Shown piece after piece: positions 1 through 38,446 of a stretch of 38,446 nt of DNA. The notes under the pieces are model-generated. The model was not told the origin of the DNA, ran no database searches, and worked only from the letters and a program-made list of their open reading frames with translations. The stretch is from positions 1 through 38,446 of the forward strand of contig CANCVE010000034.1 of assembly GCA_947381435.1 (NCBI GenBank), given 5' to 3'. The stretch is from Chitinophagaceae bacterium (GTDB lineage: Bacteria; Bacteroidota; Bacteroidia; Chitinophagales; Chitinophagaceae). The translations under genes were made by a program, and so were the position numbers. Position 1 is the first letter of the stretch; every line of letters begins with the position of its first letter.

Positions 1-212
1 CCACCTGTTATTAAAATTACACTCGCATGTTTGCTTTCCTCCTCAAGAGCATACCAAATGTCGTCCCAACTATCGCCTACTGCAACCCTTCGTTTAACTG
101 AAATGCCTATTTTATTTAACTCTTGTGCCATCCAAGCACTATTTGTATCAATAACTTGTCCTATCAACAACTCGTCACCAATCGTTATAATGGAAGCAAA
201 ACTTGTACTCAT
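1..212 (-). CDS. cinA: CinA-family protein, N-terminal part (truncated by window edge)
   Basis: Reading the minus strand from an ATG at 212 gives 70 codons that run off the left edge without a stop. The translation starts [20 protein letters not shown] and continues with [16 protein letters not shown] and ILITGG. This is the N-terminal MoaB/MogA-like domain of CinA, linked to NAD by-product recycling and competence or damage induction. The GDELL and late TGG motifs are the family landmarks. The catalytic C-terminal half lies outside the window. It is divergent from the carboxypeptidase gene, with 64 bp between the start codons. Confidence 0.85.
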
Positions 213-276
213 ATCATTTTATTATTTACGTTTAAATAAGTTCTTCTTATTTTTCGTGCAAATTACCGTCGTAATA

Positions 277-1686
277 ATGAAACATACTAATCTACTTTTT
301 ACTTTATTATTTGTAGCCTTATTTGCATCTGCACAAACTGTTTCGGATAAATTGAAATTAGCAATGGATAAAATGCTTGCTGAACCAACTTTAAAACATG
401 CAAGTATGAGTTTGTATGTTTTGAATAGTAAGACAAATGAAGTTGTTTATGATTATAACAGCCAAGTAGGGTTAACTCCAGCTAGTTCTCAAAAAATAAT
501 TACCAGTATAACAGCTTTTGAAATATTGGGCAATGATTTTAAGTTTAAAACAACACTTGGGTACAAAGGAATAATTAAGAATGGAATATTGAACGGCACT
601 TTAATGATTATTGGTTCCGGAGATCCAACAATGGCAAGTTGGAGATATTCATCTTCGAGAGACACAACAATTCTTAATAATTGGATAGAGGCTATTAAAC
701 AATTAGGTATTAAAAAGATAAATGGAGATATTATTTTGAATGTTGATCCTTTTTCCTATCAACCTGTGGCAGGAGGATGGCCTTGGGAAGATATAGGTAA
801 TTATTATGGAGCAGGTTGTTGGGGACTCAACTGGCATGAAAATCAATTTGATCTTACCCTTTTACCAGGAAGTAACGATAGCGAACAGAGTTGCATTGCA
901 GCAATCAAGCCCAATTTGCCCAATTGTACTTTGATAAATAAAGTAAAAACAGTAAAAGCTGATTCAGAAAGGGATGCCTATATCTATTTAGCACCATACA
1001 GCTCTGTTGGCTTGGTTTATGGCTCTATTCCGGCAAATGGTAAACCTTATACCATCTCTGGGGCAATGCCAAATCCTATATATCAGATGGCAGAAGCAAT
1101 AGAAACTGGGTTAAAGTCTGCTAATATTAAGTTTAATAAAATAACAAATTCAATTGATTATCAAAAATATGGTGATACTTTACCTAAGATAGACTCAGTT
1201 TTTAATACTTACCTATCTCCAACATTGGATAGTATTAATTATTGGTTTCTTAAAAAGAGTGTAAACCTGTATGGTGAATCTTTACTGAAAACAATTGCTT
1301 ACTCAAAAACAGGGGAGGGGAGTACTGAAAAGGGAATAAAACTGGTAAAACAGTTTTGGCAAGACAAAGGAATTGATAAAGGTTCTTTAAGAATGATGGA
1401 TGGAAGTGGACTTTCTCCTAGCAACAGACTTACAACAAATGCATTGGTTACGGCGCTACAATATGCCCGTGACAAGCCTTGGTATACCTCATTTGAAAAT
1501 GCACTCCCAATATATAATGGAATGAAATTAAAGAGTGGAACAATGGGCGGTGTAAAAGCATTTGCTGGTTATCATACCAATAAAAAAGGTAAAGATTTTA
1601 CGGTGGCTATGATCGTAAATGATTATGAAGGAACTTCATCAGAAGTAACCCAAAAGATGTTTCAAGTTTTAGATGAGTTGAAATAG
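277..1686 (+). CDS. dacB: D-alanyl-D-alanine carboxypeptidase/endopeptidase, PBP4 (DacB) family
   Basis: This is a periplasmic serine peptidase of family S13 that trims or cleaves peptidoglycan stem peptides. From the ATG at 277 the protein has 469 residues, normal for the family, and opens with a signal peptide (MKHTNLLFTLLFVALFASAQ). The active-site SxxK motif is SSQK at residues 70-73. SVN (SxN) and a KSGT motif near the C terminus (KTG-box equivalent) follow in the right order. The open frame extends upstream to base 31, but that part overlaps divergent cinA and hides the signal peptide, so I chose 277. A TATTTTTC element at 248-255 may be its -7 box. The stop codon is the first TAG of a 7-nt iterated repeat. 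Confidence 0.93.
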   Translation: MKHTNLLFTLLFVALFASAQTVSDKLKLAMDKMLAEPTLKHASMSLYVLNSKTNEVVYDYNSQVGLTPASSQKIITSITAFEILGNDFKFKTTLGYKGIIKNGILNGTLMIIGSGDPTMASWRYSSSRDTTILNNWIEAIKQLGIKKINGDIILNVDPFSYQPVAGGWPWEDIGNYYGAGCWGLNWHENQFDLTLLPGSNDSEQSCIAAIKPNLPNCTLINKVKTVKADSERDAYIYLAPYSSVGLVYGSIPANGKPYTISGAMPNPIYQMAEAIETGLKSANIKFNKITNSIDYQKYGDTLPKIDSVFNTYLSPTLDSINYWFLKKSVNLYGESLLKTIAYSKTGEGSTEKGIKLVKQFWQDKGIDKGSLRMMDGSGLSPSNRLTTNALVTALQYARDKPWYTSFENALPIYNGMKLKSGTMGGVKAFAGYHTNKKGKDFTVAMIVNDYEGTSSEVTQKMFQVLDELK

Positions 1687-1745
1687 TTGTTAGTTGTTAG
1701 TGGTTAGTTATTAGGTTACTTAGTATAACTAACCACTAACAACTA
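1684..1745. terminator. Bidirectional hairpin built from 7-nt iterated words
   Basis: Arms 1691-1711 and 1725-1745 are perfectly complementary (21 bp) with a 13-nt loop. They lie between the convergent ends of the carboxypeptidase and lipoprotein genes. The left arm is a 7-nt iteration (TAGTTGT, TAGTTGT, TAGTGGT, TAGTTAT) whose first TAG is the carboxypeptidase stop codon. There is no long T tract, so a terminator role is inferred from position and stem strength. Confidence 0.6.
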
Positions 1746-1747
1746 TG

Positions 1748-2743
1748 CTAATATTGTATCGTTACTGTTCCTTGATTGCCGTTAAGTTTTAGCCAATTTA
1801 CTTTATATCCCCAAGCACAACCTTGTGTTATTGGATTTCCTAATGAATCTACTCCAAATGTTAAGGTGACCATCTGCTTGCTATTTGAAGAGGTTGAGGA
1901 AGTATGAATTCTTACGCCAGATATTGGCTTGTCGAATCCACAATCTCTACTCGATATAATATCTTGAGGCGCTTGTACTAAGAAACTCTTTCCAAATCTA
2001 GTTGTTCCACCTATTGTACACAAGCTGCCATTAATGGTTGAGTCTCCACCAGTAGTAAATATGAGTGCTTGTTTGTTGAACGAATTCTTTCTAGTAATCC
2101 AGCAAATTCTTTGGCTTCCTTTATCAAATGTTACAGTGTCGTAAGCGTGCATTGTATAAACAGAATTGATAGGTAAACCGGAAAAACGATTCCCCCCCGA
2201 AACATTGGTTACATATCTTGTTCCAGTATAAACCCTCGTTTTATTACCTCGAGTAATTGTTACATTATAGGTCTCTTTTAATATTGCACCTACATCAACC
2301 CACTTCTTACTATTAATAATTTCCATTGTTATTTTTCCTGTCTTGGTATATCCACTAGAAAGGTCTTTCCATCCTTTATACTTTAAAATAATACGAGGTA
2401 TCCTTAGTTTAAAGGCAAGTTTATCAATTAAAATGCCCGGTAAGGAAGTACTGTCAATATAAGTGGTATCAGTAATTCCAAATGTTCCGATAGTAGCAGA
2501 GTTGCCGGCAGAAAAAGTGCCAAATCCAGGAGATAATTCAGCTGCAGAAGTTGCATCTCCAGCTATCGCATCATCATCATTTTGCAAGTCTGATTGATCC
2601 TCTGCATTTGTAGTTGCAGTTGTTTGTAAAGCCATCTCATCGGTTGTAGACGGAGAGGTTGAATTACTCGTTTTTTTACAAGATATAATTAGAAATAGGG
2701 ATAATAAACCCATCACACTTGTACTTAAAACAATCTTTTTCAT
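1748..2743 (-). CDS. Putative lipoprotein of unknown function
   Basis: A 331-residue protein with an N-terminal lipoprotein signal: hydrophobic stretch, then LIISC with the lipobox cysteine at residue 22, followed by KK. A long Ser/Thr/Asp/Glu/Ala-rich linker (about residues 25-75) would hold the rest away from the membrane. The C-terminal two thirds is beta-rich in appearance, with paired cysteines (CTIGG, RDCGF, GCAWGYKVNW). I do not recognise a catalytic motif. It is probably exported and anchored at the outer membrane. The bases just before the start read ACAACCACA, the same nine as before the secreted YHYH gene at 23591. It is convergent with the carboxypeptidase gene. Confidence 0.8.
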   Translation of the reverse strand: MKKIVLSTSVMGLLSLFLIISCKKTSNSTSPSTTDEMALQTTATTNAEDQSDLQNDDDAIAGDATSAAELSPGFGTFSAGNSATIGTFGITDTTYIDSTSLPGILIDKLAFKLRIPRIILKYKGWKDLSSGYTKTGKITMEIINSKKWVDVGAILKETYNVTITRGNKTRVYTGTRYVTNVSGGNRFSGLPINSVYTMHAYDTVTFDKGSQRICWITRKNSFNKQALIFTTGGDSTINGSLCTIGGTTRFGKSFLVQAPQDIISSRDCGFDKPISGVRIHTSSTSSNSKQMVTLTFGVDSLGNPITQGCAWGYKVNWLKLNGNQGTVTIQY

Positions 2744-2866
2744 TTTTATTCATTTGTGGTTGTAAAATAATGTTCAATAATAATGATTATTCAGCAAACA
2801 AAAATGCTGCCTATTAAAGCACGTTTTAAACACAATAACAATCTATTCACAGACTAATAGTACAAT

Positions 2867-3277
2867 TTAACCCTCTTGTTGTTTCTTGAGCATTTCTATA
2901 ATAATATCTAGTTTTTCTAATTCTAATTTACTTATTTGTAGTTGCAGGGCTTCAATCTCTTTTTTAGCATCAATATTAATTTGATAGTCACATTGTGCTT
3001 GAATTCTGTCTCTTTGGTTCTGACGGTTTTGCGACATCATAATTATAGGGGCAGCATAAGCAGCTTGGGTAGAAAAAATTAGGTTAAGTAATATGAAAGG
3101 ATATTCATCCCAATGTCTCACAATTCCTATCACATTTAATGTCATCCATATTAATACTATAATGGTTTGCCAGATGATAAAGTTCCAAGACCCCATCCCA
3201 TTTGCAACATTATCTGCAATTCTATCACCAAACGTTAATGAATCTTTGTGTTCGTCATGCCATGTATTCTTACGCAT
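2867..3277 (-). CDS. DUF1003 family membrane protein
   Basis: A 136-residue protein with the DUF1003 layout: a short soluble start ending in DRIADNVANGMGSW, a first membrane helix (WQTIIVLIWMTLNVIGIV), a second (PFILLNLIFSTQAAYAAPII), then SQNRQNQRDR and a charged helical tail with coiled-coil character. DUF1003 has no established biochemical function; it is an inner membrane protein. A TAGATTTG box (minus strand, 3301-3294) sits 17 bp before the start and fits the Bacteroidota -7 consensus. The gene is divergent from adenine deaminase, with a 21-bp repeat array between them. Confidence 0.9.
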   Translation of the reverse strand: MRKNTWHDEHKDSLTFGDRIADNVANGMGSWNFIIWQTIIVLIWMTLNVIGIVRHWDEYPFILLNLIFSTQAAYAAPIIMMSQNRQNQRDRIQAQCDYQINIDAKKEIEALQLQISKLELEKLDIIIEMLKKQQEG

Positions 3278-3293
3278 ATTTTCTATTTTAGAA

Positions 3294-3301
3294 CAAATCT
3301 A
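3294..3301 (-). promoter_or_regulatory. Candidate -7 box for the DUF1003 gene
   Basis: The minus strand reads TAGATTTG, a full match to TAnnTTTG, close upstream of the ATG at 3277. No TTTG is seen at the expected -33 distance, so this is only half of a consensus promoter. Confidence 0.4.
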
Positions 3302-3437
3302 AGGGTAGTGTATGCTATTATTTGTATTAAATCAATCAACTCCTACAACTCAATTGAGCTAATGGTACTTTTAATTAAATTTTAATTTTTGAAGTTTCAA
3401 AACTTTCCCTCAAATATCTATTGGACTTTTTATTAGG

Positions 3438-3605
3438 GCTAAGGATGATAATTAGGAGGCTAAAAATGATAATTAGGAGGCTAAGGATGATAATTAGGAA
3501 GCTAAAAATGATAATTAGGAGGCTAAGAATAATAATTAGGAGGCTAAGAATAATAATTAGGAGGCTAGAAATGATAATTAGGAGGCTAGAAGTGATATTT
3601 AGGGG
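3438..3605. repeat. Tandem array of eight 21-bp units (array 1)
   Basis: Eight head-to-tail units of exactly 21 bp, consensus GCTAARRATGATAATTAGG plus AG. Each contains CTAA, nine bases, TTAG, so each unit is a small dyad. Units differ mostly by A/G changes; the last is the most diverged. As 21 is a multiple of three and the units lack stops in some frames, both strands carry spurious repetitive open frames. The array lies in the 508-bp divergent gap between the DUF1003 and adenine deaminase genes, upstream of both. I see nothing else in that gap apart from the promoter boxes. Confidence 0.95.
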
Positions 3606-3769
3606 CATCATATTAATACTGATTTCTATTATACTCGAAAGAAATTGATTGCGAAAAGTGAGAGTCTGAAATCCTTTGAAAACAAAGGAATCAGTTATTT
3701 TATTCATTCAAATCATTTAATCATTGATACAATAAACCACTTTTTCGCAATCCGTACATAGCAAAGTAT

Positions 3770-3777
3770 TATTTTCG
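3770..3777 (+). promoter_or_regulatory. Candidate -7 box for adenine deaminase
   Basis: TATTTTCG matches TAnnTTTG with one change and ends 8 bp before the ATG at 3786. A transcript starting here would be leaderless or nearly so. No clear -33 partner is seen. Confidence 0.35.
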
Positions 3778-3785
3778 TAAGTATT

Positions 3786-5438
3786 ATGACAGCACAATCA
3801 TTTAGTATAAAAGGAAATCTTGTTGATGTTTTCAATAAGGAAATTTATTTGGCAGAGATTAAAGTTTTGAACGGTAAGATAGATTCAATTACTCGAATGC
3901 CAGTTACCGATATTAGTACAGAAGCAAATTACATACTACCCGGGTTTGTAGATAGCCATGTGCATATAGAAAGTAGTATGCTGGTGCCTACCGAATTTGC
4001 TAAGATTGCGGTTACGCATGGAACGGTAGCTACCGTGAGCGATCCGCACGAAATAGCAAATGTGTGTGGGATGGAAGGAGTGGAGTTTATGATTGAAAAT
4101 GGCAAGCAAGTAAATTTCAAGTTCAATTTTGGTGCGCCAAGTTGTGTTCCTGCAACGATTTTTGAAACAGCCGGCGCTTCTCTTGACAGTGTACAAGTAC
4201 ATCAATTGCTTGAAAAACCTGAAATAAAATACTTGAGTGAAATGATGAATTTTCCAGGTGTATTATTTAATGATGAAGAAGTTATGAAAAAGATAGCTTC
4301 AGCTCATGCACTCGGAAAACCTGTGGATGGTCATGCACCAGGACTAAGAGGAGATGCTGCAAAACAATACATAGATGCTGGCATTAGTACCGATCATGAA
4401 TGTTTTACTAGGGAAGAGGCTTTAGATAAATTGGGCTTTGGAATGAAAATAATTATTAGGGAAGGAAGTGCTGCTAAAAACTTTGAGGCACTTATTGACT
4501 TATTGAATGATTACCCAGATAAAATAATGTTCTGTAGCGATGATAAGCACCCAGATAGTTTGGTAGAAGGACATGTAAATCAATTATGCGCAAGGGCAGT
4601 TGCAAAAGGTATTAATGTTTTTAAAGTGTTACAAGCGGCATCTATTAATCCTGTAGAACATTATAAGCTTGATGTTGGCTTACTAAAAGTGGGTGATATT
4701 GCTGATTTTGTAGTTGCTGAGGATTTGATAGATTTCAAGATAAAACAAACCTATATCAACGGAGAATTAGTAGCGGAGAGTGGTCTTTCGTTTATTAAAA
4801 CTAAAGAGTGTACTCCTATTAATCAGTTTGATTGTGACGAAATACTTGCTTCACAATTAGAAATTAGCTCTACTGATTACCCTACAAAGGATAGTAATAT
4901 TCCTGTGATTGAAGCTTTGGAAGGCCAACTCATTACGAACAAATTAATGTTGGGGTCTACACTTTTAAATGGTAAACTTATTAGTAATACCGCAACAGAT
5001 GTGCTTAAAATGGTAGTTGTAAACCGTTACCATAATGCAACTGTGGCAATAGCTTTCATCAAGAACTTCAATTTAAAGCAGGGGGCAATAGCTTCTTCGG
5101 TGGCACATGATAGTCATAACATTGTTGCTGTTGGGGTGGATGATGCTTCTTTAGCTGCTGCTATAAACTTAGTAATAAAAGAAAAAGGGGGAGTAAGTGC
5201 GGTATCAAGTAATAAAGAATTGGTATTAGGATTGCCTGTAGCGGGATTGATGAGCACGGGCGATGGGTACGAAGTTGCAAAGACTTACACCGCTATTGAT
5301 GCATTTGTAAAAGAAGAATTGGGTAGCACACTAGCTGCACCATTTATGACATTGAGCTTTATGGCCTTGTTGGTTATCCCACATTTAAAACTAAGTGATA
5401 AAGGCTTATTTGATGGCGATAAGTTTAGTTTTATATAA
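3786..5438 (+). CDS. ade: Adenine deaminase
   Basis: This enzyme converts adenine to hypoxanthine and ammonia in cytoplasmic purine salvage. The 550-residue length fits the AdeC-type family of the amidohydrolase superfamily. Metal-binding landmarks are visible in order: [14 protein letters not shown] (the HxH strand), [25 protein letters not shown] and FCSDDKHPD, then the C-terminal [10 protein letters not shown] block specific to this family. The ATG at 3786 follows a plausible -7 box closely. It is transcribed alone; the next gene starts 192 bp downstream. Confidence 0.95.
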
Positions 5439-5630
5439 ATCGTCGCAATCAAAAGTTAAATTCTATGAGGTTTAAATGCCTTGTAGAGTTTAAGTTTTGA
5501 TAAAAAAACGATTAAATTACCTTTTAAATAATTGCAAACTGTATTTTACTCCTAACTCCATTATCTTTAGCCACTTCAATTAAGTAATTAGAAAGCAACT
5601 TCCGAGCTGCTGTCATAAATCAATTTCATT

Positions 5631-6866
5631 TTGCGTTTTACAGATTTTAATTTTCAACCAACACTTTTAGAAGGTATCGAATCTTCAGGATACCAGAACG
5701 CTACTCCAGTTCAAGAACAGGTAATTCCATTGATAATGCAAGGCAAGGATCTTATTGCATCTGCACAAACAGGCACTGGCAAAACAGCTGCGTTCCTACT
5801 TCCGGTAATGGACGGAATTACCATTAGGGATAATCATACAATGGTGAATGCCTTGATATTGGTACCTACTCGAGAGCTCGCCATTCAGATAGGGCAGGTG
5901 ATAGAGGGGCTTTCGTATTTTACCAATATCAGCTCAATTGCTATTTATGGTGGTAGTGACGGACAGAACTTTGTGGCAGAGAAGAAGGCTTTGCAATCTG
6001 GTGCTGACATTGTAGTTTGTACGCCAGGAAGACTTTTGGCTCACTTAAAGATGGGGTATGTAGATTTTAGTGGGATACAATATCTTGTACTTGATGAGGC
6101 AGATAGAATGTTGGATATGGGTTTTCAGGACGATATTAATACTATAATAGCCCACTTGCCTAAAAAGAGACAGACACTTCTATTCTCGGCAACTATGCCC
6201 GAAAAGATTAGAAGGCTAGCCAGAAATATACTTCATGAACCTGCAGAAATAAACATTGCTATTTCCAGACCTCCTGAAAAGATTGTTCAACAAGCGTACA
6301 TTGTTTATGAACCACAGAAACTGCCATTGGTAAAGTTTCTTTTACAATCTACCCCCCACAGAAGCGCTGTTGTATTTTGTGGAAGAAAACAAGATGTAAA
6401 ACAATTAGCTAGGGAGTTACAACAGGCTCGAATGAAAGTGGCTGAAATACACAGCGATCTTGAACAATCGCAACGTGAAGAAGTGTTACAAGGCTTTACT
6501 AGTGGTCGGATTCCTATAATTATTGCAACTGATATATTGAGCAGGGGAATTGATGTAGACACGATTGATTTAGTAATAAACTATGATGTGCCACATGATG
6601 GTGAGGATTATGTGCACCGAATAGGACGTACTGCACGTGCCGAAGCTGATGGTATTGCAATGACGTTGGTGAGCGAAAAAGAACAAAACAAGTTTGCGGA
6701 TATTGAAGCTTTATTAGGTAAAGAGGTTAATAAAATTACTGTTCCAGAACAGTATGGAGCAACACCAGCATATCTACCAAACACAAGAAAACCAAGTGGT
6801 GGGGGAGGTGGCTTTATCAATAAAAAACGTAAGTTTAAAAATAAGAATGGAGGAAAAAACAGATAG
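5631..6866 (+). CDS. DEAD-box ATP-dependent RNA helicase (RhlE-like)
   Basis: All helicase motifs are present: Q motif (GYQNATPVQEQ), motif I AQTGTGKT, PTREL, TPGR, motif II DEAD (VLDEADRMLDMGF), motif III SAT, then FCGRK, ATDILSRGIDV and HRIGRTAR. A basic Gly/Lys-rich tail (GGGGGF, KKRKFKNKNGGKNR) probably binds RNA. The core and tail resemble RhlE-type helicases acting in RNA and ribosome metabolism in the cytoplasm. I use the TTG start at 5631 because the conserved FxxFNF opening follows it directly and no ATG lies before the Q motif. The length is 411 residues. It converges on the aminotransferase gene. Confidence 0.93.
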   Translation: MRFTDFNFQPTLLEGIESSGYQNATPVQEQVIPLIMQGKDLIASAQTGTGKTAAFLLPVMDGITIRDNHTMVNALILVPTRELAIQIGQVIEGLSYFTNISSIAIYGGSDGQNFVAEKKALQSGADIVVCTPGRLLAHLKMGYVDFSGIQYLVLDEADRMLDMGFQDDINTIIAHLPKKRQTLLFSATMPEKIRRLARNILHEPAEINIAISRPPEKIVQQAYIVYEPQKLPLVKFLLQSTPHRSAVVFCGRKQDVKQLARELQQARMKVAEIHSDLEQSQREEVLQGFTSGRIPIIIATDILSRGIDVDTIDLVINYDVPHDGEDYVHRIGRTARAEADGIAMTLVSEKEQNKFADIEALLGKEVNKITVPEQYGATPAYLPNTRKPSGGGGGFINKKRKFKNKNGGKNR

Positions 6867-6872
6867 TATTTG

Positions 6873-6922
6873 GGTGTTAGTTAGTAGTGGTTAGATAATC
6901 CTAACTACTGATAACTAACACC
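6873..6922. terminator. Bidirectional hairpin from 7-nt words between convergent genes
   Basis: Arms 6873-6894 and 6901-6922 pair over 22 positions with three mismatches and a 6-nt loop, between the helicase and aminotransferase ends. The right arm includes the aminotransferase stop and its last codons. On the minus strand the words run TGTTAGA, TGTTAGG, TGTTAGT, TATCAGT, AGTTAGG, a strict 7-nt phase. Terminator function is inferred. Confidence 0.55.
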
Positions 6923-8120
6923 TAACATCTAACACATTTACAACTCGGCTTATGGCTTCTTCAAATCTTTCAATACTTCCACAAAGGCTAACTCTTACAA
7001 AACCATCACCTGCACTACCAAAGATACCACCTGGTGTGATGAACACATTACTATTGTACAATACTTCATCGCTAAGTGCATACCCATCTTTATAGTTGGA
7101 TGGTATTTTAGCCCATACGAACATGCCCACTTGATTTTTAGAATAAACACACTTTAAGGTGTCTAATAATTCAAAAACCTTTTCTCTCCGCTGTCTGTAA
7201 ATCGCATTAACACCATCATACCAGCTTTTATCTAAACCAAGCGCGGTTGCCGCAGCAAGTTGCAATGGCAAAAACATACCACTATCCATATTGCTCTTAA
7301 ACCTTAGCACTTCATCAATTCTTTCTTTTGCTGCCACAAGCATACCTACTCGCCATCCTGCCATATTCTGGCTTTTACTTAAAGAATTTAATTCTAGTAC
7401 AACTTCTTTTGCACCCTCTATGCTCAATAAACTTTTAGGCTCATCGTTTAAAATGAAACTATATGGATTGTCATGTACTAACAATATATCATGTTCCTTA
7501 GCAAAATCTATCAGTTGTTTTAGTGTTTCTGTTTCTGGTAGCTGCCCCGTAGGCATGTGAGGATAATTTACAAACATTAACTTCACCTTAGATAAATCTA
7601 AAAGCTTTAAAGCTGCAATATCAGGTTGCCAATTATTCTCTTCAATCAGATCATAATCTATGCAGTTCCCGCCTGCTAATTTTACCGCACTTCTGTAAGT
7701 AGGATAACCAGGGTTTGGCACCAAAGCTCTATCGCCTTCATCAAGATATGTCATACAAATATGCATGATGCCTTCTTTACTACCAATGAGTGGTAGAATT
7801 TCAGTATCAGGATTTACTGTAACAGCATACCATTTTGCATACCAATCTGCAATCGCTTTACGCAAAATTGGTGATCCTTTGTAAGATTGATATGCGTGTA
7901 CATTAGGTTTTGCACTCTCTTCCTGTAATACTTTTATTACATCTGGATGCGGTGGAAGGTCTGGGCTACCAATACCTAAGTTTATAATATTTTTACCTTG
8001 TTTATTTAGTTCATCTATTTCTCTTAGTTTTAGAGAGAAATAGTATTCTCCAATACCATCTAAGCGTTTAGCAGTTGCAAATCGTTTTTTATCTTCCTGA
8101 TGTGTAGTACTCATCTTCAT
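6915..8120 (-). CDS. PLP-dependent aminotransferase, class I/II, probably aromatic amino acid type
   Basis: A fold-type I aminotransferase. The Schiff-base lysine lies in SLSKSQNMAGWR, with the substrate- or PLP-binding motifs NPGYPTY, FVNYPHMPTGQ, VHDNPYSF and FVRVSLCG. Relatives transfer amino groups to 2-oxo acids. Its position in a pheA unit whose leader peptide is rich in Phe and Tyr codons suggests phenylpyruvate/4-hydroxyphenylpyruvate transamination, but substrate cannot be read from sequence and LL-diaminopimelate or methionine aminotransferases look similar. I start at the ATG at 8120 (MKMSTTHQ). The frame is open to 8171, but that extension runs through a hairpin. The last codons and stop are part of a 7-nt repeat. 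Confidence 0.88.
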   Translation of the reverse strand: MKMSTTHQEDKKRFATAKRLDGIGEYYFSLKLREIDELNKQGKNIINLGIGSPDLPPHPDVIKVLQEESAKPNVHAYQSYKGSPILRKAIADWYAKWYAVTVNPDTEILPLIGSKEGIMHICMTYLDEGDRALVPNPGYPTYRSAVKLAGGNCIDYDLIEENNWQPDIAALKLLDLSKVKLMFVNYPHMPTGQLPETETLKQLIDFAKEHDILLVHDNPYSFILNDEPKSLLSIEGAKEVVLELNSLSKSQNMAGWRVGMLVAAKERIDEVLRFKSNMDSGMFLPLQLAAATALGLDKSWYDGVNAIYRQRREKVFELLDTLKCVYSKNQVGMFVWAKIPSNYKDGYALSDEVLYNSNVFITPGGIFGSAGDGFVRVSLCGSIERFEEAISRVVNVLDVRC

Positions 8121-8133
8121 AAATGTTTTATAT

Positions 8134-8201
8134 AAATTGCCACAAAGGCAATTTGTCATAAAGGAGCGCAAAGAAAAAGAAACTAAGCTGTTCTTGCGCT
8201 C
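8134..8201 (-). promoter_or_regulatory. Two tandem hairpins between the unknown gene and the aminotransferase gene
   Basis: Hairpin one pairs 8164-8175 with 8191-8201 (GAGCGCAA core, one bulged base). Hairpin two pairs AAATTGCC at 8134-8141 with GGCAATTT at 8147-8154 (8 bp, 5-nt loop). Both lie in the 90-bp gap upstream of the aminotransferase start. Neither is followed by a strong T run on the minus strand. They could lower readthrough, protect mRNA ends, or be a decayed repeat. Confidence 0.45.
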
Positions 8202-8210
8202 TAATCTTAT

Positions 8211-9389
8211 TTAATCTTCTGCAGCAATGAACTTCCTTAGTTTGGGCAACTCGCTTTCCTCCATTTCTTTTGCCATTAGCATTGCCATCTCATCCATATT
8301 CTTGTACAGGTTCGATACGCACATAAATGGAATAAATCGAGGATAGTCCTTGTGTAGTTTAATATCTTCTTTTACAAAATTTAAAGTGGGCAAATCTACA
8401 ATACTAAATTTTTCAATATAGGTAAACCAATAATCCAATGAAGCTTCCCCTATGTTCACCTTAAAACGAAATGGATTAAATAAACCCGTTAAATTTTTGA
8501 GATAGATGATATTGCTTGCATCTATTTTTGCTTGTAAATTGTTTGATTCAAGTGAGAATACATCATCAAAATACTTGTCTAACTCTTCCGTGGTCTTATC
8601 ATTCTCAGAATTCATCCGAATAAAGTCATCAACCTCCTGCCTAAACGCGGTTCCATGTTTCATCAATTGCCCCCTCAACGCTTTAAGCTCCATTATTGAC
8701 AAACGATCTAAGTTGTCAATCTCTAGGCAGTTCCACAGCTTTACTTTGCTATCTATCAGTTCTTTTTGTTCTGGAGTAATATCTTCTATACTTTTTACTT
8801 CGGGCATAAGTTGGTGGTAATCCTCCAAGAAATCCATTGTAACGAAGTTTATCAAATTGTCATGCGTATTCCCTGAGGGATATAATAACTTTTTTAAATG
8901 CTCTGCTAGGTTTAGATTGGGTGAATTATCTTCAGGAACAGGCTTTACACTCATCTCCAACAAATGAGAATCAAGTATATCTTCTTCAAGCAATTTTTCC
9001 ATATCACCAAATCCAATTGACTTATAGAAACTATAATTATCGCCGAAAACATCGTCATAATACTTTGACAAGTCTCTTTCAAAGTTTACATTAGCAACAA
9101 TTTGTCCCTTTGCAGGATGCTTCAATTGGCTAAACTGTTTCAAAGAATGTTTTACATTCAGCACATAGTTGTACCCTATATCATTCTTTGCTTCTAACAA
9201 TATTTTTTCTAGTTTCTCGATCTTTTGCTTCATCGTATAACTTTTAATTTCTTCTTTCATTTCAAGAAGACACCCACTTACTCCAAGAGCCAATACCCTA
9301 TCTGATAAAAGATAAGCAGCCTTCATGGTGTAAGAATCTGATATTCTTGGGGTGGTAGATGTAACAGTAGAGAAAACGATGCCTATCAT
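8211..9389 (-). CDS. Uncharacterised protein, paralogue of the upstream neighbour
   Basis: A 392-residue protein that I cannot assign to a family. There is no signal peptide and no convincing membrane helix, so it is probably cytoplasmic. It is rich in acidic and Leu residues and looks mainly helical. Its best feature is similarity to the next gene upstream: ELKALRGQL followed by FRQEVDDFI, DYPRFIPFMC near the C terminus, and a matching N-terminal block (YLLSDRVLALGVSG against YLFADSLIAGGQVA). The two genes are 27 bp apart and probably arose by tandem duplication. They sit inside a pheA-aminotransferase unit, so co-transcription under the Phe/Tyr attenuator is likely. Confidence 0.8.
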   Translation of the reverse strand: MIGIVFSTVTSTTPRISDSYTMKAAYLLSDRVLALGVSGCLLEMKEEIKSYTMKQKIEKLEKILLEAKNDIGYNYVLNVKHSLKQFSQLKHPAKGQIVANVNFERDLSKYYDDVFGDNYSFYKSIGFGDMEKLLEEDILDSHLLEMSVKPVPEDNSPNLNLAEHLKKLLYPSGNTHDNLINFVTMDFLEDYHQLMPEVKSIEDITPEQKELIDSKVKLWNCLEIDNLDRLSIMELKALRGQLMKHGTAFRQEVDDFIRMNSENDKTTEELDKYFDDVFSLESNNLQAKIDASNIIYLKNLTGLFNPFRFKVNIGEASLDYWFTYIEKFSIVDLPTLNFVKEDIKLHKDYPRFIPFMCVSNLYKNMDEMAMLMAKEMEESELPKLRKFIAAED

Positions 9390-9416
9390 AATAAAATTTA
9401 TGTAATTGTGTGATGC

Positions 9417-10580
9417 TTAATCTACCAATATCGATTTCTTCTTCCTTGTCGGATCAAGGTTTTCCAACTTTTCAATTTCCATTAGTTCCTCCATTTTCTC
9501 TAAGAATCTATAATCTGAAAGAATACATACAATTGGTAGAAATTTAGGATAATCGTTGCTTTGTGCAATGGTTGCCCTCATGAGCGTTAGCATATCAATA
9601 TCAAGAACCTTAAACTCTTCGTAATACTTTAATATAGATTTTACTGGTGCAATACCCAAATACACCATAAAGTCAAGCGTATCCAATTTTGCATTATTCT
9701 CAAAGCAATTCAGCATTTGATTTTTCTGTAGAATCTCATCTATTGCAATTGTGCAGGGTAGCACATCTTCTTTTAGCCGTTTTACCTGACTGTTTATCTC
9801 ATCATTTTGCTTGCAATACAGAATCCAATCTTCTACTTTCCTTCTAAATTCTATAAAGCTTTCATTCAATTGCCCCCTTAGTGCTTTTAGTTCTAAAGAT
9901 GTTAATGAAGCAATTGACTGTACTTTAAAACAATCATAAATATTTACCCCTTTAAGCGGCATACCTTCTTTCTCTACTAAATCTTCTTTTTCAGAGGGTG
10001 TTAAGTAATTATTTCCAATTAAATCTGATGGGAAAACTAATATGGAATCATTGCTGTTTGATTGAAATAGTAACGCTAACAACTCAGTTACATTCTTTTC
10101 TGTATCCTTTTTCCTTCTTTCTTCACCTACACACAATCCAGAAACAGAAAACTCTAATACTTTATCTTCAAACCAAGAATACATAGCAGATATACCCAAC
10201 TTTTGATGAGACTCGGCCAACTCAATTGCCATACCGCTAAACCAATTAATGTATATTCCTGAGCTTCTTTTCAGACTAACAAATACCTGATTGGGTATGT
10301 GTTTTAGCTTTTGAACCTTTTTATCTAAAGCTATAAAATCTAGTAGTTGGGCAGTTTGCTTTTTGGCATCCTCATTTTCTCTATTTGATATTTGACTTAA
10401 TATAAACAGTAGTTTCTTTTTAAAGCTATACTTCTTTTGTTCCTTCTCAAACATAATATTTGCAGCGACCTGACCACCTGCAATCAAGCTATCTGCAAAT
10501 AAATAGCTGAGTTTTAGAAGCTGTATCTCACGATTCAGGTTTAACTTGCTTGTGTCGGTGTCAAAAATTATTGCCTTCAT
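9417..10580 (-). CDS. Uncharacterised protein, paralogue of the downstream neighbour
   Basis: A 387-residue protein of unknown function. It shares with its neighbour the central SLELKALRGQL plus FRRKVEDWI block, the C-terminal DYPKFLPIVCIL block and overall length. Elsewhere the two have diverged strongly, so the duplication is old or selection is loose. It has no signal peptide, nucleotide-binding loop or metal cluster that I can see, and it ends in a basic tail (DPTRKKKSILVD). It lies 57 bp downstream of pheA on the same strand with no terminator between them, so it is probably the second gene of the unit. Confidence 0.8.
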   Translation of the reverse strand: MKAIIFDTDTSKLNLNREIQLLKLSYLFADSLIAGGQVAANIMFEKEQKKYSFKKKLLFILSQISNRENEDAKKQTAQLLDFIALDKKVQKLKHIPNQVFVSLKRSSGIYINWFSGMAIELAESHQKLGISAMYSWFEDKVLEFSVSGLCVGEERRKKDTEKNVTELLALLFQSNSNDSILVFPSDLIGNNYLTPSEKEDLVEKEGMPLKGVNIYDCFKVQSIASLTSLELKALRGQLNESFIEFRRKVEDWILYCKQNDEINSQVKRLKEDVLPCTIAIDEILQKNQMLNCFENNAKLDTLDFMVYLGIAPVKSILKYYEEFKVLDIDMLTLMRATIAQSNDYPKFLPIVCILSDYRFLEKMEELMEIEKLENLDPTRKKKSILVD

Positions 10581-10637
10581 AATGTTAGTTTTATTGAACT
10601 ACAACTTAATTATATGATCGTAATTCATATATCAAAA

Positions 10638-11495
10638 CTAAACCTGCCCATTCCTATACACACCAAAAACCTTGGTCTGTTCTGTGCATTTATCAATTTC
10701 TTTTAGCACATTATTAAACTGTTTCAATGTTGTAAATTCAAGGTCGGCATGAAAACTATATTTAAAGTTAGTTCCAGCTATTGGCATGCTCTGCAGTTTA
10801 CTTAAGTTTATGTCCTCTTGTGCAATCAGGGTAAGTACTTTAGCGAGGCTTCCTTTTGTATGATCGGTAATAAAATTAATAGATGCTTTGTTGGCATCCA
10901 CTACTGGTTCTGCTTCCGCAATACGTTCTAAAATTAAAAACCTAGTGTAGTTGCTTTTCTGTGTATGAATATTTTCTGCTATTATCTCTAGTCCATACAT
11001 CTCTGCTGCTAGCTCACTTGCCACAGCTGCAATGTGTTTACTTTTTCGCTGAAAAACATGCTTAGCACTCAGTGCAGTATCCTCTGTTTCTACAAGTTTC
11101 CAATGTCTCTGTCCCAAATATTCCATACACTGCTGAATGGCCATGTGGTGAGAATGTACTTCGTTTACTTCTTCTAGTTTTACACCAGGATTTACCATTA
11201 AGTGTTGTGCTATGGGTAAATATATTTCTCCAGTTATTTTAAGTGTCTTGTTGTTTTGTAATAATGTATAATTGGGAAGTATGCTTCCTGCAATTGAATT
11301 TTCTATTGCCATTACGCCGCCGTTACTCAGTTTCTTTTCCTCTGCTATCTTTATTACATCCCTAAAAGTAGCACATGGAATTACAGTTACTTCATTACCA
11401 AAATATTTTTCAGCCGCCATTTGGTGAAAACTACCTTCATACCCTTGTATTGATACCAACTTCTTTTCCTTGTTTTTTACGTTTGTTTCGTTCAT
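10638..11495 (-). CDS. pheA: Prephenate dehydratase with C-terminal ACT domain
   Basis: This enzyme converts prephenate to phenylpyruvate, the committed step of phenylalanine synthesis. The 285-residue protein has the dehydratase domain first (VSIQGYEGSFHQMAAEKYFG, AIENSIAGSILPNY, and NYTRFLIL with the essential TRF), then an ACT domain (GSLAKVLTLIAQEDINLSKLQSMP). The usual Phe-binding ESRP signature reads LQSMP here, so allosteric feedback may differ. There is no chorismate mutase domain. I start at the ATG at 11495. A TTG extension to 11531 would begin inside the T tract of an intrinsic terminator, so it is unlikely. Transcription appears to be controlled by the upstream leader peptide attenuator. 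Confidence 0.94.
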   Translation of the reverse strand: MNETNVKNKEKKLVSIQGYEGSFHQMAAEKYFGNEVTVIPCATFRDVIKIAEEKKLSNGGVMAIENSIAGSILPNYTLLQNNKTLKITGEIYLPIAQHLMVNPGVKLEEVNEVHSHHMAIQQCMEYLGQRHWKLVETEDTALSAKHVFQRKSKHIAAVASELAAEMYGLEIIAENIHTQKSNYTRFLILERIAEAEPVVDANKASINFITDHTKGSLAKVLTLIAQEDINLSKLQSMPIAGTNFKYSFHADLEFTTLKQFNNVLKEIDKCTEQTKVFGVYRNGQV

Positions 11496-11521
11496 AACCG
11501 TTTTTGAAAAATTAGATTCAT
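11492..11521 (-). CDS. Nine-residue upstream ORF overlapping the pheA start (ATGA)
   Basis: An ATG at 11521 opens MNLIFQKRL and ends with a TGA that shares an ATGA overlap with the pheA start codon. It lies directly after the attenuator terminator, so only readthrough transcripts carry it. It could couple translation into pheA, or be chance in so short a stretch. Confidence 0.25.
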   Translation of the reverse strand: MNLIFQKRL

Positions 11522-11529
11522 TGATGGAC

Positions 11530-11560
11530 AAAAAAAATCCTAACCTATCAGGTCAGGATT
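11530..11560 (-). terminator. Intrinsic terminator of the pheA attenuator
   Basis: On the minus strand, positions 11560-11550 pair with 11546-11536 in an uninterrupted 11-bp stem (one G-U pair) with a 3-nt loop, directly followed by eight T residues (11537-11530). This is a textbook Rho-independent terminator. It lies upstream of pheA, not after a normal gene, which marks it as regulatory. The 5' arm also takes part in the competing antiterminator. Confidence 0.9.
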
Positions 11561-11669
11561 GTATATCGTTGATTATTTAACCAAATTATGCTCTTGCAAA
11601 TACAACCCTGCTACTTGTTTTAAAGTAGAAATAAAAGAAAAAATAAAATCGTGCAAAGGGTATTTGTAT
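11555..11669 (-). promoter_or_regulatory. Attenuator switch: segments 1, 2 and 3 upstream of pheA
   Basis: Three minus-strand segments compete. Segment 1 (11669-11657, ATACAAATACCCT) can pair with segment 2 (11609-11600, AGGGTTGTAT) apart from a 3-nt bulge. Segment 2 can also pair along all 10 positions with segment 3 (11564-11555, ATACAATCCT; one G-U), which overlaps the 5' arm of the terminator stem. Segment 1 lies just before the aromatic codons of the leader peptide. A ribosome stalled there would mask segment 1, free segment 2 and form the antiterminator. A ribosome reaching the leader stop would mask segment 2 and allow termination. The pairings are read from sequence; the dynamics are inferred from classical attenuators. 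Confidence 0.8.
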
Positions 11670-11675
11670 TCTCAT
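11586..11675 (-). CDS. pheL: Phe/Tyr-rich leader peptide of the pheA attenuator
   Basis: A 29-codon ORF, MRIQIPFARFYFFFYFYFK and then ten more residues to TAA. Codons 10-18 are nine consecutive aromatic codons (six Phe, three Tyr), with another Phe at codon 7. This is the hallmark of a leader peptide that senses charged tRNA, comparable in role to enterobacterial pheL but unrelated in sequence. Both Phe (TTT/TTC) and Tyr (TAT/TAC) codons are used. The start lies about 8 nt after a perfect promoter, so the mRNA is leaderless or nearly so. The Tyr content fits control of a step shared with tyrosine, perhaps the aminotransferase. Confidence 0.85.
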   Translation of the reverse strand: MRIQIPFARFYFFFYFYFKTSSRVVFARA

Positions 11676-11682
11676 CAGGCTT

Positions 11683-11713
11683 CAAATATAGTGATAGGCA
11701 ACTAGGTAACAAA
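11683..11713 (-). promoter_or_regulatory. Bacteroidota-type promoter of the pheL-pheA unit
   Basis: The minus strand has TTTG at 11713-11710, exactly 19 bases, then TATATTTG at 11690-11683. This matches the published Bacteroidota vegetative consensus (TTTG/TTG, about 19 nt, TAnnTTTG) at every fixed position. It is the best promoter in the window and places the start of transcription within a few bases of the leader ATG at 11675. Confidence 0.8.
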
Positions 11714-11818
11714 TTTTAATCTATTTTCAACATATTCAATTATACATTTCAAAATTGAAAACTGTAAATGTTAATAATCAAATTCAATTTTATTTCTACA
11801 CTCACATATAGTTTATGA

Positions 11819-11840
11819 TACCAATTTGGTAATAGATTTG
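11819..11840 (+). promoter_or_regulatory. Candidate promoter -7 box with adjoining 13-bp palindrome upstream of the usp gene
   Basis: TAGATTTG at 11833-11840 matches TAnnTTTG and lies 30 bp before the ATG at 11871. Directly upstream, 11819-11831 reads TACCAATTTGGTA, a perfect odd-length palindrome in the spacer where a repressor or activator could bind. No exact TTTG is found at -33. Confidence 0.4.
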
Positions 11841-11870
11841 TAATTATTAGTAAATAAAAAAAACGATTGT

Positions 11871-12290
11871 ATGTCATTGATTAAACACATCCTTTGCGCA
11901 GTAGATTATTCCAACACATCATCGTATGCCTTCGAATACGCATATGATACTGCTATTGTAAGAAATGCAAATCTTACAGTTATTCACGTTGCTAACACCC
12001 ACGAAGAAATGTCGGCAGTATCCTTCAAGCAAATTGAAGAAGAACTAGGTAATTGGGTAGAGGAAAGGAACCCTAATAAAATAGTCATTAAACAGGATAT
12101 CTTATTTGGAATTCCCTATGTAGAAATATTACAGTCCATAGAAGACTTAAAGCCAGATTTAGTAGTTTTAGGAAATAAAGGGCATAATATTCATGAACAT
12201 TTCTTCATTGGTCATGTGGCTGAAAAAGTATTAAACAAGACGGATTTGCCAGTTTTATTAATTAAAGCTCCAGTAGAGAAGAAGGCATAA
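11871..12290 (+). CDS. Universal stress protein, UspA family
   Basis: A 139-residue single-domain Usp of usual length. It starts with the typical strand (HILCAVDYSNTSSYAFEYA) and ends with the nucleotide-binding signature GNKG, nine residues, GHVAEKVL, then LPVLLIK. The GxxG-x9-G spacing suggests the ATP-binding subtype. Usp proteins are cytoplasmic dimers induced by starvation or stress; the exact role is unknown. It is monocistronic, with its own candidate promoter and a strong terminator downstream. Its promoter region is shared divergently with the pheL leader. Confidence 0.9.
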   Translation: MSLIKHILCAVDYSNTSSYAFEYAYDTAIVRNANLTVIHVANTHEEMSAVSFKQIEEELGNWVEERNPNKIVIKQDILFGIPYVEILQSIEDLKPDLVVLGNKGHNIHEHFFIGHVAEKVLNKTDLPVLLIKAPVEKKA

Positions 12291-12335
12291 AATCGAATTC
12301 ATTTATTGGATTGAATAAACAAATAATGATAAATA

Positions 12336-12374
12336 AAAGGAAGGTTTTGCAGCTAGCAAGTCCTTCCTTTTTTT
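12336..12374 (+). terminator. Intrinsic terminator after the usp gene
   Basis: AAAGGAAGG (12336-12344) pairs with CCTTCCTTT (12362-12370), an inner TTGC/GCAA stem adds four pairs, and a T-rich run (to 12373) follows. It ends transcription of the usp gene 45 bp after its stop codon. Confidence 0.8.
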
Positions 12375-12500
12375 ATTTAATGAAGAATTTTGATTAAGAT
12401 TTTCAATTTTTCCTCCTGTATAACCAATACTTTCTTCAACTTAATCATCTTTCATGTTAACTAACTACCCTTTCCTGCTCTAAAAAGCCCCTTTCTTCCT

Positions 12501-12773
12501 CAAAGAATACCCTTATTAAGGCAAACACGAGGGTTTGATCTCCAAACACTACGGAATGAGACGCAAAGACATCGGTTTGCTAATCAAACACTACGGTTTG
12601 GAGTCAAAAGACATCAGTTTTAAAGGCAAAGACATGTGTTTGTAGTCTAAAGACACGTCTTTGAGGAGCAAAGACTACTCTTTCACCTCCAAACCGTAGT
12701 CTTTGCGCCTCATTCCGTAGTGTTTGCGTAAAAGAGCGTATTCTTTGCCTTCCAAACCGATATGTTTCTCTCC
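12501..12773. repeat. Tandem array of thirteen degenerate 21-bp units (array 2)
   Basis: Thirteen units keep a strict 21-bp phase while varying in sequence. The theme is CAAA, eight bases, TTTG, five bases (for example CAAAGACATCGGTTTG), so most units are dyads of 4-6 bp. Units sometimes appear in opposite orientation: 12543-12570 is the reverse complement of 12699-12726 at 27 of 28 positions. The array lies in the 743-bp gap between the usp and CorC-type genes. That gap otherwise holds the usp terminator, about 125 bp in which I see nothing, and a doubtful small ORF. Confidence 0.92.
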
Positions 12774-12884
12774 ATTTCTATGTTGAAGGTTTTCTAATCT
12801 GTACTATTTACTTCTTTCAGCTTCAACTATTTTGATAAAATATGGTTACCTGAAATAAAATAAATGGCCTATTTGTGATATTAC

Positions 12885-13037
12885 TTGCAATCTGTGCAAT
12901 TATCATTATTATTGCATTTATTATGCAGCATCGCAAATAACAAATTTATATTTCGAAAGGAAAAGATTAAAAACAAAGCTAATAAATCTCCCTCTTACGA
13001 AATTGATGCTGCATGTCACTTAGATTCTTATAAATGA
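12885..13037 (+). CDS. Doubtful small ORF overlapping the start of the CorC-type gene
   Basis: From a TTG at 12885 an open frame of 50 residues has a hydrophobic start (SVQLSLLLHLLCSIA) and a basic, then polar tail (NKSPSYEIDAACHLDSYK). It ends in TGA overlapping the next start as ATGA. The preceding frame encodes a 21-residue hydrophobic stretch (GTG at 12875, stop at 12940) that looks like a membrane helix plus basic end, so the original gene may be a small membrane protein broken by a 1-nt frameshift. Only the ATGA overlap and composition support it. Confidence 0.25.
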   Translation: MQSVQLSLLLHLLCSIANNKFIFRKEKIKNKANKSPSYEIDAACHLDSYK

Positions 13038-14320
13038 TAGAGTTTCTGGTTATTCTCGGTCTTGTATTATTAAATGGTTTATTTGCCATGGCGGAGATAT
13101 CTTTGGTATCTGCCCGTAAAGCAAGATTAGAATCTCAAGCCATAAAAGGCGACAAAAAAGCAAAGCGTGCATTAGATCTTGCAAGTCATCCCGACAAGTT
13201 TATTGCTATCGTACAAATAGGCATTACCCTAATTAGTATTTTATTGGGTATTTATGCTGAAGAAGGAATTAAACATCATATAGCAGATTGGTTGCAACAA
13301 TTTCCAATTGTTAGGCCTCATATAGATACCATTTCGAAGGTGTTGATGTTGATTGTTATCACTTATATATCGCTCGTTTTGGGCGAATTAGTACCTAAAC
13401 GTATTGGACTAAGTAGTCCGGAAAACATTGCCAAGGCGGTTGCAAGTCCAATGCTTATTATTGCTACAATTACATTTCCATTTGTTTGGTTGCTTAATAT
13501 ATCTTCCAACTTTTTGGTACACATAATGGGTATCAAAAAGAATGATAATGCCGTAACTGAAGAAGAAATAAAGGCCATTATTAGTGAAGGAACAGAACAA
13601 GGTACTATTGAGGAAGCCGAGCAAGAAATCATAGAACGTGTGTTTCATTTGAGCGATAGGAATATTACAAGCTTAATGACCCACCGTAGCGATATTGTTT
13701 GGCTTGAAGCAAATAAAACAGTGGGGGAGGTGAAAGCAACTTTAAAAGAGGCAATGCACACGGTATACCCTGTTTGTGAAGGTAATATTGATAAAATAAA
13801 AGGTTTTGTTAGCATAAAGGAATTGTTTACTGCCGATACAGATGTGATGCTTGGTACCATTAGCAAACAGCCGATGTACGTGCCTGAAAACAATACGGCT
13901 TATCAAGTGCTAGAGAAGTTTAAAGGAACTAAGATTCACCAATGTTTTATTGTGAATGAATATGGAAGCATTGAAGGATTGATTACATTGAATGACATTC
14001 TTGAGGCAATAGTAGGCGATATTCCTCAACAAGATGAAGAAAGTTACGAAATTACTGAAAGACAAGATGGTAGTTATTTGATAGATGCACAAATTTCTTT
14101 TTACGATTTCTTGAAGCATATTGATAAAACTGAATGGCTTGAAGAAGGCGAACAAGAGTTTGATACATTGGCAGGTTTTATATTAGAAGAGTTAAAGGAG
14201 ATACCCAAAACTGGCGATACACTTCATTGGCGGGGTTTTGACTTCGAAATAGTAGATATGGATAATCATCGTATTGATAAGATATTGGTGAAACAGGTAT
14301 CGGATTTAAATTTTCAGTGA
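13034..14320 (+). CDS. CorC/HlyC-type (CNNM + CBS) membrane protein, probable divalent cation efflux
   Basis: A 428-residue protein with the UPF0053/CNNM architecture: a DUF21 membrane domain (residues 1 to about 180, with helices such as FLVILGLVLLNGLFAMAEI and the conserved GELVPKRIGL), a CBS pair (about 205-330, LMTHRSDIVWL and FIVNEYGSIEGLITLNDILEAIVGDI), and a C-terminal CorC_HlyC domain (TLAGFILEEL, GFDFEIVDMDNHRIDKILV). Relatives affect Mg/Co homeostasis; the old haemolysin label is misleading. It could be confused with GldE, but there are no gliding genes nearby. Its last codons (TTT CAG TGA) enter a 7-nt repeat. Confidence 0.9.
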   Translation: MIEFLVILGLVLLNGLFAMAEISLVSARKARLESQAIKGDKKAKRALDLASHPDKFIAIVQIGITLISILLGIYAEEGIKHHIADWLQQFPIVRPHIDTISKVLMLIVITYISLVLGELVPKRIGLSSPENIAKAVASPMLIIATITFPFVWLLNISSNFLVHIMGIKKNDNAVTEEEIKAIISEGTEQGTIEEAEQEIIERVFHLSDRNITSLMTHRSDIVWLEANKTVGEVKATLKEAMHTVYPVCEGNIDKIKGFVSIKELFTADTDVMLGTISKQPMYVPENNTAYQVLEKFKGTKIHQCFIVNEYGSIEGLITLNDILEAIVGDIPQQDEESYEITERQDGSYLIDAQISFYDFLKHIDKTEWLEEGEQEFDTLAGFILEELKEIPKTGDTLHWRGFDFEIVDMDNHRIDKILVKQVSDLNFQ

Positions 14321-14485
14321 ACAGTTAACAGTGAACGGTAATCTGTGAATGCTATTACTAATTTAAATAATATCTGATGCAATTTCTAATTTAGTATAAA
14401 CCCATACCAAATCAATCCTTAGCATATTATGTCTTTCAACTACTCACTATTTACTGTTCATTAATCACTGCTCAATGTTCACTTT
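14315..14485. repeat. Inverted 7-nt iterated words flanking a convergent junction
   Basis: From 14315 rightward the words are CAGTGAA, CAGTTAA, CAGTGAA, CGGTAAT, CTGTGAA. From about 14444 to 14484 a complementary series (TCACTAT, TTACTGT, TCATTAA, TCACTGC, TCAATGT, TCACTTT) keeps the same 7-nt phase. Both convergent genes, CorC-type and DUF6702, end in CAG TGA inside these words. About 90 bp without recognisable features separate the arms. Confidence 0.6.
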
Positions 14486-15001
14486 AAAACTTGTTTCGGG
14501 ATTATCAAGTTTGTAACTCTTTTCTTTTCCATTTGATTTTATATGAAAGATGATAGTTTGTTTTTCCTGATAATCATATAATAAATTACAATTTACTTCT
14601 ACCTTTTTAATTGTAGGGACTTCTTTTATTTCCAGATAAGTCCAAATACTTTCCAATTGCTGCTCAAAACCGATGTATTGCATGTTTACAGGTTTATCAT
14701 TCAGTTTTATGTGTAGTTTCTGTTGGATATAGTCATTCAATAATTTGTCTACAATAGCTTTATTGGTAGGCTTTACCATATCAATTCTAGTATTTCCATA
14801 TTTTTTTAGCGTATTTTCTAAGTCTTCAGTAAATATTCTAATACTCACTTCGGCGGTTTTTTCTTTGGCATTATGTTTTATATCTACCATAGAAACATAA
14901 AAGGGGTGCAAAGATTTTTCATAAATTGTATTTGTACTATTGGAGGGATATAACCAAAGCAAACAAGGCACTATTAACCACCTAAACATTATATTTACCA
15001 T
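14465..15001 (-). CDS. DUF6702 family protein, probably exported
   Basis: A 178-residue protein with a hydrophobic N terminus (MFRWLIVPCLLWLYPS) and the family opening HPFYVSMVDIKHN, then EVSIRIFTEDLENTLKK. DUF6702 is a small Bacteroidota family without known function. It is often found beside HupE/UreJ-like membrane proteins, as here, which hints at a shared metal- or envelope-related role. The second Met (14989) gives a cleaner signal peptide and may be the real start. Divergent from the HupE gene with 69 bp between. Confidence 0.82.
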   Translation of the reverse strand: MVNIMFRWLIVPCLLWLYPSNSTNTIYEKSLHPFYVSMVDIKHNAKEKTAEVSIRIFTEDLENTLKKYGNTRIDMVKPTNKAIVDKLLNDYIQQKLHIKLNDKPVNMQYIGFEQQLESIWTYLEIKEVPTIKKVEVNCNLLYDYQEKQTIIFHIKSNGKEKSYKLDNPETSFKVNIEQ

Positions 15002-15070
15002 TCGTTGTAAATTAGTGTAATTATTACAAATGTGCTGAATATTTTTAAGGTTATTGAATAATTTGGTTGA

Positions 15071-15652
15071 ATGAATGATTTTGTACTCTACTTTTCTCTA
15101 GGAAGGCAACATATTGCCGATTGGCAAGGGATAGATCATATCCTTTTTATTGTGGCACTTTGTCTTAGGTATCAATGGACAGACTGGAAAAAACTATTAG
15201 TTTTAGTTACCGCTTTTACCATTGGGCATTCCATTACACTTGCAATGAGTGTATTAAATATGGTACATTATTCCACAAAATGGATTGAATTTCTAATCCC
15301 GATTACAATAGTTAGCACCGCTATTAGCAATCTTTTTGTAAAGAGTTTTGTTTTCAAGAACAAGTTTCCGTCAATATACTTTTTAGCCTTATTCTTCGGT
15401 TTAATACATGGTCTTGGTTTTAGCAACTATCTTAAAAGTCTATTGGGAATGGACAGTAATATAACAACACAATTACTTGCCTTTAACATAGGTTTAGAAG
15501 TAGGACAATTATTGATAGTTAGTTGTGTATTACTCATTTCTTTCATTATTGTAACATTATTAAAAGTAAAAAGAAGAGAATACCTTTTATATTGCACCGG
15601 TGGTGTATTTGCATTAGCCATGCAAATGATAATACAGCGTTGGCCTTTTTAG
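15071..15652 (+). CDS. HupE/UreJ-like membrane protein
   Basis: A 193-residue integral membrane protein. The family signature GIDHILFIVAL near the start, then TAFTIGHSITLA, FFGLIHGLGFSNYL and FNIGLEVGQL, contain the conserved His residues (DH, GHS, IHG) thought to bind nickel or other metal in HupE/UreJ relatives. There are about six hydrophobic segments. Substrate is not proven: no urease or hydrogenase gene is nearby, and in Bacteroidota this family usually accompanies DUF6702. The stop TAG starts a short 7-nt iteration (TAGGTAT, TTAGTGT, TAGGTAT). Confidence 0.88.
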   Translation: MNDFVLYFSLGRQHIADWQGIDHILFIVALCLRYQWTDWKKLLVLVTAFTIGHSITLAMSVLNMVHYSTKWIEFLIPITIVSTAISNLFVKSFVFKNKFPSIYFLALFFGLIHGLGFSNYLKSLLGMDSNITTQLLAFNIGLEVGQLLIVSCVLLISFIIVTLLKVKRREYLLYCTGGVFALAMQMIIQRWPF

Positions 15653-15743
15653 GTATTTAGTGTTAGGTATTAAGTCAATTGTGGCTCTAAATAATTTTTA
15701 TATCATATCTCATAACTATTATTCACAACTCAAATTAACATAC

Positions 15744-18140
15744 ATGAGTAAATTTAAAAAAATACTTCCTTTTCTATCGCTTCTATGTTTTGGTTCTAAA
15801 GCTCAAAACATAATGAATAATCCATTGTCCAATCATGGTAATAAGTTTGAAGAACTAGGAACTATACTTCCTTCTCCCAATGAATATCGTACAGCTAGTG
15901 GTGCCCCTGGTCCTAAATATTGGCAACAACGTGCAGATTACGATATTACGTGTAACCTTGATGAGAAAAAACTATTATTAACAGGTAGTGAATTGGTGAC
16001 TTACTATAATAACTCTCCGGATGTACTTACCTATTTATGGCTTCAACTTGATGAGAACGAGCATAATTCATTAAAAAATGCCAACTATCAGGATGGTAAT
16101 ACATTAGCAAAGGCTTTTCCCCTTGCTTCGATGAATTATTTATCAGAAAATGAAAAAACGGAAAATGGTTATGGTGATATTATAACCAAACTTACTGATA
16201 AGGCAGGCAATACAATACCATTTGTAATCAACAGAACAATGATGCGTATAGATTTGCCTAAGGCCCTAAAGCCCGGGGAGAAGTTTGTTTTTAAGCTTGA
16301 TTGGTTTTATAATATAGCCGACAGAATAGCTAAAGGAGGTCGTGGTGGTTATGAGTATTTTCCGGAAGACAAGAACTATATTTTCACCATGTCTCAATGG
16401 TATCCAAGGCTTTGTGTTTACAGTGACTTTCAGGGATGGCAAAACCATCAATTTACAAGTAGAGGGGAGTTCGCTCTAACTTTTGGTAATTTTAAAGTAC
16501 AAATGACCGTTCCGGCAGATCATGTAGTAATGGCTACCGGCGAAGTACAAAACTATCCGCAAGTATTAACCCCAGCACAATTAGACAGATGGAAGACTGC
16601 ACAATCTGCTAAAGAACCAATAGAAATAGTAACACTCGATGAAGCTAAACAAAGAGAAAAAAATCCAGTAAATAATACAAAGACTTGGATATTTAAGGCT
16701 GATAATGTAAGAGACTTCGCATGGGGTAGCTCTCGTAAGTTTGTTTGGGATGCTATGCCTACTTATGTGGAAGGGAAAAAGATTATGTGCATGAGTGCGT
16801 ATGCTAAGGAAGCCTACAATTTGTGGAAAAGGTATTCTACCAAGGTTGTGGCTCATACCGTTCGTTCTTATTCTAAGTTCACCATTCCATATCCTTATCC
16901 GGTAGCACAAAGTATTGAAGCAAGTAATGGTATGGAGTATCCTATGATTTGTTTTAATTATGGCCGTACCGAAAAAGATGGCACTTATACTGAAACTGCG
17001 AAAAATGGTATGATTGGCGTTATTACACACGAAGTAGGTCACAATTTCTTCCCTATGATTATTAATAGTGATGAGCGCCAATGGAGTTGGATGGATGAAG
17101 GATTAAATACGTTTTGTCAGTTTTTAACTGAACAACTTTGGGATAATAAGTTTCCATCAAGAAGAGGACCTGCTTACCTTATTACTGATTATATGAAGAT
17201 GCCTAAGAATCAGTTAGAACCCATTATGACCAATAGTGAAAACATTGCAAACTTTGGTGGTAATGCCTATGCTAAACCAGCAACTGCATTAAACATTTTG
17301 AGAGAAACTGTGATGGGTAGAGAACTATTCGACTTTGCCTTTAAGGAATATGCCAAACGTTGGGCTTTTAAACATCCTACTCCTGCCGATTTGTTTAGAA
17401 CGATGGAAGATGCAAGTGCAGAGTCCCTTGCTTGGTATTGGCGTGGATGGTTTTATGGTATTGAACCTTGTGATATCTCTATCGATTCTGTGAAGTATGG
17501 AGTTTATGCACCAAATGAAAAATATGATCCTGAAAATGCTTTAAAGGGTGGAAAAAAAATTAAACCTGCTATACCAATCGTTCCAACTTATGATGATGTT
17601 TCTAGAGTAAGAAATAGAGAAAGTAAAGGTATTATTTTTGAAGTTGATGCGGATACTTCATTACGAGACTTTTATTGGAAATATGATAGAGGCATTGAAC
17701 CTTTTGATAGTACCATTGATGCAAGATTGCAAGGCAATGATCCTGTTCCTTTTGTTACTTTAGAAGGTGCGGATAAAGAAAAGTTTGCAGAAGCGAGATT
17801 ATATGAAGTTTCATTTAGTAATAAAGGCGGATTGGTAATGCCAGTAATTGTTCAATTTAATTTTGAAGATGGCACTAATCAGATAGAAAGAATTCCTGCA
17901 CAAGTATGGCGTCATAATGAAAATAGTTTTTCTAAGATATTTCTAACTAAAATGAAAGTGAATTCAATACAATTAGATCCCTTTAAGGAAACTGCCGATA
18001 TTGATGAAAGTAATAACACTTGGGGTAAACTACCCGAAGAGCCAAGTAAGTTTTCTATTTACAAAGCAAATGCAGCAAACCCTCGTAATGGTGCTGCAAT
18101 TTCAAAGAATCCGATGCAGATTGCCGCCGATAAAAAGTAG
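15744..18140 (+). CDS. Secreted M1-family metallopeptidase (aminopeptidase N-like)
   Basis: A 798-residue zinc peptidase with a signal peptide (MSKFKKILPFLSLLCFGSKA). The zinc site is HEVGH at residues 429-433, with the third ligand Glu452 in WMDEG, exactly the M1 HExxH-x18-E spacing. The exopeptidase motif is NGMEYPMI. The N-terminal beta domain (YDITCNLDEKKLLLTGSE) and the helical C-terminal part are complete. It probably cleaves N-terminal residues from peptides in the periplasm or outside. The frame is open back to 15660, but the ATG at 15744 gives the signal peptide. No sorting domain is seen, so export is probably by Sec. A strong terminator follows. Confidence 0.92.
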   Translation: MSKFKKILPFLSLLCFGSKAQNIMNNPLSNHGNKFEELGTILPSPNEYRTASGAPGPKYWQQRADYDITCNLDEKKLLLTGSELVTYYNNSPDVLTYLWLQLDENEHNSLKNANYQDGNTLAKAFPLASMNYLSENEKTENGYGDIITKLTDKAGNTIPFVINRTMMRIDLPKALKPGEKFVFKLDWFYNIADRIAKGGRGGYEYFPEDKNYIFTMSQWYPRLCVYSDFQGWQNHQFTSRGEFALTFGNFKVQMTVPADHVVMATGEVQNYPQVLTPAQLDRWKTAQSAKEPIEIVTLDEAKQREKNPVNNTKTWIFKADNVRDFAWGSSRKFVWDAMPTYVEGKKIMCMSAYAKEAYNLWKRYSTKVVAHTVRSYSKFTIPYPYPVAQSIEASNGMEYPMICFNYGRTEKDGTYTETAKNGMIGVITHEVGHNFFPMIINSDERQWSWMDEGLNTFCQFLTEQLWDNKFPSRRGPAYLITDYMKMPKNQLEPIMTNSENIANFGGNAYAKPATALNILRETVMGRELFDFAFKEYAKRWAFKHPTPADLFRTMEDASAESLAWYWRGWFYGIEPCDISIDSVKYGVYAPNEKYDPENALKGGKKIKPAIPIVPTYDDVSRVRNRESKGIIFEVDADTSLRDFYWKYDRGIEPFDSTIDARLQGNDPVPFVTLEGADKEKFAEARLYEVSFSNKGGLVMPVIVQFNFEDGTNQIERIPAQVWRHNENSFSKIFLTKMKVNSIQLDPFKETADIDESNNTWGKLPEEPSKFSIYKANAANPRNGAAISKNPMQIAADKK

Positions 18141-18185
18141 TTGATATTTAATTAAGTATTTTTAGCTCAATATTTATTCTCTGAT

Positions 18186-18240
18186 AAAAAAGGAATACAA
18201 AGGCATCCTGTTTCACTCGATGTTTTTGTATTCCTTTTTT
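18186..18240 (+). terminator. Strong intrinsic terminator after the M1 peptidase gene
   Basis: A perfect 16-bp stem (18186-18201 with 18225-18240), a 23-nt loop with a small inner CATC/GATG stem, and a terminal run of six T within the stem. In the 368-bp gap to the next gene I see nothing else clear; 18245-18500 is AT-rich with no consensus promoter. Confidence 0.8.
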
Positions 18241-18508
18241 ATAATCTATACCCGCACTATTCTATTGATTACTTCGTATTTTTTGTTATTCTTAGTTGCT
18301 AAATCCCACATTTACTGCCTTTCTTCCGTTAACGTTTCCGCAGATTTTACTTTTATTTGTTATTAATCATTATATATTCGGTGAGGTATTAAAGGATACT
18401 AAATCAATGATTGCATACTCATATAATATTTTATTGACGAGTAGCTTTTAAAGTTGTTGAGTATTCTAAATATTTCTTTTTCAATACTTAATTTAAAATA
18501 ATTACGCT

Positions 18509-20668
18509 ATGCTTGTAAGGTACATTCTTACTTTTGTGATATTAATTACATTACCTTGTTTATTATTTGCTACTAACTACACTGTTAGTACTAAAACAAA
18601 TCTTGTTTCTAAAATGACGGCTGCCAAACCCGGAGATACCATTACGGTCTCTAATGGAAACTACAATTGGGGTGCAATAACTTTTAGTAATTCCAATGGA
18701 ACCTCCACATCAAAATGGATTGTTCTAAGAGCCGAAACTCTAAGTGGAGTAGTATTTACCGGTAACACATTTTTACAATTTGGCGGCTATCATATTATGG
18801 TAACTGGATTTAAGTTTGCCAATGGCAATAGCGGTTCCGATGATGTTATTCAGTTTAGGGGAGGTAGTGGTGGCATTTCTCCGTATGCGTACTATTGTCG
18901 TTTAAATAATATTACAATAGATAATTATAATAGCGACACCACTGGCTACTATTTATCCCCGCCTGCAGCTACTAATACTTTAAACAGATGGGTAACTTTT
19001 TATGGTAGGCACAACAGAATGGATCATTGCACATTTATAAATAAGTTTAATGGTGGCCCTACTATAGCAGTTATCTATGATAGTGCTAATTATCCAATTG
19101 GTGGATATAGTACTTTCCATTTAATAGATTCTAACTATTTTAAAGGGCGTGGTTGGCAAGGTGGTAATCAAGGCGAAACAATCCGTGTGGGACTAGGGAG
19201 TATGTCGAACAATGATGGATATAATATAGTAGAACACAATCTTTTTCAATATGGTAATTCAACAGATCCTGAAATAATTTCAAATAAATCAAACCTAAAC
19301 ACCTACAGATACAATACTTTCAGAGACCTAGATGGGGGTATTACTATGAGACAAGGACGATATAATACAGTAAATGGTAATTTTATTATTAAAACAACTA
19401 CTTCTAAAGTTAGAACGGCTCAATATGGCATTAGGCTAATTGATAAAGGGCAAAAAGTTTACAACAATTACATAGAAGGTCTTGATGGAAATTATAATAG
19501 TTTAACCACTTCCGATTGTCCTATTAGCATTTATAGTGGGCAAGCTCCAGCCGTAGGATATACTGTTCCTATTCCGGGTTATTATTCGGCAGATAGTTGC
19601 ATAATTGCCTTTAATACCATCGTTAATTGTTATGGTGGTGCCGGTATGGCAATTGGGTATAATCACCCAAATAAAGGTGTTTCAGCTCCTTTTAAACCAC
19701 AAGGAATCATCATTGCAAATAATATCATCAGTATGGCTAAAGGTCAAGCAATTGATGTAGATACCTCAAGTGAGGTAACGCCAATAACTGTTACTGTAGC
19801 TGGAATAACTATTTCAGACAGTTTACCAGTTACCTATTTTGCAGAAGGTAATATGTATTCAGCACCAAGTAAGCTAGGGATTACAAATACTACAGGTTTT
19901 AATAGCCAAAAACTAACATTTGGTACAAGAGCAAATGGCATTTTGCCTCCTCCATCATTGGTTTCTGGAGCAGCAATAAACAGTATTAACTACAATTCTT
20001 TAGTAGGAAATATTGATGCATGGGGAAAAACTCGTTCTGCTCCTTATTCTGTTGGCTCTATTGAGGTTAATGGAACAGGTAATATTGTTGTTTATCCGCT
20101 CGATTCTACGATGGTCGGTGCAGGAACGCCATTGATTCCTTTGCCAGTTTCTTTGTCCTCTTTTACTGGCACAATAACAAATGGTATTGCTTCATTAAAT
20201 TGGAAAGTAGAAAATGAAGTGAGTATGAAAGAATATCAGCTAGAATATAGCAGTAATGGGTTCAGTTTTACTGCAGTTTCAACGGTAATTGCAAAAAATA
20301 AAGCCATTTATTCATTTCAAAATAAAGACATTTCATCTGCTAAAAACTATTACCGACTTAAGTTGATTAATAAGGATGGCAGCTATGTTTATTCGGGCAT
20401 TATCTTGTTGTCAGCGCCTGAAGTTTCGGCTAATATTAGCCTGTATCCCAATCCTGCCATTGGTTTTGTTACACTCAGCGCAAGTAATATCAATCCAAAT
20501 TCTCATATAGAGCTTACTGACTTTAGAGGGAGATGTATTTTAAAACAAGAAATTGTTTCTGGCATTACAAGAGTAAATATTCAGGGTGTTGCTGTAGGAA
20601 TGTGCAATCTTGCTTTGTACGAAGGCAATAAAAGAATAATGGGAATGCCTTTTTTGCTTGGTAAATAG
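18509..20668 (+). CDS. Secreted polysaccharide lyase family 6-like protein with T9SS sorting domain
   Basis: A 719-residue protein with a signal peptide (cleavage near LLFA/TNY), a right-handed parallel beta-helix (about residues 25-520) and a T9SS type A domain (about 645-719, ISLYPNPAIGFVTLS). The helix carries PL6 (chondroitinase B/alginate lyase) landmarks: GFKFANG, NRMDHCTF, Glu255 and Lys260 in EIISNKS, and NTFRDLDGGITMRQG with Arg281. PL6 enzymes cleave uronic acid polysaccharides by beta-elimination using the Lys/Arg pair. The common RHG triplet is RQG here, so activity should be tested. No SusC/D or other carbohydrate genes are adjacent, so it is an orphan secreted lyase. Confidence 0.85.
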   Translation: MLVRYILTFVILITLPCLLFATNYTVSTKTNLVSKMTAAKPGDTITVSNGNYNWGAITFSNSNGTSTSKWIVLRAETLSGVVFTGNTFLQFGGYHIMVTGFKFANGNSGSDDVIQFRGGSGGISPYAYYCRLNNITIDNYNSDTTGYYLSPPAATNTLNRWVTFYGRHNRMDHCTFINKFNGGPTIAVIYDSANYPIGGYSTFHLIDSNYFKGRGWQGGNQGETIRVGLGSMSNNDGYNIVEHNLFQYGNSTDPEIISNKSNLNTYRYNTFRDLDGGITMRQGRYNTVNGNFIIKTTTSKVRTAQYGIRLIDKGQKVYNNYIEGLDGNYNSLTTSDCPISIYSGQAPAVGYTVPIPGYYSADSCIIAFNTIVNCYGGAGMAIGYNHPNKGVSAPFKPQGIIIANNIISMAKGQAIDVDTSSEVTPITVTVAGITISDSLPVTYFAEGNMYSAPSKLGITNTTGFNSQKLTFGTRANGILPPPSLVSGAAINSINYNSLVGNIDAWGKTRSAPYSVGSIEVNGTGNIVVYPLDSTMVGAGTPLIPLPVSLSSFTGTITNGIASLNWKVENEVSMKEYQLEYSSNGFSFTAVSTVIAKNKAIYSFQNKDISSAKNYYRLKLINKDGSYVYSGIILLSAPEVSANISLYPNPAIGFVTLSASNINPNSHIELTDFRGRCILKQEIVSGITRVNIQGVAVGMCNLALYEGNKRIMGMPFLLGK

Positions 20669-20741
20669 TAGGTAAATAACCTCAGCCTAACTTACTACAG
20701 TTTCAAATTGTTTCTTTTTAGAGCTATTTTTAGTCCACAAT

Positions 20742-21035
20742 ATCATTTTATCGCGCGGTAATTTCATTTTATCACGCGGTAATTCCATTTTATCACGCGG
20801 TAATTTCATTTTATCACGCGATAATTTCATTTTATCGCGCCACAAATTCATTTTATTGCGCCACAAATTCATTTTATCGCGCCACAAATTCATTTTATCA
20901 CGCGATAATTTCATTTTGTCACGCCACAATTTCATTTTATCACGCCACAATTTCATTTTATTACGCGGTAAATTTATTTTATCGCGCGATAATTTCATTA
21001 TATTACGCGGTAAATTCATTTTATTACGATATAAT
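20742..21035. repeat. Tandem array of fourteen 21-bp units (array 3)
   Basis: Fourteen contiguous units of exactly 21 bp, typified by TTCATTTTATCACGCGGTAA plus T. The core is a GC-centred dyad; in units 4, 8 and 12 it is close to or equal to TTATCGCGCGATAA, a perfect palindrome. Other units vary in the arms (TTGTCACGCCACAA keeps the symmetry by changing both sides). The minus strand has a 110-codon open frame of MKLSRDK-like heptads, which I take as an artefact. The array lies 74 bp after the lyase gene. Confidence 0.95.
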
Positions 21036-21108
21036 TCGAGAGTATAAAGTAGTTTGTGTAAGTAGGTATTTGGTTCGAAAATGCTTAGCCATGGGGTATT
21101 TCAATTGC

Positions 21109-21238
21109 CCCGACCTTTAGGTCGGGTTAATAAATCAGATGATTATTGCCTTTAGTCAAATATTTAAAATAAACAATAATGTTGTAGTGTGGCTAAGCCA
21201 CGTTATAAAATCAAAACTTTTCCCTTGGCTAAAGCCAA
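21109..21238. repeat. Cluster of three REP-like hairpins
   Basis: Three short perfect hairpins: CCCGACC-TTTA-GGTCGGG (21109-21126), GTGGCT-A-AGCCAC (21189-21201) and TTGGCT-AA-AGCCAA (21225-21238). The loop regions share a CTAAG/CTTTAG theme. The layout resembles bacterial REP elements, but no REP-associated transposase is in the window. The sequence from 21240 to 21310 shows nothing else. Confidence 0.6.
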
Positions 21239-21309
21239 ATGGCTATTGATTTGCGAACTAAATACTAAATCCTATGCTTTTAATTTAAGAGGGATACTTT
21301 TACTTAACG

Positions 21310-21878
21310 CTATGAGAACGTATCATCAGAATCAATAGAAAAGCTATCAAATATGCCTACAGGAATCATGTCTTCATCTCTTCAAACAAACTTTTCATCT
21401 TTCAAATCAATAACTGATACTTGAAAATATTCAGGACAAACAATACAATTTTTCTTAACCCCATTTTCTTCGTACAAATAAAACATCTCCTTCATCTCCT
21501 TCTTTGTATTGCCGGGGCTAAGTATTTCAATAATCCAATCTGGAGAACCTATAAAGCCCTTGCCATCTAGCTTGTCTAAATTGCAGATAACAGAAATATC
21601 AGGTTGTACTACTTACGTGATAAGCTTTGCATTAATCATCTTCTTAAGCTTGTTTAAAAGCCTAACATCGAAAGGGGCGTGATAAGCTCAGCATGATCTA
21701 TTGGCCAAATAATTATTTATCTGTGAAAATTTCATCCACTAAATTCTTTGATGTACACGTAATGAAGCAGGACTCATTCTGCTAATACACAGCTTTACGC
21801 ATTATTAAATTTCCAAGTAAGGTAATCGGCATAAGTATATTGACGAAAAAAAAATATTTCATTGATATCTGTAATCAA
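21310..21878 (-). pseudogene. Decayed Uma2-family (DUF820) nuclease-like gene
   Basis: Minus-strand translation shows a recognisable Uma2 protein with disruptions: RQYTYADYLTWKF near 21845-21810, a frameshift before ISRMSPA (ATG at 21777), then APFDVRLLNKLKK, VQPDISVICNLDKLDGKGF, SPDWIIEILSPGNTKKEM, and a tail ending at a TAG (21312-21310). In the main frame from 21777 there are four internal stops, each at a place where relatives continue. Uma2 proteins have a PD-(D/E)xK-like fold and usually occur as multi-copy families. This copy is dead, which fits its repeat-rich surroundings. Confidence 0.85.
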
Positions 21879-21953
21879 TAGACCTCTTCTACAATTGGAT
21901 AAAGTACTAAACATTATCCTTTTTCCGTTAAAGGAAATAAAAATGTAACCGAA

Positions 21954-23591
21954 CTACTTTCTCACTACTACCTTAAACGATTTTTTATACCCAGTTTTGT
22001 CAATTGCGGTAACTACATAATCACCTGCATAAAGTGTGCTTGTTTCTATGATAGATAATGTACTTCCTTGCGGGATAGATTTGGTAATCAATTTATTTCC
22101 TTTCATGTTTGTAACAACCAGTTGTATGTCATTTCTCACCATATCATTTGCCTGAACCACAAAGTAGTCAGCACTAGGGTTAGGAAATACCTTTATATCA
22201 AATGCTTCCTTCTGGTAATTTATGGTTATAATATTCGAATATTTATAGTTCCCTTTCCAGTCATATTGTTTCAAACGGTAATAATTAGTCCCTGCAAGTG
22301 GTGACGCATCAGAATAACTATAATTTGATAGGGTAGTAGTGGTCCCTTTTCCATTTACACTTCCTATCGATTGATAACTTTTACCATCAGTACTTCTTTC
22401 AATGGTAAAGCTTTTGTTCAATGATTCACTAGAGGTAGCCCACTTTAAAACGGTAGCATTGTTCACAATATTCCCTTCAAATGATACTAGGTTTACAGGC
22501 AATGGATTGCCTGTATATTCCGTTACTGTTTCTGTTATTGAAGTTACTTGCGCCTTAGCATAAACCCCATAAAAAGTAGGACCAACCACATAAGGATAAG
22601 CTGAGTTCCAGTTGGCATCTACTGTTGCAAAGTAGCAATAAGTGCCAGCAGGATATTCGGGCGTTACGCAAAATCGTCCATTGTGTTCGTCCAAATAATC
22701 AGGTGTGGCTGTAGAAGTTGTATTATATTGATAATCCTCTCTAAAATATCCTAAAAAGTAAGTACTGCTAACATCTGGACCAGCCGTAACAGTAGTACCA
22801 CTAGCGTTAGTATTACGTTTAGTAATATTCCGCAAAGCATAACTCGATTTCATTCTGGTAATACTTCCTGTGCCATCTACATTCTTGTAGGCATAGGCTC
22901 CATAAATAGGGAACCCATCATAAGTAAAGCCCAATAATGGAGAGTGTTTATTACTATCAATAGTATATAAACCATCGGAGGCATATAGGTTACAAACGGT
23001 ATTAATTACCTTAATATCCAACTTGAACGAACTGGGGTTTTGGTGATGATGATAATTTGTTCCTGCAGGATGTCCTTTTGCGCAATCGAAGCCTACTAGT
23101 TCACCTACAATTGCATCTCTATTCCAAACGCCATCACCCTTCACCGTACTCATCGGGCCGCCTGCTAGCACATTGCTAGCATTATTCCAAGAGTAGCCAT
23201 CTCGATAATCAAATAAAGCAACCCCATTTATAAATACACCTATATTTCCTCCAGTAGTACTTGTATGGCTACCTGTTTGAACTTTTGGGTTAAGTGGTAT
23301 TTTAAAAGTAGTATTCTGACTCCCAGCATTATTAGGGTTTTTATCAAAGTAAGGCCCTGTGGGATAGGAGGGAAGTCCATTAGTTCTAATATAAGCATAG
23401 TTGCCGGAGTAATAAACAGTCTTCACATTCGCCGAGTCGCTATCTTGTGTTACCGTACTATTTCCCTTTACCCAATGGCTCGATTTGATGCCTGTTGTAT
23501 TTCTAAGCCATGCTGTAATTGCAGGATTAGTTTGCGCTTTACACAATCCAGTGCAAGCAATTGCTGCTAATAACGTTAATGTCTTTTTCAT
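21954..23591 (-). CDS. Secreted YHYH domain protein with T9SS sorting domain
   Basis: A 545-residue protein with a signal peptide (MKKTLTLLAAIACTGLCKAQ), a YHYH domain (about 95-345) and a T9SS type A domain (about 465-545, IKVFPNPSADYFVVQ). The signature GTNYHHHQNP gives YHHH at residues 180-183. GVFINGVALFDYRDG, GFTYDGFPIYGAY and a late block with GRFCVTPEYPAGTYCYF are further family features. The His cluster suggests metal binding; no reaction is established. YHYH genes often neighbour MbnH/MbnP-like genes, and here that pair lies 450 bp upstream on the same strand. The nine bases ACAACCACA lie just before its start. Confidence 0.88.
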   Translation of the reverse strand: MKKTLTLLAAIACTGLCKAQTNPAITAWLRNTTGIKSSHWVKGNSTVTQDSDSANVKTVYYSGNYAYIRTNGLPSYPTGPYFDKNPNNAGSQNTTFKIPLNPKVQTGSHTSTTGGNIGVFINGVALFDYRDGYSWNNASNVLAGGPMSTVKGDGVWNRDAIVGELVGFDCAKGHPAGTNYHHHQNPSSFKLDIKVINTVCNLYASDGLYTIDSNKHSPLLGFTYDGFPIYGAYAYKNVDGTGSITRMKSSYALRNITKRNTNASGTTVTAGPDVSSTYFLGYFREDYQYNTTSTATPDYLDEHNGRFCVTPEYPAGTYCYFATVDANWNSAYPYVVGPTFYGVYAKAQVTSITETVTEYTGNPLPVNLVSFEGNIVNNATVLKWATSSESLNKSFTIERSTDGKSYQSIGSVNGKGTTTTLSNYSYSDASPLAGTNYYRLKQYDWKGNYKYSNIITINYQKEAFDIKVFPNPSADYFVVQANDMVRNDIQLVVTNMKGNKLITKSIPQGSTLSIIETSTLYAGDYVVTAIDKTGYKKSFKVVVRK

Positions 23592-24041
23592 GTGTGGTTG
23601 TTTTTGAGTGTTGTATTCTTTGTTAGACGATAGTATATTTCATTTCCTTTGCCAAATAAATAAATTATTTAAAGCCCCCACCACCACTTCCTTTTTCTAC
23701 GCTATTAATTGTCTTCAAAGAACATAAGTATTCAAAAGTGATTGTATTCTCTGTGTTTTCTACTCTTTAAAATTCAAAACATAAAACTCAAATTAATATC
23801 TCAACCCTATCTCCCTATGCCCTTACTATATAACATTTTTAAAAATTGTTGGTCAATGTTTTTAAAAAACATTTTCTATGTTCCCTTATTCTTAGCCCAA
23901 TTACTTGTAAAATCTATGTGATCTATGTTCCTAAGATGCCTATGTGTTGAAACCCCTTACTTCTCCATAAGTTATATAACTTGAAAACATTAACCTCTAA
24001 GCTTATACCCCGTGTTTAAATTTCTTTTCCTCTTTAAGTCA
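23592..24041. other. Intergenic 450 bp between the YHYH and MbnH-like genes
   Basis: AT-rich spacer. It contains loosely iterated words (CTATGTT, CTATGTG at 23874-23958) of about 10-11 nt spacing, but no open frame, clear promoter or stable hairpin with a T tract that I can support. Confidence 0.5.
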
Positions 24042-25061
24042 TCAATGCAAAATATCTCTAGGATACGAATAGCGTTTATCAAAGATGAAAGCCGTATCTG
24101 AAAGTGTATACAGAAATGCAATGAGATCTACCTTTTCATTACTAGTTAAATTTATGGTTTTCAATAGCAGTTTCGATAAATTCTTATACCTCACTACCCC
24201 ATTCGTATAGTGGTCAAGTACTTGTTTTAGTTTAGCAAACCGTCCGTCATGCATATAAGGGTAACTATATTGTATGTTGCGTAATTTAGGAACCCTAAAC
24301 TGTAGGTAATTAGCCGAATCTTGTGTAACCATCATTCTACCTATATCTTTTAGCGATGTATCTACTTGCAAACCATTATTTTCAAACTGATCATTAGTAA
24401 AAAAAGGCTCTTTATGACACGATGAACAGTTTTTCTTAAATAATTGATAACCATTTTTTTCTTGTGTTGTAAATGAAGCTTTCTTTTGCTGTACACTATC
24501 GTATTTCGAATGGCAACTTACCAATGTTAGCATAAACTGAGAGATGCTTTTTAATAGTCTTTCTCCAGTAATAATGCTATCTCCAAAGGCTTTATAAAAT
24601 AATTGGGGGTAAATCGGGCTTTGTTGCAATTTCTCCACCACATGCCCAATCGTTTCATTCATTTCTACGGTATTACTTATTGGGGCAAGAGCTTGCATAT
24701 CCAGATGATTCACTGCTCCATCCCACATAAATGAACTATTCCAAGCCAGATTCATCAGTGCCGGCGAATTCCGCTTGCCTATCTGATTATCTATACCATG
24801 ACTCAAGGGATGATCTATATGTGTAAAAGCAGAGAATTGCGAATGGCAACTAGAGCAGGAAATAGTATTGTCTTTGGATAATATTGGGTCATAGAATAAA
24901 ACCCTGCCTAGTAAAATCTTTTCGCTTGTAAGTGGGTTTCTATTAAAATCATATACAGGTTTTGGCCAATTATTGGGAACAATTAGTTCATAGCTGCCTA
25001 TCTTCTTATAAGCACTGACTACTAAGCCAATTATGATTAATAAAACAACCGTTTTCTTCAT
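24042..25061 (-). CDS. Di-haem cytochrome c peroxidase family protein (MbnH/MauG-like)
   Basis: A 339-residue exported protein with an N-terminal hydrophobic anchor or signal (VVLLIIIGLVVSA). It has two c-type haem sites: CSSCH at 69-73 and CSSCH at 212-216, each in its own cytochrome domain. GRVLFYDPILS, RNSPALMNLAW and YPYMHDGRF are typical of the bacterial CcpA/MauG superfamily. It starts 3 bp after the MbnP-like gene stop, which points to the MbnH subgroup. Characterised MbnH oxidises a Trp of its partner MbnP to kynurenine to build a copper site. That function is inferred from context; a plain peroxidase remains possible. Confidence 0.87.
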   Translation of the reverse strand: MKKTVVLLIIIGLVVSAYKKIGSYELIVPNNWPKPVYDFNRNPLTSEKILLGRVLFYDPILSKDNTISCSSCHSQFSAFTHIDHPLSHGIDNQIGKRNSPALMNLAWNSSFMWDGAVNHLDMQALAPISNTVEMNETIGHVVEKLQQSPIYPQLFYKAFGDSIITGERLLKSISQFMLTLVSCHSKYDSVQQKKASFTTQEKNGYQLFKKNCSSCHKEPFFTNDQFENNGLQVDTSLKDIGRMMVTQDSANYLQFRVPKLRNIQYSYPYMHDGRFAKLKQVLDHYTNGVVRYKNLSKLLLKTINLTSNEKVDLIAFLYTLSDTAFIFDKRYSYPRDILH

Positions 25062-25064
25062 TAA

Positions 25065-25757
25065 TTATCGTATTTCAAATACTTTAGATAGCTTTCTCGA
25101 AAGTTCAACGGCCTCTTTGCTTGGCGACATAAGCTGATTTGTTTTCGATAAATCAATGTTGGTAAGCAGTTGCTTCAAGTCAATAAACACTTCTATTTTA
25201 TCACTACTTTTTAAGGGCAATTCAATGGTCTGTAAGGCATTAACCGGAGTATGGTAACCTCCCAAATGAAACTCGAAGCCGTTATTTCTAGTTTTACACA
25301 ATGGACTAGTACCTTCTAGCTTCACATTTATGTAACCACTTTGCCAAGCCCAGTACATCCCTTTCATCGGATCTAGATCTCCTCCCATTGCCCCCGATAC
25401 ATTTGTGGTACTATCAATCCCTAAATTGAATATTATTTTATTATAATTAATAGTATAAATATTTGATAATGAAATTTTAAAAGTAGAGGTATCTGAAGCA
25501 TTTATTAAATGATAATTCTTTTCTTCCCACACCCTTTTACCATCATTCCAAAGCTCAATACCTGAAACATAAAATCGAAATAGGCTAATGGTAATACTGT
25601 CTTTATCTTTTGATTGATAACCCGAATCCGTTAATTGTAAAAAGTCTTTTCCATAGCAGGGATGAAAGCTCAAAGTACCCTGTGCTTGAACTAGGCCTGT
25701 ACAAATCAACCCAAACAGTAATAAATACAAATGCTTTCTAGTCGGTATCATCTTCAA
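25065..25757 (-). CDS. MbnP-like copper-binding protein family member
   Basis: A 230-residue exported protein with a signal peptide (LYLLLFGLICTGLVQAQG). Features of the MbnP family: ISLFRFYVSGIELW, INYNKIIFNLGIDS, GMYWAWQSGYINVKLEG and FEFHLGGYHTP. The WAW pair (Trp136, Trp138) is the likely region for Trp-to-kynurenine modification by the adjacent di-haem enzyme, and the His residues in FHLGGYH may be copper ligands. It is the first gene of a tight two-gene operon. No methanobactin genes are nearby, as expected for the wider MbnP family outside methanotrophs. Confidence 0.85.
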   Translation of the reverse strand: MKMIPTRKHLYLLLFGLICTGLVQAQGTLSFHPCYGKDFLQLTDSGYQSKDKDSITISLFRFYVSGIELWNDGKRVWEEKNYHLINASDTSTFKISLSNIYTINYNKIIFNLGIDSTTNVSGAMGGDLDPMKGMYWAWQSGYINVKLEGTSPLCKTRNNGFEFHLGGYHTPVNALQTIELPLKSSDKIEVFIDLKQLLTNIDLSKTNQLMSPSKEAVELSRKLSKVFEIR

Positions 25758-25942
25758 AATTTAATGCAATGTAGGCAAACAATTATATTGACGATATTTC
25801 TTCCTTTTCCCTTTGTTTTAAGTATTAAGATTAGATAACTTAATTGTTAAAAAATAATTTCAAAATTTGAGTAGTCAATTTTGTATTTGCAAAATAGGAC
25901 ATTTTGCTTTCAAATTACCAACATTACTTTCTAAAAGAAGGC

Positions 25943-26002
25943 AATGGTTCCTATACTATGTGCAGCAACATCAACATGTCACTGCACATAGTATAGACCA
26001 TT
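25943..26002. repeat. Long intergenic hairpin
   Basis: Arms 25951-25965 and 25982-25996 are perfectly complementary (15 bp), and outer arms 25943-25948 and 25997-26002 add six more pairs after a 2-nt bulge. The loop is 16 nt. It lies in the 305-bp gap between the kinase-like gene stop and the MbnP-like gene start, both on the minus strand. No strong T tract follows, so it may be a terminator, a structured RNA or an inserted palindrome. Confidence 0.6.
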
Positions 26003-26062
26003 ATAGGTTCTTCTGATCGCCCATTTTATTTGATTAATTTTAAAGTAATTCTTCATAAACCC

Positions 26063-27157
26063 CTAATCATCAAATCTTACTTTAGTCTTAGGAACCATCT
26101 TTAATTTAGGGAGTAGTATTTGTTTTAATTGAATTTTTACAATCTGCCCCATAGTCTTAGCTCTGAGGAATGACTTTTGTTTAAAATGTTCAGACAATTC
26201 TGAAGCAAGTTTAGCAACCTTCTCTGGAGGAGAGATGGTGTCTTGGCACATAATATCAATTAGTTCTTTCATTCTGTTTAGGGTAGAAGCCATCCTAAAT
26301 ACCACTTTAGTACGTTCCTCCGCCTGATATTGTACAATTGATTCTTTATTCAAAAGTTTCGCAACTACTTCCACCATTGGGTAATTGTCAGTAAAGAACT
26401 GTGGGAGATATAAGTTCTTTCTGCCTTCATAACTCTGTTGGTCAAAGTCAATTGCACGTATAATATATTGAGTATTCTCAATATCGGGGGTAATGTCCAC
26501 TACAAAGTTGTAGCTACGCATGTCCCCTAAAAGTCGCATGAAACAGCGCTCATTAAACTTCACAAACTCTTTAGCAAACCTTACCTGATTGGTATCTTGA
26601 TTGTTTAAATAATGCTTTATAAACTCATCGCCAGGAATGCCTGGTATATGTTCTTCTATCAGTGTTTGTCCATTAGTAAAGTAAGTAATCCTATTAGGGG
26701 AAAGTAAATGCTCTAATTCCAATCCATAAATCCTGTTCGAATCGGCTCTTTTTATATAATAATGGTCAATGTTGTCATTAAACTTATTAATGATTCTAAT
26801 CCTAAAAGGGTGACTATTGCCAAATGCACAGAAGTCAATCCGTTCTACGTCAAGTTGGTTTACAAAGCTAAAGTCCCCCTCTGTTTTAAGGATGGCATAC
26901 ACTTTCACTAGTTCCTCTCGTAGAAAGTTCCATTCACGCATATCGTAAGATACTGTTTCCCAATCAGTATCTTTCCCATTTCTATCTTTTAAGGGTATTG
27001 TGTAATTAAACCTTTGCAGTTCTTCATAGTGTACAGGCAATGATACCTCTCGACCATATTTTTTTAAGTATTTCTGTAAGTCCTTATTTATAGGATAAAT
27101 GGGTTTCTTCCTACTCGGCTTATTTTCTCTCTCCTCCCCAATAACTTTACTTTGCAT
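26063..27157 (-). CDS. Uncharacterised protein with protein kinase-like (PKL) fold signs
   Basis: A 364-residue cytoplasmic protein that I do not recognise by family. Kinase-fold motifs appear in order: Lys136 in HYYIKRAD (ATP-binding Lys position), Glu147/149 in GLELEHLL, hinge-like TLIEEHIPG, then Asp212 and Asn217 in LLGDMRSYNF (catalytic DxxxxN) and Asp237/239 in AIDFDQQSYEG (metal-binding DFD). This resembles aminoglycoside phosphotransferase or HipA-like kinases, but the substrate is unknown. A basic C-terminal segment (LKQILLPKLKMVPKTKVRFDD) may contact membrane or nucleic acid. It appears to be monocistronic. Confidence 0.75.
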   Translation of the reverse strand: MQSKVIGEERENKPSRKKPIYPINKDLQKYLKKYGREVSLPVHYEELQRFNYTIPLKDRNGKDTDWETVSYDMREWNFLREELVKVYAILKTEGDFSFVNQLDVERIDFCAFGNSHPFRIRIINKFNDNIDHYYIKRADSNRIYGLELEHLLSPNRITYFTNGQTLIEEHIPGIPGDEFIKHYLNNQDTNQVRFAKEFVKFNERCFMRLLGDMRSYNFVVDITPDIENTQYIIRAIDFDQQSYEGRKNLYLPQFFTDNYPMVEVVAKLLNKESIVQYQAEERTKVVFRMASTLNRMKELIDIMCQDTISPPEKVAKLASELSEHFKQKSFLRAKTMGQIVKIQLKQILLPKLKMVPKTKVRFDD

Positions 27158-27240
27158 AAATCTAATTTTAAATCACTGATTAAATGATTTGAATTATTAA
27201 AGTGTTTAATTCCCTAAAATTATTAATCCCGACTCTCAAC

Positions 27241-27332
27241 GGGTGCATAAAAGATTTTCGCTTTTAAGACGCATTGATATGCGTCTCTACATTCGAAACA
27301 TAATTTATAGAGCGAAAAACTTTTATGCGCCC
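27241..27332. mobile_element. MITE-like 92-bp inverted repeat element
   Basis: Terminal inverted repeats 27241-27262 and 27311-27332 match at 20 of 22 positions. Inside is a second perfect 8-bp palindrome (AGACGCAT-TGAT-ATGCGTCT, 27267-27286). The flanks share CTCAAC/TTCAACT words but I see no exact target duplication. It is non-coding and in the gap upstream of the kinase-like gene. Confidence 0.55.
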
Positions 27333-27361
27333 CTTTCAACTCTCTACTTTCGATTCCCAAT

Positions 27362-27398
27362 TTTCAACTAACCACTAACCACTAATAACTAACAACTA
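27362..27398 (-). repeat. 7-nt iterated words at the DUF2130 stop codon
   Basis: On the minus strand the stop TAG opens the series TAGTTGT, TAGTTAT, TAGTGGT, TAGTGGT, TAGTTGA. Only one arm is present, so no hairpin forms. It puts TAG in all three frames after the gene. Confidence 0.6.
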
Positions 27399-28640
27399 TT
27401 CCAACATCAATGAGTCATCATCCTCTACAAGGTTAAGGTTTACGGCATCTGCACCTGCAATACCTTCAATAGATCCTTTTATATGTACTGCACTCAGCAA
27501 TACTCTCTCCAAGGCTTTCTCTCTGGCCTTCCATAGTTTTTCCATCGCATTTCTTTCGTTCTGAATGCTTTGTCGCATCATCATAAAGCCATCACGCAAA
27601 GCCTTCCATTGCTCGCCAAATTCATTGCCTACTAGGTAATCGTAGAGCAAAACCATCTTGTCGCCTTTATTATCCTGGCTCTTCCTTACTTCAAATATCT
27701 TAAGTAGTGCATTTCTTAAAAGCAAGGCAACACTCTTTACTTCACTAAATGTGCAGATGTATACGCCGTTCTTTTCTCCAAAACGATCCATATCCTTCGG
27801 CAGTGTCTGGGTAACAATTACCGCCATGTCAGCACCGAGGTTACGCATATCAGTCTTCAGTTTCTCTATCCAATCACCGCCAAAGTCCTTGGTACGTTTA
27901 CTTTCATAAATAATCTTTCCTGCTTCTATTCCAAACTTATTTCTCACCACTTGTACGCAATCCGCCCCACGAACACCTTTGCCTACTTCCTCAATGGTGT
28001 CAAATGGAAATGTTGTCTGCAAAAGTTCTTCAAGTAAAAGTTCCTGTACTTCGCCTTGTAACTGCATACTACCTTGCTCCGATTTTCGTCTCATCTCTTC
28101 TGCAAGTTTCTTCTGATCCTCCAATTGCTTTTCTAGTTCTCTTAGTTTCATTTGGTAATCGCTTTCCTTAGCGGCACCACGTTGTTCTTCTATTTTGCGT
28201 ATATCTTCTGTTAGTTTTTCTCTTTCTTTTTGCAATTGAAGTTGCACATTAAGTTCTAGCTCTTGTTCTTTGTTCTTTAAGGCTTGTTCTTTTTGCAAAA
28301 ACTCCAACTCTTTCTTGCGTGCTTCTTTTAACTTTTCTTCCGAATCATTGGCCGATTGTTGCAATAACTTTAGTTTATTTTCATAATTCGAAGCGATGGA
28401 TTTAGTGATAGATTCTTGCAATTCGGTCTGTAGGCGTTGCTTTTCTTTTAGTAATGCCTTGGCAGATTCCTCCTCTTTTTGTTGTAGTTGTTGTTGATAG
28501 CCAGCCTCTTTCTTTCTAAATTCTTCGTCCTTTTTCTTTTCCCATTCTATCATTTGGGTGCGTAGTTCCTTTTTTATTTCGTCTTTTCCGGGTTCAAACT
28601 GATGGTTACAATTGGGACAGGTTATTATGAATGATGCCAT
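27396..28640 (-). CDS. DUF2130 domain protein (coiled coil plus putative nuclease-like domain)
   Basis: A 414-residue cytoplasmic protein. It starts with a CPNCNHQFEPG zinc-knuckle-like motif (only one Cys pair), then about 170 residues of Gln/Glu/Lys-rich coiled coil, then the DUF2130 domain (about 195-400). That domain contains GADCVQVV and IIYESKRTKDFGGDWIEKLK. The spacing of Asp with a later ExK is reminiscent of PD-(D/E)xK nucleases; that is my inference, not an established activity. Family function is unknown. It is preceded by 470 bp of non-coding DNA shared with the divergent ABC export operon. Confidence 0.88.
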   Translation of the reverse strand: MASFIITCPNCNHQFEPGKDEIKKELRTQMIEWEKKKDEEFRKKEAGYQQQLQQKEEESAKALLKEKQRLQTELQESITKSIASNYENKLKLLQQSANDSEEKLKEARKKELEFLQKEQALKNKEQELELNVQLQLQKEREKLTEDIRKIEEQRGAAKESDYQMKLRELEKQLEDQKKLAEEMRRKSEQGSMQLQGEVQELLLEELLQTTFPFDTIEEVGKGVRGADCVQVVRNKFGIEAGKIIYESKRTKDFGGDWIEKLKTDMRNLGADMAVIVTQTLPKDMDRFGEKNGVYICTFSEVKSVALLLRNALLKIFEVRKSQDNKGDKMVLLYDYLVGNEFGEQWKALRDGFMMMRQSIQNERNAMEKLWKAREKALERVLLSAVHIKGSIEGIAGADAVNLNLVEDDDSLMLE

Positions 28641-28722
28641 AGCTATTAAAATTAGTTTTCAAAACTAGGATAAAACCTTCTTTCAAGTCAATGTTTTTAA
28701 GTAATGAATAGTGTCCAACTGT

Positions 28723-28767
28723 CATTCGAATGGCAAATGGATATCATTCCAATGGCAAATGGAATAT
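28723..28767. repeat. Two tandem 22/23-bp dyad units
   Basis: Units 28723-28744 and 28745-28767 both read CATTC, then AATGGCAAATGGA, then ATAT. Unit two is a dyad with ATTCCA and TGGAAT as arms. In length and inner symmetry it resembles single units of the three 21-bp arrays. Confidence 0.7.
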
Positions 28768-28876
28768 AATTCACATATTTTTTTATCAAGCTACTAAACT
28801 AAAATTCATAAATCTTTTTTATGGTTATCATAAAAACTATAAATAAAACATCAGGTGCTTAAAGGTGCATATTTGA

Positions 28877-28954
28877 ATGAGTAATCAAATAAATAACATT
28901 TTTACAGCTAAATGTGCCTTAAAAAGTGTTATTAATCAAAAAACAAACGCTTAA
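28877..28954 (+). CDS. Doubtful 25-residue ORF upstream of the exporter
   Basis: ATG at 28877 opens MSNQINNIFTAKCALKSVIN and five more residues to TAA. It contains one Cys and lies 156 bp before the ABC gene on the same strand. Position and size would suit a small exported peptide, but nothing else supports coding. Confidence 0.15.
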   Translation: MSNQINNIFTAKCALKSVINQKTNA

Positions 28955-29110
28955 AATGTCAGGTAACTGCTTTATTGTGTAATAAAAATGTTAATTCAGT
29001 TGGTAAATGCTTCAAGCCATTCAACAGAATTGCATCAAAATGGTTAAACAAAAGAAAAGAATTTCGGTAGTATCAATATATTTTTTCATCAGAAAACTAA
29101 CAGCAGCGCA

Positions 29111-30760
29111 ATGGAGTCAAACAACAAAGTATCGGTTTTAAAATCTATTAAAAAGTTATTCTCTATTCTTAAACTGGATGTAAAGGACATTTCTGCCATT
29201 TACATGTTTGCCATCTTGGCCGGTTTAGTTCAACTATCTCTTCCTTTGGGAATTCAAACAATTATCAGTTTGGTAATAGCAGGGTCCATTTCAACCTCAA
29301 TTGTTGTTTTAATTGTATTGGTTGTGGTAGGGACTTTCTTGTTTGGCTTACTTCAAATTCGTCAGATGCAGGTAATTGAAAGGGTGGAACAGAAATTATT
29401 TCTTCGGTATTCTTTCGATTTTACTGATAGACTTCCTAAGTTGAATGTGGAAAAGATGGACAATTATTACTTACCCGAACTGGTTAATAGGTTTTTTGAA
29501 GTTATATCATTACAAAAAGGATTAGAAAAGCTATTGTTGGATTTACCTACTGCTGCCATACAGATTATTTTGGGAATAATTTTATTGGCATTTTATCATC
29601 CCGTTTTTATCGGCTTCGGAATAGCACTTTTGTTAATATGCTTTGCAATTATTCGGCTTACCTCTCTTGATGGTTTGACAGCTGCTTTGAAAGCAAGTGA
29701 TTACAAATATGGCATCGCTAATTGGATTGAGGAAATAGCTAGAGCTATTAAAATTTTTAAATACACCAAAGGAACCTCTATTCACATTGATAAAAGTGAT
29801 CATCTATTAGACGGTTATTTATCAGCAAGAACATCTTATTTCAAAATTCTACTCACTCAATCATGGACGCTTGTAGCTTTTAAAGTACTTATCACAGCAG
29901 GAATGCTAATTGTAGGTACCTTATTGTTAGTAGATCAACAAATAAATATTGGACAATTTATAGCTGTTGATATCGTGATACTAACGATAATGGGTTCTAT
30001 CGAGAAGTTTATAAGTAATTTGGAAAAATTATATGATGCACTTACTTCTGTAGAAAAACTTAGTAAAATAACAGATGCGGAACAGGAAGAAAGTGGAACT
30101 TTAATGCTTGAAGACAAACCCACAGGTGTAGTTATCAAATTTACTGATGTAACCTACGCATACAATGATCAAAATAAGGTACTGAATAATATCAATTTCA
30201 ATGTCAATTCTGGGGATATTATTCATTTATCAGGTAAATCAGGTTCAGGAAAGTCTACAGTATTGCGACTGCTCACCGGTGCTTTTAAAAACTTTGAAGG
30301 AGCTGTGTTAGTAGATAATATCCCAATTGGCAATTACAAAGTGCAAAGCTTACGTTCATTAACAGGCATCTTATTGCATGATCAGAATGTGTTTCATGGT
30401 ACGCTTTATGAAAACTTAACTATGGGGAATAAAGAAATTAGCAATGATGAAATTCTTATTCTAGCAAGATTGACTGGTTTGAGCGAATTTATAGAATCAC
30501 TCCCTAAAGGTTTAGACACACTATTAGCACCTCAAGGAAATAAATTGACGCTAAAAATAAAGAGAAATATAGCATTGTGTAGGGCATTGCTTGGTAAGCA
30601 TAGACTTTTATTATTAGAATCACCTTTTGATCATTTAACACTGAAGGAGGAACTTGAATTGATAGATTATATTAAAAGGAACAAAAAATCGACAGTTATT
30701 TTAACATCTTCAAACAATCATTTAGCAGATAAGTGCGAACATGTTTTTTCATTAGACTAA
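29111..30760 (+). CDS. ABC exporter, membrane and ATPase domains fused, with degenerate ATPase
   Basis: A 549-residue half transporter of type I secretion style: five to six membrane helices (about 25-310), then a nucleotide-binding domain (about 335-549). Walker A is intact (GKSGSGKST, 375-383) and a Q-loop-like LHDQN follows. The rest is unusual: the LSGGQ signature is LTLKI (479-483), Walker B reads LLLLESP with Glu503-Ser504 where Asp-Glu is normal, and the H-loop region reads ILTSSNN with no His in place. There is no N-terminal C39 peptidase domain. It probably forms a dimer and works with the HlyD and TolC genes that follow. ATP hydrolysis may be weak or non-standard. Confidence 0.85.
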   Translation: MESNNKVSVLKSIKKLFSILKLDVKDISAIYMFAILAGLVQLSLPLGIQTIISLVIAGSISTSIVVLIVLVVVGTFLFGLLQIRQMQVIERVEQKLFLRYSFDFTDRLPKLNVEKMDNYYLPELVNRFFEVISLQKGLEKLLLDLPTAAIQIILGIILLAFYHPVFIGFGIALLLICFAIIRLTSLDGLTAALKASDYKYGIANWIEEIARAIKIFKYTKGTSIHIDKSDHLLDGYLSARTSYFKILLTQSWTLVAFKVLITAGMLIVGTLLLVDQQINIGQFIAVDIVILTIMGSIEKFISNLEKLYDALTSVEKLSKITDAEQEESGTLMLEDKPTGVVIKFTDVTYAYNDQNKVLNNINFNVNSGDIIHLSGKSGSGKSTVLRLLTGAFKNFEGAVLVDNIPIGNYKVQSLRSLTGILLHDQNVFHGTLYENLTMGNKEISNDEILILARLTGLSEFIESLPKGLDTLLAPQGNKLTLKIKRNIALCRALLGKHRLLLLESPFDHLTLKEELELIDYIKRNKKSTVILTSSNNHLADKCEHVFSLD

Positions 30761-30829
30761 TACCAGATTAATGAATAATTTTCTTTGTAATTAAACAACA
30801 AACCTAATAAGTAGAAATAGATTAATCTC

Positions 30830-32203
30830 ATGAATTCAACAGTAAAAAGTAATCAGATTACAGTAAGTATGCTCAAAGCATATAATCAGGTCTACAGGAT
30901 AGATAAACAAAATAAGATAAAGAAATGGTTATTGGGAAGTCTTGTTGTAATCATTATCATCATGTTTCTGCCTTGGACGCAGAATATTAGGGCTAAAGGA
31001 ACGGTAACTTCATTACGTCAGGAAAGTAGACTACAGGAAGTGAATACAATAATTGCAGGTCGGATTATGAAATGGTATGTAAAAGAAGGGGATTTTGTGA
31101 AAGCGGGAGATACACTTTTGCGTTTGGGAGAAGTGAAGGTTGAGTATTTTGATACGAGTTTGATAAACAGAACTCAAGATCAGATAAATTCCAAACAACA
31201 AAGCATTGAGGGCTACAAGAGCAAAGCAACTACTTCTTTGGTTCAGATGGATGCGCTAAACGAGGCAAAAGATTTAAAGCTTCAATCACTTGATAATAAA
31301 ATAAAACAACAAAATCTCAAAGTATACAGTGATAGCACAGACCTTATAGCTATTCAGAATGAATTGATAATTTACAAACGGCAATTAGATGCAGCACGAG
31401 TAATGTTAGATAGTGGTGCTATATCATTGGTTGATTTTGAGAAAAGAAAAGTAAGTTTTCAGAATGCACAAGCTAAAAGAATAAGTGGAGAGAATAAGTT
31501 CCTGCAGGACAAACAGGAGTTGATTGCATTGGCCATAGAAAAAAACAGTGCAATTCAAGATTATACAGATAAAATAGCTAAGGCAGAGGGCGAAAAATTT
31601 GCTTCTTTATCAAATGTTGCTAGCACAGAAGCAGAAGTATCTAAGTTGCAAAATACCTACGCAAATTATGATGCAAGAAATAACTTTTATTACATCTTAG
31701 CTCCACAAGCTGGTCAGGTAACCAAAATAAAAAAAGAGGGTATTGGCGAAATGTTGAAGGAAGGAGAAAATGTTGCTGAAATTGTACCTACTCAAAATGG
31801 TTATGCAGTAGAAATGTTCATAGACCCCATGAACCTGCCTTTGATAGAGATAGGACAAAAAGTACGTTTCATATTTGATGGGTTTCCTGCTATTATATTT
31901 AGTGGTTGGCCCAAAAACAGTTACGGTACATTCGGCGGTAAGATTGTAGCAGTAGAAACATCGGTTGGTAATAATGGTAAGTTTAGGGTATTAGTGGCAC
32001 AAGATCCAGATGATAGAAAATGGCCTGAGCAACTTAGGTTAGGTGGGGGTGCATCGGGAATTACATTACTTAAGGATGTGCGTGTGTATTATGAATTGTG
32101 GCGAAATATAAACGGGTTCCCTCCTGAATACTACAAACAAAAAGAAGATAAAGGAAAAGATAAAGATGGTTACGGTAAAGATGCTGCATACAAACAGAAG
32201 TAG
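30830..32203 (+). CDS. HlyD-family periplasmic adaptor (membrane fusion protein)
   Basis: A 457-residue adaptor with one N-terminal membrane helix (WLLGSLVVIIIIMFLPW, about 34-50), a lipoyl-like half motif (AGRIMKWYVKEGDFVKAGDTLLRL), a long coiled-coil hairpin (about 110-270), a second lipoyl half (YYILAPQAGQVTKIKKEGIGEMLKEGENVAEIVP), and a beta domain. It bridges the ABC exporter and the outer membrane channel. It begins 69 bp after the ABC gene and is followed 121 bp later by the TolC gene. The C terminus is Lys-rich (KEDKGKDKDGYGKD). Substrate unknown. Confidence 0.9.
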   Translation: MNSTVKSNQITVSMLKAYNQVYRIDKQNKIKKWLLGSLVVIIIIMFLPWTQNIRAKGTVTSLRQESRLQEVNTIIAGRIMKWYVKEGDFVKAGDTLLRLGEVKVEYFDTSLINRTQDQINSKQQSIEGYKSKATTSLVQMDALNEAKDLKLQSLDNKIKQQNLKVYSDSTDLIAIQNELIIYKRQLDAARVMLDSGAISLVDFEKRKVSFQNAQAKRISGENKFLQDKQELIALAIEKNSAIQDYTDKIAKAEGEKFASLSNVASTEAEVSKLQNTYANYDARNNFYYILAPQAGQVTKIKKEGIGEMLKEGENVAEIVPTQNGYAVEMFIDPMNLPLIEIGQKVRFIFDGFPAIIFSGWPKNSYGTFGGKIVAVETSVGNNGKFRVLVAQDPDDRKWPEQLRLGGGASGITLLKDVRVYYELWRNINGFPPEYYKQKEDKGKDKDGYGKDAAYKQK

Positions 32204-32324
32204 CCTTTTATTCTAATAGTTTAATTACAAAACTTACTGTAACTATCAATAGCTTTCTTAACCCAGTGAACAATAGTTGTTTATTGATTTAATTACTCCT
32301 TTTCTATTGAATTAAAATATTTAT

Positions 32325-33728
32325 ATGCAAAGATTTCTCTTCATTTTACTGCTAGGTATATCATTTATTTGTTTTTGCCCTGCCATTACTCCGGCACAAT
32401 CATTACAGTTATTTACTCCTGAAACCTTTATTTCTCTAGTAAAAGCTACTCATCCAGTGACAAGGCAAGCAGGTATTGCAGTTGATAAAGCCAATGCTGA
32501 AATTTTATCCGCTAAGGGTGGATTTGACCCTGTGTTGGATGTTGATGCATCCCGCAAAACATTTGATGGTAAAAACTACTTCAACTATTATAATCCAGAA
32601 TTAAAAATTGCAACGCCGCTTCCAATAGATATAAAAACAGGAATTGAAGATAATGGTGGTGGAAGTTTGTCATCTGAGGCTTCAAAAGGGCAAAGTAGTT
32701 ATTTGGGTGTGGAATTAGCTTTAGGAAAAGGATTTTTGATTGATAAAAGAAGAGCCGCTCTCAAACAAGCCAAACTATTTAAAAGTCAGACAGAACAAGA
32801 AAGAAAGGTTACAATTAATAACCTCTTATTTGATGCATATACCGATTATTGGCAGTGGGCGGGTGCATACCAGCAGTATACAGTTTTCAATAGGTTTTTA
32901 GATATATCAGCCAATAGATTGCGCCTGATTCGTATTGGGTTTAAAAATGGTGAGCGTTCGTTGATGGATACAATTGAAGCGTTTACACAAGTTCAAAATT
33001 ATCAGTTGTTGCAGGCCGATGCTAAACTTAAATGGTTGAATTCAACATTACAGATATCCAATTATTTATGGCTAAATGACGACAGTGCTTATATGTTACC
33101 TAAACATTTTGTTCCCGATACCGCACAGTTTGCTATGCTGCAGCCCGTAGGTTCAGTAGATGCTTTAGCACAACAAGCTGCATTTAATCCTATATTAAAA
33201 AGCTATGAGTACAAGTTAAACTCATTGGAGGTTGAAAAGAAGTTGAAATTCCAGAGTTTATTACCCTATTTTACCATAAAAGGAAATGTTTTAAGTAAAA
33301 ACTATTATAAACCAAAAGGATTTGATGTCAATTACTTAGAAAATAATTATAAGTGGGGAGTTGATTTTAAATTACCTCTACTTATAAGAGAGGGAAGGGG
33401 AGATTATAAAAAAGCTCAATTGAAAATTAAAGAAACAAGTTTAGAGCTAGAGAATAAACGTTGGCAATTAGAGAATAAAGTCCGTTCGTACTATAATGAA
33501 AACACTGCTTTGGCACAACAACTCAGTACTACAAACGGTATGTACAATAATTACTTTGCCCTTCTTAAAAATGAGGAAATGAAGTTTACACAAGGAGAGA
33601 GTTCTATATTTTTGGTTAATAGCCGAGAAACTAAGTTGTTGGAGCTCGTACAAAAGCAAATTGAGTTAAGAGTTAAATTCCAAAAGTCTCGTTATGCAAT
33701 AGATTGGGCTGCTGGAATTTTACAATAG
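32325..33728 (+). CDS. TolC-family outer membrane efflux protein
   Basis: A 467-residue protein with a signal peptide (FILLLGISFICFCPAITPAQS) and the two-repeat outer membrane efflux protein pattern: FDPVLDVDASR near the start of the first repeat, helices with the NGERSLMDTIEAFTQVQNYQ pattern, then GVDFKLPLLIREGRGDYKKAQLKI and the equivalent ENEEMKFTQGESSIFLVNSRE-type second repeat. It would form the trimeric outer membrane channel for the ABC-HlyD pair encoded directly upstream. As the last gene it is probably co-transcribed with them. Confidence 0.9.
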   Translation: MQRFLFILLLGISFICFCPAITPAQSLQLFTPETFISLVKATHPVTRQAGIAVDKANAEILSAKGGFDPVLDVDASRKTFDGKNYFNYYNPELKIATPLPIDIKTGIEDNGGGSLSSEASKGQSSYLGVELALGKGFLIDKRRAALKQAKLFKSQTEQERKVTINNLLFDAYTDYWQWAGAYQQYTVFNRFLDISANRLRLIRIGFKNGERSLMDTIEAFTQVQNYQLLQADAKLKWLNSTLQISNYLWLNDDSAYMLPKHFVPDTAQFAMLQPVGSVDALAQQAAFNPILKSYEYKLNSLEVEKKLKFQSLLPYFTIKGNVLSKNYYKPKGFDVNYLENNYKWGVDFKLPLLIREGRGDYKKAQLKIKETSLELENKRWQLENKVRSYYNENTALAQQLSTTNGMYNNYFALLKNEEMKFTQGESSIFLVNSRETKLLELVQKQIELRVKFQKSRYAIDWAAGILQ

Positions 33729-33791
33729 TGTATTGTAATAAACACAAGTGTAGGCGAGGGGCTGCATTTATTTTCTATTAATTTCTTACAG

Positions 33792-33814
33792 AATCCTAGT
33801 TATTTATTAGGATT
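33792..33814 (+). terminator. Weak hairpin after the TolC gene
   Basis: AATCCTA (33792-33798) pairs with TAGGATT (33808-33814), 7 bp with a 9-nt loop. There is no T run directly behind it, so termination is only possible. Confidence 0.35.
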
Positions 33815-33868
33815 ACTTAGTATTGCCTTTTATTAGTAGAGAAAATATTACAACACACATCTTGCTAC

Positions 33869-35092
33869 ATGACTAAAAAAAGTTCTTCCATCTTCACGCT
33901 GGCAATAGTAGTTGCGGCACTCGGTTATTTTGTGGACATTTACGATTTACTGCTATTTGGCATCATTAGAAAGCCAAGCCTAATTGCATTAGGACTAACA
34001 CCCGATCGAGTTTTAACCGAAGGAGAGCGAATTATTAGTATTCAAATGGTAGGACTACTCATTGGCGGATTTGTTTGGGGGATATTGGGCGATAAGAAAG
34101 GTAGATTAAGTGTTCTTTTCGGGTCAATATTGCTTTACTCTGTAGCCAATATTGCCAATGGGATGGTTACGGACGTATCTCAATATGCTTGGTGTCGCTT
34201 TATTGCAGGTATTGGTTTAGCAGGAGAATTAGGCGCAGGTATTACCTTGGTAAGTGAATTGGTGCCAAAAGAAAGGCGTGGTATTGCAACGTCATTGGTG
34301 GCAGGAGTCGGTCTTACCGGTGCCGTATTTGCCTACTTTATGAAGCAAACAGTGCATGATTGGCGTTGGTGCTACTATATAGGCGGTGGTATGGGCTTTA
34401 TGCTTTTACTATTAAGAGTATCTGTTTTTGAGAGTGGGATGTACACTTCTGTAAAGGAAAGTGATGTAGAAAAGGGCAATATCCTGATGCTTTTTAATAG
34501 ATGGGACAGATTTATGTGTTACCTGAAATGTATTTCAATAGGATTACCCAATTGGTTTGTAATTGGTATCTTAATAAGTTTCTCCGATAAGTTCGCTGTA
34601 GTAATGGGTATTAAGGAGCCAATAGATCCTGGCAAATCTATCATGGTGGCTTATGTGGGTATTTCTATTGGCGATATATTAATAGGCTTTGTTAGTCAGT
34701 GGTTAAATAGCAGGAAGAAGGCACTCTATATCTTCTATGCCCTGACTATATTGTTTGTAGTACTCTATTTTAATCAAACAAATGGCACTGCAAATGGCAT
34801 GTACATTATCTGTGCTGGACTAGGTTTTGCAACAGGCTTTTGGGCAATATTTGTTACTATGGGAGCTGAGCAATTTGGCACCAACCTCCGTGCCACAGCG
34901 GCTACTACTATCCCTAATATCGCTCGAGGTACCTTACCATTAATTATTATGATATTTAAATATCTCCGGGAGGCAACAAATTTTGTAACAGGTGCATCTA
35001 TCACGGGAAGCATTTGTATTGCTATAGGACTTACCGCTGTTTATTTTAGTAAAGAAACCTTCGGTAAAGACTTGGATTTTATAGAGATGTAA
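33869..35092 (+). CDS. Major facilitator superfamily transporter, metabolite:proton symporter-like
   Basis: A 407-residue protein with about 12 hydrophobic segments. The MFS signature GDKKGRL lies between helices 2 and 3. The conserved FVDIYDLLLFGII in helix 1 and RFIAGIGLAGELGAGITLVSELVPKERRG around helices 4-5 recall the sugar/organic acid symporter branch. The central loop is short. The substrate cannot be read. It appears transcribed alone, 140 bp after the TolC gene with a weak hairpin between, so it is probably not part of the export operon. Confidence 0.88.
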   Translation: MTKKSSSIFTLAIVVAALGYFVDIYDLLLFGIIRKPSLIALGLTPDRVLTEGERIISIQMVGLLIGGFVWGILGDKKGRLSVLFGSILLYSVANIANGMVTDVSQYAWCRFIAGIGLAGELGAGITLVSELVPKERRGIATSLVAGVGLTGAVFAYFMKQTVHDWRWCYYIGGGMGFMLLLLRVSVFESGMYTSVKESDVEKGNILMLFNRWDRFMCYLKCISIGLPNWFVIGILISFSDKFAVVMGIKEPIDPGKSIMVAYVGISIGDILIGFVSQWLNSRKKALYIFYALTILFVVLYFNQTNGTANGMYIICAGLGFATGFWAIFVTMGAEQFGTNLRATAATTIPNIARGTLPLIIMIFKYLREATNFVTGASITGSICIAIGLTAVYFSKETFGKDLDFIEM

Positions 35093-35425
35093 CAGAATTA
35101 AGTTCAATCACCCCTAACTCTTAAAGACTATTTATCATAGTTCTTTAAATTTATTTATACCATAAATAGGTCAAAAATGTACAAATTAATCCATTAATCC
35201 TTTTGTATATCTTTTAGTCCTAGCATCTTTTAGGCAATTCGGGTTTCTGATAAATGGTCGTAAATGATGAAATTTATTGATTGCTTTTGCTCAAGTAGTT
35301 TGCTAGCTATCAATCATTTTAAATCATTGTGTTTTGATTCAGATCATGAAATTGCTTAAAACTTCTTTGTAGTTTTGCGCCTTTTAGATAACTAAAGCGT
35401 TTTGCTAGGGTAGTGGTATAAAACA
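35093..35425. other. Intergenic 333 bp upstream of the glycosyltransferase
   Basis: AT-rich spacer. The only supported signal is TAGTTTTG at 35370-35377, a full match to TAnnTTTG and 48 bp before the ATG at 35426. No matching TTTG is found at 19 nt. No small ORF or hairpin stands out. Confidence 0.45.
35370..35377 (+). promoter_or_regulatory. Candidate -7 box for the GT9 gene
   Basis: TAGTTTTG agrees with TAnnTTTG. It would give a leader of roughly 40 nt, which supports the longer start at 35426. Confidence 0.45.
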
Positions 35426-36526
35426 ATGAGGGGACAGGTTTCGGATTTACTAAATGAGTTAAAAAGTATGGGAGCAAACGCTAGTGAGATAAAAAAACAG
35501 AAGGTTTTAATAATAAGGTTTTCATCTATTGGTGACATCGTACTTGCCTCTCCGGTTATACGTTGTGTAAAACAGCAACTTGTAAATTCTGAAGTTCATT
35601 TCCTAAGCAAAAAGTCTTTTAAAGCGGTAACCGAAGCAAACCCTTACATTGATAAGTTTTATTATCTGGATAATAACTTGGCGGATTTAATTGATGAACT
35701 AGATGCGGAGAATTACGATTACATCATTGATCTTCATAATAACTTTCGTACGTATAAAATAAAGTTGGCTCTAAAATGCAAATCATTTACTTACAAAAAA
35801 GAGTCAATTGCTAAGTTCATTCTTACAAATCTGAAGATTAATTTAATGAGTGGGCGGCATATTACCGACCGTAGTTTGGATACGGTTAAGCCACTTGGTG
35901 TACTAAATGATGGTAGGGGATTAGATTATTTCATCCCTAAAAATGTAAATGTCTCAATACATGATTTACCTACTCCCCATCAGTTTGGTTATATCGCCAT
36001 TGTAATTGGGGCCTCATATTACACTAAGAAATTACCTGTATATAAACTTCAGGAATTATGTACCCGAATCGACTATCCAATTGTGCTGATAGGTGGTAAG
36101 GAAGATGTGGCAGAAGGAGAGGAGATAGCCAAAATAGCCCCATTTAAAATATACAATGCCTGCGGAAAGTTCAGTTTGCACGAGTCTGCTTGGTTGGTTA
36201 AAGAATCTAAATTGGTTATTTCGCACGATACTGGTCTGCAATACATTGCTTGTGCCTTTAAAAAGAAGTTATTTGCTATTTGGGGCGGTACTTCTCCTAA
36301 ATTAGATGTTGAGCCTTATTATCATACAAACGATATGGGCATTCAGATATACTCCTTATATAAAAACTATATTGTGCCTAAATTATCCTGTCAGCCTTGC
36401 AGCAATTTTGGTACAACTACTTGCCCGAGAAAGCATTTTAAATGTATGGAAAATCAAAACCTTGAAGAAATAGCTACCGATGCATTAAGGGTAGTAAGAG
36501 GTGTTTCGACAGAAGCTATTCTGTGA
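35426..36526 (+). CDS. Glycosyltransferase family 9 (heptosyltransferase-like)
   Basis: A 366-residue GT-B enzyme resembling WaaF/WaaC-type transferases of lipopolysaccharide core synthesis. It has VLIIRFSSIGDIVLASPVI at the N-terminal Rossmann start, DYIIDLHNNFRT, VIGASYYTKKLP, and the donor-binding LVISHDTGLQYIACAF and AIWGGTSP. The C-terminal Cys cluster CQPCSNFGTTTCPRKHFKCM is common in Bacteroidota members and may bind metal. It has about 26 residues before the core; that extension may be real given the promoter position. It acts on the cytoplasmic face of the inner membrane. It converges on the small sorting-domain gene. Confidence 0.9.
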   Translation: MRGQVSDLLNELKSMGANASEIKKQKVLIIRFSSIGDIVLASPVIRCVKQQLVNSEVHFLSKKSFKAVTEANPYIDKFYYLDNNLADLIDELDAENYDYIIDLHNNFRTYKIKLALKCKSFTYKKESIAKFILTNLKINLMSGRHITDRSLDTVKPLGVLNDGRGLDYFIPKNVNVSIHDLPTPHQFGYIAIVIGASYYTKKLPVYKLQELCTRIDYPIVLIGGKEDVAEGEEIAKIAPFKIYNACGKFSLHESAWLVKESKLVISHDTGLQYIACAFKKKLFAIWGGTSPKLDVEPYYHTNDMGIQIYSLYKNYIVPKLSCQPCSNFGTTTCPRKHFKCMENQNLEEIATDALRVVRGVSTEAIL

Positions 36527-36577
36527 AATAAATTTAATTAAAAAGCAGAGATTAGATGGGAGAGTAGTTACAATAAG

Positions 36578-36595
36578 GTTCGTTAATTAGCGAAC
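36578..36595. terminator. 18-bp near-palindrome at convergent gene ends
   Basis: GTTCGTTAATTAGCGAAC is a palindrome apart from one G/T position. It contains the stop codon of the small sorting-domain gene and lies 52 bp after the GT9 stop. Confidence 0.35.
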
Positions 36596-36922
36596 TACTT
36601 GAAACTTACCGCTTTCTTCTGTGTTGCCAAAAGCATCTTTTAGCTGATAGATATATAATCCTCTGTAAAAATTGTCAACAGGAATAGTAATCTTATTGCT
36701 TGTTACTAACTGAGAATATACCTTCTTACCTAAGAAATTATAGATTTGAATTGAATATGGTTCGCTGATATTCTTAAATTCAAAGTTGATAACAGAAGTA
36801 GCTGGATTGGGGTAAAAGCGGATTATTTTGATAGCACCATCACCATTACGTCCATCACCTACAGCTGCATTAGTGCCGAACGTGAAAGCCAATAATAATA
36901 TGATGATGTATATCTTTTTCAT
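36587..36922 (-). CDS. Small exported protein, almost only a T9SS type A sorting domain
   Basis: A 111-residue protein: signal peptide (MKKIYIIILLLAFTFGTNA), about 12 Gly/Asp-rich residues (VGDGRNGDGA), then a complete T9SS type A domain (IIRFYPNPATSVINFEF, IQIYNFLGKKVYS, FYRGLYIYQL, GKFQVVR). Normally this domain is the tag on a large cargo; here there is no cargo. It may be a remnant of a longer gene, a stand-alone surface protein, or a competitor or regulator of the sorting machinery. I start at the ATG at 36922, which yields the signal peptide; the frame stays open to 37003. Confidence 0.8.
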   Translation of the reverse strand: MKKIYIIILLLAFTFGTNAAVGDGRNGDGAIKIIRFYPNPATSVINFEFKNISEPYSIQIYNFLGKKVYSQLVTSNKITIPVDNFYRGLYIYQLKDAFGNTEESGKFQVVR

Positions 36923-37270
36923 TTGAATCAAATAATCTTTGGTAAAAATAGTAATATGTTTTGATATAGAAACAACAAAAAGCAAAAAAAATGGTAATAT
37001 CATTTATTTAAGGGGTGTTATTAATATTGTGAAAAACGATTCAGGCTTATCCTTACACTTTATACCTATCAATTCATCACCATCTTTATCTGTTTTTATT
37101 ATTTAACGGGTATTTCTACCTCTTAAATTGTATTGATAATTACTATGAACACTAAGATTATGAAATATCTGAGTGAAACTCACAACAGTGACAACCATTC
37201 TTTGTGTTCTTAGTTATTACTCTTGTGGTCTTTGTAGTGAAATTTATTTGTGGTAACCTATTTTTACATT

Positions 37271-38215
37271 ATGGAAACAGTTTTGATTACGGGCGGTACG
37301 GGCATGGTTGGGAAGCATCTTACAGAATTATTGGTACTTAAAGGATATGATGTTATTATAGTCAGCAGAACTAAAGTAATGGCAAGGCGACATGCTAGCA
37401 TCAGTTATGCAACTTGGAATATTGCTGAGCAAACTATTGAAAGAAGTGCTATAGAGAAGGCCGATTATATCATTAACCTTGCTGGTGCAGGTGTGGCAGA
37501 TAAACGTTGGTTTGCCGCAAGAAAGAAGGAGATATTAGAGAGCAGAACAAATAGTGGTAAACTCTTGGTAAAGGCGTTACAAACTATTCCTAACAAGGTA
37601 AAATGTGTGGTAAATGCCTCAGCCATAGGTTGGTACGGAGCCGATACTGCTATTAGTTTAAAAGAAGGATTTAGGGAGGATGCTCCTGCCGATACCCAAT
37701 ATCTCGGCGATACCTGTAGGCAATGGGAGGAAAGTATTAGCCCTATTGCAGCTTTGGGTATTAGGTTGGTAAAGTTGCGTATTGGCATTGTGCTTAGCAA
37801 AAATGGTGGTGCCTTGGTGGAGTTTAAGAAGCCATTGAGGAGTGGTATTGCTGCTATTCTGGGTAGTGGTAAACAAATAATAAGTTGGATTCATGTAGAA
37901 GATCTATGCAGAATGTTTGCTTTTGCAATCGAATCGCCCAACATGAACGGTATTTATAATGCTGTAGCAACAAATCCGGTTACTAATGAGGGGCTTACAC
38001 TCGCCCTCGCCAAAGTACTAAGGGGAAAAGCTTACAAGTCTTTACATGTGCCTGCGTTTCTGCTAAAAATTATATTGGGAGAAATGAGTATTGAGGTTTT
38101 AAAGAGTGCTACTGTCAGTAATGGTAAAGTGCTTTCCGAAGGTTTTCAATTTCATTTTCCTACAATAGAAGTTGCCCTAAACGATCTGCATGAGAGTGAG
38201 CCAAGAGATAAATAG
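37271..38215 (+). CDS. TIGR01777 family (YfcH-like) NAD-dependent epimerase
   Basis: A 314-residue extended short-chain dehydrogenase-like protein. The NAD-binding VLITGGTGMVGKHL is at the N terminus. Family landmarks follow: INLAGAGVADKRW, ILESRTNSGKLL, NASAIGWYG, QYLGDTCRQWEESI, LRIGIVLSKNGGAL and ISWIHVEDLCRMF. The family has no well-established physiological substrate. I use the ATG at 37271 since it directly precedes the nucleotide-binding strand; the open frame extends seven codons further up. Confidence 0.9.
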   Translation: METVLITGGTGMVGKHLTELLVLKGYDVIIVSRTKVMARRHASISYATWNIAEQTIERSAIEKADYIINLAGAGVADKRWFAARKKEILESRTNSGKLLVKALQTIPNKVKCVVNASAIGWYGADTAISLKEGFREDAPADTQYLGDTCRQWEESISPIAALGIRLVKLRIGIVLSKNGGALVEFKKPLRSGIAAILGSGKQIISWIHVEDLCRMFAFAIESPNMNGIYNAVATNPVTNEGLTLALAKVLRGKAYKSLHVPAFLLKIILGEMSIEVLKSATVSNGKVLSEGFQFHFPTIEVALNDLHESEPRDK

Positions 38216-38308
38216 TGTTATTTTTCAAGCAGTTTTAGAAAGATAATCTTGAAATTATTTATGGAATGTATCGCCTGCCGCATCTAATTGAAAAACAATT
38301 TGGTTATT

Positions 38309-38446
38309 CTAAATCTTGTGTGGGATATTAATTTTCCCATAATAGAACATCACATTAATCCTAAACCGTTCAAAATTTACAAATCCTCTTGCCTTTGCTA
38401 TTAGGGACTGGATGTTTCCATTGATTCTTTCATGTTGTGCACTCGT
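38309..38446 (-). mobile_element. C-terminal fragment of an ISL3-like transposase (cut by window edge)
   Basis: The minus strand from the edge encodes 45 residues ending in a TAG at 38311: AQHERINGNIQSLIAKARGF, then NFERFRINVMFYYGK. The E-x-x-N-x-x-IQ plus ARGF-x-NFxRFR pattern is typical of the C terminus of ISL3-family DDE transposases. The element extends beyond the window. Its outer inverted repeat should lie between the stop and about 38220, but I cannot fix it from one end. Confidence 0.65.

Follow-up and report, generated by a model that had tools for sequence, protein, structure and literature searches.

A probable ribosome-mediated Phe/Tyr attenuator upstream of pheA in Chitinophagaceae, with a leader mRNA predicted to be nearly leaderless

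How is transcription into pheA, the gene for prephenate dehydratase, controlled in a member of the Chitinophagaceae, and how far is this control shared by its relatives? In enterobacteria, pheA is preceded by the pheL system, in which a leader peptide rich in Phe is combined with alternative hairpins. In the window analysed here, meaning the whole stretch of 38,446 nucleotides, pheA lies on the minus strand behind a short open reading frame with a run of aromatic codons and an intrinsic terminator. Judging from these parts and their conservation, the region would very probably be a classical ribosome-mediated transcription attenuator, acting on pheA and the genes behind it through charged tRNA-Phe and tRNA-Tyr. 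Unlike enterobacterial pheL, this leader has a mixed Phe/Tyr run, a promoter of the TAnnTTTG type and, as predicted, nearly no 5' UTR.

The genes that such an attenuator would serve are all encoded on the minus strand. The start of pheA (11495-10638; PF00800, E 1.8e-57) was placed at the ATG at 11495; the alternative longer TTG start at 11531 would fall in the T run of the terminator. It is followed by two proteins of no known family, X (10580-9417, 387 aa) and Y (9389-8211, 392 aa), which are related to each other (24.6% identical, E 4e-24) and gave no match in Pfam, NCBIfam, PADLOC or PHROGs; of nine relatives surveyed, four (L002, L004, L005 and L007) also have one or two homologues behind pheA. 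A class I/II aminotransferase (8111-6915; PF00155, E 2.9e-60) is likely the last gene of the operon, which is defined here by gene order and strand. In this genome tyrA is located on another contig, and in two relatives checked (L015 and L004) it lies inside the pheA operon, the order in L015 being pheA, aminotransferase, tyrA, DEAD helicase, DAHP synthase/chorismate mutase and aroB. Tyr codons in the leader would fit an operon serving both amino acids. Elsewhere in the window, imperfect 21-bp repeats occupy positions 12466-12655, between a universal-stress-protein gene and a CNNM/CorC-type gene.

The leader itself, MRIQIPFARFYFFFYFYFKTSSRVVFARA, comprises 29 codons (11675-11586, minus strand, with the stop codon at 11588-11586) and was defined by the sequence and by similar leaders in relatives. 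Its codons 10-18 (11648-11622) read FYFFFYFYF, that is, nine consecutive aromatic codons, as the initial annotation of this region had described, six for Phe and three for Tyr. A search of the assembly (98% complete, 231 contigs) for uninterrupted runs of eight Phe/Tyr codons found two places, the pheA leader and contig C216. The latter was rejected as a chance match, lying just beside tRNA genes and having no in-frame ATG.

The conservation of the aromatic codons, a check set in advance, was followed in a family sample of 147 genomes, 103 of which had a PheA match and all of these yielded loci. The addition of 21 loci from a named collection (15 of them from Chitinophagaceae) gave 124 loci, and the removal of identical upstream regions left 115 for the family, or 114 for the shuffle test, L016 being too short at a contig edge. 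A nine-codon window with at least seven aromatic codons was present within the 300 nt before pheA in 103 of the 114 upstream regions, against 31/2280 dinucleotide shuffles and 2/114 reverse strands. The mixture of Phe and Tyr codons, which had been taken as unusual in comparison with enterobacterial pheL, is no oddity of this genome and is common among the relatives read. Leader and terminator were both found in 108/115 upstream regions, and the remaining seven were left out of the pairing test: L003, L016, L100, L122 and L124, with no usable leader, and L005 and L006, where the aromatic run is weaker (5/9 codons), yet the terminator and segment 2 (see below) are kept. L003 belongs to a close relative (PheA 87% identical) and has no leader peptide before pheA, which also holds for L100, L122 and L124; by eye, the upstream region of L003 contains just a T-rich remnant, possibly pointing to a recent decay of pheA control.

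Beyond the family, 35 of 62 genomes of the order and class with a PheA match were chosen, and the best 30 became loci. At least seven aromatic codons out of nine were found in 26/30 of these (11/600 shuffles), and at least six in 28/30 (63/600 shuffles), L178 and L183 having no aromatic run upstream of pheA. In L155 the run is present with no matched terminator near it; the script chose the first aromatic open reading frame and may have misassigned the leader. By eye, a second aromatic-rich frame, FFTYGYYFFY, lies in that locus between the first one and pheA. The phylum sample consisted of the 30 best-scoring loci rather than a random draw, and among these, 29 from other classes and one from the same class (L151), none had the leader upstream of pheA.

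Downstream of the aromatic run, the RNA could adopt mutually exclusive pairings. Between segment 2 (11610-11600) and segment 3 (11564-11554), 11 positions can pair, one of them as G-U; this is one position more than first proposed. Segment 3 in turn shares positions with the 5' arm of the terminator (3:4, 11560-11530). The latter is formed by the arms 11560-11550 and 11546-11536 and a T run at 11537-11530; since the stem takes up the first two T, the 11-bp stem with eight T of the initial annotation is better described as either 11 bp with six T or 9 bp with eight T. The 2:3 and 3:4 pairings share positions 11560-11554 and, as complementarity, exclude each other. Segment 1 does pair with segment 2, as had been suggested, by 7+3 bp around a 2-nt bulge, and is better placed at 11666-11657 than at 11669-11657.

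When segments were compared with their shuffled versions (p<=0.05), the 2:3 pairing stood out in 106/108 family loci and in 25/28 order/class loci, whereas 1:2 did so in 70/108 and 5/28, respectively; the 1:2 pairing appears thus to be supported within the family and not beyond it. In an alignment covering 69 of 109 prepared family leaders (40 were left out), the terminator covaries, with 90.1% of cells paired and both sides changed in 43 cells, compared to 13.8 in shuffles. For 2:3, 76.4% of cells are paired, compared to 32-53% when the segments are slid against each other, and the covariation score is 0.115, compared to 0.027-0.078. However, letters shuffled among sequences still give 75.2% pairing, and the 12 doubly changed cells compare with 7-12 in the slid versions, so most of the support for 2:3 comes from conservation. 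Among order/class species, the cores of segment 2 and the terminator vary, as judged by eye, with their complementarity kept. The 1:2 pairing reaches 44.1% of cells on the alignment and 59.9% when slid by one, the subfamilies being out of register.

Within the family, two types of leader can be distinguished, ANT with VFA and KAY with GMLLL, and their association was tabulated for segment 1 by segment 2 (23/2/0/18; Fisher 3e-10; 43/108 loci classified) and for segment 2 by the extension of segment 3 (23/1/0/29; Fisher 4e-14; 53/108 loci classified), with types chosen after the sequences were seen. These p-values are overstated, since on a PheA tree of 107 rows the segment types changed only four to five times, once on supported branches. 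Covariation of 1:2 is only partly borne out: many family loci beat their shuffles, but the pairing does better on the alignment when slid by one, has few independent changes on the tree and does not appear in the order and class. Overall, the view of the region as a complete leader-peptide attenuator for pheA, with pairings kept in relatives, is supported by the conserved leader, the 2:3 pairing and the covarying terminator, and partly so for 1:2.

The same segment 2 bears on another way of reading the leader, in which the nascent peptide would arrest the ribosome by TnaC-like sensing, its C-terminus SSRVVFAKA acting as a peptide and the codons not being counted. This C-terminus is indeed strongly conserved in the near group, but the stretch encoding it is segment 2, whose pairing accounts for the conservation; moreover, other leaders of the family end in PGMLLL, RECFC or otherwise, or stop soon after the run, whereas the aromatic run stays. 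Peptide arrest appears, on these grounds, highly improbable.

Transcription of the attenuator would start very close to the leader. On the minus strand, a -33 box TTTG (11713-11710) and a -7 box TATATTTG (11690-11683; consensus TAnnTTTG) are separated by 19 nt, and 7 nt follow before the leader ATG at 11675; this promoter, already pointed out in the initial annotation, is read directly at 11713-11683. A TAnnTTTG box lies 4-9 nt upstream of an in-frame leader ATG in 80/108 family loci, at 7 nt in 40 of them, the script taking the nearest box over all in-frame ATGs and thereby favouring short distances. A TTTG with a spacer of 18-21 nt accompanies it in 55 of the 94 family loci having the -7 box. 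In the order and class, 3/28 loci have the box in the same position. As a control, it precedes the first ATG by 4-9 nt in 6/190 open reading frames of at least 150 aa (22 sequences), scored from a first ATG that may differ from the true start. In Flavobacterium psychrophilum, the -7 box spans -12 to -5 according to the available text of PMC9723704, and this offset places the predicted transcription start at 11678. Because of this box position, the 5' UTR of the pheA leader mRNA would measure 3 nt in this genome and 0-5 nt in the family loci that have the box there. The description of this mRNA as leaderless was hence nearly right, the predicted start preceding the ATG by 3 nt. Leaderless or very short 5' UTRs are described as rare, with 5.5% in F. 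psychrophilum (PMC9723704) and about 3.7% of 5' UTRs under 10 nt in the map of B. thetaiotaomicron (PMC7366714).

From these elements, we propose the following sequence of events. RNA polymerase would start about 3 nt upstream of the leader ATG, giving a nearly leaderless RNA end on which a ribosome would load. A shortage of Phe or Tyr would stall the ribosome in codons 10-18, where it would hold segment 1 back while segment 2 stays free; segment 2 would then pair with segment 3 as the latter emerges, segment 4 would remain unpaired, and transcription would continue into pheA. When both amino acids are plentiful, the ribosome would reach the stop codon at 11588-11586 and cover part of segment 2, upon which the 3:4 terminator would form and the transcript would end near 11530. 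Constrained folds, computed with assumed ribosome footprints, are compatible with both pairings. Before segment 4 is made, 2:3 has a probability near 1 whether a ribosome occupies the run or none is present, the equilibrium folds do not favour 1:2, and a ribosome at the stop codon allows a 7-bp remnant of 2:3 to form under the assumed footprints. In the full-length RNA, 3:4 has a probability near 1 if the ribosome is absent or sits at the stop codon, and is still preferred (0.88) if the ribosome is stalled in the run. The folds alone do not show a switch, which would have to be decided by the order of synthesis, and the modelling suggests that an untranslated leader may lack strong termination. 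On its own, the fold energy of the leader is not significant (z -1.39, with 20/200 shuffles equally good) and was discarded as a proof.

The pheA leader has counterparts in the same genome, where a leader with His codons precedes hisG and one with Trp codons precedes trpE, each followed, as judged by eye, by a terminator. The former, MNKKAILHHHYYVLPNG, lies on contig C56 (L188, of the set L185-L196) before a terminator-like hairpin, and all 12 hisG loci of this set, 11 of them from the same genus, have a short leader before the gene. The box lies 4 nt before the start in 9/12 loci, 5 nt in one and 7 nt in one, and none was found before the leader in L195, from another family. Two of the nine leaders with the 4-nt distance start with GTG, and one of these (L186) has a single His codon. 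With the 4-nt distance between -7 box and start codon seen in these nine, their leader mRNA is predicted to be strictly leaderless. The Trp-codon leader, MKQISQNINWWWHTNLVRGL, lies on contig C30 (L200, of the set L197-L210), also before a terminator-like hairpin, and in 13/14 trpE loci a CATATTTG or TATATTTG box lies 6-8 nt ahead of a WWW leader, the one remaining locus coming from another family; L202 shows a Trp_leader match below threshold (23.3 bits vs 41). No clear leader was seen in windows for Ile/Leu/Val codons in 8/13 ilvD loci viewed in the right orientation.

These leaders also speak to the idea of a plain early terminator whose product would be either a small RNA or a leader peptide working in trans, with little amino-acid control. 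A precedent exists in Sinorhizobium meliloti, where, in the available text of PMC7298713, a trpL RNA starting at its ATG and a trans-acting leader peptide, peTrpL, are described. However, this idea leaves unexplained both the complementarity of segment 2 to the terminator arm in nearly all family loci and the match between codons and genes (Phe/Tyr at pheA, His at hisG, Trp at trpE), and we give it very little credence. Attenuation by the translating ribosome remains our preferred reading.

An additional element may lie within the leader. In the proposed small hairpin (11628-11611; 11628-11623 with 11616-11611), which abuts segment 2, the last aromatic codons pair with the codons following them. 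It beats shuffles (p<=0.05) in 36/108 family loci and 10/27 order/class loci, and its arms, CTAC-GTAG or CTTC-GAAG, match in 32 + 28 loci and mismatch in 5 + 2, with 41/108 unclassified. TAC accounts for 83/113 Tyr codons in the final three aromatic positions vs 93/235 elsewhere. On the tree there are five supported independent pairs, of which about four agree in direction and none goes the other way (sign test about 0.125, not significant), and the hairpin is thus put forward as a suggestive proposal. In its most extended form, the reading would be that of a distinct Chitinophagaceae design, where phe, his and trp leader mRNAs start on the leader start codon or just a few nucleotides away from it and need no Shine-Dalgarno sequence, and where this second hairpin, stacked on the antiterminator, reads the exit of the ribosome from the control run. 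We hold this design only tentatively, and consider it rather unlikely as a whole.

Regarding known systems, neither the window nor any of eight related loci gave a match at the threshold of an Rfam model. The Phe_leader model (RF01859) has a full-length match at 11660-11530 on the minus strand (20.1 bits, E 0.57), which is far below the gathering score of 55 bits and no better than an unrelated match in the same list. A metabolite-binding riboswitch or a T-box with an incidental leader frame, which a structured leader before a biosynthetic gene might suggest, is scarcely credible in view of the conserved aromatic run and of the Rfam comparison, in which every family stays below its gathering score across the window and Phe_leader is among the sub-threshold matches. 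The closest description is from 2021, in F. psychrophilum, where the available text of PMC9723704 reports structured elements upstream of pheA and hisG, common to other Flavobacteriaceae and with no Rfam hits, together with strong indications of attenuation by leader peptides ahead of operons for amino acids. The Flavobacteriaceae pheA element shares gene, phylum and the lack of an Rfam hit with the present one; it belongs to another family, and the same text gives no leader peptide or segments for pheA. We infer that it is probably the same system. The Bacteroid-trp motif (RF01692) is a cis-regulatory RNA of Bacteroidetes, whose name suggests a trp leader and whose operon differs from pheA; the part of PMC2864571 at hand cites a 2004 survey of attenuation. 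A search with RF01692 gave nothing in the window at the gathering score, nothing within 11400-11800 at E<=5 and nothing in two trpE loci at E<=1. The 2004 survey, by Vitreschak et al., reportedly mentions Bacteroidetes. Leaders at or near the 5' end are also described in other phyla and operons, in the available portions of the sources, with the leader peptide of S. meliloti trpL encoded on an RNA starting at its ATG (PMC7298713) and the ilvBNC leader of Corynebacterium glutamicum discussed as leaderless (PMC11857589); for the pheA leader, the 5' UTR of 0-5 nt is predicted from promoter position. A literature search found no paper joining Chitinophaga with leader peptide and attenuation, and the available part of PMC4833913 contains nothing on pheA.

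Altogether, this kind of attenuator is known, and the pheA element has probably been glimpsed in a neighbouring group; what is added here is its anatomy, its spread, a leader mRNA predicted to be nearly leaderless and a possible extra hairpin. A complete Phe/Tyr attenuator is thereby placed in a family of Bacteroidota and in much of the sampled class, within a phylum that departs from E. coli in its promoters and translation starts. The more than 100 loci, alignable in principle, could serve directly to build a covariance model and to study leader-peptide control without Shine-Dalgarno initiation.
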